From: Thermus caldilimi
GTDB taxonomy: Bacteria; Deinococcota; Deinococci; Deinococcales; Thermaceae
Reading direction: 5' to 3'
DNA length: 64,000 nt
Assembly (NCBI RefSeq): GCF_004684245.1
Contig: NZ_CP038452.1
Coordinates: forward strand, 2,342,796 to 2,406,795
Positions 1 to 64,000 of the stretch are shown here, piece after piece. The notes beneath the pieces are model-generated. The model worked only from the letters and a program-made list of their open reading frames with translations. It searched no databases and was not told where the DNA came from. Both the position numbers and the translations under genes were made by a program. Position 1 is the stretch's first letter. Every line of letters starts with the position of its first letter.

Positions 1-591
1 GACATGGCCCGGGCCCTGGCCCTTACCCCCCTAAACCTCTTCCTGCAGCTTCCCCTCCTGCCCCTTTACCTCCTCCTCCTGGGAGGACGCGTGGGTGGCC
101 TCCCTTCCGAGGCCCTGGTTCAAGCGGCCTTGGTGGTCCTGACGCCCCTCCTCTTGGCCCCCTTCCTCCAGGCCCGCTCCCTAGGGCCAACCCTCGCCGC
201 TAGGACCGTCTCCTGGCCGGTTCCCCTTCTGGCCCTGGTGGTCTTTCTGGTAGCCCTAGGGTACGCGGGCCACGTGGGCGGGTTCCAGGTCCACCTTTGG
301 GGCCTTGTGGGGGTCTTCGCCCTTTTCCTCCTCCTGGCCCTGGGCCTGGCCTGGGTTCTGGCCCGCCTCTTCCGCCTCGAGGCCAAGACGGGGCGGACCC
401 TCGCCTTCAGCCTGGGCACCCGCAACTCCTTTTTGGTCCTGCCCCTGGCCCTAGCCCTTCCGGAAGGGATGGCCCTTGCGCCTTTGGCCGTCGTCCTTCA
501 AGCCTTGGTGGAGCTCTTGGGGATGGGGGTGGCGGTTCGGCTCGTCCCCAGGCTCTTCCCTAGCCCGCTTGACCCGGGTGGGCCCTCTTGA
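1..591 (+). CDS. ACR3/bile-acid:sodium symporter-like permease, C-terminal part
   Basis: The reading frame is open at the left edge, so the gene begins outside the window; about 196 residues remain. At least five hydrophobic membrane segments are visible, ending in a segment with the short motif GTRNSF followed by [10 protein letters not shown]. This layout (ten-helix permease with a conserved polar break in a late helix) fits the ACR3 arsenite efflux and bile-acid/sodium symporter superfamily. The substrate cannot be told from this fragment. The gene converges on comB and its last 32 bases overlap the comB 3' end on the other strand. Arsenite export is the most common role for such short prokaryotic members, but that is inference. 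Confidence 0.55.
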
Positions 592-1291
592 AGATGAGGG
601 CCTCTCCCACCCGGCCCGTGAGGGTGGGGACCACGGCGCTTTTGGCCACCTGGGCGCAGAAGGGTACATCGGCCTCGAGGCCCATACCTTTCAGGGCGGT
701 GGCGGCGGCGGAGAGGGAGAGGGCTTCCAAGGGGTCCTGGTAGTTCCGCTTCACCGCCAAAGCGATCCTGGCCCCATCCTCGGGCTCCACCTCCCCCAAA
801 AGGCCCAGGTACTCCGCCAGGACCCCGGCGGTGTAGAGGTCGTCCAGGCCCACCCGCCCCTCCTTGCCGGCGGCCAGAATGGCCACTTCCTCTGTGGCCA
901 GCTCCCGGGCCAGGCGGGCGGCCGCGTGGGCGTTGAAGAGGGAGGCCAAAAGCACGTGCTTGGCGGTCCTGGCGGCCACATGGGCGGCCTTGGTGCCGTT
1001 GGTGGTGCTCATCACCACGGTCTTGCCGCCCACAGGGGCCTCGAGGGCCTCCCGGGGGGAGTTGCCCAGGTCGAACCCCGGGGGTTTTAACCCCCCCACC
1101 TCCCCTGCCAGGAGCACGTCCCGGTCCTTGAAGGCCCGGGCGGCCTCGAGGCTTGGGACCCAGTACAGGGCCTCGGCCCCCGCCTCCAGGAAGGCAACCG
1201 CGGTGGTGGTGGAGCGGATCACGTCCACCACCAACACCACATCGGGGTAGACCAGCTCCTCCGCGGGGAGAACATCCACCTTCAAGCGCAT
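560..1291 (-). CDS. comB: ComB-family 2-phosphosulfolactate phosphatase
   Basis: The protein has 243 residues, the usual length of the ComB family. Recognisable pieces are the N-terminal [13 protein letters not shown] strand-loop (acidic residue plus RxTTT), the central STTNGT loop, and DDLYTAG with the flanking AAGKEG segment. ComB removes phosphate from 2-phosphosulfolactate in the archaeal coenzyme M route. Thermus has no coenzyme M pathway, so the true substrate is probably another phosphorylated hydroxy acid. The gene lies 24 bases behind crp on the same strand, with CGGAGGG ahead of the ATG, so the two are probably co-transcribed. Confidence 0.8.
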
Positions 1292-1315
1292 GGAAGGCCC
1301 TCCGATTGGGTTTCT

Positions 1316-1966
1316 TCAAACCAGGCCAAAGGCCACCTCCTCCAAAAGCCTGGGGTCCACCACCTCCACCACCCCTGAAAAAAGCCGCAGGACGCCTTGG
1401 TCTTTGAGCTCGTGGAGGACCCGGGTGGTGGTTTCCCGGCTCACCCCGGCCAGGGCGGCCAGGTCCTGGTGGCGGAGCTGGAAGTGGGGCCCATATCCTT
1501 GGCGAAGGAGCTTTAAGAGGGCGTAGGCTACCCGGCTTCTTGCCTCCTCAAAGGCCAGAAGGTCCAGCTCCAGGTTGAGTTCCCGCAGGCGGTGGGCCAG
1601 GATGCGGGCCAGGTTGTGGGCAAAAAGGGGCAGGCGGCGGATGAGCCCAAAGTAGGCTTCCCGGTAGAGGGCAAGGAGAAGGGTTTCCTCCTCCGCCAGG
1701 GCGCTGGCGCTTCGTTCCCTCCCGTCCAAAAGGCTCATCTCCCCAAAAACCTCCCCAGGCCCCAGGAACCCCAGGATCTTTTCCTGGCCTCCCAGGTGGG
1801 TGCGGTAGAGGCGCACCCGACCCTCCTCCACCAGGTAAAGGGCCTGGCCCAGATCCCCCTGGTGGAAGATGGCTTTGCCCTTGGGGTAGCTCAGGGGCTG
1901 GAAGTAGGAGCGGGCCAGGCGGGTTTCCTCCGGACCCATATCCTGGAAGAGGGGGGATGCCGGCAT
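1316..1966 (-). CDS. crp: CRP/FNR-family transcription regulator (cAMP receptor type)
   Basis: The protein has 216 residues, the length I recall for T. thermophilus CRP (TTHA1437). An N-terminal cyclic-nucleotide-binding beta barrel (about residues 20-115) carries the phosphate-binding cassette GEVFGEMSLL followed by RERSASA, with the Arg-Ser pair that contacts cAMP. A C-terminal winged helix (about 150-210) has the recognition helix in LAGVSRETTTRVLHEL. No N-terminal cysteines are present, so it is not an FeS-type FNR. The ATG follows a TAGAGT box by 7 nt, which suggests a leaderless mRNA. The neighbourhood (ABC ATPase, purine nucleoside phosphorylase, enoyl-CoA hydratase) matches my memory of the TTHA1437 locus. 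Confidence 0.85.
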   Translation of the reverse strand: MPASPLFQDMGPEETRLARSYFQPLSYPKGKAIFHQGDLGQALYLVEEGRVRLYRTHLGGQEKILGFLGPGEVFGEMSLLDGRERSASALAEEETLLLALYREAYFGLIRRLPLFAHNLARILAHRLRELNLELDLLAFEEARSRVAYALLKLLRQGYGPHFQLRHQDLAALAGVSRETTTRVLHELKDQGVLRLFSGVVEVVDPRLLEEVAFGLV

Positions 1967-1973
1967 CGGCCTT

Positions 1974-2002
1974 ACTCTAACCGAGGCTTCATCTTTTGCC
2001 TA
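1974..2002 (-). promoter_or_regulatory. Promoter of crp (leaderless)
   Basis: On the minus strand TAGGCA (1997-2002) lies 17 bases from TAGAGT (1974-1979), fair matches to -35 and -10 boxes. The crp ATG begins 7 bases beyond the -10 box, so transcription should start at or next to the start codon. No Shine-Dalgarno sequence fits in that space. Confidence 0.6.
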
Positions 2003-2014
2003 GAGGATGAGAGG

Positions 2015-2644
2015 GTGAACCCGGTTTTGGAGGCCATAGACCTGGGATTCTCCTACGGGAACGGCTACCTCTTCCGGGGGGTTTCCTTAAGGCTCTGCCC
2101 CGGGGAGGCCCTGGCCATCCTAGGGCCCTCGGGAAGCGGCAAGACCACCCTCCTCCACCTCCTGGCGGGCCTTCTTCCCTTGCAGGAGGGTGAGGTGTAC
2201 TGGGAGGGAATCCCCATCCGGGGCCTTCCTGAGGGGGTTTTGGCCAGGAGGCGGCTTCGCTTTATGGGTCTTGTCTTCCAGCACCACTTTCTTTTCCCGG
2301 AGCTCACCGCCTTGGAAAACGTCCTGGCCCCCGGCTACCTGGCGGGCCGGGTGGACCGGACCCCTGCCCTTGGGCTCCTTTCCCGGTTGGGCCTCAGGGA
2401 AAGGGCGGATTTTCTTCCTCAAAGGCTTTCGGGTGGGGAGCGGCAGCGGGTGGCGGTGGCCCGGGCCCTGTACCTTCGCCCTAGGCTTCTTTTGGCCGAT
2501 GAGCCCACGGCCAGCCTGGACCGTGCCCAGGCCAGGGAGGTGCTCAGGCTCATGCGGGAGTTGGCGGGGGAGGTGGGGGCGGCCCTTCTCCTCGCCACCC
2601 ACGACGAGGCCTTGGTGGAAGGGCTTCCCGCCTTGCGGCTTTAA
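2015..2644 (+). CDS. ABC transporter ATP-binding protein, LolD/MacB type
   Basis: The 209-residue protein from GTG at 2015 is a complete small ABC ATPase: Walker A GPSGSGKTT, the Q-loop in VFQHHFLFPELTALENV, signature LSGGERQRVAVARAL, Walker B LLLADEPTASLD and the switch histidine in LLATHDEA. The short length and the pattern around the Q-loop are those of the LolD/MacB/FtsE group, which drives lipoprotein release or related envelope work. No permease lies next to it here. The open frame extends far upstream across crp, but only the GTG at 2015 gives a family-length protein. The gene diverges from crp and leads an operon with pnp and ech. Confidence 0.8.
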   Translation: MNPVLEAIDLGFSYGNGYLFRGVSLRLCPGEALAILGPSGSGKTTLLHLLAGLLPLQEGEVYWEGIPIRGLPEGVLARRRLRFMGLVFQHHFLFPELTALENVLAPGYLAGRVDRTPALGLLSRLGLRERADFLPQRLSGGERQRVAVARALYLRPRLLLADEPTASLDRAQAREVLRLMRELAGEVGAALLLATHDEALVEGLPALRL

Positions 2645-2655
2645 AATGGGGCGGT

Positions 2656-3363
2656 ATGAGTCCCATCCACGTGCGGGGCAAGAAGGGAGAGGTGGCGGAA
2701 AGGGTGCTCCTGCCCGGGGATCCGGGCCGGGCGGAGTGGATCGCCACCACCTTCCTCGAGGAATCCAGGCTCTACACCTCCTACCGGGGCCTTTGGGGCT
2801 TCACCGGCCGGTACCGGGGGGTGCCGGTTTCCGTGCAGACCACGGGCATGGGGGCCCCTTCGGCCAGCATCGTGGCGGAGGAGCTGGTGAGCCTTGGGGC
2901 CAGGGTTCTTCTCCGGGTGGGAACCTGTGGGGCGGTGGACGAGGGCCTTTCCCCTGGGGACCTGGTCATCGCCCAGGGGGCGGTGCCCTTGGACGGGGCT
3001 ACCCGGCAGTACCTGGAAGGCCGTCCCTATGCTCCTGTGCCCGATGCCGAGCTCTTCCGTGCCCTCTGGAAGCAGGCGGAGCAAAGAGGCTACCCGCACC
3101 ATGTGGGCCTGGTGGCCACCGAGGATGCCTTCTACGCCACCACCCCCGAAGGGGCGAAGGCCTGGGCCCGGTTTGGCCTGCTGGCCTTTGAGATGGAGGC
3201 CAGCGCCCTCTTCCTCCTGGGTAAGATGCGGAAGGTGCGGGCGGGGGCCATCCTCACGGTTTCCAACCGCATCGGCGATCCGGAGCTGGCTCCGCCTGAG
3301 GTTTTGCAAGAAGGCGTAAGGCGGATGGTGGAGGTGGCCCTCGAGGCCCTTTTGGAGGTGTAG
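2656..3363 (+). CDS. deoD: Purine-nucleoside phosphorylase (DeoD/UdpP fold)
   Basis: The enzyme (235 residues) splits purine nucleosides with phosphate into free base and ribose-1-phosphate. It has the N-terminal phosphate loop LLPGDPGRAEW, the central RVGTCGAV strand, and FEMEASALF, whose Met-Glu pair binds ribose; an Asn sits near the base-binding end (TVSNRIGDP) where hexameric DeoD enzymes usually carry Asp. That Asn could favour 6-oxopurines, which is inference. It begins 11 bases after the ABC ATPase stop, and the next gene starts 1 base after its own stop, so the three genes form one operon. Confidence 0.85.
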   Translation: MSPIHVRGKKGEVAERVLLPGDPGRAEWIATTFLEESRLYTSYRGLWGFTGRYRGVPVSVQTTGMGAPSASIVAEELVSLGARVLLRVGTCGAVDEGLSPGDLVIAQGAVPLDGATRQYLEGRPYAPVPDAELFRALWKQAEQRGYPHHVGLVATEDAFYATTPEGAKAWARFGLLAFEMEASALFLLGKMRKVRAGAILTVSNRIGDPELAPPEVLQEGVRRMVEVALEALLEV

Positions 3364-3364
3364 C

Positions 3365-4186
3365 ATGGCCCACGAGCACGAACACGAGCACGAGTTCATC
3401 CTGGAGATCCCCGAGTTTGAGCACCTTTCCTACGAGGTGGAGGAGGGCATCGCCCTGGTTACCTTAAGGCGGCCCGAGGCCCTAAACGCCCTCTCCCAGG
3501 ACCTCCTCAGGGAGCTGGCCGAGGTGGCCGAGGTCATCCATCAGGATCCCGAGGTCCGGGTGGCCATCTTCACCGGGGAGGGCAAGGCCTTTGCTGCCGG
3601 GGCGGATCTCAAGGAGATCGCTGCCCTGAAGGATCCCTTCATGGCCCGGGAGTATGCCCTTTTGGGGCAGCAGGTCTTCGCCGAGATCGCCGCCTTGCCC
3701 CTTCCCACCATCGCCGCCATCAACGGGTATGCCCTGGGAGGAGGGCTGGAGCTAGCCCTGGCCTGCGACCTGAGGGTGGCCTCCAGGGAGGCCAAGCTGG
3801 GGCTGCCCGAGGTGGGGCTTGGCTTGATCCCGGGCTTTGGCGGCACCCAGAGGCTTCCCCGCCTCATCGGGCGGGGTCGGGCCTTGGACCTCATCTTTAC
3901 CGGGCGCCATGTGTCCGCCGAGGAGGCCTTAAGCCTGGGTCTGGTGAACCGGGTGGGGGAGGATGCCCTGGAGGAGGCCAAGAAGCTGGCCCAGAAGATC
4001 CTGAAAAATGCGCCCATCGCCCTAGCCCTGGCCAAGGAAAGCGTGGTGCGGGGCGAGGGGCTGGACCTGGCGGAGGCTTTGGAGATCGAGGCCGACCTTT
4101 TCGGCTATGCCTCCGCCACGGAGGACATGAAGGAGGGGGTGCGGGCCTTCCTGGAAAAGCGGGCACCTAACTTCAAGGGGGAGTAA
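3365..4186 (+). CDS. Enoyl-CoA hydratase/isomerase family protein with His-Glu N-terminus
   Basis: This crotonase-fold protein (273 residues) hydrates trans-2-enoyl-CoA in beta-oxidation or a related pathway. The oxyanion-hole loop AFAAGADLKEI, the second loop GYALGGGLELALACD and the catalytic GLPEVGLGLIPGFGGTQRL are all present. The latter retains the glutamate of LPEV; the first catalytic glutamate position (family AGADxxE) also appears filled by the Glu of LKEI. The first residues alternate His and Glu (MAHEHEHEHEF), an acidic, potentially metal-binding tail not normal for the family. The ATG follows the pnp stop by one base, indicating translational coupling. Confidence 0.9.
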   Translation: MAHEHEHEHEFILEIPEFEHLSYEVEEGIALVTLRRPEALNALSQDLLRELAEVAEVIHQDPEVRVAIFTGEGKAFAAGADLKEIAALKDPFMAREYALLGQQVFAEIAALPLPTIAAINGYALGGGLELALACDLRVASREAKLGLPEVGLGLIPGFGGTQRLPRLIGRGRALDLIFTGRHVSAEEALSLGLVNRVGEDALEEAKKLAQKILKNAPIALALAKESVVRGEGLDLAEALEIEADLFGYASATEDMKEGVRAFLEKRAPNFKGE

Positions 4187-4208
4187 AGGCCGGGCTAAAG
4201 CCTTTTTC
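4185..4208 (+). terminator. Probable terminator of the pnp-ech operon
   Basis: A short stem AAAGGC/GCCTTT with a 9-base loop starts at the stop codon and runs into TTTTT. The stem is only 6 bp, so termination may be partial. Confidence 0.45.
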
Positions 4209-4254
4209 CTAATAGGAGGGACTTGGCCCTACCTTCGCCTGGGGGTCTGGGATA

Positions 4255-5172
4255 GTGGCCCTAACCCTCAAGATGTGGTGTAATGTGGAGTTGCCCATGA
4301 CGGGAGAGCGCATCGTCCACGTTGCCAGCCCCAAGGCCAAGCTATACGCCGAGGCCGACCAGGCCATTCGCGAGCGTCTAAAGGCCTTTCCTAAGGCCCT
4401 TAAGGCCTACGAGCTCCTCATCCAAGACCCCGAGGCCAGGGCTGGGTGGAACATGGCCAACTACATCACCATGCGCAAGCTGGGCTACAACGACCACGGC
4501 CGGGTCCACGCCCTCCTCACCGGGGCGGCCAGCGTGGCCATCCTGGCCCTCTTGGCCGAGGCAGGGGTGCGCCTGGACACGGTGGAGTCGGGGGCCGGGG
4601 AGCTGGAGGATGCCTATGTGGTGGTCCTCCTTGCCACCATGCTCCATGACCTGGGCAACCAGGTACATCGGGACCATCACGAGGCCTTTGGTGTTACCCT
4701 GTCCCTGCCCATCCTGAACCGAATCCTGGAGAAGATCTACCCTGATCCCGAGCAACGCACCGCCCTTAGGGCCCTCATCCTTCACGGTATCTATAGCCAT
4801 GACCTCTCCCCGGAGCCCTTAACCATTGAGGCAGGGGTCACCGCCGTGGCCGACGGCACCGACATCACCAAGGGCCGGGGGCGGAAGGCCTTTGCCCTGG
4901 GGAGTATTGACATCCACTCCATCAGCGCCCTGGCGGTGGACGAGGTGCGCATCCTCAAAGGGGAAAAGGTGCCCGTGGAGATCCAGGTGACCATGAACAA
5001 CTCCGCCGGCATCTTCCAGGTGGAGGAAACCCTCACCAAGAAGGTGCTCCGTAGCCCCTTAAGGCCTTACGTGAGCGTGGTGGCCATGACCGAGGGGGAC
5101 GGGGACCAGGACCAGCGCATCGTCCACCGGGTGCGCCTTCACGAAAGCGAGGACCGCTTTGTGCTGGACTGA
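4255..5172 (+). CDS. HD-domain phosphohydrolase
   Basis: The protein (305 residues from GTG 4255; ATG 4273 is an alternative start) carries the HD superfamily metal-binding set: His in NDHGRVH, the His-Asp pair in MLHDLGNQ, further histidines in HRDHHEA and ILHGIYSHD, and a distal Asp in AVADGTDI. HD proteins hydrolyse phosphate esters of nucleotides or cyclic dinucleotides. The last 80 residues form a beta-rich extension not part of the core. The substrate is not predictable from sequence. The gene stands alone between the ech terminator and a convergent DUF2267 gene. Confidence 0.75.
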   Translation: MALTLKMWCNVELPMTGERIVHVASPKAKLYAEADQAIRERLKAFPKALKAYELLIQDPEARAGWNMANYITMRKLGYNDHGRVHALLTGAASVAILALLAEAGVRLDTVESGAGELEDAYVVVLLATMLHDLGNQVHRDHHEAFGVTLSLPILNRILEKIYPDPEQRTALRALILHGIYSHDLSPEPLTIEAGVTAVADGTDITKGRGRKAFALGSIDIHSISALAVDEVRILKGEKVPVEIQVTMNNSAGIFQVEETLTKKVLRSPLRPYVSVVAMTEGDGDQDQRIVHRVRLHESEDRFVLD

Positions 5173-5186
5173 GGCTCCTGACCCGA

Positions 5187-5624
5187 TCAGCCCTGGGGCC
5201 AAAGCTCGCGGATTTCCTTGGGGAGCAGGTTCAGCACATCCCGGATCTCCCCTTGGGAAACCTTTTGGGAAAGCACCTTGAACACCGCCCGGGTGGCGGC
5301 CTCGGGGTCCAAGGCGGGTCCCGAAGGTGTTTTGAGCTCCCGGGCCACATGGGCCAGGAAGGCTTCCTTGTGCCGCTCCTTAAGGGGCTTGCCCGTGGGG
5401 GCCCAGCCCTCGTAGAAGAGGCCCCGGATCAGCATGGGAAGCTCGGCGGCCAGCTGGGCGGTTTCCTCCACGGTGAGGCGATCCCTTAAGGCATGGAGCA
5501 CGGCCCGCAGGGCCATGTACGCCCGGTGGCGGTCCTCTATGCCCAGGGTTTCCATGATCTCCTTCAACCAGCTGTGGGTCTTGTGGATGGTGGTGTCAAA
5601 GACCTCGAGGCCTGTGGCGCTCAT
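5187..5624 (-). CDS. DUF2267-family protein
   Basis: The 145-residue protein has the DUF2267 pattern: an N-terminal helix with a conserved Trp (THSWLKEIME), then ALRAVLHALRDRL, ELPMLIRGLFYEGW and a C-terminal helical half ending in LNLLPKEIRELWP. It is predicted to be soluble and all-helical. DUF2267 proteins have no established biochemical function. The gene has its own strong promoter and an AGGAGGAG ribosome site 6 bases before the ATG, and its 3' end faces the HD hydrolase. Confidence 0.8.
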   Translation of the reverse strand: MSATGLEVFDTTIHKTHSWLKEIMETLGIEDRHRAYMALRAVLHALRDRLTVEETAQLAAELPMLIRGLFYEGWAPTGKPLKERHKEAFLAHVARELKTPSGPALDPEAATRAVFKVLSQKVSQGEIRDVLNLLPKEIRELWPQG

Positions 5625-5651
5625 ACCTACTCCTCCTTTCCTTCACTTACC

Positions 5652-5680
5652 ATCATATATCTTGAGTATGCTGTTGTAAA
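5652..5680 (-). promoter_or_regulatory. SigA-type promoter of the DUF2267 gene
   Basis: On the minus strand TTTACA (5675-5680) and TATGAT (5652-5657) are separated by exactly 17 bases, each matching consensus at five of six positions. The short leader downstream contains AAAGGAGGAG before the ATG at 5624. Confidence 0.75.
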
Positions 5681-5743
5681 GGTGCAGGATGCCCCCGGTC
5701 CGGGTTGGACGCGGAGGGCTTTCCTTGGCCTGCTTCCCTGGGG

Positions 5744-7391
5744 CTAGCGCTTGGCCGCCATTTCCTTGGTCAGCTCGCGCTTGAGGATCTTCCCCACGCT
5801 GGTTTTGGGCAGGCTGTCCCGGAACTCAATGATGCGGGGGACCTTGTAGGCGGCGAGGTTTTGCCGGCAGAAGGCTTCGATGTCCTTTTCCGTGACCTTG
5901 CCCTTATACCCTTCCTTGAGGACGATGAAGGCGGCCACGGTTTCCCCGCGGTAGGGGTCGGGCACGCCCACCACGGCGGCTTCCTGGACGGCTTCGTGCT
6001 GGTAGAGGACCTCTTCCACCTCGCGGGGGTAGATGTTGTAGCCTCCGGCGATGATCATGTCCTTTTTGCGGTCCACGATGTAGAAGTAGCCGTCTTGGTC
6101 CATTTTGGCCATGTCCCCGGTGAAGAGCCAGCCGTCCTTAAGGGCCTTTTGGGTTTCCTCGGGGCGGTCCCAGTAGCCCTTCATGACGTTGGGGCCTCGG
6201 ACGACGAGTTCGCCCACCTCGCCTGGGGGCACCTCCTTGCCCTCCTCGTCCACCACCTTGGCCTCCACTCCGGGAAAGGGTAGGCCCACGCTCCCCAGCT
6301 TGCGGACGCCATGGAGGGGGTTGCAGTGGGTCACGGGGCTTGCCTCGGTGAGGCCGTAGCCCTCCACCAGCTTGGCCCCGGTGAGCCGTTCAAAGCGGTC
6401 GGCCACCTCCAGGGGCAAGGGAGCCGAGCCCGAGATGCAAGCCCGTATGCTCCTTAGATTTCGCTTTTCAATTCCCGGGAAGTGGTTGAAGGCCACGTAG
6501 AGGGTGGGCACCCCGGGGAAGAGGGTGACCCGGTGCTTTTCAATGGCTTCCACGATGGGTTTGATCTCCGGCCGGGGCAGAAGGACCAGTTTGGCCGCTC
6601 CCAAGAGGGCCAGGTTCATGGCCACGGTCATGCCGTAGACGTGGAAGAAGGGAATGGCCCCCAGCACCACCTCTTCCCCCTCCTGAAAATCGGGGATCCA
6701 GGAGCGGACCTGGAGGGCGTTGCTGGAGAGATTCCGGTGGGTGAGCATGGCCCCCTTGGCCACACCCGTGGTCCCTCCCGTGTACTGCAAAAGAGCGAGA
6801 TCGTCTAGGTCTAAAGGGACGGGCTGGGGATTACCCGGCTTGAGGAAGGTACGCCAGGGGATGCCCTCGAGGCTCCTCGGGGCTTGGCCTTTCCGTTTGA
6901 GCATCAGGGGGTAGAGGAGATTCTTGGGGAAGGGCAGGTAGTCCTGAATGCCGGTGCGCACCAGGACCTCTACCGGGGCCTCTGCCTTCACCTCCTGGTA
7001 GCGGGGAAGAAGAAGGTCCAGGATGACCAGGACCCTGGCCTCCGAGTCCCTGAGCTGGTGCCGCAGTTCCCGGGGGGTGTACATGGGGTTGGTGTTCACC
7101 GCCACGCCTCCCGCCAGAAGGGTGCCGTAGAAGGCGATGACGAACTGGGGGGAGTTGGGGAGCATGAGGGCCACCCGGTCCCCGGGTTTCAGGCCGGCCT
7201 CCTGGAGGCCTTTGGCGAAGGCCTCCACCTGCTGCCAAAGGCTTTGGTAGCTAAAGACTTCGCCCCAGGAACTCCAAGGCCACCTTGTGGGGATAGCGGC
7301 GGGTGTTTTCCCTTAGAAGGTCGGTGAGCAACCAGGGCCTGGGGGCCTCCTTGGGGACCCCGGGATCGTAGTGGGTGTACCAGGGATGCAT
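5744..7391 (-). CDS. fadD: Long-chain fatty acid-CoA ligase (AMP-forming), frameshifted near the N-terminus
   Basis: The enzyme activates fatty acids to acyl-CoA through an acyl-adenylate. The intact part shows the P-loop-like YTGGTTGVAKGA, GYGLTEASP, the TGD motif in DGWLFTGDMAK, the VDRKKDMIIAGGYNIYP hinge, and the C-terminal catalytic lysine in SVGKILKREL. The natural start is ATG 7391, preceded by AAGGAGGTG. That frame gives 46 residues (MHPWYTHYDPG to LEFLG) and then hits a stop at 7251-7253. Removing one G from the GGGG run at 7262-7265 joins it smoothly to the main frame (EFLG-EVFSYQSLW), giving about 548 residues. The mutation could be real or a base-call error. No other start with a good ribosome site was seen. 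Confidence 0.8.
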
Positions 7392-7449
7392 GGCACCTCC
7401 TTGAACCGGGTCAAAGTTTACCCCTCCTCCCCACCCGGGGCAAGGGGCC

Positions 7450-8403
7450 TTAGGCCCGGAAGTAGCGGTAGGGGGGGCCTTCCCGGTCCACCTGGCCCTC
7501 CTGGCGCAGGTACTCCAGGTGGGCCAGGGTTTCGGCGAAGGCGAAGCGCCTGCCGGGGGCGTCCAGCTCCTGGGGGAAGAGCCTTAGGGAAAGCTCCCAG
7601 GCGGTCATGGGAGCTTGAAGAAAGCCGAGCAGGGCCTCCAGGCGCTCCTGGTGGTGGGCGATGAGCTCTTGGGCCCGCTTCTTCACCTCGAGGATGGGGC
7701 CGAAGTGCCCCGCATACGCCACCTTGGCTGGAAGCTCCATAAGGCGCTCTAAGGACGCCAGAAAGTCCTTTAGGGGGTTTTCCCGGGTGTAGGCCCAAAG
7801 GCCCACGTTGGGGGATACCCGTTCCAAGAGGGCGTCCCCCACCAGGAGGATTCCTTCCTCCTCCAGATAGAAGGCCACGTGCCCGTCCGCGTGTCCCGGC
7901 GTCCAGATGGCCCTGAGCTTCTTACCGGCCACCTCCAGCACCTCCCCGTCCTTCAGGGGCGTGGGGTTTTGGGGAGGATGGACCCGCTCCCGGGTTTTGG
8001 CCATGGTTTCCCGGATGCCCCAAAGGGCCTCCTCCGGGGTGCCGTGGTCCAGGAAAAGCCGCCAGCTGGCTTCCTCAAAGGCCTCTGGCCGAAGCCAGAA
8101 GAGGTGGCCCCGTTCGACCTCCTCCTCGTGCAGCCATACCTGGGCTCCAAGCCCTTCAAAAAAGCCCGCCAGGCCGTAGTGGTCCGGGTGGTGGTGGGTG
8201 AGGAGGACGGTCCTGACGTCGGTAAAGCAAAGGCCGAGCTCCGCCAGGCTGAGCTCCAGGGTGCCCCGGGCCGTCTTGGTGTCCAGGGCGGTGTCCAGGA
8301 GGGCCACTTCCCCGTTCCCCCGGAGGAGGTAGAGGTTCACCGTCTTCAAGGGGTAGGGGATGGGCACAGGGAGGAGGTAGAGGCCTGGGAGAAGCTCCCT
8401 CAT
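7450..8403 (-). CDS. MBL-fold metallo-hydrolase
   Basis: The 317-residue protein has the metallo-beta-lactamase metal site THHHPDH (residues 69-75), a later His in TPGHADGH, Asp in LVGDALL and the distal AGHFGPI. The last 80 residues form a helical, winged-helix-like tail (ETLAHLEYLRQEGQV), an arrangement seen in many glyoxalase II-like and LACTB2-like hydrolases. The substrate is unknown. Its ATG overlaps the stop of the upstream phosphohexomutase-like gene by 4 bases (ATGA), so they are translated together. Confidence 0.8.
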   Translation of the reverse strand: MRELLPGLYLLPVPIPYPLKTVNLYLLRGNGEVALLDTALDTKTARGTLELSLAELGLCFTDVRTVLLTHHHPDHYGLAGFFEGLGAQVWLHEEEVERGHLFWLRPEAFEEASWRLFLDHGTPEEALWGIRETMAKTRERVHPPQNPTPLKDGEVLEVAGKKLRAIWTPGHADGHVAFYLEEEGILLVGDALLERVSPNVGLWAYTRENPLKDFLASLERLMELPAKVAYAGHFGPILEVKKRAQELIAHHQERLEALLGFLQAPMTAWELSLRLFPQELDAPGRRFAFAETLAHLEYLRQEGQVDREGPPYRYFRA

Positions 8404-9296
8404 AGGAGGACCCCTAGGAGGAAGAGGGTGGCCAGGAAAGGATCCTTTTCCGGAAGGTGCCAGGGGAAAAGGTAGCCTCCCTCGCCATCCGCCCGGACCT
8501 CCCTTCCTCCCAGGGCCTGTCTAAGTTTTTCCAGGACTTCCTCCTGGGAGATCAGCTCCCCGCCGGGCAGGACCACGGCCAGGCGGTCCGCATCCCCATC
8601 CAGGGCAAAGCCCACCGCCGGGGGTTCCACCGCCTTCATGAGGGCGAGGAGGGTGGGGAGGTTTTCCGGCTTGGGGTCGGGGTCCACCCCGTAGAAGAGG
8701 GGGTGGGGGAGGGGGTGGAGTTCCCTAAGCTCCGCCTCGAGGCCCAAGAGCTTGAAGGCACCGGGCAACACCCCTCCACCCGCTCCCCCTAGGGTGTCCA
8801 GGTAGACCACCCCCTTTTTCCCCTGGGTTCCCTGACCGGCGCTCCCTGCCAGGTGCTCCAGGTAGGCCTTTTTCCGTTCCAGGACCTGGAAGCTTCCCCG
8901 CTTTTGCGGGGCCTCCTGGGGAAGGGTCATCCCTTCCGGGGAAAGGGGTTTCCCCGGGCCCAGGCGGAGCTTCACCCCTTGGTAGCGGGCGGGCTTGCGG
9001 CTTCCGGTGAGGTAAAACCCGGCTGCCCCCAGTTCCTTTAAGGCGAAGCCGAAAAGGGGCAGCGGGGAAGAACCTTTCAGGAGGAAGGTTTCCAGGCCCA
9101 TTCCCCCCAGGATCCCCGCCGCTTCCTCCGCCATCTCCTGGGCCAGGAAGCGGGTGTCGTGGGCCACCACCACCTGGGTTATCCCCTCTGCCTTAACCCT
9201 TTCGCCAAACCCTGCGGCCACCCGGGCCAACTGGGCGAAGGTGAACCCCTTGGCGATCTCTCCCAGGAAGCCATCTTGGGTAGGGTAGAGCTCCAT
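8400..9296 (-). CDS. Truncated phosphohexomutase (PMM/PGM family) paralogue
   Basis: This 298-residue protein is homologous to phosphoglucomutase/phosphomannomutase, whose members are usually about 450 residues. The active serine loop, normally TASHNP followed by YNG.K, reads TGSRKPARYQGVK (97-109): the serine is kept but His and Asn are replaced. The metal loop DGDADR (233-238) is intact. The chain ends in the sugar-binding domain 3 after GEGGYLFPWH, so the fourth, phosphate-binding domain is absent. It may have lost mutase activity or work on another phosphosugar. A TAGACT box 7 bases ahead of the ATG suggests a leaderless start. Confidence 0.7.
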   Translation of the reverse strand: MELYPTQDGFLGEIAKGFTFAQLARVAAGFGERVKAEGITQVVVAHDTRFLAQEMAEEAAGILGGMGLETFLLKGSSPLPLFGFALKELGAAGFYLTGSRKPARYQGVKLRLGPGKPLSPEGMTLPQEAPQKRGSFQVLERKKAYLEHLAGSAGQGTQGKKGVVYLDTLGGAGGGVLPGAFKLLGLEAELRELHPLPHPLFYGVDPDPKPENLPTLLALMKAVEPPAVGFALDGDADRLAVVLPGGELISQEEVLEKLRQALGGREVRADGEGGYLFPWHLPEKDPFLATLFLLGVLL

Positions 9297-9303
9297 GCCT
9301 TAA

Positions 9304-9309
9304 AGTCTA
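9304..9309 (-). promoter_or_regulatory. -10 box of the phosphohexomutase-MBL operon (leaderless)
   Basis: TAGACT on the minus strand sits 7 bases before the ATG at 9296. No convincing -35 box is visible. It forms a tight divergent pair with the uvrD -10 box. Confidence 0.45.
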
Positions 9310-9317
9310 CCCCGTGG

Positions 9318-9323
9318 TACACT
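9318..9323 (+). promoter_or_regulatory. -10 box of uvrD (leaderless)
   Basis: TACACT ends 7 bases before the GTG at 9331, so an mRNA starting at the first base of that GTG is expected. This favours GTG 9331 over the internal ATG 9364 as the uvrD start. The -35 region is not consensus. Confidence 0.5.
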
Positions 9324-9330
9324 CTCCCCC

Positions 9331-11472
9331 GTGGAGCCAGAGGGTCAGCGCATTTCCTCGAGGATGCAGGGGCCTCCAAGCAGCCATCTTGAAGACGAGC
9401 TCCTTCGCTCCCTGAACGAGGCCCAGCGCCAGGCGGTCTTGCACTTTGAGGGGCCAGCCCTGGTGGTGGCGGGAGCGGGCAGCGGCAAGACCCGCACCGT
9501 GGTCCACCGGGTGGCCTACCTCATCGCCAAGAGGGGCGTCTTCCCCTCGGAGATCCTGGCGGTCACCTTCACCAACAAGGCCGCCGAGGAGATGAAGGAG
9601 CGCCTTAGGCGCATGGTGAAGGGGGCGGGGGAGCTTTGGGTTTCCACCTTCCACTCCGCTGCCCTGCGCATCCTGAGGGTTTACGGGGAGAGGGTGGGGC
9701 TTAGGCCAGGGTTCGTGGTCTACGACGAGGACGACCAGACCGCCCTCCTCAGGGAGGTGTTGAAGGAACTTGGGCTTGCCGCCCGCCCCGGGCCCATCAA
9801 GGCCCTCTTGGATCGGGCCAAGAACCGGGGGGAGGCCCCCGAGTCCCTGCTTTCGGAGCTTCCCGAGTACTACGCGGGCTTGAGCCGGGGAAGGCTTTTG
9901 GATGTGCTGAAGCGCTACGAGGAGGCCCTTAGGGCCCAGGGGGCCTTGGACTTTGGGGACATCCTCCTTTACGCTCTGCGCCTCCTGGAAGGGGACCAGG
10001 AGGTCTTGAAGCGGGTCAGGAGGCGGGCCCGCTTCATCCACGTGGACGAGTACCAGGACACCAACCCCGTGCAGTACCGCTTCACCAAGCTTTTGGCGGG
10101 AGAGGAGGCCAACCTCATGGCCGTGGGGGACCCGGACCAGGGGATTTATTCCTTCCGCGCCGCGGACATCAAGAACATCCTGGAGTTCACCCGGGACTTC
10201 CCCGGGGCCAAGGTGTACCGCCTCGAGGAGAACTACCGCTCCACCGAGGCCATCCTGCGCTTTGCCAACGCCCTCATCGTGAACAATGCCTTGCGCCTGG
10301 AAAAGACTTTGAGGCCGGTGAAGCCTGGGGGGGAGCCCGTGCGCCTCTATAGGGCCAAGGATGCCCGGGATGAAGCCCGCTTCGTGGCCGAAGAGATCCT
10401 GCGTTTGGGCCCTCCCTTTGACCGGGTAGCGGTCCTCTACCGCACCAACGCCCAAAGCCGCCTCCTGGAGCAGGCCCTGGCCTCCCGGGGGGTTCCGGCC
10501 CGGGTGGTGGGTGGGGTGGGGTTCTTTGAACGGGCGGAGGTGAAGGACCTTCTGGCCTATGCCCGCCTCAGCCTGAACCCCCTGGACGCCGTGAGCCTCA
10601 AGCGGGTGCTGAACACCCCTCCCCGGGGCATCGGCCCCGCCACGGTGGAGAAGGTGGAGGCCCTCGCCAGGGAAAAGGGGCTTCCCCTCCTCGAGGCCCT
10701 CAAGGTGGCGGCAGAGGTTCTGCCCCGCCCTGCTCCCTTACGCCACTTCCTGGCCCTGATGGAGGAGCTCCAGGAACTGGCCTTTGGCCCTGCGGAAGGG
10801 TTTTTCCGCCACCTCCTCGAGGCCACGGATTACCCCGCTTACCTGCGGGAAGCTTATCCTGAGGATCACGAGGACCGCCTGGAGAACGTGGAGGAACTTC
10901 TCCGGGCGGCCAAGGAGGCGGAGGGTCTTATGGAGTTTCTGGACAAGGTGGCCCTTACCGCCCGGGCGGAGGAGCCGGGGGAGCCTTCGGGCAAGGTGGC
11001 CCTCATGACCCTGCACAACGCCAAGGGGTTGGAGTTTCCGGTGGTCTTCGTGGTGGGGGTGGAGGAGGGGTTATTGCCCCACCGCTCCTCCTTGAGCACC
11101 CTGGAGGGCCTCGAGGAGGAGCGCCGCCTCTTCTACGTGGGGGTGACCCGGGCCCAGGAAAGGCTTTACCTCTCCCATGCGGAGGAAAGGGAGGTGTATG
11201 GGCGCACCGAAGCTTCCCGGCCAAGCCGCTTCCTGGAGGAGGTGGACGGGGGGCTTTATGAGGAGTACGACCCTTACCGGGTTCCTGTCAAGGCCCCCCC
11301 GGCCCACCGGCCCAAACCCGGGGCCTTTAAGGGCGGGGAGAAGGTGGTTCACCCCCGTTTTGGTCCGGGCACGGTGGTGGCGGCCATGGGGGACGAGGTG
11401 ACGGTGCACTTTGAGGGGGTGGGCCTGAAGCGGCTTTCCCTGAAGTATGCGGACCTGAGGCCCTTGGGGTGA
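9331..11472 (+). CDS. uvrD: ATP-dependent DNA helicase UvrD/PcrA
   Basis: This superfamily 1A 3'-5' helicase (713 residues from GTG 9331) acts in nucleotide excision and mismatch repair. Visible motifs are Ia region GAGSGKTRTVV, AVTFTNKAAEEM, Walker B DEYQDTNPVQ, motif III GDPDQGIYSFRAAD, motif IV ENYRST, motif V LMTLHNAKGLEF and motif VI YVGVTRAQERLYL. The C-terminus carries the Tudor-like KVVHPRFGPGTVV that contacts RNA polymerase in PcrA/UvrD. Two starts are possible: GTG 9331, supported by a well-placed -10 box, or ATG 9364. The next gene begins 4 bases after the stop. Confidence 0.95.
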   Translation: MEPEGQRISSRMQGPPSSHLEDELLRSLNEAQRQAVLHFEGPALVVAGAGSGKTRTVVHRVAYLIAKRGVFPSEILAVTFTNKAAEEMKERLRRMVKGAGELWVSTFHSAALRILRVYGERVGLRPGFVVYDEDDQTALLREVLKELGLAARPGPIKALLDRAKNRGEAPESLLSELPEYYAGLSRGRLLDVLKRYEEALRAQGALDFGDILLYALRLLEGDQEVLKRVRRRARFIHVDEYQDTNPVQYRFTKLLAGEEANLMAVGDPDQGIYSFRAADIKNILEFTRDFPGAKVYRLEENYRSTEAILRFANALIVNNALRLEKTLRPVKPGGEPVRLYRAKDARDEARFVAEEILRLGPPFDRVAVLYRTNAQSRLLEQALASRGVPARVVGGVGFFERAEVKDLLAYARLSLNPLDAVSLKRVLNTPPRGIGPATVEKVEALAREKGLPLLEALKVAAEVLPRPAPLRHFLALMEELQELAFGPAEGFFRHLLEATDYPAYLREAYPEDHEDRLENVEELLRAAKEAEGLMEFLDKVALTARAEEPGEPSGKVALMTLHNAKGLEFPVVFVVGVEEGLLPHRSSLSTLEGLEEERRLFYVGVTRAQERLYLSHAEEREVYGRTEASRPSRFLEEVDGGLYEEYDPYRVPVKAPPAHRPKPGAFKGGEKVVHPRFGPGTVVAAMGDEVTVHFEGVGLKRLSLKYADLRPLG

Positions 11473-11476
11473 AGCC

Positions 11477-12201
11477 ATGCGGCCCGAGTACCACAGGACC
11501 CGTCCTTTGGCTTTTCTCTACCGGGCCCCTTCCCCCCTCTTTGACCGGCTGGTGGCGGAGGTGGCCACCGCCAGGCTTCCCCTTTTCCTTTATCCCGTGG
11601 AGGCCCAGGATCCCTTTGCCCTCCTCCCCTGCCTGGCTTCTCTGGGCCTGGCCGGGGCGGTGCTGGCGGAGGCCCTGCCCCCTCCCAAGGACTTAGCCCC
11701 AAGCCTTTCCCTGGAGGCGGAGGCCCGGGAGGCAGGGCTTTTGGACCTGGTGGTGCCCCGGGTGGGGGGCTTTTGGGGCAGTACACGGAAGGGATAGCCC
11801 TGGAGCGGTTTCTCTCCGCCCACTTCCCCGGGGCCAGGGGGCTATGGCTTGGGCCTTTACGGCTCTCCCTGGTCCCTTTTCTCAGGTCCCTGGGCCAGGT
11901 TTCCGTGGTGGCCGGGAGCTTTGCCGAAGGGGATAGCTTTCTGGCCCGCCTACCAGAAAGGGCCCGGGGGCACGTGGCCTTAAGGCCGGAGGAGGCCAAG
12001 GGCCTCTCCTTGAAGGCGGATGTCCTCCTTTATGCGGGAGGGCGGCTTAGCCTGGATTTGCTCCAGCCCTTCCACGCCCTGGTGGCCCTGGTACCGGTGG
12101 AGAAGGGGGTCTGGGAAAGGGTGCAGGTGGTCTACCCCCCGGAGGACCTTCTGGGCTATAGGGTGAGGGCGGTCCTCGAGGGGCTCGGCTACCCCCTTTG
12201 A
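11477..12201 (+). pseudogene. Uncharacterised gene split by a frameshift
   Basis: Two frames read one protein. The first (ATG 11477, 4 bases after uvrD) ends DLVVPRVGGFWG before going out of frame at 11764-11778. The second continues QYTEGIALERFLSAHFPG and runs to 12201. Adding one G to either G-run (11764-11769 or 11775-11778) gives a continuous chain of about 241 residues. It looks like a two-domain alpha/beta protein. The middle (VVPRVGGFWGQYTEG) and the C-terminal strand-turn pattern faintly recall shikimate dehydrogenase-like folds, but the family signatures are missing, so no function is assigned. Confidence 0.55.
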
Positions 12202-12599
12202 CGGGCCTCTCGGGCCAAAAGCCCCATGCTGAGGGCGATGAGGGCGAAGGCGATCAGGGCCTGCAAGGGGATGGGGAACTGGGGGATGTACTCCACCGAG
12301 CAGGGCACCGGGGGCTTGCAGGCCAGGGTGAAGAGGTCGGGGAACTTTTGCTCCAAGAGATGCAGGGCGCTGAGGCTTCCCCCGATGAGGGAAAGGGCCA
12401 GGCTGTAAGGCCAGACCCGGAGGTCCTGCCGCCATAAGGCTAGCCCTAAGATCACCGCTTGGGGGTACATGAAGATGCGCTGGTACCAGCAGAGTTCGCA
12501 GGGCAGGAAAAGCCGCACCTCGGAGTAGTACAGGCTTCCCAAGGTGGCCACCAGGGCCACCAACCAGGCGAAGGCGAGGAGAAGGGGAGCGCGGTTCAT
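12189..12599 (-). CDS. dsbB: Disulfide bond formation protein DsbB/BdbC
   Basis: This 136-residue inner-membrane oxidoreductase reoxidises DsbA-like thioredoxins and passes electrons to quinone. Four hydrophobic helices are visible. The first redox pair CELCWYQR follows helix 1, and the second pair CKPPVPC lies in the loop after helix 3. ATG 12599 is chosen over an upstream GTG because TATGCT lies 6 bases before it, giving a leaderless start. Its last 13 bases overlap the 3' end of the opposing broken gene. No DsbA partner is encoded in the window. Confidence 0.9.
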   Translation of the reverse strand: MNRAPLLLAFAWLVALVATLGSLYYSEVRLFLPCELCWYQRIFMYPQAVILGLALWRQDLRVWPYSLALSLIGGSLSALHLLEQKFPDLFTLACKPPVPCSVEYIPQFPIPLQALIAFALIALSMGLLAREARQRG

Positions 12600-12605
12600 G
12601 GGGAG

Positions 12606-12611
12606 AGCATA
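12606..12611 (-). promoter_or_regulatory. -10 box of dsbB (leaderless)
   Basis: TATGCT on the minus strand is followed by CTCCCC and then the ATG at 12599. No ribosome-binding site is present in the 6-base gap. Confidence 0.5.
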
Positions 12612-12649
12612 CCGTCTGCCCACTTCGGTGCCTAGGAGGAAGTCCTTTC

Positions 12650-14338
12650 TCAGGTAGCGCCTTCCTGCAGGTAGGCGGGCTTGGGGAAGGAGATTTTCAC
12701 CGGCTGGCGGAAGGTGGCGTGGCTAAGAATCAATTCGCCTTTTTGCAAACGGGATATGTTGGCCTTGATGGCGGGGTCTAGGAAGCGATAGACGGGAGAG
12801 GAAAGCTCGGCGGAGCCGCTTCGCCCCAGGACCAAGGTGGAGGAGTTGCCCGCTACACGCTCGTGCACAGCGCTCATGAACTGCTCTGCTCCAAACAGGA
12901 CCACCCCCAAGGACCGGCCCCGTTCAGCGATGTCCAGGACCTGTTCCAGGATTGGCGATTCCTTCTCTCGTGCAGGGGCGTACTTGTTGAGCTCGTCCAC
13001 GAAGATGATGACCTTTTCCGGCAAATCCTCGCGCTCGCTACCCTCCTCCGCATAGAGGTTGTAGATGGTGCGCAGGATATCGCCAAAGACCAGGGTCTGC
13101 TCATCATCCGCCAAGCGGGCGATGTCCACCACAATGGTTTCCCCACCCCGGATCCTGGCGATTTCCTCGCTTAGGTTTTTGACGTGCTTTGGGCGCTGGG
13201 AAATGAAAATTCCTGTTTGACGGGTCTGGACGATGCGGCGGAGTAGCCGCCTAAACCGGGCTACAGATTGGGCGCGTACGTCTCCTACCGCCTGGGCTTG
13301 GCCGTCTTTAACTAGGGGTTCACCGTTGAGCAGGGTTTGCCAGTCATGTACTCCCTTCCACTTGCCTGAGGGTCCCCATTGCCCCGTTTTGGGGTCGGAA
13401 AGGCCTTGGGTAATCTCCCCGATGAGGGCGCCCACGGTGTCCCAGGGATCGGGGATGTTGGAAAGGAGAAGGTCCAGCTTGTTGTAGGTGTCCTGCAAGG
13501 AGTAAGCGTACGTGAACCAGTTGCGTTCGGGAAGGCGGAAGCTGTTGGGTCGGCCTGTGGTGTAGGTGTCTTTGCCGTAGGGAAGAAGGTAGCGTACGTT
13601 GCTGAAGGGTTTGGGAGTGAGGCCAAGCTTTTCCCAAAGCTCGTGCTGTTCGGGATCGAGGCCCCTTGGGGGAGGCTGGTCTATGGAAAGAAGGTCGCCG
13701 TGCTTGACGTTAAGGATGATGACCCCTATCCGGTCTCGGTTTTCCACCTTTTGCAGGATGGACTGGATGAGGAAGATGGCGTAGGAGGTTTTGGTGGCTA
13801 GGCCCGAGATGCCGCTTATGTTCACGTGCGCACCTTCAGGCCCCAGGATGTAGCGGCTATCCAGATAAACCACCGCCTGGGTGCCGTTAGACATCGCGAT
13901 GAGCCCAGCGGGAACCCGGTAGCGCTCCGGCACCTGGTCTATGCCCAGGGCAACATGGATCCCTTTTTCGTCGGCAAAGCGTACGGGTCGGTCGTTCATC
14001 ACCGGCATGTAGATGTCCTGATCGTTGGAGAGGACGGCCACGCGGGCCACGGTGGTGCCTTGGCGAAGGGTGTTGGGTTCCGTGGATACTTGCCCAAAGT
14101 CGTTGGAGATGAAGTTGGAAAGGTGGCTGGGGGCGTCCGTGGAATGCTCGAGGGTGGTCACAATCCCAAAGGTGTGGCTTTTTTCGCCCCCAGGGGCTAC
14201 TTGCTCGGCTTCCACGATGTCAAAGGGGTTGACGATCACCTCCGGTGCCAGCCAGAAGTGAAACTCGTCGGAGGAGTTGGGCTGGTTGGCAGTGGCCGAG
14301 GAAAGGCCTATTACCGGGCGCTCGGTGGACTCAGACAT
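12650..14338 (-). CDS. HerA-like FtsK-superfamily ATPase, defence-module subunit
   Basis: The 562-residue protein has an N-terminal beta-rich HerA barrel (about 25-160) and a RecA-type ATPase core. The P-loop is non-canonical: GISGLATKTS at 176-185 in place of GxxGxGKT, one residue longer, with the Lys-Thr pair kept. Walker B is VIIFVDELNKYAP (443-455), followed by LDIAERGRSLGVVLFGAEQ, the sensor-like segment of HerA proteins, and an arginine-bearing GRSGSAEL. HerA forms hexameric DNA translocases that feed DNA to NurA nucleases. The ATG follows the NurA-like stop by 3 bases and has GGAGGTGA before it. It is probably the last gene of the module. Confidence 0.8.
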   Translation of the reverse strand: MSESTERPVIGLSSATANQPNSSDEFHFWLAPEVIVNPFDIVEAEQVAPGGEKSHTFGIVTTLEHSTDAPSHLSNFISNDFGQVSTEPNTLRQGTTVARVAVLSNDQDIYMPVMNDRPVRFADEKGIHVALGIDQVPERYRVPAGLIAMSNGTQAVVYLDSRYILGPEGAHVNISGISGLATKTSYAIFLIQSILQKVENRDRIGVIILNVKHGDLLSIDQPPPRGLDPEQHELWEKLGLTPKPFSNVRYLLPYGKDTYTTGRPNSFRLPERNWFTYAYSLQDTYNKLDLLLSNIPDPWDTVGALIGEITQGLSDPKTGQWGPSGKWKGVHDWQTLLNGEPLVKDGQAQAVGDVRAQSVARFRRLLRRIVQTRQTGIFISQRPKHVKNLSEEIARIRGGETIVVDIARLADDEQTLVFGDILRTIYNLYAEEGSEREDLPEKVIIFVDELNKYAPAREKESPILEQVLDIAERGRSLGVVLFGAEQFMSAVHERVAGNSSTLVLGRSGSAELSSPVYRFLDPAIKANISRLQKGELILSHATFRQPVKISFPKPAYLQEGAT

Positions 14339-14341
14339 GGT

Positions 14342-15472
14342 TCACCTCCATTTCAAAAACTGTTGCACCACTTCTCGGGACACCAGGCTTTCCTTGATCG
14401 CCCTTTCCGCCAGGAAGATGGGGTAAAGGTGGGCGTGCCAGCGGCGGTCTTGTCCATGAGGGGTGACGCTTCTTTCCGCCACCAGGGCGCGGGAGAGGAG
14501 GTCGATGAGCTCCGAGGGTACCGCTTCTAGCGAGGGGTTGACCAGCTCGGCTTTGACCACGCCCATTAGGGGGTAGTCCACCTGGGTCTGCTCCCGAAGG
14601 CGGACGTACCAGAAAACCAGTTTTCCTTGCCGGGCGCCAAAGGCGGCGGTGCGGTGATAGGGCTTCAGATCGGCAAGGAGTTTGTAGATGGAGCGGCGCT
14701 CGGCCCGCGGCCCACGACCGAAGACAAATTGGGGATCTTTACGAAAGTTCTTGGCCACCCCTAAGACGGGTTTAATAATCTCGCTCTGCTCCAGATCGCT
14801 AAGGGTCGGTTGGAACTGAAGGGAACCGTCCACCACCAACCACTGGTCCAACCCCAGTTTAGGTAAAACCCGCCTGATGAGCTCCGCTTCCAGGTTGTGC
14901 ATCTCGAACCGGACTTTGCCCGCAGCCTTGTTGCGGAGGTCAAAATCGGAGAGTACGCCGGATACGATGTCCCGTTCTTCCAGATCCACAAGCCTTATAT
15001 CCGCCATCGTGGCGACGTTTTCCAATTTGCTCCACAGCTCAGAAGAAAGGCGCTTTCTACCCGCAAGGAGCAGGTTTCGTATTTCTAAAACTTCCCGCCG
15101 CACCGAGCCATTATCCTCGCGGCGGAGCACGCAGGCCCCGATTTGGGCAAAGTGAACGGGGGTTTCCCGCTCGTGCTCGAGGAGAGTGCCCAGGAAGTAG
15201 GAACGGAAGGAGCCATCCAAGAAGTAACGGAAAAGGTGCCTTTTGCTTCGGGTCAGGGGCGGGGTGGGCCGATAGAGGCTGGGCCTGGTTCCGTCCGTGC
15301 TTCTCTCAACGATTGTTTCGAAAACCCGTTCCTCTTCGTTGAGGGCCTGGTCCTCTCGCTCCTCAAAGTCGGGCCGCTCCAGGTCCTCCACCGCTCCGCC
15401 GACGGCGGGGAGCACCTCCACGCCCTGGGCGATGGTTTCGAGGATATGGCGCAGGTTTCGCAATGCCTGCAC
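14342..15472 (-). CDS. NurA-like nuclease, defence-module subunit
   Basis: The 376-residue protein starts at GTG 15472, 9 bases after AAGGAGG. It has the NurA layout: a strand ending in an acidic metal ligand followed by DGS (RYFLDGSFR, Asp 86), a long helical insertion, a second acid in WLVVDGSLQF (Asp 215), and a C-terminal HAHLYPIFLAERAIKES (346-362) like the final NurA helix. NurA is an exonuclease/endonuclease of the RNase H-like fold that works with HerA. Placement immediately before a HerA-type ATPase supports the call. Overall similarity to archaeal NurA is low, so the assignment rests on motifs and gene order. Confidence 0.65.
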   Translation of the reverse strand: MQALRNLRHILETIAQGVEVLPAVGGAVEDLERPDFEEREDQALNEEERVFETIVERSTDGTRPSLYRPTPPLTRSKRHLFRYFLDGSFRSYFLGTLLEHERETPVHFAQIGACVLRREDNGSVRREVLEIRNLLLAGRKRLSSELWSKLENVATMADIRLVDLEERDIVSGVLSDFDLRNKAAGKVRFEMHNLEAELIRRVLPKLGLDQWLVVDGSLQFQPTLSDLEQSEIIKPVLGVAKNFRKDPQFVFGRGPRAERRSIYKLLADLKPYHRTAAFGARQGKLVFWYVRLREQTQVDYPLMGVVKAELVNPSLEAVPSELIDLLSRALVAERSVTPHGQDRRWHAHLYPIFLAERAIKESLVSREVVQQFLKWR

Positions 15473-15512
15473 AGGTTATCGCCTCCTTCATCGGGCAACA
15501 GTAGGGGCGACC

Positions 15513-18500
15513 CTACGTGTCCCCGTTCCCGGCCAATTCGGCCAAACTGCGTTGGATCTCACGCAATTCCTCCTCGGTCAAGCCCCACAGCTTCGCCGCC
15601 TGCTGGTCGATCTCCGCCTCAATGTGACGCAACGCCGTTGTATCCCCCTGCCGCGCCGCCTCGTGTGCCGCTTCCGATAACTCCGCCAGTCGCCGATGCA
15701 CCGGGTTGGTCGGATCATAACGCGGGATGCGGATGTGCTCGAGGATATGTGGATCAGGGTGGAGGACTATGTAGGACTGGACAGTGAGGCGAGTGCAGGA
15801 GCTATTAAGAACGCTGCAGAGATAATGAGCGGCATCTTTGGATGCACACCCCACACTAACGAGGGTGTGAGCAGGAATGGTGGGTTTGCCTTCTTTGGGA
15901 GGTACAACAGTCGCATCGAGGGTATGCGCAACCTCACGCCACACCACCTTCCATGGGGCAAAGGTGTAGGGACCGACGGCGCCGTAAAAGTAAAAAGGTT
16001 CTCCTCGAGCAATAGCACTCTTAACCATCGCATCAGCTCGTTTGCGAAGAACCTCCTCAAACCTCTCAAAATATCCATAGGTTTTAGGATATAGATGTTG
16101 CATTTGGTGCATCGGGATAGTGCGCCCAGGCTTCTCTGGGTACTTGGGAACGATAATCCACGCTGAGGGTTCCGCCCGCCAACGTTGTACATCCCGCCCG
16201 CGGATGAGTGGGTAAAGCAGATCAGGCTCAATGGTTTCGGTCACCTCTTTTACCTTAACCTTGGCTCCCTCAGTAAGATTGCGTACCACCCAAAGCCTGT
16301 TAGGGCGCTTTAGTACAAGCCCAACCCAGTAGACGGCGTTAGCACCACCGGTATTAACCCCTTCGTGGGCTTTGTAGTCGGACCGACCCAAGATTTTGTG
16401 CATCGCTTGGAGTGCTTTCGGGCGGGCGGTGAGCCAGGGGGAGGTGAGGTCCTTGGGGTCTACGGGTTCAGCAACGAAGTTGAGCCGTTTTGTAGCCGCT
16501 ATTACTTCCTCCAAGGTGCTTTCGTAGGTGAAGCGAGCACCCCTCTTCTTGCGCCAAACAGTGTAGGGTACGGGATACTGAGTTGGACTGCCCTTTTCCA
16601 GTATCAACACGGCCGTGCGGTTGGAGGCGCCCTCAAAGGGGTTAAGGTCCACCATATCATCCACGTGCAGGATGCGGAGAGGAATTTCCTCGCCGTTTCC
16701 TGTGGGGATGCTTAGCCGCCGGAATCCGGCGCCGGCTCCCGCTGTTTTGAAAAGTGATTGCGTGATGACGAAGCCGAGCCTGCCGCTGTCTCTGAGCAGC
16801 CTGTCGGCTACAGTGTGGGTCATGAGGGCGGAGATGTCCACCTTGACTGCTCCTAAGCGTGGCCGCCCGCCTTTGAAGGTGCCGGCTATGCGGTAGCGGA
16901 GCCAGAGGTCTTTGATGCTCTCGCGGTATCCATCGGGCAGGTGCTCCCAGTTCACCCATGGTGGATTGCCGACGATATAGTCAAACTGCCCCACGGTGAG
17001 AGGGGCGAAGTTGTTCTTGAGGAGCCTTGCCCAAAGGCCGTTGAGGCCCTTGCGGTGAAGGTCTAAGAGCCTTTCGTAGAGGCCTTTGGCCAGCTCTTGG
17101 GCGTGGTCATCCCATTCTTTCGCTACCAGACTCCATTCTCGGCGGGTCCTTTCCAGGAAGGCCTTGGCATCCACCTCGGAGCGTATGCTGTCCTCCAGAA
17201 TCTCACAAAAGCGGTCGAAGCGTTTTGGGGTAGCGACCAGCGCCGCTGGCACTTGGAACTCCCCCACGGCGGTGGGGAAGATGTAGATACCCTGGTTGAA
17301 AAGGTCCTGCCCCTCGGCGGGCGTGCGGACAGAGTCAGCCAAGTAAATGGGTATGGTGATATCCCCTTGCCGGTACTGGAGGAGGTTGGCGATGGCCAGC
17401 AGGTAGTTAACCCGGGCTGTGAGGACGGCAAGGGGGTTAAGGTCAAAGCCCACCACATTCGTTAGGATGGCCTCCAAAAGTTCTTTTTCTGGAACCATGA
17501 GTAAGCGCCCCAGCTCCAACATTCTTCCAATGACCAGGACCAGGAAGGTGGCGGAGCCGCAAGCAGGGTCCAAAAAACGGGTCTGGAGAAGTTTTTGGCG
17601 CATTTCCTCGTTGTGAGGCGAAGGGGTCCCGGTGAAGAAGCGGTTATCGAGCTGTACCAGAAGGCGCCACGCCAGCCAGTCTGGTGTGTAGTACTCCCCA
17701 AGGTTGTGGCGTATTTCCCGGGGTAAGAGGTAGTGATAGAGCTTTTTGAAAAGGTCCCGGGTTTCTTCGGGGAAGAGGGATAGGGTGGTGGGGTCGTACT
17801 CGTCCAGGCGTTCGATGAGGGTGCGAAGGCCCTGCTCCACCTCTTCGTTCCAGGCGTGGAGGTACCAGGCGAAGAAGTCGCCCTCCAAAAGGTTGAGGAT
17901 CCCATACTGGCGGAAGATGCCTCCGGATTCCATCTCCCCCAGCCTTTTCCGCAGGGTGTCCCCGTCTGCCGAGGCCAGGACGGAAAACTGGGGTGCCCCT
18001 AGCTTAACCCCCATGTGGCGGGAAAGGGCCAGCCAAGCGAGAAGCTTGGCTAGGAGAGCGAAGTACGTGTGGAGGACAAAGAAGAAGCGCTCGGCTTCTT
18101 CTGGGGTTTGGATGTCCAGGCCAGCCTTGCGCACCCATTTCTTAAGCGGCTCCAACTTGCGCCCACCAAAGGCTTCGGAATAATCTATGGATTCGCTGAA
18201 AAAGGTGCGCCACTGTGCAAAGAGTTTACGGGCCAGACCTTCCTCCGCCAATGCTTTTCCCAAGGCTTGATAGAGGCTTCGAAGGATGGTCTGGGTGCGA
18301 AGCTGCTCTATGTTAAAGTCCCGGTTGAGGTTTTCCGGTGTTAGGGCAATCCCTGAAGCCAAGCCTGCAAGCCAGGTGAGAAATCGCTTGAGCGAGAGGG
18401 GGTTTGCCTCCAGGGGAGGTTCTTCCACCCACCTTCCCCCCAAGTGCCGGACAAAGATGAGATAGCGCCCGTCAAAGGCCACACCCGCCAGGCGCTCCTT

Positions 18501-18836
18501 GGCGTGGCGATCCTTTTGGGCAATACCGGCAAGGTAATCCTTCACCTGTTGCACCGCATGCCGGGTGGCGGCGTCTGGCTTGGGCTTGAGGACGCCGGGG
18601 CGCTCGTACTCGATGACGAGGCGGTTAAAGATGGCATCGGCCCGTCCTTGTGCTAAGGTGTACTCCGCTCGGGCTAGGGGCTGGAGGTCCATTTCTTCCA
18701 AGAACTCTGCCAATACAGGCTCCACCGCCCGGCGGAACTCCGCCTCGTTGGGGTTTTGGCTTAGGCTCTGTTTTATAACTTGGTCGAGCTTGGCCGCGTA
18801 GGTGGCAAGGATGGCTTCCCTATCATGAGGGCTCAT
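15513..18836 (-). CDS. Type IIG-like restriction endonuclease-adenine methyltransferase fusion
   Basis: This 1107-residue protein starts with a nuclease-like domain: after a helical lead come GRADAIF (Asp 67) and VIEYERPG (Glu 76, Glu 78), the shape of a PD-(D/E)XK core although the usual lysine is not obvious. A helical connector (about 160-375) leads to an N6-adenine methyltransferase: LGEYYTPDWLAWRLL (motif X, 379-393), DPACGSATFLV (motif I, 423-433), FDLNPLAV (motif II) and NPPW (motif IV, 624-627). The C-terminal 350 residues resemble a target-recognition domain (LYPLIRGRDVQRW, HYLCSVLNSS). The fused layout is that of type IIG enzymes and large PglX-like methylases. Codon use is clearly richer in A/T than neighbouring genes, suggesting transfer. 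It is followed 40 bases later by the NurA-like and HerA-like genes. Confidence 0.8.
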   Translation of the reverse strand: MSPHDREAILATYAAKLDQVIKQSLSQNPNEAEFRRAVEPVLAEFLEEMDLQPLARAEYTLAQGRADAIFNRLVIEYERPGVLKPKPDAATRHAVQQVKDYLAGIAQKDRHAKERLAGVAFDGRYLIFVRHLGGRWVEEPPLEANPLSLKRFLTWLAGLASGIALTPENLNRDFNIEQLRTQTILRSLYQALGKALAEEGLARKLFAQWRTFFSESIDYSEAFGGRKLEPLKKWVRKAGLDIQTPEEAERFFFVLHTYFALLAKLLAWLALSRHMGVKLGAPQFSVLASADGDTLRKRLGEMESGGIFRQYGILNLLEGDFFAWYLHAWNEEVEQGLRTLIERLDEYDPTTLSLFPEETRDLFKKLYHYLLPREIRHNLGEYYTPDWLAWRLLVQLDNRFFTGTPSPHNEEMRQKLLQTRFLDPACGSATFLVLVIGRMLELGRLLMVPEKELLEAILTNVVGFDLNPLAVLTARVNYLLAIANLLQYRQGDITIPIYLADSVRTPAEGQDLFNQGIYIFPTAVGEFQVPAALVATPKRFDRFCEILEDSIRSEVDAKAFLERTRREWSLVAKEWDDHAQELAKGLYERLLDLHRKGLNGLWARLLKNNFAPLTVGQFDYIVGNPPWVNWEHLPDGYRESIKDLWLRYRIAGTFKGGRPRLGAVKVDISALMTHTVADRLLRDSGRLGFVITQSLFKTAGAGAGFRRLSIPTGNGEEIPLRILHVDDMVDLNPFEGASNRTAVLILEKGSPTQYPVPYTVWRKKRGARFTYESTLEEVIAATKRLNFVAEPVDPKDLTSPWLTARPKALQAMHKILGRSDYKAHEGVNTGGANAVYWVGLVLKRPNRLWVVRNLTEGAKVKVKEVTETIEPDLLYPLIRGRDVQRWRAEPSAWIIVPKYPEKPGRTIPMHQMQHLYPKTYGYFERFEEVLRKRADAMVKSAIARGEPFYFYGAVGPYTFAPWKVVWREVAHTLDATVVPPKEGKPTIPAHTLVSVGCASKDAAHYLCSVLNSSCTRLTVQSYIVLHPDPHILEHIRIPRYDPTNPVHRRLAELSEAAHEAARQGDTTALRHIEAEIDQQAAKLWGLTEEELREIQRSLAELAGNGDT

Positions 18837-18844
18837 TTGCCATC

Positions 18845-18850
18845 ATTATA
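18845..18850 (-). promoter_or_regulatory. -10 box of the nuclease-methyltransferase/nurA/herA module
   Basis: A perfect TATAAT lies 8 bases before the ATG at 18836 on the minus strand, in a locally A/T-rich stretch. The leader would be 0-2 bases. No clear -35 box was seen. It is the only plausible promoter for the three-gene module. Confidence 0.55.
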
Positions 18851-18885
18851 GTTTGTGGCCGGGAATCCCTAGATGGGGCTTTGGC

Positions 18886-19800
18886 CTAGCCCTCTAGCAA
18901 CGCCTCCACAAAGGCCTCGGCGTCAAAGGGCTGGAGGTCGTCTGGGCCTTCCCCCACCCCGATGAAGCGGATGGGCACCTTAAGGGTGCGCACGATGGGA
19001 ATGAGGACTCCGCCCTTGGCGGTGCCGTCCAGCTTGGTGACGATGACCCCGGTGAGCCCCACCGCCTCGTGGAAGCGCTTGGCCTGCTCCAGGCCGTTTT
19101 GCCCGGTGACGGCGTCCAGCACCAGCCAGACCTCCTTGGGCTCCTCGGGATCGGCCTTGGCGATGGCCCGCTTCACCTTCTTCAGCTCCTCCATCAGGTT
19201 GTGCTTGGTGTGGAGGCGGCCTGCGGTGTCCACCAGGAGGAGGTCGTAGCCCCTGGCTTTCCGGGCGCTTGCCGCATCAAAGGCCAAAGCGGCGGGGTCG
19301 GCCCCTTCTGGCCCTTGGATCACGGGGATGTCCAAGCGTTTCCCCCACTCGGAAAGCTGGGCTCCCCCGGCCGCGCGGAAGGTGTCCCCGGCGCAGAACA
19401 TCACCTTCTTGCCCAGGTTCCGGTAGTAGCGTCCCAGCTTGGCGATGGTGGTGGTCTTGCCCACCCCGTTTACCCCCACCACCAGAACCACGTGGCCCTG
19501 GGGTTCCACGGGCTTAGGGGTTTGCGGGCGGAAGCCGAGTTTCCTCAAGGTGGCCCGGCGCTCGTCCGGCTCCAGCATCTGGACGAGCTTCTCCTTTACG
19601 GCCTCCTTCAGGTCTTTCCGTCCCGAAGCCCGTACCTCGGCCAGGAGCTCCTCGGTGGCCTCGAGGCCCACGTCGGCGGCGAGGAGGGCCATTTCCAGCT
19701 CCTCCAGGACCTCCTCGGGGCTTCCGCCCCAGGGGATGGCCTTGAGGAGGGTTTCTCGCGTCTTGGCGAGGCCGGCTTTCAGTCGGTCAAAGAAGCCCAT
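18886..19800 (-). CDS. ftsY: Signal recognition particle receptor FtsY
   Basis: From ATG 19800 (MGFFDRLKAGL) the protein has 304 residues, the length I recall for T. aquaticus FtsY. An N-terminal helical N domain is followed by the SRP-family GTPase: G1 GVNGVGKTTTIAKL, the DTFRAAG insertion-box motif, G3 DTAGR, G4 TKLDG and the GVGEGPDDLQPF end. It docks SRP-ribosome complexes at the membrane. The acidic A domain of E. coli FtsY is missing, as usual in Thermus. An in-frame start 9 codons upstream is possible, but GGGGG sits just before ATG 19800. Confidence 0.95.
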   Translation of the reverse strand: MGFFDRLKAGLAKTRETLLKAIPWGGSPEEVLEELEMALLAADVGLEATEELLAEVRASGRKDLKEAVKEKLVQMLEPDERRATLRKLGFRPQTPKPVEPQGHVVLVVGVNGVGKTTTIAKLGRYYRNLGKKVMFCAGDTFRAAGGAQLSEWGKRLDIPVIQGPEGADPAALAFDAASARKARGYDLLLVDTAGRLHTKHNLMEELKKVKRAIAKADPEEPKEVWLVLDAVTGQNGLEQAKRFHEAVGLTGVIVTKLDGTAKGGVLIPIVRTLKVPIRFIGVGEGPDDLQPFDAEAFVEALLEG

Positions 19801-19842
19801 CGTCCCCCTATTTTGCAGCCCCCGCACCCCGCCTTGGGGCCT

Positions 19843-20283
19843 TTAGCGGAAACTTACCCCCAGGGTGAAGTGCCAGACCTTGGGGAAGTTGGCGAAGCCG
19901 TACACGTAGGTGGCCTCGGCAAAAAGGCCCGTGTAGGGGTCCAGAAGGCCCTCCATCCCCCCGGTGAAGCTCACCCCGGCGGTGAGGCTTGGCCCCATCA
20001 CGGCGCTGAGCCCCCCGCCGAAATAGGGGAGGAGGCCCTTTAGGCTGGGGTCGTACTGGCCCAGGTCGGGTTTGAAGAGGAGGATGCCCTCCAGGGCCAC
20101 CCCCGGCGCCGCCGGGGCCAGCATGGCGGAAAGCCGGCCCGAGAGGTTCTGCCTCAGGCGGTTTTCCAGCCCCGCCCCGAAGGTAAGCCCCAGGCTTTCC
20201 CCATAGCCAAACCGCATTTGAATGGCGCTCTGGGCGCTGGCCATTCCCAAAACAAGAAGAAGAGCAAGGAGAACCCGCCTCAT
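19843..20283 (-). CDS. Small secreted, probable outer-membrane beta-barrel protein
   Basis: The 146-residue protein begins with a signal peptide (MRRVLLALLLVLGMASA, cleavage after ASA). The rest is glycine-rich with alternating hydrophobic residues (MRFGYGESLGLTFGAGL, LLPYFGGGLSAVMG, LTAGVSFTGGMEG, HFTLGVSFR) and ends on an aromatic-Arg strand, typical of small outer-membrane barrels or surface-layer-attached envelope proteins. No named family was recognised. The start is supported by TATACT 6 bases upstream. It lies just ahead of ftsY on the same strand. Confidence 0.6.
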   Translation of the reverse strand: MRRVLLALLLVLGMASAQSAIQMRFGYGESLGLTFGAGLENRLRQNLSGRLSAMLAPAAPGVALEGILLFKPDLGQYDPSLKGLLPYFGGGLSAVMGPSLTAGVSFTGGMEGLLDPYTGLFAEATYVYGFANFPKVWHFTLGVSFR

Positions 20284-20289
20284 GGCTCC

Positions 20290-20295
20290 AGTATA
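20290..20295 (-). promoter_or_regulatory. -10 box of the small envelope protein gene (leaderless)
   Basis: TATACT on the minus strand is separated by GGAGCC (6 bases) from the ATG at 20283. The -35 region is poor. Confidence 0.5.
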
Positions 20296-20314
20296 CCCCG
20301 GCTTGTGGAGTGCT

Positions 20315-21733
20315 TCACGAAGTTCCTCCCGCCAGGGCCCGGGCCAGCCGGGCGAGGACCCGTTCCTTGCCGAGAAGGGCCATGATCTCGAAAAGCCCCG
20401 GGGTTTCCAGGCTTCCCGTGAGGGCGGCCCTTAAGGGCTGGGCCACCTGGCCGAGCTTCAGGCCCCGCTCCTGGGCGAAGCCCCGGAGGAGGGCGTCCAG
20501 GGCGGCCTCGCTCCAGTCCTCCTGGGCCCGGAGGAGGGGCTCCACCTCGCGAAGCACGGGAAGGCCTTCCCTCAGTTTTTCCAGGGCTTTTTCCCCGAAG
20601 GGGTAGTCCTCGCTGAAAAGGTAGAGGGCCTTTTCCGGAAGCTCCTTGAGGGTGTCAAACCGGGGGCGCATGAGTTCCACCGCCCGCCTCAAGTAGGCCT
20701 CGCTGGGCCAGGAAAGCCCAGCCGCTTGCAAAAAGGGCTTCGCCCGCTCCGCCACCTCCTCGAGGGGAAGGACCTCGCGGATGTACTTGCCATTGAGCCA
20801 GCGGAGCTTCTCCAGGTCAAAGACCGGGCCTCCCAGGGAAACCCGCTCCCAGGTGAAGGCCTCGATGAGCTCCTCGAGGGTGAAGATCTCCCGCCCGTCG
20901 GGCATGGAAAAGCCCATGAGGGCCAGGTAGTTGCGCAGGGCCTCGGGTAAGAACCCCTCGGCCCGGTACCACTCCAAGGAGGTGTGGCTCTTCCGCTTGC
21001 TGATCTTGGTCTTGTCGGGGTTTCTAAGGAGGGGCATGTGGTAGAACTTGGGCACCTCCCAGCCGAAGGCCCGGTAGAGGAGGACGTGGATGGGGGTGGA
21101 AACCAGCCACTCCTCGGCCCGTATCACATCCGTTACCCCCATGAGGTGGTCATCCACCACGTTGGCCAGGTGGTAGGTGGGGTAGCCGTCCGACTTCAAG
21201 AGGACCACATCGGGGATCTCCTGGTTATCGTAGACCACCACCCCCCTGAGCTCGTCCCTCACCTCGGTGGTACCGGGCCTCGGCACCTTCAGGCGGATCA
21301 CGTGGGGCTCGCCCCTTTTTGCCCTTTCCTCAGCTTCCTCGGGAGGGATGTTGCGGGCCCGACCATCGTAGCCACCCTTCTCCTTGCGGATCCTCTCCAA
21401 CTCCTCCGGCGTTTCGAAGGCCCGGTAGGCCCACCCCCGCCTGAGGAGTTCCTCGGCGTGCTTTTGGTAGAGGGGTAGCCGTTCCGACTGCCGGTAAGGG
21501 GCGTGGGGCCCGCCGATATCGGGCCCCTCGTCGTAGGAGATGCCGAGCCACCTCAAAGCGGCCAGGATGCGCTCCTCCGCCCCCGGCACATAGCGGGTGC
21601 GGTCGGTGTCCTCGATGCGCACCAGGAAGCGCCCCCCGTTCTTCCTGGCCCAGACGTGGTTGAAAAGGGCGATATACGCCGTCCCCACATGGGGGTCCCC
21701 CGTGGGGCTTGGGGCGATGCGGGTCACCACCAT
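20315..21733 (-). CDS. gltX: Glutamyl-tRNA synthetase
   Basis: The 472-residue class I aminoacyl-tRNA synthetase charges tRNA-Glu. The ATP site signature appears as [16 protein letters not shown] (HVGT in place of HIGH), and the KMSKS loop as KISKRKSH. The ESDTDR-like start [13 protein letters not shown] and the helical C-terminal anticodon-binding half are also present. Length is close to the 468 residues of the T. thermophilus enzyme. GATAAT lies 9 bases before the ATG, leaving room for only a minimal leader. The gene diverges from lptB. Confidence 0.95.
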
Positions 21734-21787
21734 ACCTCGCCCATTATCTCACCCGGGACTAAAGGTTGGGGCTTAGGCTTTAGGGTA

Positions 21788-22516
21788 ATGGACGGGGAAC
21801 TTCTGGCAGAAGGGTTGCGCAAGCGCTACGGCCCCAGGGAGGTGGTGCGGGGGGTGGACCTCTACCTCAAGCGCGGGGAGATCGTGGCCCTCTTCGGCCC
21901 CAACGGGGCGGGGAAGACCACCACCTTTTACATGATGGTGGGTTTCATAAGGCCCACGGGGGGGCGGATCTTCCTTAAGGGGCGGGAAATAAGCCAGCTT
22001 CCCATGTACCGCCGGGCCCGGTTGGGTTTGGGTTACCTGCCCCAGGAGCCTTCCGCCTTCCGCCGGATGACGGTGCTGGAAAACCTCCTGGCCGTCTTGG
22101 AGTTCCAGCCCCTTTCCCGGGCGGAGCGCCTGGAGAAGGCCAAGGCCCTTTTGGAGGAACTGGCCATCTACCACCTCAAGGACCAGATGGCCTACGCCCT
22201 TTCCGGTGGGGAAAGGAGGCGGCTGGAGATGGCGCGGGCCCTTTGCACCAACCCCGATTTTATCCTTCTGGACGAGCCCTTCACCGGAGTGGACCCCAAG
22301 AACGTGAAGGAGATCCAGAAGGTCATCGCCGACTTGCGGGAAAGGCGGGGGGTGGGGGTTTTCATCACCGACCATTCCGTACGGGAGACCCTGGCCATCA
22401 CTGACCGGGTCTATGTGATGTATGACGGGGAGATCCTCTTCCACGGGGATCCCGAGACCTTTGCCCGGGATCAGGGGGTAAGGCGGCACTACCTGGGAGA
22501 GGACTACGAGCTTTAG
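21788..22516 (+). CDS. lptB: LPS export ABC transporter ATP-binding protein LptB-like
   Basis: From ATG 21788 the ATPase has 242 residues. Walker A is [13 protein letters not shown], the Q-loop region is [16 protein letters not shown], the signature is [15 protein letters not shown], Walker B is [13 protein letters not shown], and the switch loop is [11 protein letters not shown]. The phrases [10 protein letters not shown] and DHNVRETL-like DHSVRETL are diagnostic of LptB. Thermus has an outer envelope but unusual or no classical LPS, so the cargo may be another glycolipid. TAGGCT sits 8 bases before the ATG. The next gene (DUF3084) starts 3 bases after the stop. Confidence 0.85.
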
Positions 22517-22519
22517 GCC

Positions 22520-23905
22520 ATGACCTTCTGGGCCCTCCTCATCCTGATCCTCCTCCTGGCCGCTTTGGTGGCCTATTTGGGGGATAAGGTGGCCAAGTGG
22601 GCGGGGAAACGGCACTACCGCCTTTTTGGCCTCAGGCCCCGGCAGACGGCCACCCTGGTGGCGGTGTTCACGGGGGTAGGGATCGCCCTCTTCAGCTACC
22701 TGGGGTTCCTCCTGGTGTTCCGGGAGGCCAGGGAGGTGATCCTGGAGGCCCAGGCCATCCGGGCTGAGCGGGACCAGCTTAGGAAGGAGCGGCAGGCCCT
22801 CCTGGAGGCCAAGGCGGCCATGGAGGCCGAGGCCAGCAGGACCCTGGCGGAGCTCAATGTCCTGCGAGAGGAGCGAAGGGATCTCTCCCGGGCCCTGGAG
22901 CAGGCCACCGAGGTGAGGAAGCGCCTGGAGGAAGAGGCCAAGGCCCTGGCCTCCCAGGTGCAGGCCCTGGGAGGGGAGCGGGCTACCCTCGAGGCGGAGC
23001 GCCAGGCTCTTTCCCAGCTTCTTGAGGAAAAGAACCGGGCGCTATCCGAGAGGACCGGGGAGCTCAAGGCCCTGGAGAGCCACCTCCGCGCCCTGCAGCA
23101 GGCGGCGGAGCGGGCGGAAGGGGAAAAGGCCAGGCTTCTGGCGGAGAGGAAGCGCCTTCAGGAGGAGGTGCTGGGGGCTCTTGCCCGCCTCGAGGAAACC
23201 CGGCGGCAACGCCAAACCCTGGCCCAGGAGGCGGAGGTTTTAAAGGCCAGCCTAGCCAAGGCCCGGGAGGAGCTCCGCCAGACGGAGGAACGGGTGAGAA
23301 GCCTCCTGATGCAGGCGGAGGTGCTCCAGGGGGAAAGGGGCCAGCTGGCCCAAAGTCTGGTGCGTTTGAGCCAGGGCCTCTACCTGGGGGAGGTGCGCCT
23401 GGGGGCGGAGGAGGGGAGGGAGGCCTTGGAGCAGGTGGCCGAGCGCCGGGCCTTTCTCCAGGGCTTCCGGGGGGTGGAGCTTTTGGATGCGCCCCTCGGC
23501 CCAGGCTTGGCGGTGCTGGAGGGGGCGGGGTACCGGGAGGATAGGCTCTTGGTGCGGGTGCGCTTCTACCCGGAGCGCAAGGCCTTCGCTGCCGGGGAGG
23601 TTCTGGCCGCCCGCACCTTCCGCCTCTCCACCCAAGCCCGCAACCAGGAGGCCCTCGAGGGCCTGGGGGAGGCCGTGCGGCAACGGCTTTTGCAGGCAGG
23701 GTATGCCCCGGAGTACGCCACCTTTCCCTCGCCGGAGGAGCTGGCCCGCGGCCTCACCCTTCTTCAGGGGAGACGGGGGGTGGTGCGGGTGGGGGTGGTG
23801 GCGGCCAAGGAGCTATGGACCACGGAGAGGCCCCTTCTCTCCTTCCAGCTCCTGGGAGGGCCTCCGGGCCCGGAGGTACCGGTCCCGACCCGCCAAATCC
23901 CTTAG
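22520..23905 (+). CDS. DUF3084 membrane-anchored coiled-coil protein
   Basis: The 461-residue protein has two N-terminal membrane helices (residues 2-20 and about 48-68) around a short cytoplasmic loop (RLFGLRPRQTATLVAV). A very long coiled coil rich in Glu, Arg, Ala and Leu follows (about 75-285), then a globular C-terminal domain (about 290-450). That order and the phrase LRPRQTAT are typical of DUF3084 proteins of cyanobacteria and Thermus. Its function is unknown. Coupling to lptB hints at an envelope role. The last 93 bases overlap prmC on the opposite strand. Confidence 0.8.
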   Translation: MTFWALLILILLLAALVAYLGDKVAKWAGKRHYRLFGLRPRQTATLVAVFTGVGIALFSYLGFLLVFREAREVILEAQAIRAERDQLRKERQALLEAKAAMEAEASRTLAELNVLREERRDLSRALEQATEVRKRLEEEAKALASQVQALGGERATLEAERQALSQLLEEKNRALSERTGELKALESHLRALQQAAERAEGEKARLLAERKRLQEEVLGALARLEETRRQRQTLAQEAEVLKASLAKAREELRQTEERVRSLLMQAEVLQGERGQLAQSLVRLSQGLYLGEVRLGAEEGREALEQVAERRAFLQGFRGVELLDAPLGPGLAVLEGAGYREDRLLVRVRFYPERKAFAAGEVLAARTFRLSTQARNQEALEGLGEAVRQRLLQAGYAPEYATFPSPEELARGLTLLQGRRGVVRVGVVAAKELWTTERPLLSFQLLGGPPGPEVPVPTRQIP

Positions 23906-24670
23906 CACTTCCACTCCTTCCCAGCCCATGGCCTGTAGCTCCTGGGCTAGGAGCCCCACGTTTTCCGGGGCAAGCTCCAGGAGGAGGAACCCACCGGGCT
24001 TGAGGGCCTTCCCGGCCTCCTGGGCCAGGGGCCGGGCCACATCCAGCCCTTCCCTTCCCGCGTAAAGGGCCTGGGGGTTTTCAAAGGCCAGCTCCCCGGG
24101 AGCCAGGGACCGGTAGGCCTCGGGGAGGTAGGGGGGGTTGGAAACGATCAGGTCCAGATCCTTCACCCCGCCGGTGAGGGGAGCCTGGAGAAAGATTACC
24201 TCTAGCCCCAGCCTGCGGGCGTTCTCCCGGGCCAAGGCCAGGGCCTTAGAATCGGTATCCGTGGCCCACACCTGGGCCTCCGGGAGATGCTTTTTTAGGG
24301 CCAGGGCGATGGCCCCGGTGCCCGTGCCCGCGTCCAGGATACGGGGAGCCTGGGGCAGGGGAAGCCCCAGGGCGAGCTCCACCAGGCCCTCCGTCTCGGG
24401 CCTGGGGATGAGGATGCCCTCATGCACCTTTAGGGGGAGGCCGAAGAACTCCACCTCCCCCAGGAGGTACTGCAAGGGATAGCCCCCAAGGCGCTTTTCC
24501 AGGAGGGCCAGGGCCCTGGCTTCCGTCCCTGGGGGCGGGGTCCGGGATAGGCCGAGGAGGAGATCCTTTCGGGAAAGACCCGAGGCCAAGGCCAGAAGGT
24601 CCCAGGCCTCCTTTTCCGGGAGCCCTTTAGCCTTAAGCCTCCTTTCCAGTTCCCGAAGGAGTCTGATCAC
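23813..24670 (-). CDS. prmC: Release factor glutamine N5-methyltransferase PrmC
   Basis: PrmC methylates the Gln of the GGQ motif in peptide-chain release factors. The 285-residue protein has the N-terminal helical domain (GGYPLQYLLGEVEFFG, LIPRPETEGLVE), the SAM site LDAGTGTGAIALAL and the catalytic NPPYLP in IVSNPPYLP. The predicted start is GTG 24670, inside the 3' end of khpB with 38 bases of overlap. The C-terminus ends in a charged tail past the usual family end and overlaps the convergent DUF3084 gene. Confidence 0.92.
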   Translation of the reverse strand: MIRLLRELERRLKAKGLPEKEAWDLLALASGLSRKDLLLGLSRTPPPGTEARALALLEKRLGGYPLQYLLGEVEFFGLPLKVHEGILIPRPETEGLVELALGLPLPQAPRILDAGTGTGAIALALKKHLPEAQVWATDTDSKALALARENARRLGLEVIFLQAPLTGGVKDLDLIVSNPPYLPEAYRSLAPGELAFENPQALYAGREGLDVARPLAQEAGKALKPGGFLLLELAPENVGLLAQELQAMGWEGVEVLRDLAGRDRYLRARRPSQELEGEKGPLRGP

Positions 24671-25223
24671 GAGGATAGACCACTACGTGCCTTTCCTCCC
24701 CCTCCCCCTGGCTTTCCGTGGTCACCTGGGGGTGGTTTTTGAGGAGCATGTGGACGATGCGCCTCTCGGAGGGACGCATGGGGGGGAGGTGGAGGGGTTC
24801 CTTGGTCATGGCCACGGTGAGGGCAGCCTCCTCGGCGATCTTGCGGATCTTTTCCTCCTGGCGCTTGCGGTAGCCAGCGGCGTCCAAGACCACGCGGTAG
24901 GCCCCGCCGAAGTGCTTGGCTAGCACCACCCCGGCCAGGTACTCCACGGCCTTTAGGGTGCGCCCCTCCTTGCCGATGAAGCGCCCCAGGTCCCCGCCCT
25001 TGACCTCCGCCTTGAGGAGGTTTCCCTCCTGGTGAATCTCCACGTAGTGGGCGGGGTCCAGGCGCAGCAAAAGGCCCACCAGGAAGCTCTCCAGCACCTC
25101 CTTGGGCCCCTTTTGCGTGGCGCCGGCCTTCCCGGCTTCTTTTAACTCCACCCCCACCGGGGCTTCCTCCAGCACCCCCAGGTCGGAGAGGAGGTCGTCG
25201 ATGCTCTTTTTCTTCTCGTCCAT
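24633..25223 (-). CDS. khpB: KH-R3H RNA-binding protein KhpB (Jag/EloR)
   Basis: The 196-residue protein has an acidic lead (about 1-40), a KH domain with the loop FIGKEGRTLKAVEYL and an R3H domain with LPPMRPSERRIVHMLL. This is the SpoIIIJ-associated Jag family, an RNA-binding protein linked to control of cell elongation and placed next to yidC in many bacteria. It follows yidC by 9 bases and overlaps prmC, consistent with one rpmH-rnpA-yidD-yidC-khpB-prmC transcript. Confidence 0.9.
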   Translation of the reverse strand: MDEKKKSIDDLLSDLGVLEEAPVGVELKEAGKAGATQKGPKEVLESFLVGLLLRLDPAHYVEIHQEGNLLKAEVKGGDLGRFIGKEGRTLKAVEYLAGVVLAKHFGGAYRVVLDAAGYRKRQEEKIRKIAEEAALTVAMTKEPLHLPPMRPSERRIVHMLLKNHPQVTTESQGEGEERHVVVYPRDQTPSGTGKEA

Positions 25224-25232
25224 GCCCTCAGT

Positions 25233-26528
25233 TTACGCCGCCAGGGGCTTGAGGCTTTTGTTGATCAGCCACTGCTGCACCAGGCCGATGAGGTTGGAGA
25301 GCACCCAGTAGAGGGTCACCCCTGAGGGGAACTGCAGGACCAGGAAGATGAAGATCAGGTTCATGAAGAGGCTTTGCCGGATGAGGTCCTTGTTCCCGTG
25401 GGCGGAAAGCCAGGTGGAGAGGAAGGTGGAGGCCACGTAGAGGGCGGGGAGGATGTAGAAGGGGTCGGGGAGGGAGAGGTCTGGGATCCAGAGGAGGCCC
25501 TGGCCAAACTCGTAGTTGGCGATGACCTTCCACAGGATGAAGAGGATGGGCATCTGGATGAAAAGGGGCAGGCAGCCGGCGGCGGGGTTCACCTTGTGCT
25601 CCTGGTAGAGCTTCATGGTGGCCTCCGCCCGCTTGTTGGGATCGTCCTTGTACTTCTCGTTGATCTTCTGGATGAGGGGCTGGAGGCGTTGCATCTCCGC
25701 CATGCTCTTGAACTGCTGGTGCATGAGGGGCCAAAGGAGGAGGCGCACCACCAGGGTCAGGAAGAGGATGGCCAGACCCCAGCTACCCGTGTAGCGGAAG
25801 GCCACCTCCATGAGCCAGAGAAGCCCCAAGGAAAGCTGCCCCCAGATGTTGGGGGAAAAGAGGCCGGGAAGGGCGAGAAGGCCCTCCACGTGGAAGCGCA
25901 CCAGCTCGTTCTGGCCCCCGTAGACCTTGAGGGTTTCCCCGGGAGCCAGGGTAAGGGTGGCCTCCTTGCCCACCAGCTTCCCCGAAAAGGGCCTTTGGGC
26001 GAAGGCCACCAGGGCATAGCCCGCCTGGGGCTTGGTCTGCCAGGCCAGATAGGCCAGCTGGCCCTCCCCGCTCGGGGTGGGTTCCTTTTGCCCTTCCAGG
26101 AGCACCTTGGGGTTTCCTTGCGCGGAAAGCCTCAGGGTGAGGGGGAAGTCGGCGCTGATCTGGACGGTGTACCGCCCCTTTTCGATGCGGTAGGTGAGGG
26201 TGCCCTCCTGACCCTGGAAGCGGGCCAGGAGGCGGCCGTCCTCCACCCGGTACTCCGCCTTTTCCGGGGTAAAGCCCACCGGGGCCACCACGGGGCCGTT
26301 GCCGCTCAGGTTGGGGGCGCGGGTGTAGTCGTTGAAGGCCGTGCCCTTGTAGGTCTTCACGTACCAGCCCACCACCTGGCCCTTCTGGTCAAAGGCCAGA
26401 TCCATGAGGTTGGTGACGGCGATCTTCTCCGGCACCCCGTCTCCGTTTACGTCCTGGTCCTTGAAGCCCGCCTCGAGGGCTAGGGCGCTCAAGCCCAGCA
26501 GGAAAAGGAGGGGTAAAAGCCTTTTCAT
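25233..26528 (-). CDS. yidC: Membrane protein insertase YidC
   Basis: The 431-residue protein has an N-terminal signal-anchor, a periplasmic beta domain (about 20-215) as in Gram-negative YidC, and the five-helix Oxa1 core. The core includes [40 protein letters not shown] and [25 protein letters not shown] split across its last helices. The conserved hydrophilic-groove Arg is at [10 protein letters not shown]. It folds and inserts membrane proteins alone or with SecYEG. Its ATG overlaps the yidD stop by 4 bases. Confidence 0.95.
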
Positions 26529-26782
26529 CGTGCCTCCTTGTGGGTCTTAACGGTTCTCCTGGGTGGGAAGACCAGGGGCACCGGGTCCAGTCCCCCGGGG
26601 TGCAGGGGATGGCATTTCAGGATGCGCCTGGCGGCCAGATAGCTACCCCATAGGGCCCCGTGGCGCTCCAGGGCCTCGAGGGCATAAGCGGAACAGGTGG
26701 GGTGGAAGCGGCAGGTCTTGGGTTTTAGGGGGGAGATGAACCTGCGGTATGCCTTGACCAGAAGGATCAGTAAGCCGCGCAC
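26525..26782 (-). CDS. yidD: Membrane protein insertion efficiency factor YidD
   Basis: This 85-residue protein begins at GTG 26782. It shows the family hallmark KAYRRFISP, the C-x(6)-C pair in [10 protein letters not shown], and [17 protein letters not shown]. YidD is a small amphipathic membrane-associated protein that assists YidC. The open frame runs much further upstream, through rnpA in another frame; only the C-terminal 85 codons are the gene. It starts 5 bases after the rnpA stop. Confidence 0.92.
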
Positions 26783-26787
26783 GCCGC

Positions 26788-27276
26788 CTATTGTATCAGC
26801 CCGCTCTTCCTGAGGGCGCGGATGAGGTCTTGGAAGAGCTCGGCGTAGGTGGCCTCCCGGGCCTCGGGGCTTGCGATCACCAGGAGGTGGGCCTTGGGGA
26901 GGTGGAGGCGGCGGAGGATCTCCCTTAGGCGGCGCTTGATGCGGTTGCGCACCACCGCCTTGCCCACCTTCTTGGACACCACGATCCCCACCCTGAGCTC
27001 GGAGGCGGGGAGCCACTTCACGTTCAAAAAACGGCCCCGCCCCATGCGTCCTTGGCGGAGCCTTTGGAATGCCCGGTCGCCCTTTAGGGAAAGGAGTTTA
27101 CCCCCCGCCGCAGGGGGGGGTTGGCTCAGGCGTTCACCCTGGGGGTGAGGCGCCAGCGGCCCTTCTGCCTTCTCCGCTTCAACACCTTCCTGCCGCCTGG
27201 GGTCCTCATGCGGGCCCGGAAGCCGTGGGTCTTGGCCCGCTTCCTCCGGTTGGGTTGCCAGGTCCTTTTCATCCAT
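26788..27276 (-). CDS. rnpA: RNase P protein component, Thermus-type extended form
   Basis: The C-terminal 105 residues are the normal RnpA fold: [37 protein letters not shown] (the RNR motif is RNRIKRR) and the final helices. The N-terminus is extended by about 60 residues rich in Pro, Glu and Gln, starting at ATG 27276, a length (162) typical of Thermus. The extension is encoded by the same DNA as rpmH in another frame, with the two ATGs only 4 bases apart behind one GGGAGG site. This overlap is a published Thermus peculiarity. The protein binds the catalytic P RNA in tRNA 5' maturation. Confidence 0.93.
27126..27272 (-). CDS. rpmH: Ribosomal protein L34, nested inside rnpA
   Basis: The 48-residue basic protein ([18 protein letters not shown] to LTPRVNA) is an unmistakable L34. 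It lies wholly within rnpA but in a different frame. Its ATG at 27272 begins 4 bases after the rnpA ATG (ATGGATG), so both depend on the same ribosome-binding sequence. Its translation should therefore compete with, or be coupled to, that of rnpA. Confidence 0.95.
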
Positions 27277-27318
27277 TTCCCTCCCTGGGGCCTTGGCCCC
27301 CGATGCCTTAAAGAGTGT

Positions 27319-27346
27319 AGCATAAGAAGGGCGGTACAGGGTCTAA
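27319..27346 (-). promoter_or_regulatory. Promoter of the rpmH-rnpA operon
   Basis: On the minus strand TTAGAC (27341-27346) and TATGCT (27319-27324) are 16 bases apart. The predicted leader of about 35 bases carries GGGAGG before the two start codons. It diverges from the livG promoter. Confidence 0.55.
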
Positions 27347-27374
27347 CGGTTTTTTACACTAGGGCAAGAGAACG

Positions 27375-27404
27375 TTGACATTCCTCTCGCCTTCCCCTTA
27401 TACT
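27375..27404 (+). promoter_or_regulatory. Strong SigA promoter of the liv-type operon
   Basis: A perfect TTGACA (27375-27380) and TATACT (27399-27404) are separated by 18 bases. It is the best consensus match in the window. GGGAGGAGG follows about 20 bases later, ahead of the GTG at 27436. Confidence 0.85.
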
Positions 27405-27435
27405 TCCCCCCAAACGGCTGTTAGGGAGGAGGTCC

Positions 27436-28197
27436 GTGGCCCAGCTTCTGGCGGAGAACATCACCCTGACCTTTGGCGGCGTGGCTGCTCTTTCGGCGGT
27501 TTCCCTGGCGGTGGAAGAGGGGGAGCTGGTTTCCGTCATCGGCCCCAACGGGGCGGGGAAGACCAGTCTGTTAAACTGCATATCCGGCTTCTACCACCCC
27601 CAGCGAGGTCGCATCCTCTTTGAGGGGCACGAGATCACCCGTGCAAGCCCCCATGAGGTGACCCGTCTGGGCATCGCCCGCGCCTTCCAGAACATAGAGC
27701 TCTTCTCTGGCCTCACGGTGCTGGAAAACCTTATGCTGGCCCGGCACACCCACTTGGGCTACAACCTTGTTCAGGCCGGGGTCTTTTACGGCAAGGCTTT
27801 GGCCAAGGAGGTGGAAAACCGCCGGGTGGTGGAGGAGGTCATCGACTTCATGGAGCTGGAACCCTACCGCAAGGCTTTGGTGGGGAACCTTCCTTACGGG
27901 GTCAGGAAGCGGGTGGAGGTGGCCCGGGCCCTTTCTCTTTCCCCCAGGCTCCTTCTTCTGGATGAGCCCATGGCGGGAATGACCCTCGAGGAGAAGGAGG
28001 ACATGGTGCGCTTCATCCTGGAGATCCGGGCCCAGGGCACCACGGTGATCCTCATCGAGCACGACCTGGGGGTGGTCATGGACATCTCCGACCGGGTGTA
28101 TGTGCTGGACTTCGGCCAGGTGATCGCGGAAGGGGCCCCGGAGGAGGTGGCCAGGAATCCGCGGGTGCAGGAGGCCTACCTGGGAGTGGAGGCATGA
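27436..28197 (+). CDS. livG: Branched-chain amino acid-type ABC importer ATPase (LivG)
   Basis: The 253-residue ATPase starts at GTG 27436 behind GGGAGGAGG. It has Walker [17 protein letters not shown], the LivG-typical RTFQ-like ARAFQNIELFSGLTVLEN, signature NLPYGVRKRVEVARAL (the LPYG variant of LSGG seen in LivG proteins), Walker B LLLLDEPMAGM and ILIEHDLGVV. It is the first gene of an operon with an acyl-CoA ligase, two permeases, a binding protein and LivF. The last 4 bases overlap the next start (ATGA). Confidence 0.9.
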   Translation: MAQLLAENITLTFGGVAALSAVSLAVEEGELVSVIGPNGAGKTSLLNCISGFYHPQRGRILFEGHEITRASPHEVTRLGIARAFQNIELFSGLTVLENLMLARHTHLGYNLVQAGVFYGKALAKEVENRRVVEEVIDFMELEPYRKALVGNLPYGVRKRVEVARALSLSPRLLLLDEPMAGMTLEEKEDMVRFILEIRAQGTTVILIEHDLGVVMDISDRVYVLDFGQVIAEGAPEEVARNPRVQEAYLGVEA

Positions 28198-30128
28198 AGG
28201 CCCTAAGGCCCTCCTACGAGATGAAGCGCTACACCCTGCCCCAGCTTCTGCGCCTCAGGGCGGAGCAGGAGGGGGACAGGGTGGCCTTGAGGGAAAAGGA
28301 CTACGGCATCTGGAACGAGATCACCTATGCTGAGTACTACGAAAAGGTTCTTCTCTTCGCCCACGGCCTTCTCTCTTTGGATTTTGAACCGGGGGAGAGG
28401 CTGGCCATCATCGCCGACAACATCCCGGAGTGGCTCTATGCGGAGCTCGGCACCCAGGCGGTCCGGGGGATCAGCGTGGGGGTGTACCAGAGTAGCCTTC
28501 CCGCCGAGATCGCCTACATGCTTCAGTACACGGGGGCCAGCATCGTGCTCGCCGAGGACCAGGAACAGGTGGACAAGCTCTACGAGATCCGAAGCGAGAT
28601 CCCGAAGGTCCGCCACGTGATCTACGAGGATCCCAAGGGCATGCGGAGCTACCGGGACCCCTGGCTCCTTTCCTTTGAAGAGGTGCTGGAGCGGGGCCGG
28701 GAGCACCGAAAGAAATACCCGGACGCCGTGGAGAAGCTCCTCCTCGAGGCGAGCCCCGAGGAGGTCTGTCACCTCTCCTCCACCTCCGGCACCACGGGAA
28801 GGCCTAAGGCGGCCATGCTCCGCCACCGCAACCTCATCCACATGGGGGTGGCCCTGCAGGAGGTGGACCCCCTCTTGCCCACGGACGATTACCTCTCCTT
28901 CCTTCCCCTGGCCTGGATCGGGGAGCAGATGATGTCGGTGGCCATGGCCCTCACCGGGGGCTTCGCCGTGAACCTTCCCGAGGCGGTGGAGACCGCCATG
29001 CAGGACCTCAAGGAGATCGGTCCCCACGTGATGTTCAGCCCTCCCAGGGTCTGGGAGAGCATCCAAAGCGGCATCTGGGTGCGGATGTCCGAGAGCTATG
29101 CCTTCAACCGCTTCGTGTACGAGAGGCTTCTCCGGGTAGGCTACCGGGCGGCGGACTACCGCATGCGGGGGAAGCCCATGCCTTTCGGGCTACGCCTGGC
29201 CTACTGGCTGGCGGACCAGGTGCTCTTCAAGCCCTTGCGCGACCAGTTGGGCTTCCTGCGCCTTAGGCGGGCCTATACGGGGGGTGCTGCCCTAGGCCCC
29301 GATGTCTTTCGCTTCTTCCACGCCATCGGGGTAAACCTGAAGCAGATCTACGGCCAGACCGAGATCATCGGCATCGCCTTCGTCCACCGGGATGGGGACG
29401 TGCGCCACGATACCGTGGGCCTGCCCATCCCCGGCACCGAGGTCCGGATCAGCGAGGAGGGGGAGATCCTCTGCCGCTCCGATGCGGTCTGCGCCGGGTA
29501 CTGGGAACGCCCCGAGGCCACGGCGGAAGCTTTCCGGGATGGCTGGCTCCACACGGGGGATGCCGGCTACCTCACGGAGGACGGGCACCTGGTGGTCATC
29601 GACCGGCTTTCCGACGTGATGCGCACGGAGAAGGGCACGGTCTTCAGCCCCCAGTTTGTGGAGAACAAGCTGAAGTTCTCCCCTTTCATCAAGGAGGCGG
29701 TGGTCTTCGGGGACCGCAAGCCCTACCTGGCGGCCTTGATCAACGTAGATCCCCAGACGGTGGGCAAGTGGGCGGAGGACCGGGGGTTGGCCTACACCAC
29801 CTACCTGGACCTCTCCTTGAAGCCCGAGGTGGCCGAACTCGTCCGCAAAGAGGTGGAGAAGGTGAACCAGGAGCTTCCCGAGGACCTCAAGATCCGGCGC
29901 TTTGTCCTGCTCTACAAACTTCTGGATGCCGACGATGAGGAGCTCACCCGCACCGGCAAGGTGCGCCGGGGCCTCATCGCCAAGAAGTATGCGCCCTTGG
30001 TGGAGGCCTTGTATTCCCAGGCCGAGGCGGTGGAGGTGGAGGCGGAATACCGCTACCAGGACGGGACCGTCCAGCGGGTGCGGGCCCAGGTACCGGTTTT
30101 GGACCTGCGGGAGGAGGTGGCGGTGTGA
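28194..30128 (+). CDS. Long-chain-type acyl-CoA ligase (AMP-forming) in the liv operon
   Basis: This 644-residue adenylate-forming enzyme activates a carboxylic acid to its CoA thioester. It has STSGTTGRPKAAML, YTGGAALGPDVFRFF, IYGQTEIIG, the HTGD motif in DGWLHTGDAGYL and VIDRLSDVM. The usual C-terminal catalytic lysine region is replaced by TRTGKVRRGLIAKKY. The long insertions place it with the 600-plus-residue long-chain ligases rather than with FadD of this window. It overlaps livG and livH by 4 bases each. Encoded inside an importer operon, it probably traps the imported acid as a CoA ester. Confidence 0.88.
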   Translation: MKALRPSYEMKRYTLPQLLRLRAEQEGDRVALREKDYGIWNEITYAEYYEKVLLFAHGLLSLDFEPGERLAIIADNIPEWLYAELGTQAVRGISVGVYQSSLPAEIAYMLQYTGASIVLAEDQEQVDKLYEIRSEIPKVRHVIYEDPKGMRSYRDPWLLSFEEVLERGREHRKKYPDAVEKLLLEASPEEVCHLSSTSGTTGRPKAAMLRHRNLIHMGVALQEVDPLLPTDDYLSFLPLAWIGEQMMSVAMALTGGFAVNLPEAVETAMQDLKEIGPHVMFSPPRVWESIQSGIWVRMSESYAFNRFVYERLLRVGYRAADYRMRGKPMPFGLRLAYWLADQVLFKPLRDQLGFLRLRRAYTGGAALGPDVFRFFHAIGVNLKQIYGQTEIIGIAFVHRDGDVRHDTVGLPIPGTEVRISEEGEILCRSDAVCAGYWERPEATAEAFRDGWLHTGDAGYLTEDGHLVVIDRLSDVMRTEKGTVFSPQFVENKLKFSPFIKEAVVFGDRKPYLAALINVDPQTVGKWAEDRGLAYTTYLDLSLKPEVAELVRKEVEKVNQELPEDLKIRRFVLLYKLLDADDEELTRTGKVRRGLIAKKYAPLVEALYSQAEAVEVEAEYRYQDGTVQRVRAQVPVLDLREEVAV

Positions 30129-31018
30129 GCTTCTTCTTGCAGCTTCTGTTTTCCGGCATCGTCCTGGGCCTGGTCTACGCCCTGGCAGCTTTGGGCTTTG
30201 TGCTCATCTACAAGGCCAGCCGGGTGGTGAACTTCGCCCAGGGGCAGTTCATCGCCATAGGGGCCTTTCTGGCCTACTGGGCCATGGTGTCCCTGGGGGC
30301 ACCCTTCCTCCTGGCGGCGGCCTTGGCCCTGGCCCTGACCGCCCTCTTGGGCTTTGGGGTGGAGCGGGTTTTCCTCAAGCGGCTGGTGGGCCAGCCCATC
30401 ATCTCGGTCATCATGGCCACCATCGGCTTGGCCTCCCTGCTGGACGGCCTCATCCACCTCACCCCCTACGGGGCGGGGAACTTTAGCTACCCCAGCTTCC
30501 TTCCTGCTGGGGGCCTCACCCTTTTGGGCGTCCAGATCTCGTACGCTCAGCTTCTTGCCGTGGCCTTCACCTTGCTTTTCCTCCTGGCCTTCACTTGGTT
30601 TTTCCAGCGTTCCACCCTGGGCGTGGCCATGCGCAGCGTGGCCGACGACCAGATGGCGGCCCTGAGCCTAGGCGTATCCGTGGAGAAGGTTTTCGCCCTG
30701 GCCTGGGCGGCGGCAGGGCTTACAGCGGCGGCGGCGGGCATGGTGGTGGGGACCATCTCCGGGCTCAACCTGGACGGCCTGGTGCACATCGGCCTTCGCG
30801 TTTTTCCTGTGGTGATTCTGGGAGGGCTGGATTCCATCCCGGGGGCGGTGGTGGCGGGGATCCTCATTGGGGTCTTGGAAAACCTGGCCGCGGGCTTCCT
30901 GGACCCCTTTATCCCCGGTGGGGGCACCCGGGATGTCTTCCCCTTCCTGGTTTTGCTTTTGGTCCTTTGGTTCAAACCCCATGGCCTTTTTGGCACGGAG
31001 GAGATCGAGCGCGTATGA
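30125..31018 (+). CDS. livH: ABC importer permease LivH
   Basis: The 297-residue permease starts at GTG 30125 (GTGA overlap with the ligase stop). About eight membrane helices are visible, with the LivH marks ALGFVLIYKASRVVNFAQGQF near the start, GVAMRSVADDQMAA (cytoplasmic coupling loop) and LGGLDSIPGAVVAG. It would form a heterodimer with LivM. The next ATG overlaps its stop by 4 bases. Confidence 0.9.
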   Translation: MSFFLQLLFSGIVLGLVYALAALGFVLIYKASRVVNFAQGQFIAIGAFLAYWAMVSLGAPFLLAAALALALTALLGFGVERVFLKRLVGQPIISVIMATIGLASLLDGLIHLTPYGAGNFSYPSFLPAGGLTLLGVQISYAQLLAVAFTLLFLLAFTWFFQRSTLGVAMRSVADDQMAALSLGVSVEKVFALAWAAAGLTAAAAGMVVGTISGLNLDGLVHIGLRVFPVVILGGLDSIPGAVVAGILIGVLENLAAGFLDPFIPGGGTRDVFPFLVLLLVLWFKPHGLFGTEEIERV

Positions 31019-32082
31019 GAAACCCCTGGGCCCAGACTGGAAACTACCGCACCTCGTACCGACAGGACACCAGCATCTTTGCCACCCATCGGGAGCTGGT
31101 TTCCCTTCTTCTCTTCCTGGGCTTCCTCCTGGTTCTGCCCCTGTTTCTTTCCCGCACCCAGGTCTTCATCCTGGACCTGATCCTGGTCTACAGCATCGCG
31201 GTTTTGGGCCTGAACATCACCACCGGTTACGCCGGCCTCATCAACATCGGCCAGGCGGCCTTTATGGGGGTGGGGGCCTACACGGCGGCCCTTCTTGCCC
31301 CCCAGGGGCTCCCCTTTTGGCTGGCGGTTCCCTTGGGCGGGTTGGTGGCGGCCTTTTTCGGCTTCCTGGTGGGCATCCCTTCCTTGCGGGTGAAGCACCT
31401 GTATTTGGCCCTGGCCACCCTGGCCTTCCAAGTGGTCTTTGAGTGGACCGTGGGCCACATGCCCCTTCTAAAGCAGGGCGGGGCCATGGACATGCCCCGG
31501 GCCAGCTTTTTGGGGTACGAGGCGGGCTTTCGCAACCACTTCCACTTCTGGTACTACGTTTCCCTGGTGGTTTTGGTCCTTCTTGCGGTCTTCTTCCGCA
31601 ACCTCCTGCGTACCCGCTACGGGAGGGCCTTGGTGGCGGTGAGGGATAACGACCGGGCGGCGGACGCCATGGGCATGGACCCGGGGCGCACCAAGCTCTT
31701 CGCCTTCGCCCTGGGGGCCTTTTACGCCGGGGTGGCGGGGGTGCTTTACGCCTACCTCTCCCGGGCCGTGGTCATAGAGGACTACACCTTTGCCGTGTCC
31801 ATCAAGCTCTTGGCCATGTCCATCGTGGGGGGGTTGGGTACCCTGGTGGGGAGTTTCCTGGGGCCGGCTTTTCTGGAGCTTTTGGATGTCAACATGGAGG
31901 TGCTTTCCAACTTTATTAAGGCCCTGGGGTTCAGCGTGGCCGGGGTGGACGTGGCCAGCGCCTTAAGACCCTTGGCCTTTGGTCTCATCATCGTGCTCTT
32001 CCTGATGTTTGAGCCCAGGGGGCTTTACAACTGGTGGCGGATCGTGCGAAGCTACTTCCGCACCTGGCCCTTCAAGTACTAG
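31015..32082 (+). CDS. livM: ABC importer permease LivM
   Basis: The 355-residue permease from ATG 31015 shows the family segments LGLNITTGYAGLINIGQAAF, RVKHLYLALATLAF, YGRALVAVRDNDRAADAMGMD (coupling loop) and MSIVGGLGTLVGSFLGPAF. An N-terminal hydrophilic lead of about 25 residues precedes the first helix. A longer upstream open frame overlaps livH and is not used. A hairpin follows before livJ. Confidence 0.9.
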   Translation: MRNPWAQTGNYRTSYRQDTSIFATHRELVSLLLFLGFLLVLPLFLSRTQVFILDLILVYSIAVLGLNITTGYAGLINIGQAAFMGVGAYTAALLAPQGLPFWLAVPLGGLVAAFFGFLVGIPSLRVKHLYLALATLAFQVVFEWTVGHMPLLKQGGAMDMPRASFLGYEAGFRNHFHFWYYVSLVVLVLLAVFFRNLLRTRYGRALVAVRDNDRAADAMGMDPGRTKLFAFALGAFYAGVAGVLYAYLSRAVVIEDYTFAVSIKLLAMSIVGGLGTLVGSFLGPAFLELLDVNMEVLSNFIKALGFSVAGVDVASALRPLAFGLIIVLFLMFEPRGLYNWWRIVRSYFRTWPFKY

Positions 32083-32083
32083 G

Positions 32084-32103
32084 CAACCCCCCTTATGGGG
32101 TTG
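32084..32103 (+). other. Hairpin between livM and livJ
   Basis: CAACCCC and GGGGTTG form a perfect 7-bp stem with a 6-base loop, directly after the livM stop and just before the livJ ribosome site. There is no T-run, so it is more likely an mRNA processing or stability element, raising binding-protein yield, than a terminator. Confidence 0.5.
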
Positions 32104-32122
32104 GCAATGGGAGGTGAGGCAG

Positions 32123-33325
32123 ATGCGAAAACTCTGGTTCGGTCTACTGGCGACGGCGGGGCTGGCCTTGGGCCAGCAGCAGGTGACCATCCTGTGGTCG
32201 GGGGCCATCACCGGCCCCACCTCGGACGCGGGGGCTCCTTACGGGGCAGCGGTGGAGGACTACTGCAAGTACGCCAACGAGAGGAAGCTGATCCCGGGGG
32301 TAGTTCTAAACTGCCTGGTGCGGGACGACCAGTACAACAACGCCAATACCCAGCGCTTCTTTGAGGAGGCCCTGGACCGCTTCAAGATACCCGTGTTCCT
32401 TTCCTACGCCACCGGGGCCAACCTGCAACTCAAGTCCCTGATCCAGGAGGTGAAGGTACCCACGATCCCCGCCTCCATGCACGTGGAACTCATCGACCCT
32501 CCCAACAACGACTACTTCTTCATCCCCACCTCCACTTACTCCGAGCAGGTGGTGGCCCTTCTGGAGTACATCGCCAAGCAGAAGAAGGGGGCTAAGGTGG
32601 CCTTGGTGGTCCACCCCTCCCCCTTCGGCCGGGCCCCGGTGGCGGACGCCCGCAAGGCGGCGGCGCAGCTGGGCCTGCAGATCGTGGACGTGCAGGAGGT
32701 GGGGGCGGGCAACCTGGATAACACCGCCTTGCTCAAGCGCTTCGAGGCGGCGGGGGTGGAGTACATCGTCCACCAGAACGTGGCCGGTCCCGTGGCCAAC
32801 ATCCTGAAGGATGCCAAGCGCCTGGGTCTGGATAAGAAGATAAAGCAGCTTGGGGCGCACTACACCGGTGGTCCCGACCTGATCAAGCTGGCCGGGGATG
32901 CGGCGGAGGGGTTCCTTTGGGCTACCAGCTTCTACATGTTCCACGAGGATGCCCCGGGTATCCGCCTGCAGAAGGAGCTCGGGCAGAAGTACGGGCGGCC
33001 GCAGGCTATCGTGGAGAGCGTGAACTACACCAACGGCATGCTGGCCGCCGCCATCGCGGTGGAGGCCATGCGCCGGGCCCAGGAGCGGTTCAAGCGCATC
33101 ACGGCGGAAACCATCTACCAGGCCATCATCGGGATGAACGGGCCTAACGCCTACAAGCCAGGGTTTGCCGTCTCCACCAAGCAAGGTATTGAGATTGACT
33201 TCACCAAGAGCGAGCACACCGGGGCGGAGGGCTTGAGGATCCTCGAGGCCAAGGGAGACCGCTTCGTGCCCGTGACCGAACCCTTCACCTCGGCCCTCTT
33301 CCGCAAGGTGCACTACGGCAAGTAA
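32123..33325 (+). CDS. livJ: Periplasmic substrate-binding protein of the liv-type importer
   Basis: The 400-residue protein starts at ATG 32123, 5 bases after GGAGGTGA. It has a signal peptide (MRKLWFGLLATAGLALG) and a type I periplasmic binding fold: VTILWSGAITGPTSDAGAPYG (split by a short loop), RDDQYNNANTQR, PTIPASMHVEL, VALVVHPSPFGR and AEGFLWATSFY. The usual leucine-site residues are not obvious, and this subgroup is often encoded with CoA ligases, so an organic or aromatic acid is a plausible ligand. No lipobox cysteine follows the signal. Confidence 0.85.
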   Translation: MRKLWFGLLATAGLALGQQQVTILWSGAITGPTSDAGAPYGAAVEDYCKYANERKLIPGVVLNCLVRDDQYNNANTQRFFEEALDRFKIPVFLSYATGANLQLKSLIQEVKVPTIPASMHVELIDPPNNDYFFIPTSTYSEQVVALLEYIAKQKKGAKVALVVHPSPFGRAPVADARKAAAQLGLQIVDVQEVGAGNLDNTALLKRFEAAGVEYIVHQNVAGPVANILKDAKRLGLDKKIKQLGAHYTGGPDLIKLAGDAAEGFLWATSFYMFHEDAPGIRLQKELGQKYGRPQAIVESVNYTNGMLAAAIAVEAMRRAQERFKRITAETIYQAIIGMNGPNAYKPGFAVSTKQGIEIDFTKSEHTGAEGLRILEAKGDRFVPVTEPFTSALFRKVHYGK

Positions 33326-33332
33326 GACGTTC

Positions 33333-33356
33333 GGCCCGGGGGAACTCCCCCGGGCC
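33333..33356 (+). terminator. GC-rich hairpin after livJ, possible attenuator
   Basis: GGCCCGGGGG and CCCCCGGGCC form a perfect 10-bp stem with a 4-base loop, followed by TTCCTT. The weak T-run suggests partial termination or 3'-end protection, which would lower livF relative to livJ. Confidence 0.6.
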
Positions 33357-33367
33357 TTCCTTACGCC

Positions 33368-34198
33368 ATGAGCCTAAACCCCACGCGCCCCGAAGACTTA
33401 GGCCCCATCCTCCTTTTGGTCAACAACATCGAGGTGGTCTACCACGACATTATCCAGGTCCTGCGCGGGGTTTCCCTGAAGGTTCCCGAGGGGCGCATCA
33501 CCGCCCTCTTGGGCCCGAACGGGGCCGGGAAGACCACCACGCTCCGGGCCATCTCCGGCCTCCTCATCCCTGAGGACGGGGAGGTGGTGAGGGGAGAGAT
33601 CCTCTACCAGGGAAAGCCCATCCATAATCGCTCCCCCGAGGAGATCGTAAGGATGGGCATCGTCCAGGTGCTGGAAGGCCGGCGGGTTTTCAAGCACCTC
33701 ACGGTGGAGGAAAACCTGCGGGTGGGCACCTTGACCCGTAAGGACAGCCATCTTAAGGAGGATCTGGAGCGCATCTACCATTACTTCCCCCGCCTGGCCG
33801 AACTCAGGAACCGCCTGGCCGGGTACTGCTCGGGGGGAGAGCAGCAGATGATCGCCATTGGCCGGGCCCTCCTGGCCAGACCCCGGCTTCTCCTCCTGGA
33901 CGAGCCCTCCTTGGGCCTGGCTCCTCTTTTGGTGCGGGAGATCTTCGACATCGTGGCCCGGGTGAACGCCGAGGAGGGGGTCACGGTCCTGGTGGTGGAG
34001 CAGAACGCCCGGGTGGCGCTTTCCATCGCCCATTACGGGTACATCATGGAAACGGGACGGATCGTCCTGGAGGGGGATCGGGACTACCTTCTGGAAAACC
34101 CCGACGTGCAGGAGTTCTACCTGGGGGTGGCCAAAGGGGGTGGGCGCAAGAGCTTCAAGGAGGTCAAGGCCTACAAGAGGCGGAAGCGGTTCATGTAG
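33368..34198 (+). CDS. livF: ABC importer ATPase LivF
   Basis: The 276-residue ATPase has Walker [17 protein letters not shown], the LivF-type Q-loop VQVLEGRRVFKHLTVEEN, signature YCSGGEQQMIAIGRAL, Walker B LLLLDEPSLGLAP and VLVVEQNARVAL. It ends in a basic tail (KAYKRRKRFM) beyond the usual length. It completes the importer with LivG, LivH, LivM and the binding protein, and is the last gene of the operon. Confidence 0.92.
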   Translation: MSLNPTRPEDLGPILLLVNNIEVVYHDIIQVLRGVSLKVPEGRITALLGPNGAGKTTTLRAISGLLIPEDGEVVRGEILYQGKPIHNRSPEEIVRMGIVQVLEGRRVFKHLTVEENLRVGTLTRKDSHLKEDLERIYHYFPRLAELRNRLAGYCSGGEQQMIAIGRALLARPRLLLLDEPSLGLAPLLVREIFDIVARVNAEEGVTVLVVEQNARVALSIAHYGYIMETGRIVLEGDRDYLLENPDVQEFYLGVAKGGGRKSFKEVKAYKRRKRFM

Positions 34199-34246
34199 CC
34201 CCTCGCAGGGCCCCGGTGTGGCGAGGCCCACGCCGGGGTTCGTATC

Positions 34247-35188
34247 ATGGAGAGCGTGGTGCGCTTTCGCATGGGAGGGGTGCGCCTGGACCAGGCGGTG
34301 GCCGAGGCCTGCGGGGTAAGCCGCAGCCGGGCCCAGGAATGGATCGCCCAGGGCCGGGTCCAAGTGGGGGAAAGGGTGGTGGAAAAGCCCTCCTACCGCC
34401 TCAAGGGGGAAGAGGTGGTGGTGCTTCCCCCGGAGGAAAGGCCCTTCGTGGCTCCCCAGGACCTGGCCATCCCGGTGCTCTACGAGGACGAGGACCTCCT
34501 GGTCCTCAACAAGCCTGCGGGGCTTCTTACCCATCCGGCTCCCGGGGTATACACGGGCACCGTGGTCAACGCCCTGGTGGGGCGGTACTTCCCTCTCCAG
34601 GAGGCCGAGCGGCCCGAGGAGGTGCGTCCCGGCATCGTGCACCGCCTGGACAAGGACACCAGCGGGGTCCTGGTGGTGGCCAAGCATGGAGGGGCCCTCG
34701 AGGCCCTGGCCCGGGCCTTCCGCGACAGGCTGGTGATGAAGCGCTACCTGGCCATCACCGAGGGGCACCCCAAGGAGGGCACCCTCATCGCCCCCATCGG
34801 CCGCCACCCGGTGGAGCGGCACAAGATGCACGTGGGGGGGATTGCGCCCCGCCATGCGGAAACCGAGTTCCGCATTCTCGCCACCGCCGGGCCCTACGCC
34901 TTGGTGGAGGCCCGGCCCCACACCGGCCGTACCCACCAGATCCGGGTCCACCTCAAGCACTTGAAGGCCCCTATCCTGGGGGATGGGGTTTATGGGCGGG
35001 AAAGCCCCCACATCGGGCGTCAAGCCCTCCACGCCTACGAGCTCCGCATTTCCCATCCCCGCACCGGGCGGATTCTGGAGTTCCTGGCCCCGGTGCCCGG
35101 GGATATGGTCCAGGCCTGGGAGGCCCTGGGGGGGCGGTGGCCGGAAGATGTGCTCCGGGAGGTTCCCTCGTATACTGAGGCCCAATGA
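34247..35188 (+). CDS. rluD: 23S rRNA pseudouridine synthase RluD family
   Basis: The 313-residue enzyme has an N-terminal S4 RNA-binding domain (RLDQAVAEACGVSRSRAQEWI) and a RluA-type catalytic domain with the essential Asp in HRLDKDTSG, then RYLAI and GRTHQIRVHLKH. RluD makes pseudouridines in helix 69 of 23S rRNA; other RluA-family targets cannot be excluded. Its stop overlaps the start of the following DNA methyltransferase by 4 bases. Confidence 0.88.
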   Translation: MESVVRFRMGGVRLDQAVAEACGVSRSRAQEWIAQGRVQVGERVVEKPSYRLKGEEVVVLPPEERPFVAPQDLAIPVLYEDEDLLVLNKPAGLLTHPAPGVYTGTVVNALVGRYFPLQEAERPEEVRPGIVHRLDKDTSGVLVVAKHGGALEALARAFRDRLVMKRYLAITEGHPKEGTLIAPIGRHPVERHKMHVGGIAPRHAETEFRILATAGPYALVEARPHTGRTHQIRVHLKHLKAPILGDGVYGRESPHIGRQALHAYELRISHPRTGRILEFLAPVPGDMVQAWEALGGRWPEDVLREVPSYTEAQ

Positions 35189-36078
35189 GTCCTAACCCTC
35201 TTCTTGCCCTGGACCAAGAGGAACTTGGCGTGCCGAGCGAAGGTTCTTCCTTTCCCTCCACGGCCCACCGCCTTCTGGTGGGGGATGCTCGGGAGGTCCT
35301 GAAGCGCCTTCCCGAAGCTTCGGTGCATTTGGTCCTCACCTCGCCCCCTTACTGGACCCTGAAGCGGTACGAGGACACGCCGGGGCAACTCGGGCACGTG
35401 GAGGACTACGAGGCCTTTTTGGACGAGCTGGATAGGGTTTGGCAGGAGGTCTTTCGGGTGCTGGTTCCGGGGGGACGGCTCATCGTGGTGGTGGGGGATG
35501 TGGCTGTGGCTCGGAGGAAGTTTGGCCGCCACCTGGTCTTCCCCCTTCATGCCGATATCCAGGTCCGTTGCCGCAAAATCGGCTTTGACAACCTCAACCC
35601 TATCCTCTGGCACAAGCACACCAATGCGGCCCTCGAGGCCCAGCGGCCTGGCTTCTTCCTGGGCAAGCCTTACGAGCCCGGGGCCATCATCAAGACCGAG
35701 GTGGAGTACATCCTGATGCAAAGGAAACCCGGGGGCTATCGCAAACCCACCCCGGAGCAACGGGAGCTGAGCCGCCTCCCTAAGGAGCTCTTCGCCCGCT
35801 GGTTCCGCCAGATCTGGGACGACATCCCCGGGGAGAGCACCAAGGCCCATCCCGCTCCCTTCCCCTTGGAGCTGGCGGAGAGACTGGTGCGCATGTTCAG
35901 CTTTGTGGGGGACACGGTGCTGGACCCCTTCGCGGGCACCGGCACCACCCTCATCGCCGCCGCCCGGCACAGGCGGAACTCCATCGGGGTGGAGTTGGTA
36001 CCTCGGTACGCGGAGCTGGCCCGTAGGCGTTTCCAGCGGGAAGTAGAAGGCCACTTCCTCGCAACGGAGGGGGTTTAA
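35185..36078 (+). CDS. Type II DNA methyltransferase, beta class, probably N4-cytosine
   Basis: The 297-residue enzyme has catalytic motif IV TSPPYW (52-57) near the N-terminus and the SAM motif I DPFAGTGTTLIAAA (247-260) near the C-terminus, the beta-class order. The TSPPYW form is usual for N4-cytosine methylation, although some N6-adenine enzymes share it. The intervening region is the likely target-recognition part. Its stop overlaps the ATG of the next gene (TAATG), a putative endonuclease, so the pair reads as a complete type II restriction-modification system. TATACT lies 8 bases before the ATG, inside rluD. Confidence 0.88.
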   Translation: MSPNPLLALDQEELGVPSEGSSFPSTAHRLLVGDAREVLKRLPEASVHLVLTSPPYWTLKRYEDTPGQLGHVEDYEAFLDELDRVWQEVFRVLVPGGRLIVVVGDVAVARRKFGRHLVFPLHADIQVRCRKIGFDNLNPILWHKHTNAALEAQRPGFFLGKPYEPGAIIKTEVEYILMQRKPGGYRKPTPEQRELSRLPKELFARWFRQIWDDIPGESTKAHPAPFPLELAERLVRMFSFVGDTVLDPFAGTGTTLIAAARHRRNSIGVELVPRYAELARRRFQREVEGHFLATEGV

Positions 36079-36755
36079 TGGAGCACGAGGAATGGATCGA
36101 AGACCTGGAGAGGGCGTTGTGGGAGGTTTTGCAGGCTTCCTCTCGGGATAGCGGGCGGCAGAACCCCGTGGCCGACTACCTCATAGGCCGCCTGCGCACC
36201 CGCCTTCCACCCCACCTCTGGCCCCACCTGCAGCGCGAAGCCCTGGTGCCGGGTCTGGCCCGGGAGAAGTCCTGGGATGTGGGCCTAGTCTACCCCGAGG
36301 GACCTGAGCTTCCCCCAAAGCCTCGGCTCCTCCTTTCCCTGAAGTCCATCCTGCGCAACCCAAGCGGCTCCTGGCCCAACCGCCTGGACGACCTGGTGGG
36401 CGAAGTTTCCTCCGTTCAAGTCCTTTTCCCTGAAGTGGTGGTGGGGTACGTGGTGGTCCTGGACTATGGGGCACCCACCAAGCGAAAGGGGGTGGAGCAG
36501 TACCCGGAAGGGGACGAGCTTTCCCCCCTGTATGACCGCTTCAAAGCGGGCCTAAAAGCCCTCTCCCAGAGGCAGCCTCCCCTCTGGGCCCAGGGTCTGG
36601 TGGAGGGGCACTGGGTCATAGAGGTGGACTCTCGAAAAACCCCCCTCCTGCGCGATCCCGTGAGAACCCTTCAGGAGGGCGAGGCCTTTCTGGATGCCTT
36701 GGTGGAAGCCCTGCGTCAGAGGGAGCCCTTGCTCTTTCTAGGCCAGGGTCAGTAG
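36078..36755 (+). CDS. Putative type II restriction endonuclease
   Basis: The 225-residue protein has no family I can name with certainty. It pairs with the methyltransferase through a 1-base stop/start overlap. Features fit a PD-(D/E)XK-type nuclease: KSWDVGLVY (Asp 67), a short loop, then RLLLSLKSILRN (Lys 89), followed by NRLDDLVGEVSSVQVLFPEV and YVVVLDYG strands. The middle acidic residue of the motif is replaced by Ser if this alignment is right. Its last 18 bases overlap lysN on the other strand. The recognition site is unknown. Confidence 0.72.
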   Translation: MEHEEWIEDLERALWEVLQASSRDSGRQNPVADYLIGRLRTRLPPHLWPHLQREALVPGLAREKSWDVGLVYPEGPELPPKPRLLLSLKSILRNPSGSWPNRLDDLVGEVSSVQVLFPEVVVGYVVVLDYGAPTKRKGVEQYPEGDELSPLYDRFKAGLKALSQRQPPLWAQGLVEGHWVIEVDSRKTPLLRDPVRTLQEGEAFLDALVEALRQREPLLFLGQGQ

Positions 36756-37931
36756 CCCCTTCAGGGCCTTGGCGAGCCGCCTTACCCCTTCGGCGATCCC
36801 CTCAGGGCCCATGGTGGCGTAGGAGAGCCTCAAGGTGTTCTCCCCGCCCCCGTTGGCAAAGAAGGGGCCTCCGGGCACGAAGGCCACGTTCTCCTCGAGG
36901 GCCTGCTGGAAAAGGGCCTCGGCGGAAAGCCCCTCGGGGAGGGTCATCCAGACGAACATCCCTCCCTTGGGCCGGGTATAGGCCACCTCCTTGGGCATCT
37001 CCCGGTCCAGGGCCTCCAGCATGGCCTGGGCCTTGGCCTTGTAGGTGGTGCGGATCCTTTCCAGGCGGTCCGGGAAGCCTTCCTTCACCAGCTCGTGCAC
37101 CAGGATCTGGTTGAGGACCGGGGTGTGCAGGTCCACCCCTTGCTTGGCCTGGGTGAGCTTGAGGATGACCTCGGGCCGGGCCACCACGAAGGCCACCCTC
37201 AGGCCCGGGGCCAGCACCTTGGAGAAGCTACTCAGGTAGATAACACCAGGGTAGCCTGCCTCCCGGGCCAGCTCAAAAAGGCTTGGCAGGCGGCTTTCCC
37301 CAAAGTAGAGCTCCCGGTAGGCGTCATCCTCCACCACCACCAACCCCCGTTCCATCGCCATTTCCAGAAGGTGCCTGCGGGCTTCCAGGGGCATGAGCCC
37401 CCCGGAGGGGTTCTGGAAGGAGGGGATGAGGTAGAGCAAACGGGGGCGCTCCTGCTTGAGGACCTCCTCCAAGGCGTCCAGGTCCGGCCCCTCTTCCCCG
37501 GCCGGCACCGTGAGGAAACGGGGGCCGTAGGCCCGGAAGGCCTGGATGGCCCCCATGTAGCTGGGGGCCTCCAATAGAACCGGGCTTCCCTCGTCCAAAA
37601 AGACCTTCCCCAGAAGGTCCAGGGCCTGCTGGCTTCCCGTGGTGATGAGGACCTCTTCCGGGCTCACCCCAAGCCACTCCGCCACCCAGGCCCTTAAGGG
37701 GAAATAGCCTTCCGTGGGCCCGTACTGCAGGGCCACCTCCCCCTTTTGCCTTAGGATCTCGGCTGCCTTGGCCGCCGCCTCCTCCTTGGGGAAAAGCTCG
37801 GGGGCGGGAAGGCCCCCGGCGAAGCTGAGGACGCCGGGGCGCTGGGTGAGCTTTAAAAGCTCCCGGATGGTGGAGGCCTGGATGCGCCTAGCCTGCGCGC
37901 CAAAAAGGGTATTCCAGTCCAGGGTTTTCAC
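36738..37931 (-). CDS. lysN: 2-aminoadipate aminotransferase LysN
   Basis: The 397-residue PLP enzyme is near-identical in pattern and equal in length to T. thermophilus LysN as I remember it: RIQASTIRELLKLTQRPG, SFAGGLPAPELFP, ITTGSQQALDLLGKV, PSFQNPSGGLMP, the PLP lysine in SSFSKVLAPGLRV, and LRLSYATMGPEGI. It transaminates 2-oxoadipate in the AAA lysine pathway and also acts on related substrates. The start is GTG 37931, with TAAAAT 6 bases before it, indicating a leaderless transcript. No other lysine genes are nearby. Confidence 0.9.
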   Translation of the reverse strand: MKTLDWNTLFGAQARRIQASTIRELLKLTQRPGVLSFAGGLPAPELFPKEEAAAKAAEILRQKGEVALQYGPTEGYFPLRAWVAEWLGVSPEEVLITTGSQQALDLLGKVFLDEGSPVLLEAPSYMGAIQAFRAYGPRFLTVPAGEEGPDLDALEEVLKQERPRLLYLIPSFQNPSGGLMPLEARRHLLEMAMERGLVVVEDDAYRELYFGESRLPSLFELAREAGYPGVIYLSSFSKVLAPGLRVAFVVARPEVILKLTQAKQGVDLHTPVLNQILVHELVKEGFPDRLERIRTTYKAKAQAMLEALDREMPKEVAYTRPKGGMFVWMTLPEGLSAEALFQQALEENVAFVPGGPFFANGGGENTLRLSYATMGPEGIAEGVRRLAKALKGLLTLA

Positions 37932-37937
37932 CTACCC

Positions 37938-37943
37938 ATTTTA
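37938..37943 (-). promoter_or_regulatory. -10 box of lysN (leaderless)
   Basis: TAAAAT on the minus strand is separated by GGGTAG (6 bases) from the GTG at 37931. The box lies in the short gap after dgt. Confidence 0.45.
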
Positions 37944-37962
37944 TCCCTCGCCCCTTCGGGTT

Positions 37963-39093
37963 TCAGGGAAAGAGCTTCCGATAGGCCTCGAGGGCGTACC
38001 GGTCCGTCATCCCGGCGATGTAGTCGCACACGGCCCGCTCCACCCCCTCCTCGGGGATCCGGGCCTGGACCTCCCTGGGCAGGATTGCAGGGTACTGGGT
38101 GTAGGTGTGGAAAAGATTCTCCAGAACGATTTCCGCCTTACGCCTCTCCCTCAGAACCTCGGGATGGCGGTAAAAGCGCTCCATGAGAAAGGCCTTGAGT
38201 TCCCGGTGGGCCCGCTCGGCCTCAGGGGTAAGGGCGGCCAGGCGTTCAGGATGCCGGCGCACCTCCTCCGGGCTTTTCACCCCGGCCCCTTCCACCCTTT
38301 GGTGGGTGGCCTCTATGGCGGCGGTGATGAAAAAGCCCAGGAGCTGGCGCACCAGGATCCGGCGGGAAAGCTCGTTTAGTTCCGCGAGGTCTAGGCCTTC
38401 TTCCCGGGCCAGCTCCGCCAGGAAGGGCACCTCGGTGAGCTCTTGGGGGCGAAGGAGGCCGCTACGGAGGCCGTCGTCCAGGTCGTGGGCCGCATAGGCG
38501 ATGGCGTCGGAGAGGTCCACCACCTGGGCCTCGAGGGTGCCCCTGCCCTCGTATTCCGGCTTGAAGCCCGGGGCGTAAGCGGCCTCGTGGGTGGCGATTC
38601 CCTCCAGGACCTCGTGGGTGAGGTTTAAACCCTTGAAACCGGGGTAGCGCACCTCCAGCTGGGTGAGGATCCTCAGGGCCTGGGCGTTGTGCTCAAACCC
38701 CCCGTGGTCCTGCATGAGCTCGTTCAGCACCTTCTCCCCCGTGTGGCCGAAGGGGGGGTGGCCCAGGTCGTGGGAAAGGGCGATGGCCTCGGTGAGGTCC
38801 TCGTTGAGGCCCAGGGCGCGGGCGATGGAGCGGGCCACCTGGACCACCTCGAGGGTGTGGGTAAGGCGGGTGCGGTAGTAATCCCCCGCCCAGTTGGGGA
38901 AGACCTGGGTCTTGTACTCCAGGCGCCGGAAGGCGGTGGTGTGAAGGATGCGGTCCCGGTCCTTCTGGAAGGGCGTGCGGTAGGGGGACTCGGGCTCCGG
39001 GTATTCCCGCCCCTGGGTGTCCCGGGCCTTCTGGGCGTAGGGTGCCAGCCTTTCCGCCTCCAGATCCAGAAGCCTATCCCTGGAGTAGAGCAT
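37963..39093 (-). CDS. dgt: dNTP triphosphohydrolase (dGTPase family)
   Basis: The 376-residue HD-superfamily enzyme hydrolyses deoxynucleoside triphosphates to nucleoside and tripolyphosphate. Motifs are RTPFQKDRDRILHT, AFRRLEYKTQVF, the HD pair in ALSHDLGHPPFGHTGE, and DLSDAIAYAAHDLDD with the third metal ligand. T. thermophilus has a characterised member regulated by dNTP mixtures. It starts 3 bases after fabF stops and probably shares its transcript. Confidence 0.92.
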   Translation of the reverse strand: MLYSRDRLLDLEAERLAPYAQKARDTQGREYPEPESPYRTPFQKDRDRILHTTAFRRLEYKTQVFPNWAGDYYRTRLTHTLEVVQVARSIARALGLNEDLTEAIALSHDLGHPPFGHTGEKVLNELMQDHGGFEHNAQALRILTQLEVRYPGFKGLNLTHEVLEGIATHEAAYAPGFKPEYEGRGTLEAQVVDLSDAIAYAAHDLDDGLRSGLLRPQELTEVPFLAELAREEGLDLAELNELSRRILVRQLLGFFITAAIEATHQRVEGAGVKSPEEVRRHPERLAALTPEAERAHRELKAFLMERFYRHPEVLRERRKAEIVLENLFHTYTQYPAILPREVQARIPEEGVERAVCDYIAGMTDRYALEAYRKLFP

Positions 39094-39096
39094 CCC

Positions 39097-40323
39097 CTAG
39101 ACCCGTTTGAAGAGGAGCACGGCGTTCTGGCCCCCGAAGGCGAAGGAGTTGGAGAGGGCGTAGTCCACCCGGGCCTCCCTTGGCTCGGGCACGAAGTCCA
39201 GGTCCAGCTCAGGGTCGGGGTCCTCGAGGTTGATGGTGGGGGGGATGACCCCGTGGTAGAGGGCCTGCACCGTGGCGATGGCCTCAATGCCCCCGGCGGC
39301 CCCCAGAAGGTGGCCGGTCATGCTCTTGGTGCTGGAAACCATGAGCCTCTTGGCGTGCTCTCCAAAGACCTCCTTGATGGCCAGGACCTCGGCCCGGTCC
39401 CCCACGGGGGTGGAGGTGCCGTGGGCGTTGATGTAGCCCACCGCCTCGGGGTTAACTTTGGCGTCCAAAAGGGCGCGGCGCATGGCCAAGGCGGCCCCTT
39501 TGCCCTCGGGGTGAGGCTCGGTGATGTGGTGGGCGTCGGCGCTCCGGCCAAAGCCCACCACCTCCGCGTAGATGCGGGCCCCCCGCCTCCTGGCGTGCTC
39601 GTACTCCTCCAGGACCAAGACCCCAGCTCCTTCCCCCATCACGAAGCCATCCCGGCTTAGGGTGAAAGGGCGGCTGGCCTTGGTGGGCTCCTCGTTCCGG
39701 GTGGAAAGGGCCCGCATCACGGCGAAAGCCCCGATGGCCATGGGAGTGATGGCGGCCTCCGTCCCTCCGGCCAGCACCACATCCGCTTCCCCTAGCTGAA
39801 CCATGCGGAAGGCGCTCCCGATGGCGTCCGTGCCCGTGGCGCAGGCGGTGACCGCGGTGGAGCTGGGTCCCATGAAGCCGTAGCGCATGGCGATGTGGGC
39901 CGAGGCCATGTTGGCGATCATCATGGGGATAAAGAAGGGGCTGATCCGGTTTGGGCCCCGCTCCAGGAAGACCTTGCTCTGGGCCTCCCAGGTTTCCATG
40001 CCCCCGATGCCCGTGCCCACCAGGGTGCCCACCCGCTCGGGGTCCAGGGCGCTGGGCTCCAGCCCCGCATCCTTCAGGGCCAGCTCGGCGGCGATCAGGG
40101 CATACTGGACAAAGCGGTCCAGGCGCCTCAGTTCTTTTTTGTCAATGAACTCCTCCGGATTGACGTCCACCTCGGCGGCGATGCGCACCGGCAGGGCCGA
40201 GGCGTCAAAGCGGGTGATGGGGCGCACCCCGCTTTTCCCGGCGAGCTGGGCCTTATGGTAGGCTTCTGCCCCCACGCCGATGGGGGTGAGGGCTCCTAGG
40301 CCGGTAACCACCACGCGTCGCAT
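39097..40323 (-). CDS. fabF: 3-oxoacyl-ACP synthase II
   Basis: This 408-residue condensing enzyme elongates acyl-ACP with malonyl-ACP. The nucleophilic Cys lies in [15 protein letters not shown], the two histidines in [11 protein letters not shown] and [12 protein letters not shown], and the glycine-rich end in [10 protein letters not shown]. It is separated from acpP by a terminator and has its own promoter, with TATACT 6 bases before the ATG. Confidence 0.96.
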
Positions 40324-40329
40324 GGGGGT

Positions 40330-40335
40330 AGTATA
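40330..40335 (-). promoter_or_regulatory. -10 box of fabF-dgt (leaderless)
   Basis: TATACT on the minus strand is followed by ACCCCC and the ATG at 40323. The position, just past the acpP terminator, supports independent transcription of fabF. Confidence 0.55.
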
Positions 40336-40352
40336 CTGGGAAAAGCCCTGGG

Positions 40353-40382
40353 GAAAAGAAAAGGGGCGCGGGAAGCGCCCCT
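40353..40382 (-). terminator. Terminator of the fabH-fabD-fabG-acpP operon
   Basis: Arms AGGGGCGC and GCGCCCCT form a perfect 8-bp stem with a 5-base loop. On the minus strand it is followed by TTTCTTTTCCCC. Confidence 0.8.
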
Positions 40383-40397
40383 TAAAAGCCCTAAGCC

Positions 40398-40640
40398 CTA
40401 GCCCAGCTTGGCCTGGATGTAGGCCACCGCATCCTTCACCGTGCGGATCTTTTCGGCCTCCTCGTCGGAGATCTCCAGGCCGAACTCGTCCTCGAGGCCC
40501 ATGATGAGCTCCACGGTATCCAGGCTGTCCGCCCCCAGGTCCTCGATGAAGCGGGCCTCGAGGGTGATCTTCTCCGGTTCCACCGAGAGCTTGTCCGCAA
40601 TAACCGCCTTAACCTTTTCAAAGATCTCCTGCTCCGTCAT
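40398..40640 (-). CDS. acpP: Acyl carrier protein
   Basis: The 80-residue acidic protein carries the phosphopantetheine attachment serine in [14 protein letters not shown]. Other parts are standard ACP helices ([27 protein letters not shown]). ATG 40640 is preceded by GGGAGG; an open frame further upstream is not part of the gene. It carries the growing acyl chain for FabD, FabG, FabH and FabF of this cluster. Confidence 0.96.
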
Positions 40641-40693
40641 GAAAACCTCCCTTGGGGATTTTACCACGGGGCTTAACCCCGGGCCTGGCCCCC

Positions 40694-41431
40694 TCAGTGG
40701 GGGGTGAGCCCCCCGTCCACGCACAGGGTCTGGCCGGTGATGTAACCCGCAGCCTCCGAGACCAAGAAGGCCACCGCCTCGGCCACGTCCTCCGGCCGGC
40801 CAAAGCGGCCTGCGGGGATGCTCTTCAGGTAGGCCTCCCGCACCTCGGGCGGGAGCTTTTCCGTCATCTCCGTTTCGATAAACCCAGGGGCCACGGCGTT
40901 CACCGTGATTCCCCTGGCGGCGTACTCCTTGGCCACCGCCCGGGTGAAGCCGATGAGCCCCGCCTTGGAGGCCACGTAGTTGGCCTGGCCGGGGTTGCCC
41001 AGGAGGCCCACCACGCTGGTGATGTTCACGATGCGCCCGAAGCGGGCCTTCATCATGAGCTTGATGGCCTCCCGGGTGGTGCGGAAGACGGCGGAGAGAT
41101 TGGCTTCCAGCACGGCCTCCCAGTCCTCATCCTTCATGCGGACGAGGAGGGTGTCCCGGGTGATGCCGGCGTTGTTCACCAGGGTGTCCAGGCCCCCCAG
41201 GATCTCCGCCGCCCCGTGCACCAGGCCCGTGGCGGCCTCCGCCTCCAGGAGGTTGGCCCCCAAAAGCCCCACCAGGGGGCTTCCCAGCCTCCTGGCCTCC
41301 TCCGCCACCTCCTCCGCCTTCTCCCGGTTCTGCCCGTAGTGGATCACCAGGGCGTAGCCCTCTCGGGCGAGCCTCAAGGCGATGGCCCGGCCGATGCCCC
41401 GGCTGGCCCCCGTCACCAGTGCCTTACGCAT
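40694..41431 (-). CDS. fabG: 3-oxoacyl-ACP reductase
   Basis: This 245-residue short-chain dehydrogenase reduces 3-oxoacyl-ACP with NADPH. The cofactor loop is [15 protein letters not shown], followed by [10 protein letters not shown], the catalytic Ser-Tyr-Lys set ([10 protein letters not shown], then NYVASKAG), and [13 protein letters not shown]. Its start overlaps the fabD stop by 8 bases. Confidence 0.95.
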
Positions 41432-42347
41432 CCTCCACCTCCAACGCCTTCCTTACCCCTTCCGGGTCCCCCACGGAAAGGGCGTGCGCTTCCTTCAGGG
41501 TACGGGCCACCAGGCCTTTAAGCACCTCCCCGCTTCCGAACTCCAGGAAGCGCCTTATGCCCCGCTCTTCCATGTCCTGGAGGATCTCCACCCAGCGCAC
41601 GGGGGCGGTGATTTGCTCCAGGAGAAGCTCACGGATGCGGCCAGGATCCTCCTCAGCCTCAGGTTTTGCGGTCACGTTGGAGTAAACAGGGAAGCGGGGC
41701 TTTCTCAGGGTTACCTGGGCCAGGTCCCGGGCCAGGCGCTCCCGGGCCGGGGCCATGAGGGAGGAGTGGAAGGGGGCGGAAACCGGGAGGAAGACAATGC
41801 GGGCCCGTTTTTCCTTTAGCCTTTCCGCTGCCTCTTCCACCGCCTCCTTCCTGCCGGAGATCACCGTCTGCTCGGGGCTATTGAGGTTGGCGATCTCCAC
41901 GCCCTCTAGCCCCGCCAAAGCCTCCTGGATGGCCTCGAGGGGAAGCTTCAGGATGGCGGCCATGGCCCCTTCCCCTGGGGGCACGGCCTCCTGCATGTAC
42001 CGGCCCCGGAGGCGCACCAGCCGGAGGGCGTCCTCCAGCTCCAGGGTGCCCGCGGCCACATGGGCGGTCCATTCCCCCAGGGAGTGCCCGGCGGCCAGGG
42101 AGGGTTCGGTTCCCCCTTCCGCTAAGAAGGCCCGGTAGGCGGCATAGCCCACCGCTAGAAGGGCGGGTTGCTGGTTCTCCGTGAGGGTGAGGGTTTCCTC
42201 GGGTCCTTCCCACATGAGCTTAAGGAGGCCGGGCAGGGTAGCCTCGGCCCGTTCCAGCACCTCGCGGGCGGCGGGGGAGGCCTCGTAGAGGGCTTTGCCC
42301 ATCCCTACCCGCTGGGAGCCCTGTCCCGGGAAAAGGGCGGCGTACAT
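41424..42347 (-). CDS. fabD: Malonyl-CoA:ACP transacylase
   Basis: From ATG 42347 ([17 protein letters not shown]) the protein has 307 residues. The active serine is in [13 protein letters not shown], with the downstream Arg in [10 protein letters not shown] and the His in [10 protein letters not shown]. It loads malonyl groups onto ACP. The ATG shares one base with the fabH stop (TGATG). A longer open frame upstream overlaps fabH and is spurious. Confidence 0.95.
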
Positions 42348-43315
42348 CAGGCCCCTCCCCAGGTGAGGACGGCCGCGGCCCAGGTGAGCCCAGCCCCGAA
42401 GGACACCAGAAGCACGTGGTCCCCTTCCCTTATGCGCCCTTCGTCCACCGCTTCCTTGAGGGCCAGGGGGATGGAGGCGGTGGAGGTGTTGCCGTAGCGG
42501 TCCACGTTCACCACCACCCGCTCCCAGGGAAGGCCCAGGCGCTCCCGGGCGGCGTCGATGATGCGGAGGTTCGCCTGGTGGGGCACGAAGACCTTGATGT
42601 CCTCCGGGGTGAGGCCGGCTTTTTCTATGGCCTCGAGGGTGGCGGTGTTCATCACCCGCACCGCGAACTTGAAGACCTCCCGCCCGTTCATGTAGAGGCG
42701 GTTGCGCATGGAGGTTCCATCGGGAAGTCTGGGGGCCACACAGGCGTGGTAGAGCTCCTTGGCCCCGGTGCCGTCGGCCCCCAGCACGAAGGAGCGGAAG
42801 CCGAAGCCCTCCCGCACCCTTCCCACCACCGCCGCTCCCCCGGCGTCCCCGAAGAGGACCGCGGTGGCCCGGTCGTTCCAGTCCAGGATCTTGGAGAGGG
42901 CCTCCGCCCCCACCACCAGGACCTTGCGGGCCAGGCCCGCCTCCACCAGGGCGTGGCCCTGGGCCAGGCCGTAAAGCCACCCGGGGCATCCCGCTAGAAG
43001 ATCGTAGGCGAAGGCGTTGAGACCGAAGCGGGCCTGCACCAAGGCGGCGGTGTCGGGGAAGAGGGCGTCGGGGGTGTTGGTGGCCACGATGACCCCGTCC
43101 ACCTCTTCCAGGGCCCCCGGGTGGCGCCTAAGCAGGTCCTCCACCGCCTTGAAGGCCAGGTCCGAGGTGTACTCGTCCTCGGCGGCGATGCGCCGTTCCC
43201 GGATGCCCGTGCGGGTCACGATCCACTCGTCCGAGGTGTCCAGGTAGGCCTCGAATTCCTCGTTCCTCATGACCCTCTCGGGGGCATAAGCCCCCAGGGC
43301 CAGGATGCCGCTCAT
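42347..43315 (-). CDS. fabH: 3-oxoacyl-ACP synthase III
   Basis: This 322-residue enzyme starts fatty acid synthesis by condensing an acyl-CoA primer with malonyl-ACP. Catalytic Cys, His and Asn are in LLAGCPGWLYGLAQG, VPHQANLRIID and GNTSTASIPLAL. ATG 43315 (MSGILALGAYAP) is preceded by GGGAGGTC. Its primer preference (branched acyl-CoA in Thermus) cannot be read from sequence. First gene of the fab operon. Confidence 0.95.
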   Translation of the reverse strand: MSGILALGAYAPERVMRNEEFEAYLDTSDEWIVTRTGIRERRIAAEDEYTSDLAFKAVEDLLRRHPGALEEVDGVIVATNTPDALFPDTAALVQARFGLNAFAYDLLAGCPGWLYGLAQGHALVEAGLARKVLVVGAEALSKILDWNDRATAVLFGDAGGAAVVGRVREGFGFRSFVLGADGTGAKELYHACVAPRLPDGTSMRNRLYMNGREVFKFAVRVMNTATLEAIEKAGLTPEDIKVFVPHQANLRIIDAARERLGLPWERVVVNVDRYGNTSTASIPLALKEAVDEGRIREGDHVLLVSFGAGLTWAAAVLTWGGA

Positions 43316-43339
43316 GCCTGACCTCCCGTCATGGGCTCC

Positions 43340-43345
43340 ACTATA
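43340..43345 (-). promoter_or_regulatory. -10 box of the fabH operon
   Basis: TATAGT on the minus strand lies 24 bases before the fabH ATG. The leader contains GGGAGGTC. The -35 region is not consensus and falls in the T-rich tail of the rpmF terminator. Confidence 0.5.
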
Positions 43346-43359
43346 CCGGCCCATGGCGC

Positions 43360-43388
43360 AAAAAGTTGAGACCCCGGAGGCCGGGGTC
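43360..43388 (-). terminator. Terminator after rpmF
   Basis: Arms GACCCCGG and CCGGGGTC make a perfect 8-bp stem with a 3-base loop. On the minus strand TCAACTTTTT follows. Confidence 0.75.
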
Positions 43389-43407
43389 CCTTAAGTCTTG
43401 ACCGGGT

Positions 43408-43590
43408 CTAGACTTCTAGAACCTTGCGCCCATCGTAGTAGCCGCACTCCGGGCAGACGGTGTGCGGGGGCTTCATCGCCTTGCACTCGGGGCAGGGGAC
43501 CAGGGTCGGGGGGGTCAGGGCATGGTGGCTCCTGCGGGCATCGCGCCGCGCCTTAGAGGTCTTCTTCTTGGGTACAGGGTGCTTGGCCAT
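43408..43590 (-). CDS. rpmF: Ribosomal protein L32
   Basis: The 60-residue protein starts at ATG 43590 ([17 protein letters not shown]). It keeps the zinc-ribbon cysteines CPEC and CPECGYY, the four-Cys form of L32. GGAGG stands 8 bases before the ATG. Its gene follows the DUF177 gene, the widespread yceD-rpmF pairing. Confidence 0.96.
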
Positions 43591-43648
43591 CTCCAATCCT
43601 CCAGGGGGGCTTGGCCCCCGCTAAACCCCTGGTAGTATAGCAGACCTG

Positions 43649-44185
43649 CTAGAGTTCGGGAAGGAGGTCCTTAAGGCCGAGGAAGGGGTGGTGGGCCTCC
43701 GGCTCGTGGCCGCAGTCCACCAGGTTGCGATCCGCCCCGCAGACCGGGCAGAGGCCCTTGCACCCTTCCTCGCAGAGGACGGTGTAGGGCATCTCCGTCA
43801 CGAACGCCTCGGTGAGGAAGGGGAGAAGGTCCAGGTCGGGCTCGCCAAAGGCGTAGTACTCCTCCTCTTTCTCCTCGTGGAAAACCACCTCTTCTAGGCC
43901 TTGCTGGTAGCGGAGAAGGTGCTGGAAGTGGGCATGGATGGGGGTGGGGGTGGGCTTGAGGCAGCGGCGGCACTCCATGAGGACCACGCCCTCCACCTCG
44001 CCCGAAAGCCAATACTCGTTGCCGCCCACCGAAGAAACGGCCACCTTCCAGGAAGCCTCCCCCGCCAGGGGGAAGCGTTCCTCCCCCACCCAAAATGCTT
44101 CCCGCACCACGCCTGCGGCGCGGGCCGTACCTCCTTCCCGCAAGAGGCGGGCCAGGTTGATGCTTGCCACCTCGCGGTGTTCCAT
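43649..44185 (-). CDS. yceD: DUF177 (YceD) protein, 23S rRNA accumulation factor
   Basis: The 178-residue protein has the DUF177 core MECRRCLKP and, near the end, CEEGCKGLCPVCGADRNLVDC, a second cysteine cluster likely to bind zinc. YceD is needed for normal 23S rRNA levels in other bacteria and plants. The ATG follows TATACT by 7 bases, suggesting a leaderless start. It is transcribed ahead of rpmF. Confidence 0.85.
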   Translation of the reverse strand: MEHREVASINLARLLREGGTARAAGVVREAFWVGEERFPLAGEASWKVAVSSVGGNEYWLSGEVEGVVLMECRRCLKPTPTPIHAHFQHLLRYQQGLEEVVFHEEKEEEYYAFGEPDLDLLPFLTEAFVTEMPYTVLCEEGCKGLCPVCGADRNLVDCGHEPEAHHPFLGLKDLLPEL

Positions 44186-44192
44186 CCTTTTA

Positions 44193-44198
44193 AGTATA
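44193..44198 (-). promoter_or_regulatory. -10 box of yceD-rpmF (leaderless)
   Basis: TATACT on the minus strand is followed by TAAAAGG and the ATG at 44185, a 7-base gap. Confidence 0.55.
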
Positions 44199-44265
44199 GC
44201 GCCGAAAGCCCTTTCCTCCTAGGGGGTCGGCATAAAGTTCCCAAGCGGTGTATGGGGTTTTCTGC

Positions 44266-44271
44266 TAGCAT
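44266..44271 (+). promoter_or_regulatory. -10 box of the arginase gene (leaderless)
   Basis: TAGCAT is followed by GCCCCCC and the ATG at 44279. The spacing matches the other leaderless starts in the window. Confidence 0.4.
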
Positions 44272-44278
44272 GCCCCCC

Positions 44279-45160
44279 ATGGAGCGGGTGGTCATCCTGG
44301 GGGTGCCCATGGACTTGGGAGCAGGCCGGCGCGGGGTGGACATGGGGCCTTCCGCCTTGCGCTACGCCCGGCTTCTGGAGGAGCTCGAGGCCCTGGGTTG
44401 GGCGGTGGAGGACCTCGGGGACGTGCGGGTACCCGTGGCGGAAACCCTCAGGCGAAAAGGCTTGCGCTTGGGCGGGGAAAACTACTTGGAGGAGATCCGC
44501 CAGGTGGCCCTCGAGCTCAAGGAACGGCTCCGTTCCCTGCCGGATGGGGTGCTTCCCATCGTGCTGGGCGGGGACCATTCCCTGAGCATGGGTTCGGTGA
44601 GCGGGGTGGCTCGGGAGCCCTTGGGGGTGGTCTGGGTGGATGCTCATGGGGACTTCAACACCCCCGAAACCAGCCCTTCCGGCAACATCCACGGCATGCC
44701 CTTGGCGGTGCTTTGCGGGCTTGGGCACCCTCGCCTCACCGAGGCCTTTCAGGCAGTGGATCCCAAGAGGGTGGTCCTGGTGGGGGTGCGGAGCCTGGAC
44801 CCTGGGGAGAGGCGGCTTCTCAAGGAAGCGGGGGTTGCCGTCTACACCATGCACGAGGTGGACCGCCTGGGGGTGGCCAGGATCGCCGAGGAGGTTTTGG
44901 AGAGACTTGCGGGCTTGCCCCTCCACATCTCCCTGGACGCCGACGTCCTGGACCCCACCCTGGCTCCCGGGGTGGGGACCCCCGTGCCCGGTGGCCTTTC
45001 CTATCGGGAGGCCCACTTGCTCATGGAGATCCTGGCCCAGTCGGGCCGGGTGCGGAGCCTGGACCTGGTGGAGGTGAACCCTATTCTGGACGAGCGTAAC
45101 CGCACCGCGGAGATGATGGTGGGGTTGGCCTCGAGCCTCCTGGGCAAGCGTATTCTTTAA
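44279..45160 (+). CDS. rocF: Arginase
   Basis: The 293-residue binuclear manganese ureohydrolase has all ligand motifs: GGDHS, VDAHGDFN and SLDADVLDP, plus the arginase-type SGNIHGMPLA and the terminal EVNPILDERNRTAEM. The SGNIHGM and GVGTPVPGGL strings favour arginase over agmatinase. It splits arginine to ornithine and urea. The start is ATG 44279; an earlier open frame overlaps yceD antisense and is not used. The gene stands alone and is divergent from yceD. Confidence 0.9.
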   Translation: MERVVILGVPMDLGAGRRGVDMGPSALRYARLLEELEALGWAVEDLGDVRVPVAETLRRKGLRLGGENYLEEIRQVALELKERLRSLPDGVLPIVLGGDHSLSMGSVSGVAREPLGVVWVDAHGDFNTPETSPSGNIHGMPLAVLCGLGHPRLTEAFQAVDPKRVVLVGVRSLDPGERRLLKEAGVAVYTMHEVDRLGVARIAEEVLERLAGLPLHISLDADVLDPTLAPGVGTPVPGGLSYREAHLLMEILAQSGRVRSLDLVEVNPILDERNRTAEMMVGLASSLLGKRIL

Positions 45161-45163
45161 GGA

Positions 45164-45192
45164 TTGACGCCAAGGTTTGCACTGTCTAGAGT
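45164..45192 (+). promoter_or_regulatory. SigA promoter ahead of the broken secreted-protein gene
   Basis: TTGACG (45164-45169) and TAGAGT (45187-45192) are exactly 17 bases apart, and the ATG at 45199 begins 6 bases beyond. It is one of the cleaner promoters in the window and argues that 45199 is a genuine gene start. Confidence 0.7.
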
Positions 45193-45198
45193 ATCCCC

Positions 45199-45546
45199 AT
45201 GAAAGCTCGCTGGTGGGTGGGGATCCTTCTCCGCTGCCATGGCTAAGCAGCTGGAGAAGGCCCAGGACAACCCTTTTGCGGCTTTGGGTCGCTCTTTGCC
45301 GGGAGCTTGATCCAGGCCTGGGTGGATGCCCTGCTTACGCTTGAGGGTCGTGCCAGCTTGGGCACGGGGAAAGACCCCGAGGAGGCCAGTCTGGAGGAGG
45401 TACGCCAATGGCGGCTCAAACGGCAGGGGCTTTCACGGGTTTTTGTTTACCGTGGGGTTTACCATGGGAATGACCGGCAAACCTGTTTGGTGATGGAGCG
45501 CCAGGGGTTAAGGTGGCGGGTGGTACGGATGGCGCTTAACCCCTAG
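45199..45546 (+). pseudogene. Small secreted-protein gene with two compensating frameshifts
   Basis: ATG 45199 reads MKARWWVGILL, the start of a signal-like segment, and stops at 45244. The next frame carries AKQLEKAQDNPFAALG until about 45285, then the first frame resumes (GSLFAGSLIQAWVDALLTL) to a stop at 45546. The three pieces read as one protein of about 115 residues with a C-terminal beta-rich part (RVFVYRGVYHGNDRQ, RWRVVRMALNP). No family was recognised. Alternatively only the last 79 residues are translated. The 3' end overlaps the next gene on the other strand by 11 bases. Confidence 0.5.
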
Positions 45547-45918
45547 CCTGGCTCCGCAGGTACCGTCCTAGCTTCTGCCCCCCATGGAAGGTCAGGGCGA
45601 GGCTTTCCCAGGGAGGTTCCTTCTTGCGGTGAAGAAGGGGGTCCAGGGCCTCCCTGGCCCACTCGCTCACCAGTACGGGGAAGTCCAGCCCCGTTTCCAG
45701 GAAGTACTCCTCCGCCTCCCGCCAGGCTCCCTCGCTCCGGCGAAAGAAGGCGGAAAAATCCTTGGGCGCAGGGGCTTCCGGCCAGAGGAAGCCGCTCACC
45801 ACCCCTAGGAGCCAGGCCCCCCGGAGGTCCTTGGGCAGGGCCTGGGCCCCCGGGCCACGTAGCCCAGGGGATCCTTGTGCAAAAGCTCCCGCGGCAGATG
45901 GGCCAGGGGGTCCTCCAT
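45536..45918 (-). pseudogene. Small uncharacterised gene with a frameshift
   Basis: ATG 45918 (MEDPLAHLPRELLHKDPLGY) follows a TACACT box by 6 bases. The frame breaks at the C-run 45847-45851. One added G on the coding strand joins it to AQALPKDLRGAWLLGVVSGFLWP and on to the stop at 45536, giving about 127 residues. The product looks helical and soluble with conserved-looking aromatic positions. I do not recognise a family. It lies downstream of the nuo operon terminator. Confidence 0.5.
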
Positions 45919-45944
45919 GCTTTGAGTGTAAACCTGAGGTGGGG

Positions 45945-45985
45945 AAAAAAACGGGCCCCGGGGTACCTTCCGTGCCCCAGGGCCC
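45945..45985 (-). terminator. Terminator of the nuo operon
   Basis: On the minus strand GGGCCC.GGGG pairs with CCCC.GGGCCC around an 11-base loop, then GTTTTTTT follows. It begins 17 bases after the nuoN stop and is the strongest intrinsic terminator in the respiratory region. Confidence 0.85.
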
Positions 45986-46002
45986 GAAAGAAGGCCCCGG
46001 GC

Positions 46003-47283
46003 TTAGCCCGCGGCCAGGGCGGGGAGGACCGCTCCAGGGATAAGGCCCAGCAGGAGGAGGAGAAGGGCCACTCCCAGGGCCACGCTCCGGGCCAAGGGAC
46101 GGGGGTGGGCCTCGGCTGCCCCCTTCTGGAACACCGCCAAGCCCAGGGCCAGGTAGTAGTAGGCGCTTACGGCGCTGGTGACCAGGGCCAGGACCAGTAG
46201 TCCCCACGCCCCCGCCTTGGCGGCTTCGCTGAAGACCAGGTACTTGCCCCAGAACCCCGCCAAGGGGGGCAGGCCCAGAAGGGAGAGGGAGGAGACGAAG
46301 AGGCCAAGGCCCAGGAGGGGGTCTTGGTGGAAGAGGCCTTTTACCCTCTCCAGGGGCACGCGGTCGGGGGAGACCTCCGAAAGCACGGCGAAGGCCAGCC
46401 CCGTGGCCAGGACGTAGGTGAGGAGGTAGAAGCCCAGGGCCTGCAAGTTCCCCGTGTAAAGGGCCAAGGCCATGTACCCCGCATGGGCGATGGAGGAGTA
46501 GGCGAGAAGCCTTTTGGCCTCCTTTTGCGTGAGGGCGGCGAGGTTCCCGATCAAAACCGAGAGGGCGATGAGGAGAGAAAGGGCCTCGGGCGCTCCAGGC
46601 GTCACCACCCGCAGGAGGGCGGCGAAGGCCGCGGCCTTCACCCCCGTGGCCATGAAGAGCACCACCGGCGTGGGGCTACCCTGGTAGACATCCGGGGTCC
46701 AGAAGTGGAAGGGGGCTAGGGCCACCTTGAAGCCAAGCCCCACCAAAAGGAGGCCCAGGGCCAAGGCGTAAAGCGGACCTTCGCCAGGGGTTCCCGCCAG
46801 CAGGCTTCCCGTGGCCCCGTAGTGGAGGGCGGTGCCGTAGAGGAAGAAGGCGGCCGCCAGGGCCCCCAGAAGGAAGTACTTCAAGGCGGCTTCCAGGCCT
46901 TCTCCCCGCCGCCAGGTGGCCAGGGCGTAAAGGGGCAGGGAGAGGGCCTCGAGGGCCACCAGCATCAGGATGAGGTTCTTGGTGGAGGCGAGAAGGTGCA
47001 TGCCCAGGGCGGCGTAGAGGACCAGGAGGTAGAACTCAAACCGCCGGGTGCGCACCAGCCCCACGGTCCAGAGAGCTCCCAAAAGGGCGAGCAGGGTGAA
47101 GACCTGGGAGATGCCGTCCACCTGGTACGGGCCAAAGGCGAAGGGCTTTCCCCAGGTGAAGAGGAGGGAGAGCAGGGCCAGGGAGAGCCCCAGGATGGTG
47201 AGGCGCTTGAAAAGGGGCACGGAAACGAAGAAGCCCACAAGGGTGAGGGCTACGGCAAAGGAGCTCAGCACCAGAAGGGTCAT
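46003..47283 (-). CDS. nuoN: NADH-quinone oxidoreductase subunit N (Nqo14)
   Basis: The 426-residue antiporter-like membrane subunit is one of three proton-pumping modules of complex I. About 14 helices are visible; the key lysines occur in LGFKVALAPFHFWTPDVYQG and AKRLLAYSSIAHAGYM. Length equals Thermus Nqo14. Its ATG overlaps the nuoM stop by 4 bases; it is the last gene of the operon. Confidence 0.96.
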   Translation of the reverse strand: MTLLVLSSFAVALTLVGFFVSVPLFKRLTILGLSLALLSLLFTWGKPFAFGPYQVDGISQVFTLLALLGALWTVGLVRTRRFEFYLLVLYAALGMHLLASTKNLILMLVALEALSLPLYALATWRRGEGLEAALKYFLLGALAAAFFLYGTALHYGATGSLLAGTPGEGPLYALALGLLLVGLGFKVALAPFHFWTPDVYQGSPTPVVLFMATGVKAAAFAALLRVVTPGAPEALSLLIALSVLIGNLAALTQKEAKRLLAYSSIAHAGYMALALYTGNLQALGFYLLTYVLATGLAFAVLSEVSPDRVPLERVKGLFHQDPLLGLGLFVSSLSLLGLPPLAGFWGKYLVFSEAAKAGAWGLLVLALVTSAVSAYYYLALGLAVFQKGAAEAHPRPLARSVALGVALLLLLLGLIPGAVLPALAAG

Positions 47284-48689
47284 GCGCCACCTCCAAGGAT
47301 CTTGGCGAAGGCCTCCGCCAGGGGCTCAAGGCCTTTTACGAAGAACCCGGGGAAGACCCCCATGAGGACCAAAGCGGCCACCGCCAGGAAGGCGAAAGGC
47401 CATTCCGCTCCCTTGAGGTCCTCCGCTCCCCTTTGGCCTTCCTCCCAGAAGACCTTCTGGAAGGCGGTAAGGGCGTAGGCGGCCCCGGCAATCACCGAGA
47501 GGAAGGCGATGGCGGTGAGCCAGGGGCTGGCCTTGTAGGCGCCGAGGAGGGTCATAAGCTCCCCGGGGAAGCCGGAAAGCCCGGGAAGCCCCACCATGGC
47601 CAGGAAGAGGAAGAGGGCCAGGGCGGCTAGGCCAGGGGCGCTCGCCGCCAGGCCCCGGTAGCGGCCGATCTCCAGGGTGTGGAGGCGCTCGTAAAGCCTG
47701 CCTGCCAGGAGGAAGAGGCCCCCCGTGTAGACGCCGCTCGCCGCCAGGAGGTAAAGCCCGCCCAAGGCCCCTTCCGGGGTCCCGGAGAAGACCCCCAAGG
47801 CCGCCACCCCCATGTGGGAGACCCCGGCGTAGGCCAATAGACTCTTGAAGTCCTTGGCGGAGAAGGCCACCCAGGCCCCGTAGAGGGCGGAGAGGGCCGC
47901 CAGGAAGAGGAGAAGCCCCTGAAGCTCATAGAAGCCTTCCGGGGCCAAGGGGATGGCGAAGCGGAAGAAGGCGAAGACCCCCACCTTGTAGAGGGTGCCC
48001 AGGGCGTCCGCCAGGCCCGAGGGGTGGTTTTCCTGGTGGAAGAGGGGGAGCCAGGCGTGCACGGGGAAGAGGGGGGTCTTGACGGCGAAGGCCAGGGCGA
48101 AGCCCAGGAAGACCCAGAAGGCCGCCTGTCCCTTCACCGGGTGGGCCAGGAGGTCCTCGAGGAGGAAGGTGGGGCTACCCCCTAACGCCTTCACCGCCAG
48201 GATGGCGGCCAACATGGGTAAGGAGCCCGCTAGGGTGAAGAGGAGGAAGGTGTAGATGGCCCTAAGCCGCCTTTCCCCGCCGTAGAAGAAGAGCATGAGG
48301 AGGGCAGGGATTAGGGCCGCTTCGAAGAAGAGGTAGAAGACCAAGAGGTCCCGGGCGGCGAAAAGCCCCAGGAGGAGGCCCTCCATGAGCAGGGCCAGCC
48401 CCAAAAACCGCCCCTCCGCCTGGGCCACCAGGGCCCCCAGGAAGACGGTGAGGCCGATGGTGAGGAAGAAGAGGGCGGAAAGGCCATCCAAGCCGAAGGC
48501 CCAGTAGACCCCGGCCCCCGGCAACAGGGGGGCCTGGACCCCGTGGGCCACCCCGCCCGGGTGGGAGAGGAAGAGGTAGAGGTTTAAAAGAAAGCTCAGG
48601 CCCGCTCCCAAGACCCCAAGGGCGCGGGGAAGGCCCAGGAGGAGGAGAAGGCCGAAGAGGATGGGTAGGAGGATCGCCAGGACTACCAC
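47280..48689 (-). CDS. nuoM: NADH-quinone oxidoreductase subunit M (Nqo13)
   Basis: The 469-residue antiporter-like subunit starts at GTG 48689. Conserved stretches are [19 protein letters not shown] (catalytic Glu), [19 protein letters not shown] and [16 protein letters not shown]. It sits between NuoL and NuoN in the membrane arm. The length matches Thermus Nqo13. Confidence 0.96.
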
Positions 48690-50509
48690 CGCATCACCCC
48701 CAGCAACACCAGAACGCCCAGCACGAAAAGCAGGGCATAGACCCTTAGATAGCCGGTCTGCAGGCGGGCAATACCCTGTCCCAGGGTCCGCACCGTCCCG
48801 CCCAGGCCAAAGTAGCCGCGAAGGAGGCTGCCGTCCCCGTAGAAGAGGGCTTCCGCTAAGGCCTTCAAGGGGTTGACGAGGAGGGCGTTGTAGACCCGAT
48901 CCATGTAGAAGCCTTCCCGGCTCCAGGCCTCAAAGGCCAGGTACCAGGCGGGAAGGGCCTTGCGCTGGAAGAAGGTGTAGCCTACCCAGAGCCCCAGGAG
49001 GGCCACCGCCCCCGAGAGGGCGATGAGGCCCCACTCCGCTCCCAGGGAGGGGTGGTGGGCTTCCACCTCTGCCAGGGCGGGCTTCAGGAAAGGCTCCAGC
49101 AGGTTGGGCAAGGGATGGGGCAGGGCCAGGTACCCCGCCAGCACCGAGCCCAGGGCCAGGAGGTGGTTGGGCCAAAGCATCACCGCAGGAGCCTCGTGGG
49201 GGTGATGGTGGTGGCCCCGCTCCTCGCCCAGGAAGACCAGGACAAACCAGCGCATGGCGTACATGGCGGTGAGGACCGCCACGAGGAGCGCCCCCAGGTA
49301 GAAGCCGAGGCTGCCGAAGGGGTAGGTGAGGGTGGCGGTGAGGATGGCGTCCTTGGACCAGAAGCCGGAGAGGAGGGGAAGGCCCCCTAAGGCCAGGGCC
49401 CCGATGAGCCCGTGCCAGCGGGTATAGGGCAGGTGTTTCCAGAGCCCGCCCATCTTCCGCACGTCCTGCTCCCCGCCCAGGGCATGGATCACGCTGCCCG
49501 AGGCCAGGAAGAGGAGGGCCTTGAAGAAGGCGTGGGTGAAGACGTGGAAAAGGGCCACCCAGTAGGCTCCCACCCCGGCGGCCAGGAACATGTAGCCCAG
49601 CTGGCTGATGGTCGAGTAGGCCACAATCCTTTTGATGTCGTTCTGGCCAAAAGCGGAAAGAGCCCCGTAGGCCGCGGTGAGGAGGCCGATGACGGCGATG
49701 GTGTAGGAAACATCGGGAAGGTTAGCGTAGAGGAAGGAGCTACGGGCAATGAGGTAAACCCCGGCGGTCACCATGGTGGCCGCGTGGATCAGGGCGGAAA
49801 CGGGGGTGGGGCCGGCCATGGCGTCGGGAAGCCAGACCATGAGGGGCACCTGGGCGCTTTTCCCCACCGCCCCTAGGAAGAGGAGGAGGCCCGCCAGGGC
49901 CAGGAGGCTGGGGTTCTTCAAGGGGCCTTCCAGAGCCTCCTTGAGCTCGCTGATGGAGAGGGTGCCGTAAAGGGCCCAGAGGATGGCCATGCCCAGCAGG
50001 AAGCCCAGGTCGCCGATCCGGTTCACGATGAAAGCCTTGCGGGCGGAATCCGCGTACTGGGCGTTTTGATACCAGAAGCCGATGAGAAGGAAGCTGGCCA
50101 GGCCCACCCCCTCCCAGCCGATAAACATCACCGGGTAGCTGTCGGCCAGGACCAGGGTGAGCATCATGGCGATGAAGAAGTTGAAATAGGCGAAAAAGCG
50201 GCTATTGCCCGCATCCCCGGCCATGTAGCCGATGGCGTACACGTGGATGAGGAACCCCACCCCAGTGACGATGATCAGCATGAAGCCGGAGAGGTTGTCC
50301 AGAACGAGGCTAAAGGGGATCCCGGGAAGCCACTCCGCCTGGAAGCGGCCCCCGCCTTGGGCGAGGAGGCCTACCCCCAGGAGGAAGGAGGCCAGGACCA
50401 AAGCCGAGGCCAGGACCCCGGGCAGGGGTTCCTTAAGCTTTTTGCCGAAAAGCCCCAGAAGGGCAAAGCCCAAGAGGGGAAAGAGGATGGTCAGAAGGAG
50501 CATGTTCAC
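48683..50509 (-). CDS. nuoL: NADH-quinone oxidoreductase subunit L (Nqo12)
   Basis: This distal antiporter-like subunit has the long C-terminal lateral helix. Marks are [52 protein letters not shown] and [20 protein letters not shown] 50509 (GTGA overlap with nuoK) gives 608 residues; ATG 50503 gives 606, the Thermus Nqo12 length I recall, and may be the true start. A His-rich loop ([11 protein letters not shown]) connects late helices. Confidence 0.96.
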
Positions 50510-50793
50510 CCCCTAAGCTCCGAGAGGTCGTCCACCGCGGTGCTCTCCCGCTGGCGGAAGATGGCCACGATGAGGCCCAGACCCACCGCCACCTCGGCGG
50601 CGGCGATGGCGATGACCATGAGGGCGGCCACCTGGCCTTCCAGGCCAAAGGCCCGGGCGAAGCCCACCAGGGAGAGGTTGGCGGCGTTCAGCATGAGCTC
50701 GATGGAGAGAAAGACCAGGATGGCGGTCCTGCGGGTCAAAACCCCATAGACCCCCAGGGCGAAGAGGAGGGCCGAGGCAAACAGGTAGCTCAC
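50506..50793 (-). CDS. nuoK: NADH-quinone oxidoreductase subunit K (Nqo11)
   Basis: The 95-residue, three-helix subunit carries the conserved membrane glutamates in [12 protein letters not shown] and [14 protein letters not shown] start; overlaps nuoJ and nuoL by 4 bases each. It forms part of the E-channel proton path. Confidence 0.95.
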
Positions 50794-51329
50794 CGCACCA
50801 CCTCCTTTTCCTCCTTGCGCTCCTCAGGGCGCAGGGCGTCCAGGGGGCGGGCAGGTTGCACCAGGGCCACCGCCACCACCGTGGCCGCCATGAGGAGGAA
50901 GCCCACCGTCAGGAGGACAAAGAGCCAGTCCCCGTACAGGAGGGGCCCGAGGGCCTGGGGCAGGCCCCCCTTCAGGTCCTGGGTGAAGGCTAGGTTTAGC
51001 CCCCAAAGCCCCGAGAGGAGGACCAGGGCCACCCCCAGGGCCAGGAGGGCAGCCAGGGGACGGCTTCGCACCAAGGGGTCGAAGCCCACCTCACCTTGGG
51101 CGGCATAGAGGAGCATGATCACGAAGAGGAAGAGGACCACGATGGCCCCGGCGTACACGATGATCTGGATGAAGCCCAGGAAGCGGGCCTCGAGGGCCAC
51201 GTAGATCCCGGCCAGGATCAGGAAGTTCCCGATGAGGGCCAAGGCGGCGTGGATGGCGTTTTTCAAGGTGACCACCAGGACCCCGGTGAAAAGGAGGAGC
51301 AGGAGGGCTAGGGCTTCCCAGGGGGTCAT
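50790..51329 (-). CDS. nuoJ: NADH-quinone oxidoreductase subunit J (Nqo10)
   Basis: The 179-residue subunit has five helices. The third contains the pi-bulge region [20 protein letters not shown] with the conserved Tyr. It overlaps nuoI and nuoK by 4 bases, so translation is chained. Confidence 0.95.
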
Positions 51330-51874
51330 TTTTTGCCTCCTTTTGTGGGGGCTTTAAACCCCTCCAGCTCCGGGCGGACGTAGGGCACCACGTAGCCGGG
51401 CTTCACGGGCTTGCCGGTGATCTTGGCCTCGCGGCGCTGGGGCTTCGTGCCCACCACATCCACCAGCATGTCCTCCTTGCCGTAGATGAGGTCGGAGTAC
51501 TCGTAGTCGGCCATCTCGAAGTCGTAGCCCAGCACGATGGCCCCGGTGGGGCAGGCTTCCTCGCAGAGCCCGCAGAAGATGCACCGGAGCATGTTGATCT
51601 CGTAGACCTTGGCGTAGCGCTCCCCTGCGGACACCGGGTTCTCCGGATCGTTTTCCGCCGGCTCCACATAGATGGCGTAGGCGGGGCAGGCGGCCGCGCA
51701 CAGGGAGCAGCCGATGCACTTCTCCAGGCCGTTGGGGTGGCGGGTGAGCACGTGGCGGCCGTGGAAGCGGGGCTTGAGGGCCACGGGGGCATCGGGATAG
51801 GGAACGGTCACCGGCTTGGAGAAGAGGTACTTGAGGGTGATGCCGAGGCTTTGGGCCAGGGCCTTTAGGGTCAT
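51326..51874 (-). CDS. nuoI: NADH-quinone oxidoreductase subunit I (Nqo9), 2x[4Fe-4S]
   Basis: The 182-residue ferredoxin-like subunit holds clusters N6a and N6b with two CxxCxxCxxxCP motifs: [12 protein letters not shown] and [12 protein letters not shown]. It passes electrons to N2 near the quinone site. 4-base overlaps join it to nuoH and nuoJ. Confidence 0.97.
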
Positions 51875-52989
51875 GCGCCACCTCCCTTGGATAGCCCCTT
51901 AGGGGCTGGTTTGCGGGCGGATTTGGGGCCATACATCACCGCTCCCAGAAGGACCAAGAAGGCGGCCAGGGAGAGGTAGAGGAGGTAGGAGCGGGGAAGG
52001 TCTAAGGCCATCACCAGGGCAGTCACCAGGAACCAGACCAGGGTCACCGGGAAGAGGAAGCCCCAGCCGAAGCGCAGGAGCTGGTCGTAGCGCAACCGGA
52101 ACCAGGTGGCCCGGATCCAGATGAAGAGGAAGAGGAAAAAGGCGATCTTGAGGAACATCCAGAGGTAGGGTACTTCCAAGAAGGGCATGGTCCAGCCCCC
52201 CAGGAAGAGGGTGGGGATGAGGGCGCTGGCGGTGATGAAGTGGATGTACTCGGTCATCTGGAAGAGGGCCCACTTGATGGAGCTGTACTCCGTGTGGTAT
52301 CCCCCCACCAGCTCCTGCTCCGCCTCGGGCAGGTCAAAGGGGGTGCGGGCGGCTTCCGCCAGGGCGGCGATGGCGTAAAGGAGGAAGGCAGGGAAGGCGT
52401 AAAGGATGAGCCAGCCGTGTTCCTTCTGCCAGTTCACGATGTCGTTCAGGTTCAGGCTCCCCACCAAAAGGACGGGGGAGAGGAGGGCCATACCCAGCCC
52501 CAGCTCGTAGGAGATGAGGCTTGCCGAGGAGCGCAGGGAGCCCAGGAGGCTATACTTGCTCCCAGAGGCCCAGCCCGCCAGGAAGATGCCGTAGATGGCC
52601 ATCTCGCTCACGGCGAAGAGGTAGAGGAGGCCCAGGTCCAGGTTCAAGACCCAGGGCTGGTAGCCAAAGAAGCTCCCCGGGGGGCCAAAGGGGATAGCCC
52701 CGAAGGCCAAGAGGGCGAAGACCACACCGATCAGGGGGGCCAGGACGAAGAGCACCTTGTCCGCCCGCTCCACCACCAGGTCCTCCTTGAAGATGCTCTT
52801 GATGGCGTCGGCCACGGGCTGGAGAAGGCCCGAGGGACCCACCCGGTTGGGGCCCAGGCGGATCTGGAAGCGGGCGAGAAGGCGGCGCTCAATCAGGGTC
52901 ATGAAGGCGAAGGCGGTGAGGAGGCCCACCACCACCAACAGGGCCTTCAAGGCCACCATCCAGTAGGGGTCCAAGGGATAGGGGTTCAT
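51871..52989 (-). CDS. nuoH: NADH-quinone oxidoreductase subunit H (Nqo8)
   Basis: The 372-residue membrane subunit forms the quinone chamber. Conserved parts are [23 protein letters not shown] in the first loop (split by charge), [24 protein letters not shown], and the acidic loop [20 protein letters not shown]. The C-terminal tail is longer than in most bacteria and ends in KGLSKGGGA. Confidence 0.96.
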
Positions 52990-55334
52990 GCTTCACCTCC
53001 CGTGGGAACCAACACCTTGGCCTCCATCCTCCTGCCCGCAAAGGGACCGAGGGCGGAGAGGTAGAGGAAGCCCTTGGGCAGGTCCTCCCGGTGGACCACC
53101 TGGGCCAGGACCGGGCCCAAGGGGCCTTCCACCTCCACCCGGGCTCCCTCCAAGAGGGCCTCGGCCTTGGCGGTTTCCGGGTGGACCCAAAGCTCGGGGC
53201 GGACGGTCTGGGCCACCTTGCCCGTAAGCTGCCAGGCCCGCCACATGGTGGGCCTCAGGTAGAGCCTCCCCTCCTGCACCTTGGGCCGCAGGCGCTGGGT
53301 GCGGTGGCTGAGGAGGCCTTTGGGGGCCGACAGCCTTCTCCCAAGTTCCCGCTCCGCCTCGAGGCCGAGCCGGAAGGGCGGCCGTACCCCAAGGGCCTCG
53401 GCCAGCAGGACCAGGGCCTGGATGGCGCCCTCCGCCTCGCCGTTTTCGATGGGGGCAGGGTTGAGGGAGAGGAGCCGCCCTTCCAGGTTCACCACCTGCC
53501 CCCGCCGCTCGTAGAAGGTGGGGGCGGGGAGGACCACGTCCGCATACCGCTCCGCCAGGGGGTGGAGGTGGCTGAGGTGCATGATCAGGAAGCGTTTGTC
53601 CTTTAGGGCCCCTTCCGGGGGTACGAAGCCGTAGTAGGCGTAGGGGGCCCCGGGCTCGTCCCAGGCCGCCCCTTTCTCCCCGGGCCAGACCCCCAGGGCC
53701 TCGAGGCCCCGGGCGTTCGCCGCCGGGGTCATGGCCAGCACCTTGGCCCCCTTGCCCTCGGCCAAGAGCCTTGCCCTTTCTGCGGCCACCGCGTCCTGGA
53801 GGACGCCGGCTCCCAGGATGAGGACGGGGTTTTGCGCCTTTTCCCAGGCTTCTTTAGCCATCTTCACCGCTTCGCTACCCTCCTTTTCTCCCAGCAGGCC
53901 AAGAAGGATATCCCGCTCCTCCCCGGGGGCGTGGACCTCGTGGACCTCGGCCCACTTCATGAGGGGGGTGCGGTAGGGGGCGAAGAGGGCCATCTTGTCG
54001 GTGCGCCTGGGCATCCTTTCCTTGATCTGGAGGTCGGCGAAGGGGGTGCCGTGGGCGAGACGCATGGGGGGCTTGAGGTCCCGCACGAACTCGCTTAGGC
54101 GCAGGTGGAGGAGGGGGGCCTCCTCCGTGGGGTCCCCCAGGATCAGGGCGAAGTCCGCTCCCAAGAGGTCCTCAAAGGTGGCAGGGGCGAAGAGGCTCGC
54201 CGGGGCAGCGGTACGGCCCTCAAAGTCCAGATGAGGGGTGTTTAGCAGCCGGGCGAGCTCGCTGGCCATCAGGCCCTCCTCGAGGGTGGCGTCGTGGGAC
54301 AGGTAAATCCCCACCTCCTCCTTCCTGGCTCCTTTGAGGCCTTCCCGGATGGCAGCGAAGGCCTCCTCCCAGGTGGCCTCCACCAGCCTTTCCCCTTTCC
54401 GCACCAAGGGGTATTTGATCCGGTTCTCGTCCGCCCACTCGTGCCCGAACCGGCCGGCGTCGCAAAGCCAGATCTCGTTCACCTCGGGGACTTCCCGGGC
54501 CCGGATGCGCAAAAGCTCCCCGCTCCGGGTGTCCGCGGTGAGGCCGCAGCCCACCGGGCAGAGGGCGCAAGTGGTGGGGGTTTCCTCCATCTCCCAGTTG
54601 CGGGCGCGGAAGCGGGCGGTGAGGTCCAGAAGGGCCCCCACCGGGCAGATGTCGGTGATGTTCCCCGAGAAACCCGAGGGGAGGCCAAAGTCCATGGTGC
54701 CGATGAAGGTGTGCACCCCCCGCTCAATGAAGTCCAGGACCTCGTCCCCGGGGACCTCCTCAAAGTAGCGCACGCAGCGCTTGCAGTGGATGCACCGCTC
54801 CCGGTCCAGGACCACGAAGGGAGAGAGGGGGTGGTGCTTGTCCACGTGGCGGCGGGTGAACTCGAAGCGGGTGTAAGTGGGAAGCTCGAGGGGAGCCTTC
54901 TGGTAATACTTCTCGTAAAGTCCGTACTCCACCGTGCGGTCCTGGAGCTCGCAGGCTCCCCCCTTGTCGCAGGTGGGGCAGTCTAAGGGGTGGTTAAGGA
55001 GGGTGAACTCCACCATCCCCGCCTGGGCCTCCCGCACCACCTCCGAGAGGGTGTCCACCACCATGCCGTCCGCCACGGCGGTGACGCAACTGGCCGCCAG
55101 CTTGGGCTGCCAGGCGATCTCGGGCTCTCCCTTGTCGTTCAGGACCGGCTTGCCATCCGGACCCCTTTTGGGCAGGCCGATGCGCACCAGGCACATGCGG
55201 CAGGCCCCGATGGGGGAGAGGTGCTTTTCCGAGCAGAAGAGGGGCACATCGTACCCCGCGTGGAAGACCGCGTCCATGACGCTGGTCCCCGGGGGCACCT
55301 CCACCACGCGGTCGTTGACCTTGACCTTAACCAC
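52986..55334 (-). CDS. nuoG: NADH-quinone oxidoreductase subunit G (Nqo3)
   Basis: The 782-residue subunit carries the N1b, N4 and N5 clusters in the N-terminal part ([40 protein letters not shown]), followed by a molybdopterin-like domain without cofactor. The extra N7 cluster ligands CALCPVGC and LCDAG are present, as in Thermus and E. coli. GTG 55334 is preferred over TTG 55346: GGAGGTG sits just before it, and the protein then aligns with the remembered Thermus N-terminus (VVKVKVNDR). Confidence 0.95.
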
Positions 55335-55336
55335 CT

Positions 55337-56650
55337 TCACCTCCAAAGGTTCACCCTGGGCACGGGCTTCTTTTCCCGCACCAGGGCCAGGTACTGGTCC
55401 TTAAAGTGCTTCAAGGAACCTTTCACCGGCCACACCGCCGCATCCGCCAGGGGGCAGAAGCTCCGGCCCTCGATGAGGGGCAGAAGGGCCTCCAGGTTTT
55501 CCACGTCCTTCTCCTCCCCCTCCCCGGAGCCGATCTTGGCGAAGAGGTTCACCATGAAGCCCGCCACCCCTTCCCGGCAGGGGGTGCACTTGCCGCAGGA
55601 TTCGTGGGCGTAGAAGCGGGTCACGTTCCACATGGCGTCCACCATGCTGACCCTTTCCGGGATGAGGATAACCCCTCCTGTGCCCAGCATGGAGCCCTTG
55701 GCTTGGAGGTGCTCGTAGCTCATGGGGGTGTCCAGGACCTCATCGGTAAAGGGCAAGGGCGGGGTGGAAGACCCTCCGGGGATGAGGGCCTGGATGGGCT
55801 CCAGGGGCCCTCCCGCCCAGTCGTAGATGAGCTCCCGCAGGGTGGTGCCCATGGGGAGTTCATAGACCCCGGGCCGCCTGACGGGCCCCGAGACCTGGTA
55901 GAGCTTCATCCCCTTGGACTGCTCGGTGCCCATGCTGGCAAACCAGTCGGCACCCCGCTCCAGGATGGGCACCACCGAGGCCAGGGTTTCCACGTTGTTG
56001 ATGGTGGTGGGCTTGCCCCAGAGGCCGGATTGGGCAGGGAAGGGAGGCTTCAGGCGGGGGTTGGCCCTTAAGCCCTCCAGGGAGTTCATGAGGGCGGTTT
56101 CCTCCCCGCAGATGTAGGCCCCGGCCCCCCGGTGCACGTGCACGTCGAAGGAGAAGCCGCTGCCGAAGAGGTTTTCCCCCAGGTAGCCCCGCTCGCGGGC
56201 CTCCCGGATGGCGGCCTCGAGGCGGTCCGCCGCCTTGCGGTACTCCCCGCGCACGTAGATGTACCCCACCGTGGCCCTTATGGCGTAGCCCGCCAGGATC
56301 ATGCCCTCGAGGAGCAGGTGGGGGACGTCCTCCATGATGTACCGGTCCTTGAAGCTTCCGGGCTCGGACTCGTCGGCGTTGCAGATCAGGTAGTGCTGCT
56401 TCCCGTCCTTGGGCATGAAGCTCCACTTCACCCCCGTGGGGAAGCCTGCCCCGCCCCGGCCCCTGAGCCCCGAGCGCTTCACCTCCTCGATGACCTCCTC
56501 CGGGGTTTTCTCCTTTAGAACCCGCTTGGCGGTCTCGTATCCCCCGTGCTTCAGGTAGTAGTCCAGGGTCCAGCTTCCCTCCTGGCCCACGTGGGCGTAG
56601 AGGGTTTTTTCAAAGCGGGGGTCGCGTCCGGAAACGATGGGCCCGGTCAT
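55337..56650 (-). CDS. nuoF: NADH-quinone oxidoreductase subunit F (Nqo1), NADH/FMN site
   Basis: The 437-residue subunit starts at ATG 56650. The NADH-binding [18 protein letters not shown], the FMN region [14 protein letters not shown], and the N3 cluster ligands in [11 protein letters not shown] with a later Cys in FCPLADAA are all present. It oxidises NADH at the tip of the peripheral arm. Its ATG overlaps the nuoE stop by 4 bases, and nuoG begins 2 bases after its stop. Confidence 0.97.
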
Positions 56651-57192
56651 ACCTCCACCTCGTGCACGTGGTGCCCGCATTTGCCGGGGAGCTCGATCTC
56701 CTCGAGGCGTTTGCCCGCCTTGAGGCCCTTCAGGAGCGCCTCAAGCCTCGCCCGGGTCACGCATTCCACATAGGGTTCGTCGTTTACCTGGATCACAGGG
56801 GCGGTGTGGCAGCTTCCCAGGCACTCCACCTTCTGCACGCTGAAAAGGCCATCCGGGGTCACCTCCCCCGGGCCGATGCCCAGGGTTTCCGTGAGGTAAT
56901 CCCAAAGCTCGTCCGCCCCCGCCAGTTTGCAGGAGAGGGTGGAGCAGACCTGGAGGTGGTACTTGCCGGTGGGCACGAACTGGTAGTAGGAGTAGAAGCT
57001 CGCCACCCCCATGACCTCGGTGGCGGTGGTGCCCACCAGGCGGGCGATCTCCTCCACCCGCTCGGGCCGGATCCAGCCTTCTTCCTGTTGCACCTTCCGC
57101 AAAAGGGGCATGATGGCCGAGCGGCGGCCTTCGGGTGGATACTTGGAAAAGGTTTCTGCAAGGAAGTCCTGCTTGTCGTCAAAGAACCCCAT
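56647..57192 (-). CDS. nuoE: NADH-quinone oxidoreductase subunit E (Nqo2), [2Fe-2S]
   Basis: The 181-residue thioredoxin-like subunit binds cluster N1a through CSTLSC (C-x4-C) and CLGSC (C-x3-C). The length equals Thermus Nqo2. A C-terminal [10 protein letters not shown] extension is also typical of Thermus. Confidence 0.96.
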
Positions 57193-57201
57193 CTTCCCTC
57201 C

Positions 57202-58422
57202 TTAGCGGTCCACGTCGCCCATGACCGGGTCCAGGCTGGCGATGATGGCCACCATGTCCGCCACCTGCTCCCCCTTGGTGGCGTAGGGGAGGCTTTGCAG
57301 GTTCACGAAGCTGGGGGCCCGCACCTTCACCCGGTAGGGCATGCTCCCCCCATCGGAGATGATGTAGTAGCCGAGTTCTCCTCGAGCGGATTCCGTGGGC
57401 ACGTACACCTCCCCCTTGGGAGGGTGGAAGCCCTCGGTGTAGTGCTTGAAGTGGTAGATGACCGCCTCCATGGAGGTCTCCAGGAGGTGCCTGGGAGGGG
57501 GGGTGATCTGGGGGTTGGGATCGCGCACCGGCCCCGGCTCCAGCCGCTCCAGGGCCTGCTTTATGATCTTCACCGACTCCCGCATCTCCCGGATGCGGAT
57601 GAGCATGCGGTCGAACACGTCCCCCCGCTCCCCCAAGGGCACCTCGAACCGGTAGGTGTCGTAGCCCGCATAGGGGTAGGCCTTGCGCACGTCGTAGTTC
57701 ACCCCGCTGGCCCTCAAAGACCCTCCGGTGAGGCCCAGGTGAATGGCCACCTCGGGGGGGATGACCCCCACGCCCCGGGCCCGCTTGTAGAAGATGGGGC
57801 TTTCCGAAAAGAGGGCCTCGTACTCGTCGATGCGGTGGGGCAGGACCTGCAAAAGCTTTTTAAGTTCGGGTACGAACTCCTCGGGGAGATCCTCCTTGAC
57901 CCCGCCGATGCGGATGTAGTTGTGGTGGAAGCGCTGGCCCGTTACCCACTCGAAGAGGTCCAGGATACTCTCCCGCTCCCGGAAGGCGTAGAAGAAGGGG
58001 GTGAGGGCCCCGAGGTCCAAAAGCCCCGTGCCCAGGAAGACCAGGTGGCTGGCCAGGCGGGAGAGCTCGTTCAGGATGATGCGGATGGTCTCCGCCCTCT
58101 TGGGCACCACCGCTCCCACCAGCTTCTCCACCGCCAGGGCGTAGGCCAGGTCGTGGGCGAAGGAGTGGAGGTAGTCCATCCGGGGCGTATACGTGATCAC
58201 CTGCGTATACGTCCGGTTCTCCATATTCTTCTCAAACCCGGTGTGGAGGTAGCCGATGTGGGGGACGAGGTCCAGGACCTCTTCGCCCGATAGGGTTACC
58301 ACCACGCGCAACACCCCGTGGGTGGAGGGGTGCTGGGGTCCCACGTTCAGGGCCATGACCTCCGTGCGAAGCTCCTTGGGCTCCTCCGCCACCCTTGGGT
58401 CCAGGTCCAGGTAGTCCTTCAT
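57202..58422 (-). CDS. nuoD: NADH-quinone oxidoreductase subunit D (Nqo4)
   Basis: The 406-residue NiFe-hydrogenase-like subunit lines the quinone pocket. Markers are [14 protein letters not shown] (loop with the quinone-site His), [18 protein letters not shown] and [13 protein letters not shown]. The first 20 residues differ from those I recall for T. thermophilus Nqo4, as expected for a variable N-terminus. It follows nuoC by 18 bases. Confidence 0.96.
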
Positions 58423-58440
58423 TTGCCCTCCCTAGCCAAC

Positions 58441-59076
58441 CTAGCCCCTACCGGGGCCCTTTTCTCCCTTGGCCTTGACCAGGTCCGCCCAAAGAGCCCG
58501 ATACCCCTTGCGGCTACCCCCCCGGTAGGCGGTGAGGCCGGGGTTCTTCCCGGTAAGGGCGGCCCGGAACTCGCTGGGCACGATGAAGCGCCCCTCGCGG
58601 AACAGGGTGGGGGTCTCCCCCAGGGGGAAGTCCTTGCGCAGGGGGTGGCCCTCGAGGTCCTCCGGGGTCAGGATCTTGCGCAAATCCGGGTGGCCTTCAA
58701 AGACGATCCCAAAGAGGTCGTAAACCTCCCTCTCCAAAAAGTTGGCGCTTCCCCAGAGGTCGGTGACGGTGGGAAGCCTGGGATCCTTTTCCGACACATA
58801 GACCCGGACGAAGAACCGGCTGCCGTCCCCATCCCGCCACCCAGGCAAGGAAACCAGCTCGTAGACCACGGCGAACCGCTCCGGGCGGGGGTCCGGGTAC
58901 TCCAGGTAGTCTATGCCCACGATGTCCGCCAGGTAGTTGAAACCGAGCTCCTTGTAGCGGGCCATCTGCCCCTTGAAGGCCTCCCGGGGCACCACCACCC
59001 AGAGGTTGCCAAGGCCGTTGTCCTCTATGGCGTAGCCCGTGGCCTGGGCTTCTTCCAGCACCCTATTGAGCCGCAT
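58441..59076 (-). CDS. nuoC: NADH-quinone oxidoreductase subunit C (Nqo5)
   Basis: The 211-residue scaffold subunit contains the family signature ERE-type [21 protein letters not shown] and the [16 protein letters not shown] end. It carries no cofactor and pairs with NuoD. It lies 3 bases after nuoB. Confidence 0.95.
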
Positions 59077-59079
59077 ACC

Positions 59080-59625
59080 TCACCCCCTGGCGCGCTTCCA
59101 GGCGGCCACGGGGGGAAGCCTTTCCCCCCGCTCGTTCACCGCCTGGCCCCGCACCTTCTTCTGGAGCTGCATCACCGCGTAGATAAGCGCCTCGGGGCGC
59201 GGCGGGCAACCCGGCACATACACGTCCACCGGCACCACCGAGTCCACGTTTTGCACGATGGCGTAGTTGTTGAACATCCCCCCAGAGCTGGCGCAGGCCC
59301 CCATGGAGATCACCCACTTGGGGTCGGGCATCTGCTCCCAGACCCTCCGCATCACCGGGGCCATCTTCTTGGAGAGCCTTCCCGCCACGATCATCACGTC
59401 CGCCTGGCGGGGGCTTGCCCGGAAGACCTCGCTGCCGAAGCGGGCCAGGTCGTTGCGGGCGTCGGTGGAGGCCATCATCTCGATGGCGCAGCAGGCCAGG
59501 CCAAAGGTAGCGGGCCAGAGGCTGTTGGAACGGCCCCAGGCCACCAGCTTCTCCAGGGTGGTAAAGAGGATGCCCTCCCGCTCCAGCTCCTGCACGTCCC
59601 GCTCAAAGAGGTCTTTTAGTGCCAC
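59080..59625 (-). CDS. nuoB: NADH-quinone oxidoreductase subunit B (Nqo6), cluster N2
   Basis: From GTG 59625 the protein has 181 residues, as in Thermus Nqo6. The N2 ligands are the tandem cysteines in [10 protein letters not shown], the Cys in GACASSGG and the one in [10 protein letters not shown]2 donates electrons to quinone. The start lies inside the nuoA 3' end with a 10-base overlap; a longer open frame from 59646 is less likely. Confidence 0.96.
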
Positions 59626-59975
59626 CGCATCACCCCCTTCCACCACTCGTAGAGGAAGCCCACGAAGAGGAGGAGGGTGAAGCCCAAAACCCCGAGGAAG
59701 CCGTAAAGCCCAAGGCCCCCCGCGCTCACCGCGTAGGGCCAGAGGAAGGCCACCTCCACGTCGAAGAGGATGAAAAGCATGGCCACCACGTAGAAGTGAA
59801 CAGGGAAGCGCTTAACCTCCCCTGCTGGGTCATTCCCCGACTCGTAGGGCATGAGCTTGGCCTTCCCCGGTTTTTTGGGACCTAGGAGAGCTCCCACCAC
59901 CAGGGCTGCCAGTCCGATGAAAAGGGCCACCCCTAGGTAAATCAGGATGTTCACGTACTCCGCGATCGGCGCCAA
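59616..59975 (-). CDS. nuoA: NADH-quinone oxidoreductase subunit A (Nqo7)
   Basis: The 119-residue three-helix subunit has the conserved loop [23 protein letters not shown] (split by a turn) and [12 protein letters not shown]. The start codon is TTG 59975, preceded by AAGGAGGGG; the resulting sequence ([10 protein letters not shown] after the start) has the Thermus Nqo7 length. It is the first gene of the 14-gene operon. Confidence 0.95.
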
Positions 59976-60003
59976 GGTCCCCTCCTTTCGTGCATCCCTT
60001 CAC

Positions 60004-60039
60004 GAGGTGGGGGCCTAAAATCCTCGAGGGCCCCACCTC
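60004..60039 (-). other. Long hairpin in the nuo leader
   Basis: GAGGTGGGGCC and GGCCCCCACCTC form an 11-12-bp stem with one bulge and a 13-base A/T-containing loop, 28 bases before the nuoA start. No T-run follows. It could slow or protect the nuo mRNA, or help end readthrough from rsmA. Confidence 0.45.
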
Positions 60040-60087
60040 GGTTCCCGCCCATCTTATCACCCCAGGTGCGGGACAATAGGGGTGGAC

Positions 60088-60115
60088 TACACCGAAGGGG
60101 AGGCTAATCGGTGTA
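60088..60115. promoter_or_regulatory. Inverted repeat between nuoA and rsmA, possible operator
   Basis: TACACCGA and TCGGTGTA are perfect 8-bp arms around 12 bases. They lie upstream of the likely nuo promoter region, 28 bases beyond the rsmA stop. The dyad could bind a dimeric repressor or fold in the rsmA 3' end. No T-run supports a terminator. Confidence 0.4.
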
Positions 60116-60143
60116 AGCCGTTTGATTATCGACAGCCAAGACG

Positions 60144-61694
<1,551 letters not shown>

Positions 61695-61698
<4 letters not shown>

Positions 61699-62339
61699 CC
61701 CTTGAGGAGGGCCCGGAGCTCCCCGTAAAGCCGCTTGGTTTCCTCGGGGGTTTTGCCGTAACCGGCGTACTTGTTGACGATCTTGGCGGCCTCCTTGCCC
61801 AGGCCCTTTTCCTTAAGCCTTTCCAGAAGCTGATCGATGAGCCGGTAGGCCTCGGGCTTCTCCTCTCCGAGGCCCTCCTCCTCGAGGGGGGAAGACTCGG
61901 GTAGCTTGGGTGGGGTGAAGCGCCCCTTCTCCGGGTCATAGTCCACCCATTGCTTTTCCAGGCGGTAGAGGTAACGACCCACGCCGAACTTCACCGCGGC
62001 CCTTTTCAGGGCGTCGGAAAAGGCGGCCTTCAGGGAATCCCCTTCCCCCACGTCCTCCTTGGTTACCCCCAGGATCGTGAGGCGGCACTTCACCTCCACC
62101 AGGCGTTCGCGCCGCTCCCCCCGCTCATCCCTCACCGTGCGCTCGGCGTCGGCCAGAACCTCGTAGGCATCCTGCCACCCCTCAGGACCCACCGCCCGGT
62201 CCAGGCGGTCCAAAACGGTACGGGCATCCACATAGGGAACCACCAGGGCGCGTTTTTTATCCCGGGAGAGGGCCTCGATGCGCCACTGCACCTCCCCAGG
62301 GGGAAAGGGCTCGGAGAGTTTTTGCCAGACTTCGTCCAT
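61695..62339 (-). CDS. ddrA: Single-strand annealing protein DdrA (Rad52-like)
   Basis: The 214-residue protein matches the Deinococcus-Thermus DdrA/Rad52 family: VQWRIEALSRDKKRALVVPYVDARTV near the N-terminus (split by a turn), VGPEGWQDAYEVL, VKCRLTILG, SLKAAFSDALKRAAVKFGVGRYLYRL, and a helical C-terminal tail. DdrA binds and protects 3' single-stranded ends and helps survival after DNA damage in Deinococcus. TAGACT is 6 bases before the ATG (leaderless), within a perfect palindrome. Confidence 0.88.
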
Positions 62340-62359
62340 ACCTAAAGTCTACTTTAGGT
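62340..62359. promoter_or_regulatory. Palindrome over the ddrA -10 box
   Basis: ACCTAAAG and CTTTAGGT form perfect 8-bp arms with a 4-base centre. The minus-strand -10 box TAGACT of ddrA lies across the centre, and the ATG directly adjoins one arm. The placement suits a repressor operator. It does not resemble the Deinococcus RDRM consensus. Confidence 0.5.
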
Positions 62360-62389
62360 GGCGTTTAAGGGTTAAGGGGAAAGCTGGGT

Positions 62390-62395
62390 TAGGCT
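62390..62395 (+). promoter_or_regulatory. -10 box of the small secreted-protein gene (leaderless)
   Basis: TAGGCT is followed by AAGGAC and the ATG at 62402. The AAGGA string is too close to the ATG to serve as a ribosome site. Confidence 0.35.
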
Positions 62396-62401
62396 AAGGA
62401 C

Positions 62402-62764
62402 ATGCGCAGGTTATTCGGGATACTCCCCCTCTTGCTTTTGGCCTGGGCCCTCGAGGTGAGTCCCAGCAACCCCTTGGAACTCCGCATCACCGCCACCCTC
62501 TCCTTCAACCTCTTTCCCCAGGCGGTGGTGGTGGAGCGCCTCCCGGAGCCCCAAGGGCTCTTGGTGGTCTACCGCTACTCCCAAGCGGAGGCCATTTTCC
62601 GCTACCACGATGCGGATCTCCGCCGCCGGGGTTGGGTGCGGGTGAAGTACGAGGTGAAGAAGGACGAGTGGAAGGCGGAGTACAAGAAGGGTAAGGCCAA
62701 GGCCAAGCTTTCCGTGAAGGACAAGAAGGGCCGGGTGGAGGTCCGGCTCAGGGAAGGGGACTAG
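62402..62764 (+). CDS. Small secreted hypothetical protein
   Basis: The 120-residue protein has a signal peptide (MRRLFGILPLLLLAWALE). A central beta-like region follows (LVVYRYSQAEAIFRYHDADLRRRGW), and the tail is highly basic and charged (KKDEWKAEYKKGKAKAKLSVK), suited to binding an acidic polymer or surface. No family was recognised. It is divergent from ddrA and sits before a tRNA gene. Confidence 0.6.
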   Translation: MRRLFGILPLLLLAWALEVSPSNPLELRITATLSFNLFPQAVVVERLPEPQGLLVVYRYSQAEAIFRYHDADLRRRGWVRVKYEVKKDEWKAEYKKGKAKAKLSVKDKKGRVEVRLREGD

Positions 62765-62790
62765 ACAAGGCCTAGGCCCCTTGCTACCCT
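62762..62790 (+). promoter_or_regulatory. Promoter of tRNA-Ala
   Basis: TAGACA (62762-62767) and TACCCT (62785-62790) are exactly 17 bases apart. The -35 box starts in the stop codon of the preceding gene. Transcription would begin about 5 bases before the tRNA. Confidence 0.65.
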
Positions 62791-62801
62791 AAAGGGCGCG
62801 T

Positions 62802-62877
62802 GGGGCCGTGGCGCAGCTGGGAGCGCGCCTGAATCGCACTCAGGAGGTCACGGGTTCGAGTCCCGTCGGCTCCACCA
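62802..62877 (+). tRNA. tRNA-Ala (anticodon CGC)
   Basis: The 76-base sequence folds into a standard cloverleaf with encoded CCA. The acceptor stem GGGGCCG/CGGCTCC contains the G3:U70 wobble pair that identifies alanine tRNA. The anticodon stem-loop is CCTGA-ATCGCAC-TCAGG, giving CGC for codon GCG. The T arm is CACGGGTTCGAGTCCCGT. Confidence 0.95.
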
Positions 62878-62878
62878 G

Positions 62879-62908
62879 AAAAACCTCCCGCCCAGGCGGG
62901 AGGTTTTT
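62879..62908. terminator. Bidirectional terminator after tRNA-Ala
   Basis: AAAAACCTCCCGCC and GGCGGGAGGTTTTT form a perfect stem with a 2- to 4-base loop. T-runs flank it on both strands, so it can end both the tRNA transcript and the opposing gene at 62921. Confidence 0.92.
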
Positions 62909-62920
62909 CCTTGGCGCTTC

Positions 62921-64000
62921 CTAGTAGCCGGTGGCCGAGCTTGGGTTCAAGAGGGGGTGCAGGCTCTGGGGGGAGACCATGACCCGGGCCGGCTGGACAA
63001 AGCCCAAGGGCAAGGGAGTTGTGTCAATGGTGGCCACGGCGGAGAGTACCCGGGTATTGGTGGAGTCGTAGTAGAGGGGGTAGTCGTTGGGCCCTGGCAC
63101 CAACACCGAGGAGCAGGCGATGGTGACGTCGGTCATGCCCTGTGTGATCTGGTGGGGACGAAGCGAGGTGCCGGGCAGGGTGTTATAGCCGCAGTCTACC
63201 GCTTCGCCGATGTTGGTCATCACCGCGCCCATCTTGCCCAGGAAGTCGTTTTCCAAGGTGATGGCGTCGTAGTAACCCTGCCACTCCCCGATGAAGACCA
63301 CGCGCCCCCCTTCTGCGGCGAAAGCCTTGAGGACGTTTATCTCGGCGTTGGTGAAGGTTTCCCTAGGATTCCAGAGGAAGATGACCTTCACCTCGGGGGC
63401 GATGGCGGTGATGGACTCCTGGGTGGAGTTGAGCTCCTCTATGGAAAAGCCCTGGGCTTGGATGACGCTGCGCATGGTGGTCAGGCTGGGGTCGCTGCAC
63501 TCTCCCGTGCCCCCGCACCTTGACTGCCGCCCTCGGTCAAAGAGGACCTTGGTGCCGTCATTCCGGGGTCCTGCCGTGGTGTAGACCACCAGGTTCTTCA
63601 CCATGAGCTGGTTGTTAGGGTTGGCCATGCCCGTGTCGTCAAAGGGGTTGATGTCGTTGAAGACCACGATATCCTTCCCCGGCTGGGGCGGCACGTTCCC
63701 GCAGCGCTGGACCACGAACTCCACCTGGCCTTGAGCTTCGGCAAAGCGGTAGCTGGGGGTCATGAGGAAGGCGTGGCCGGCCACGTGCAGGGTGTCCCCG
63801 GGGCTAACCCCAAGGTCCGCCAACGCGAAGGCGTAGGTGAAAGTGGCTACGTAGGGATCGTGAACCGCCTGGGCGGGGAAGGTCCACCAGTTGCCTGGGG
63901 CGGCGGTGCCTGCATGGGCGTGGCTTTCCGTAAGTTGCCAGGGTGAAATCCCGGAGAGCCGCACGAAGAGGGTGTCCTGGGTATTCCAGACCAAGAGGTT
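62921..64000 (-). CDS. Large uncharacterised (probably exported) protein, C-terminal part
   Basis: The frame is open to the right edge, so the N-terminus is missing; about 359 residues are seen. The first part looks like a beta-sandwich domain (DTLFVRLSGISPWQL, DTLHVAGHAFLM). Then comes a Rossmann-like alpha/beta domain with KDIVVFNDINPFDD, EVKVIFLWNPRETFTNAEI and EGGRVVFIGEWQGYY, similar in style to DUF4350 or ThuA-like folds. Four cysteines (QRCGN, SRCGG, GECSD, VDCGY) could form disulfides, which fits export and the presence of dsbB. No named family was recognised. Confidence 0.6.
   Translation of the reverse strand, partial: NLLVWNTQDTLFVRLSGISPWQLTESHAHAGTAAPGNWWTFPAQAVHDPYVATFTYAFALADLGVSPGDTLHVAGHAFLMTPSYRFAEAQGQVEFVVQRCGNVPPQPGKDIVVFNDINPFDDTGMANPNNQLMVKNLVVYTTAGPRNDGTKVLFDRGRQSRCGGTGECSDPSLTTMRSVIQAQGFSIEELNSTQESITAIAPEVKVIFLWNPRETFTNAEINVLKAFAAEGGRVVFIGEWQGYYDAITLENDFLGKMGAVMTNIGEAVDCGYNTLPGTSLRPHQITQGMTDVTIACSSVLVPGPNDYPLYYDSTNTRVLSAVATIDTTPLPLGFVQPARVMVSPQSLHPLLNPSSATGY

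What the first reader, a model, noticed from the sequence alone, without database searches (positions are those of the whole stretch)
12650..18836. Candidate new defence system: type IIG-like nuclease-methyltransferase + NurA-like nuclease + HerA-like ATPase
Three genes on one strand, with gaps of 3 and 40 bases, one promoter-like TATAAT and no other genes inside. The first encodes an N-terminal PD-(D/E)XK-like region fused to an N6-adenine methyltransferase and target domain; the second a NurA-type nuclease; the third a HerA-type translocase. HerA-NurA pairs normally process DNA ends for repair, and HerA proteins are known partners of nucleases or Sir2 in phage defence. Coupling HerA-NurA to a self-contained restriction-modification enzyme suggests that methylation marks self, while HerA pumps unmodified DNA into NurA after sensing or cutting. 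I do not know of a named system with exactly this trio, but cannot rule it out.
Basis: partly seen in the sequence, partly recalled or inferred. Interest (0 to 1): 0.88.

Follow-up and report, generated by a model that had tools for sequence, protein, structure and literature searches.

The report
DNA-cutting, -marking and -pumping gene trio
Three neighbouring genes in a heat-loving Thermus bacterium encode a DNA cutter-and-marker, a nuclease and a DNA pump; the same set is already known to let a sister Thermus strain export DNA to its neighbours, so it is a stripped-down version of a known machine rather than a new defence system, although a role against phages has not been tested.

Summary
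The three genes are real, intact and co-linear. They encode a TspDTI-subfamily type IIG restriction-methylation enzyme (1107 aa), a NurA-fold nuclease (376 aa) and a HerA-type ATPase (562 aa), with gaps of 40 and 3 bases and a conserved -10 element 8 nt upstream. The set is not unnamed. It is the tdtA cluster described in T. thermophilus HB27 (ICETh1: Tth111II/TthHB27I, NurA-like, TdtA), where each gene is needed for efficient DNA donation by transjugation (PMC5365140). That paper already lists the T. scotoductus DSM 8553 cluster, to which the window's proteins are 79/86/96% identical at the same ftsY-dsbB locus. New here: a three-gene form without ICETh1's fourth methylase, integrase or repeats; presence in 4 of 27 Thermus species, always between ftsY and dsbB; closely similar trios in Chloroflexota, Bipolaricaulota, Pseudomonadota and other MAGs; replacement of the target-recognition domain in otherwise near-identical operons; related operons with NurA, HerA and a methylase but no type IIG enzyme. 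The last two, and the fold match to TdpB of the TdpAB machine, keep the restriction/defence reading open. No defence phenotype has been shown.

The parts
15513..18836 (-). Gene 1: type IIG (IIC/IIS) restriction-methylation enzyme of the TspDTI subfamily, 1107 aa: PD-(D/E)XK nuclease domain, helical domain, gamma-class N6-adenine methyltransferase, C-terminal target-recognition domain
   Evidence: PADLOC REase_II PDLC03580 2041 bits over residues 1-1104, Pfam Eco57I 1.1e-8; motifs D67-X8-E76-Y-E78, DPACGS, NPPW; 78% identical to the Thermus protein that matches every published TspDTI residue
15732..16154 (-). Target-recognition domain of gene 1 (residues about 895-1035), the hypervariable part
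   Evidence: 36-41% identity to the other Thermus trios here against 79-89% in the other domains; 53-54% to the TRDs of L061 and L063 from other phyla; L052 versus L054 falls to 16-35% in its core inside an otherwise near-identical operon
14342..15472 (-). Gene 2: NurA-type nuclease, 376 aa (GTG start)
   Evidence: AlphaFold2 model pLDDT 84.8; 7f6d drNurA Z 19.4, 2ygk SsoNurA Z 15.0; Pfam NurA hits 6 of 19 family members; PDB profile match to drNurA 4e-5; D86 and D215 conserved
12650..14338 (-). Gene 3: HerA-type (TdtA-like) translocase ATPase, 562 aa; P-loop GISGLATKTS with K183/T184, Walker B D448/E449
   Evidence: PDB 7f6d D. radiodurans HerA E 1.5e-46, P-loop and Walker B aligned with drHerA K175/T176 and D487/E488; 36% identical to the genome's own housekeeping HepA-like HerA
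18845..18850 (-). -10 element TATAAT, 8 nt upstream of the gene 1 ATG (probably leaderless transcript)
   Evidence: Spacing and hexamer (TATAAT/TAGAAT) conserved in three other Thermus loci; no -35 match
18886..19827 (-). Upstream boundary: ftsY
   Evidence: The same neighbour in all four Thermus trios; in 22 other Thermus genomes ftsY lies next to dsbB without the trio
12189..12623 (-). Downstream boundary: dsbB
   Evidence: Pfam DsbB 3.7e-10; synteny

Best explanation
The trio is a chromosomal, integrase-less tdtA-type cluster. The type IIG enzyme methylates its own asymmetric site on resident DNA and nicks or cuts at a distance where methylation is missing or incomplete. The NurA dimer docked on the HerA/TdtA hexamer takes the resulting ends and drives, and partly resects, duplex DNA through the ring. 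In the one member that has been tested (T. thermophilus HB27) this sends DNA out of the cell for transjugation, and DNA donation is the most likely use here too. Restriction of unmodified incoming DNA is a probable second use of the same machine. Shown: homology, gene order, intact catalytic motifs, NurA fold, conserved linkage, TRD replacement. Inferred: that the end made by gene 1 is the substrate of NurA-HerA, that HerA exports DNA in this strain, and any restriction activity.
For: In HB27, Tth111II-NurA-TdtA is one operon; a tdtA mutant gives no detectable transjugants, the nurA mutant loses 4-5 logs and the Tth111II mutant about 3 logs of donation (PMC5365140); the cut-then-pump model is in PMC7767461. 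The same paper names a tdtA-like cluster in T. scotoductus DSM 8553. That cluster is L057/G017, 79/86/96% identical to the window trio and at the same ftsY-dsbB site, and its REase is the only match above threshold in that genome. The likely Chloracidobacterium thermophilum B locus, also named in the paper, has the same order plus the PF01555 methylase. The HerA tree keeps the window clade and the four-gene clade apart from HepA. D. radiodurans NurA-HerA, the closest solved relatives, translocate and resect dsDNA (PMC9960219).
Against: HB27 protein sequences were not in the searchable collections, so identity to TdtA itself is inferred through named intermediates. The window trio lacks ICETh1's fourth methylase, integrase and repeats, so its mobility and perhaps its role differ. 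Transjugation has not been shown in this strain or in any non-Thermus host of the trio, and no outer-envelope export channel is encoded with it. TRD exchange and methylase-only variants fit self/non-self discrimination better than pure DNA export.
Confidence: 0.58

Rival explanations
1. Dedicated defence: the methylase marks self; HerA-NurA (with or without the IIG nuclease) degrades unmodified phage or plasmid DNA, a methylation counterpart of the phosphorothioate-gated TdpABC system of Thermus. DNA donation in HB27 is then a side effect of the same cutting and pumping.
For: TRD replaced inside otherwise near-identical operons, typical of restriction systems under selection for new specificities; the window TRD is closer to other phyla than to its own genus. 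Related NurA-HerA operons with a PF01555 methylase and no type IIG enzyme within the fetched 13 kb (L094, L102). The NurA model matches a chain of the TdpAB-DNA complex 8wfd, Z 13.8. Cross-phylum spread with no tyrosine integrase nearby in 14 genomes. A truncated methyltransferase N-terminus sits next to the trio in three loci.
Against: No phage or plasmid restriction data for any member as a set; the Thermus site is housekeeping context rather than a defence island; PADLOC has no such multi-gene system; the only genetics points to DNA donation.
Confidence: 0.3
2. Ordinary stand-alone type IIG restriction-modification system whose NurA-HerA neighbours are DNA-end repair genes that hitch-hike or mend self-cuts.
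For: TspDTI-subfamily enzymes work alone in vitro; relatives of gene 1 occur without NurA nearby in some Chloroflexota-phylum genomes (G113, G226) and on plasmids; HerA-NurA pairs do end resection in repair.
Against: The genome already has a housekeeping HerA; NurA of this family was never seen without a methylase gene nearby where context was readable; HB27 nurA and tdtA mutants lose donation, and tdtA mutants are not stress-sensitive.
Confidence: 0.09
3. Decaying or inactive remnant of an ICE.
For: No integrase, no repeats; HerA of Thermus G002 is broken by a 4-base insertion.
Against: All three window genes are full length with catalytic motifs intact and closely conserved in two other Thermus species.
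Confidence: 0.03

Closest known systems
tdtA operon of ICETh1, T. thermophilus HB27 (TTC1877-1880; PMC5365140, PMC7767461)
   Same: Same order type IIG enzyme - NurA-like - HerA-like; near-identical lengths (1106/377/568 against 1107/376/562 aa); same enzyme subfamily (TspDTI: D-EXE, DPACGS, NPPW)
   Different: No fourth PF01555 methylase, no integrase, no tRNA target or 47-bp repeats; sits between ftsY and dsbB; probably a sister clade (HB27's nearest named relative, Chloracidobacterium, falls in the four-gene clade of the HerA tree)
tdtA-like cluster of T. scotoductus DSM 8553 (named in PMC5365140; here L057/G017)
   Same: Same locus, same three genes, 79/86/96% identity
   Different: Different TRD (41% identical), so probably a different recognition sequence
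TspDTI (ATGAA 11/9; PMC3384240)
   Same: All published catalytic and specificity residues of TspDTI are found at the published positions in the 1112-aa gene 1 of Thermus genome G004; the window enzyme is 84-89% identical to it in the non-TRD domains
   Different: TRD only 36% identical; recognition sequence of the window enzyme unknown
Housekeeping NurA-HerA/HepA (D. radiodurans, archaea, TTC0147)
   Same: NurA fold (Z 19.4), HerA P-loop and Walker B
   Different: Set in an operon with a restriction-methylation enzyme; HerA only 36% identical to the genome's own HepA
TdpABC phosphorothioate defence of Thermus antranikianii (system from memory; TdpAB structure 8wfd)
   Same: NurA-fold nuclease plus HerA-type translocase next to a DNA-modifying gene
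   Different: Methylation instead of phosphorothioate; no detectable sequence match of TdpA or TdpB in PDB sequence searches

Membership tests
tdtA cluster / DNA secretion system of Thermus | Operon order type IIG RM enzyme - NurA - HerA/TdtA | tested here: met
tdtA cluster / DNA secretion system of Thermus | Gene 1 of the Tth111II/TspDTI subfamily (atypical D-EXE, DPACGS, NPPW) | tested here: met
   D67/E76/E78, DPACGSA, NPPW; published motifs
tdtA cluster / DNA secretion system of Thermus | HerA closer to TdtA than to HepA | tested here: inconclusive
   HB27 TdtA sequence not held; by proxy 56% identity to the likely C. thermophilum protein against 36% to own HepA, and separate in the tree
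tdtA cluster / DNA secretion system of Thermus | Fourth gene, PF01555 methylase (TTC1880), in the operon | tested here: not met
   dsbB follows HerA directly; present in L093, L094, L095, L101, L102. Its loss has only minor effects on transfer in HB27
tdtA cluster / DNA secretion system of Thermus | Required for DNA donation in transjugation | not testable with these tools
   shown only in HB27
ICETh1 (integrative and conjugative element) | Tyrosine integrase next to the cluster | tested here: not met
   nearest PF00589 match about 86 kb away
ICETh1 (integrative and conjugative element) | Direct repeats / insertion at the 3' end of a tRNA | tested here: not met
   no repeat of 18 bases or more in 12400-19000; the only tRNA in the window is at 62802
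NurA nuclease family | RNase H-like NurA fold with acidic catalytic residues | tested here: met
HerA-FtsK translocases, HerA branch | Walker A and B as in a solved HerA | tested here: met
Type IIG (IIC) restriction-modification enzyme | One chain with nuclease motif, SAM motif and NPPW, plus TRD | tested here: met
Type IIG (IIC) restriction-modification enzyme | Cleavage outside the site and methylation activity | not testable with these tools
   shown for TspDTI, not for this protein
Named anti-phage system (PADLOC 2023) | All three proteins match models of one system | tested here: not met
   gene 1 type II/IIG only, HerA weak mad8/HerA hits, NurA none
TdpABC | Phosphorothioate-modifying TdpC in the operon | tested here: not met
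   only three genes; the modifier is an N6-adenine methyltransferase

The most novel reading that the evidence does not exclude
The trio is the three-gene form of a widespread family of methylation-gated HerA-NurA systems shared among thermophilic bacteria: a methylase (type IIG, or PF01555 alone) marks self, HerA-NurA is itself the effector on unmarked DNA, specificity changes by TRD swapping across phyla, and transjugation in T. thermophilus is an exaptation of this restriction machine.
Probability: 0.33. Interest if true: 0.72.

Novelty: new variant of a known kind. Interest (0 to 1): 0.45.

Why it matters
It turns an isolated oddity of one T. thermophilus mobile element into a module conserved across several thermophile phyla. 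It also makes a question directly testable: whether a restriction enzyme plus HerA-NurA is a DNA exporter, a defence system, or both. A recombination that changes mainly the target-recognition end of gene 1 between otherwise near-identical operons (G004 with TspDTI residues, and T. scotoductus DSM 8553) is a natural experiment for that.

Tried and rejected
HB27 TTC1877-1879 sequences: not reached in the plasmid or representative-genome searches, so compared through named intermediates only. First AlphaFold2 run of NurA with 10 close sequences: pLDDT 43, discarded; a 19-sequence alignment gave 84.8. Viral contigs: no relative of NurA; plasmids none; phage records only weak NurA homologues, 26-29% identical. 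A conserved fourth gene in the window clade: none found by flank clustering. The 85-aa ORF upstream of gene 1 in L061/L062/L066 was considered as a controller gene and rejected: it matches the N-terminus of a site-specific DNA methyltransferase. Flanking repeats or integrase as a mobility mechanism: none. Iyer 2004 paper not held; TdpABC paper not held, so that system is described from memory except for PDB entry 8wfd.

Full report
What is in the window. The window lies in a complete 2.45 Mb Thermus genome. Three genes run on the minus strand: 15513-18836 (1107 aa), 14342-15472 (376 aa) and 12650-14338 (562 aa), with gaps of 40 and 3 bases, between ftsY and dsbB. GC content is 56-60% inside and 64-67% outside. 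A TATAAT lies 8 nt before the first ATG; the hexamer and its spacing are kept in three other Thermus loci although the surrounding spacer differs.

Gene 1. It matches PADLOC's REase_II model over its whole length with 2041 bits and carries D67-X8-E76-Y-E78, DPACGSA and NPPW. These are the features published for the TspDTI subfamily of bifunctional Thermus enzymes (TspDTI, Tth111II/TthHB27I, TsoI; PMC3384240). Gene 1 of a second Thermus genome (G004, L052) is 1112 aa and has every residue published for TspDTI at the published position, including the three proposed specificity loops ending at 968, 987 and 1028. It is therefore TspDTI or nearly so.

Gene 2. Sequence alone is weak (drNurA, E 0.017). 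A family profile gives drNurA at 4e-5, and Pfam NurA is hit by 6 of 19 family members. An AlphaFold2 model from 19 relatives (pLDDT 84.8) matches D. radiodurans NurA at Z 19.4, S. solfataricus NurA at 15.0 and a chain of the TdpAB-DNA complex (by size the nuclease, TdpB) at 13.8.

Gene 3. It is closest among solved structures to D. radiodurans HerA (1.5e-46). Its P-loop GISGLATKTS and Walker B DE align with drHerA K175/T176 and D487/E488 (residue roles in PMC9960219). The genome has a separate housekeeping HerA that is 36% identical, of the kind called HepA in Thermus (PMC5448004).

Known precedent. In T. thermophilus HB27 the operon TTC1877-1880 encodes Tth111II/TthHB27I (1106 aa), a NurA-like protein (377 aa), TdtA (HerA-like, 568 aa) and a PF01555 methylase inside the mobile element ICETh1. 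TdtA is absolutely required for DNA donation; loss of NurA costs 4-5 logs and loss of Tth111II about 3 logs (PMC5365140). The proposed model is that the IIG enzyme cuts and TdtA, helped by NurA, pumps DNA out (PMC7767461). The same paper mentions tdtA-like clusters in T. scotoductus DSM 8553 and Chloracidobacterium thermophilum. The first is L057/G017 here, at the same ftsY-dsbB site and 79/86/96% identical to the window proteins. The second is probably G554: two contigs of 2,683,362 and 1,012,010 bases, the sizes I remember for strain B, with the same order plus the PF01555 methylase.

Distribution. Among 27 Thermus genomes four carry the trio, all between ftsY and dsbB. In the 22 other genomes where both genes were found together, the spacer is 0-260 bp, or 722 bp with an insert, and often holds a small DUF5522 gene that is absent from the site when the trio is there. 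All ten NurA relatives from the named-genome scan lie next to gene 1, HerA or both, in Chloroflexota, Bipolaricaulota, Pseudomonadota, Thermoanaerobaculum and HR10 MAGs, with HerA up to 89% identical. NurA-profile searches found the family in 4 of 111 Deinococcota genomes (all Thermus), 10 of 400 in the phylum of G027 and 6 of 396 in the phylum of G030. Counting distinct loci with NurA at least 36% identical, 20 of 23 show gene 1 nearby (some cut by contig ends; two with an inserted stretch of 1-3 kb). L094 and L102 have NurA-HerA-PF01555 with no gene 1 in the 13 kb fetched, and L081 was too short to tell. The link is one-sided: relatives of gene 1 also occur without NurA nearby (G113 at 60%, G226 at 43%). 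No tyrosine integrase was found within 40 kb on the same contig of any trio in 14 genomes (some contigs are short). The HerA tree separates a trio-only clade (98/99) from a four-gene clade (91/84).

Target-recognition domain exchange. L052 and L054 have HerA 99.8% identical and the first 490 or so residues of gene 1 96-100% identical, yet identity then falls, to 16-36% in the core of the recognition domain. The window's recognition domain is 36-41% identical to the other Thermus trios here but 53-54% to those of a Thermoflexus and a Pseudomonadota MAG, while its other domains are 79-89% identical to the Thermus trios. Specificity is thus exchanged independently of the rest.

Mechanism. Shown: homology, order, motifs, fold, linkage and TRD exchange. 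Inferred: gene 1 methylates resident sites and nicks or cuts incompletely methylated ones; NurA-HerA takes over the ends and drives DNA through the ring. In HB27 this yields DNA donation, the only measured phenotype, and I take that as most likely here (0.58). The alternative, that methylation protects self and HerA-NurA destroys unmarked DNA, is supported by TRD exchange, by methylase-only variants and by the TdpAB precedent (TdpABC as a defence system is from memory; its paper was not held). I give it 0.30. The two are not exclusive.

Membership. It is filed as a tdtA-type cluster, not as ICETh1: the integrase and repeats were tested and not met, and the fourth methylase is absent. Direct identity to HB27 TdtA could not be computed. 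Overall: a new variant of a known kind, interesting mainly for its cross-phylum spread and TRD swapping.

Noticed in passing
L053:6409-8098 (Thermus G002): HerA of this trio is broken by a 4-base insertion while gene 1 and NurA stay open; a natural HerA mutant or a draft-assembly error.
   Followed up: partly
ftsY-dsbB spacer in trio-less Thermus genomes (e.g. L025, L035, L040, L042, L043): A small DUF5522 gene (YCCGSGCRHCPW) occupies the site that the trio occupies in four species.
   Followed up: partly
L061:6373-6630, L062:6405-6662, L066:6436-6741: A truncated N-terminus of a site-specific DNA methyltransferase lies immediately upstream of gene 1 in three loci of different origin, as if the trio had landed in or replaced a restriction-modification locus.
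   Followed up: partly
L094:2100-6214 and L102:6120-10285: NurA-HerA-PF01555 methylase operons with no type IIG enzyme in the fetched 13 kb: a possible methylase-only form of the system.
   Followed up: partly
L097:5396-11715: A distant NurA-HerA pair followed by a HATPase_c protein and a 601-aa protein, neither matched by PADLOC: possibly another NurA-HerA system.
   Followed up: no
L062:12919-14601: A GmrSD-type (type IV restriction) protein lies directly downstream of the trio in bacterium HR10.
   Followed up: no
L092:6634-12706 and L065/L082: Variant gene order NurA-HerA-type IIG enzyme (the enzyme last instead of first).
   Followed up: no
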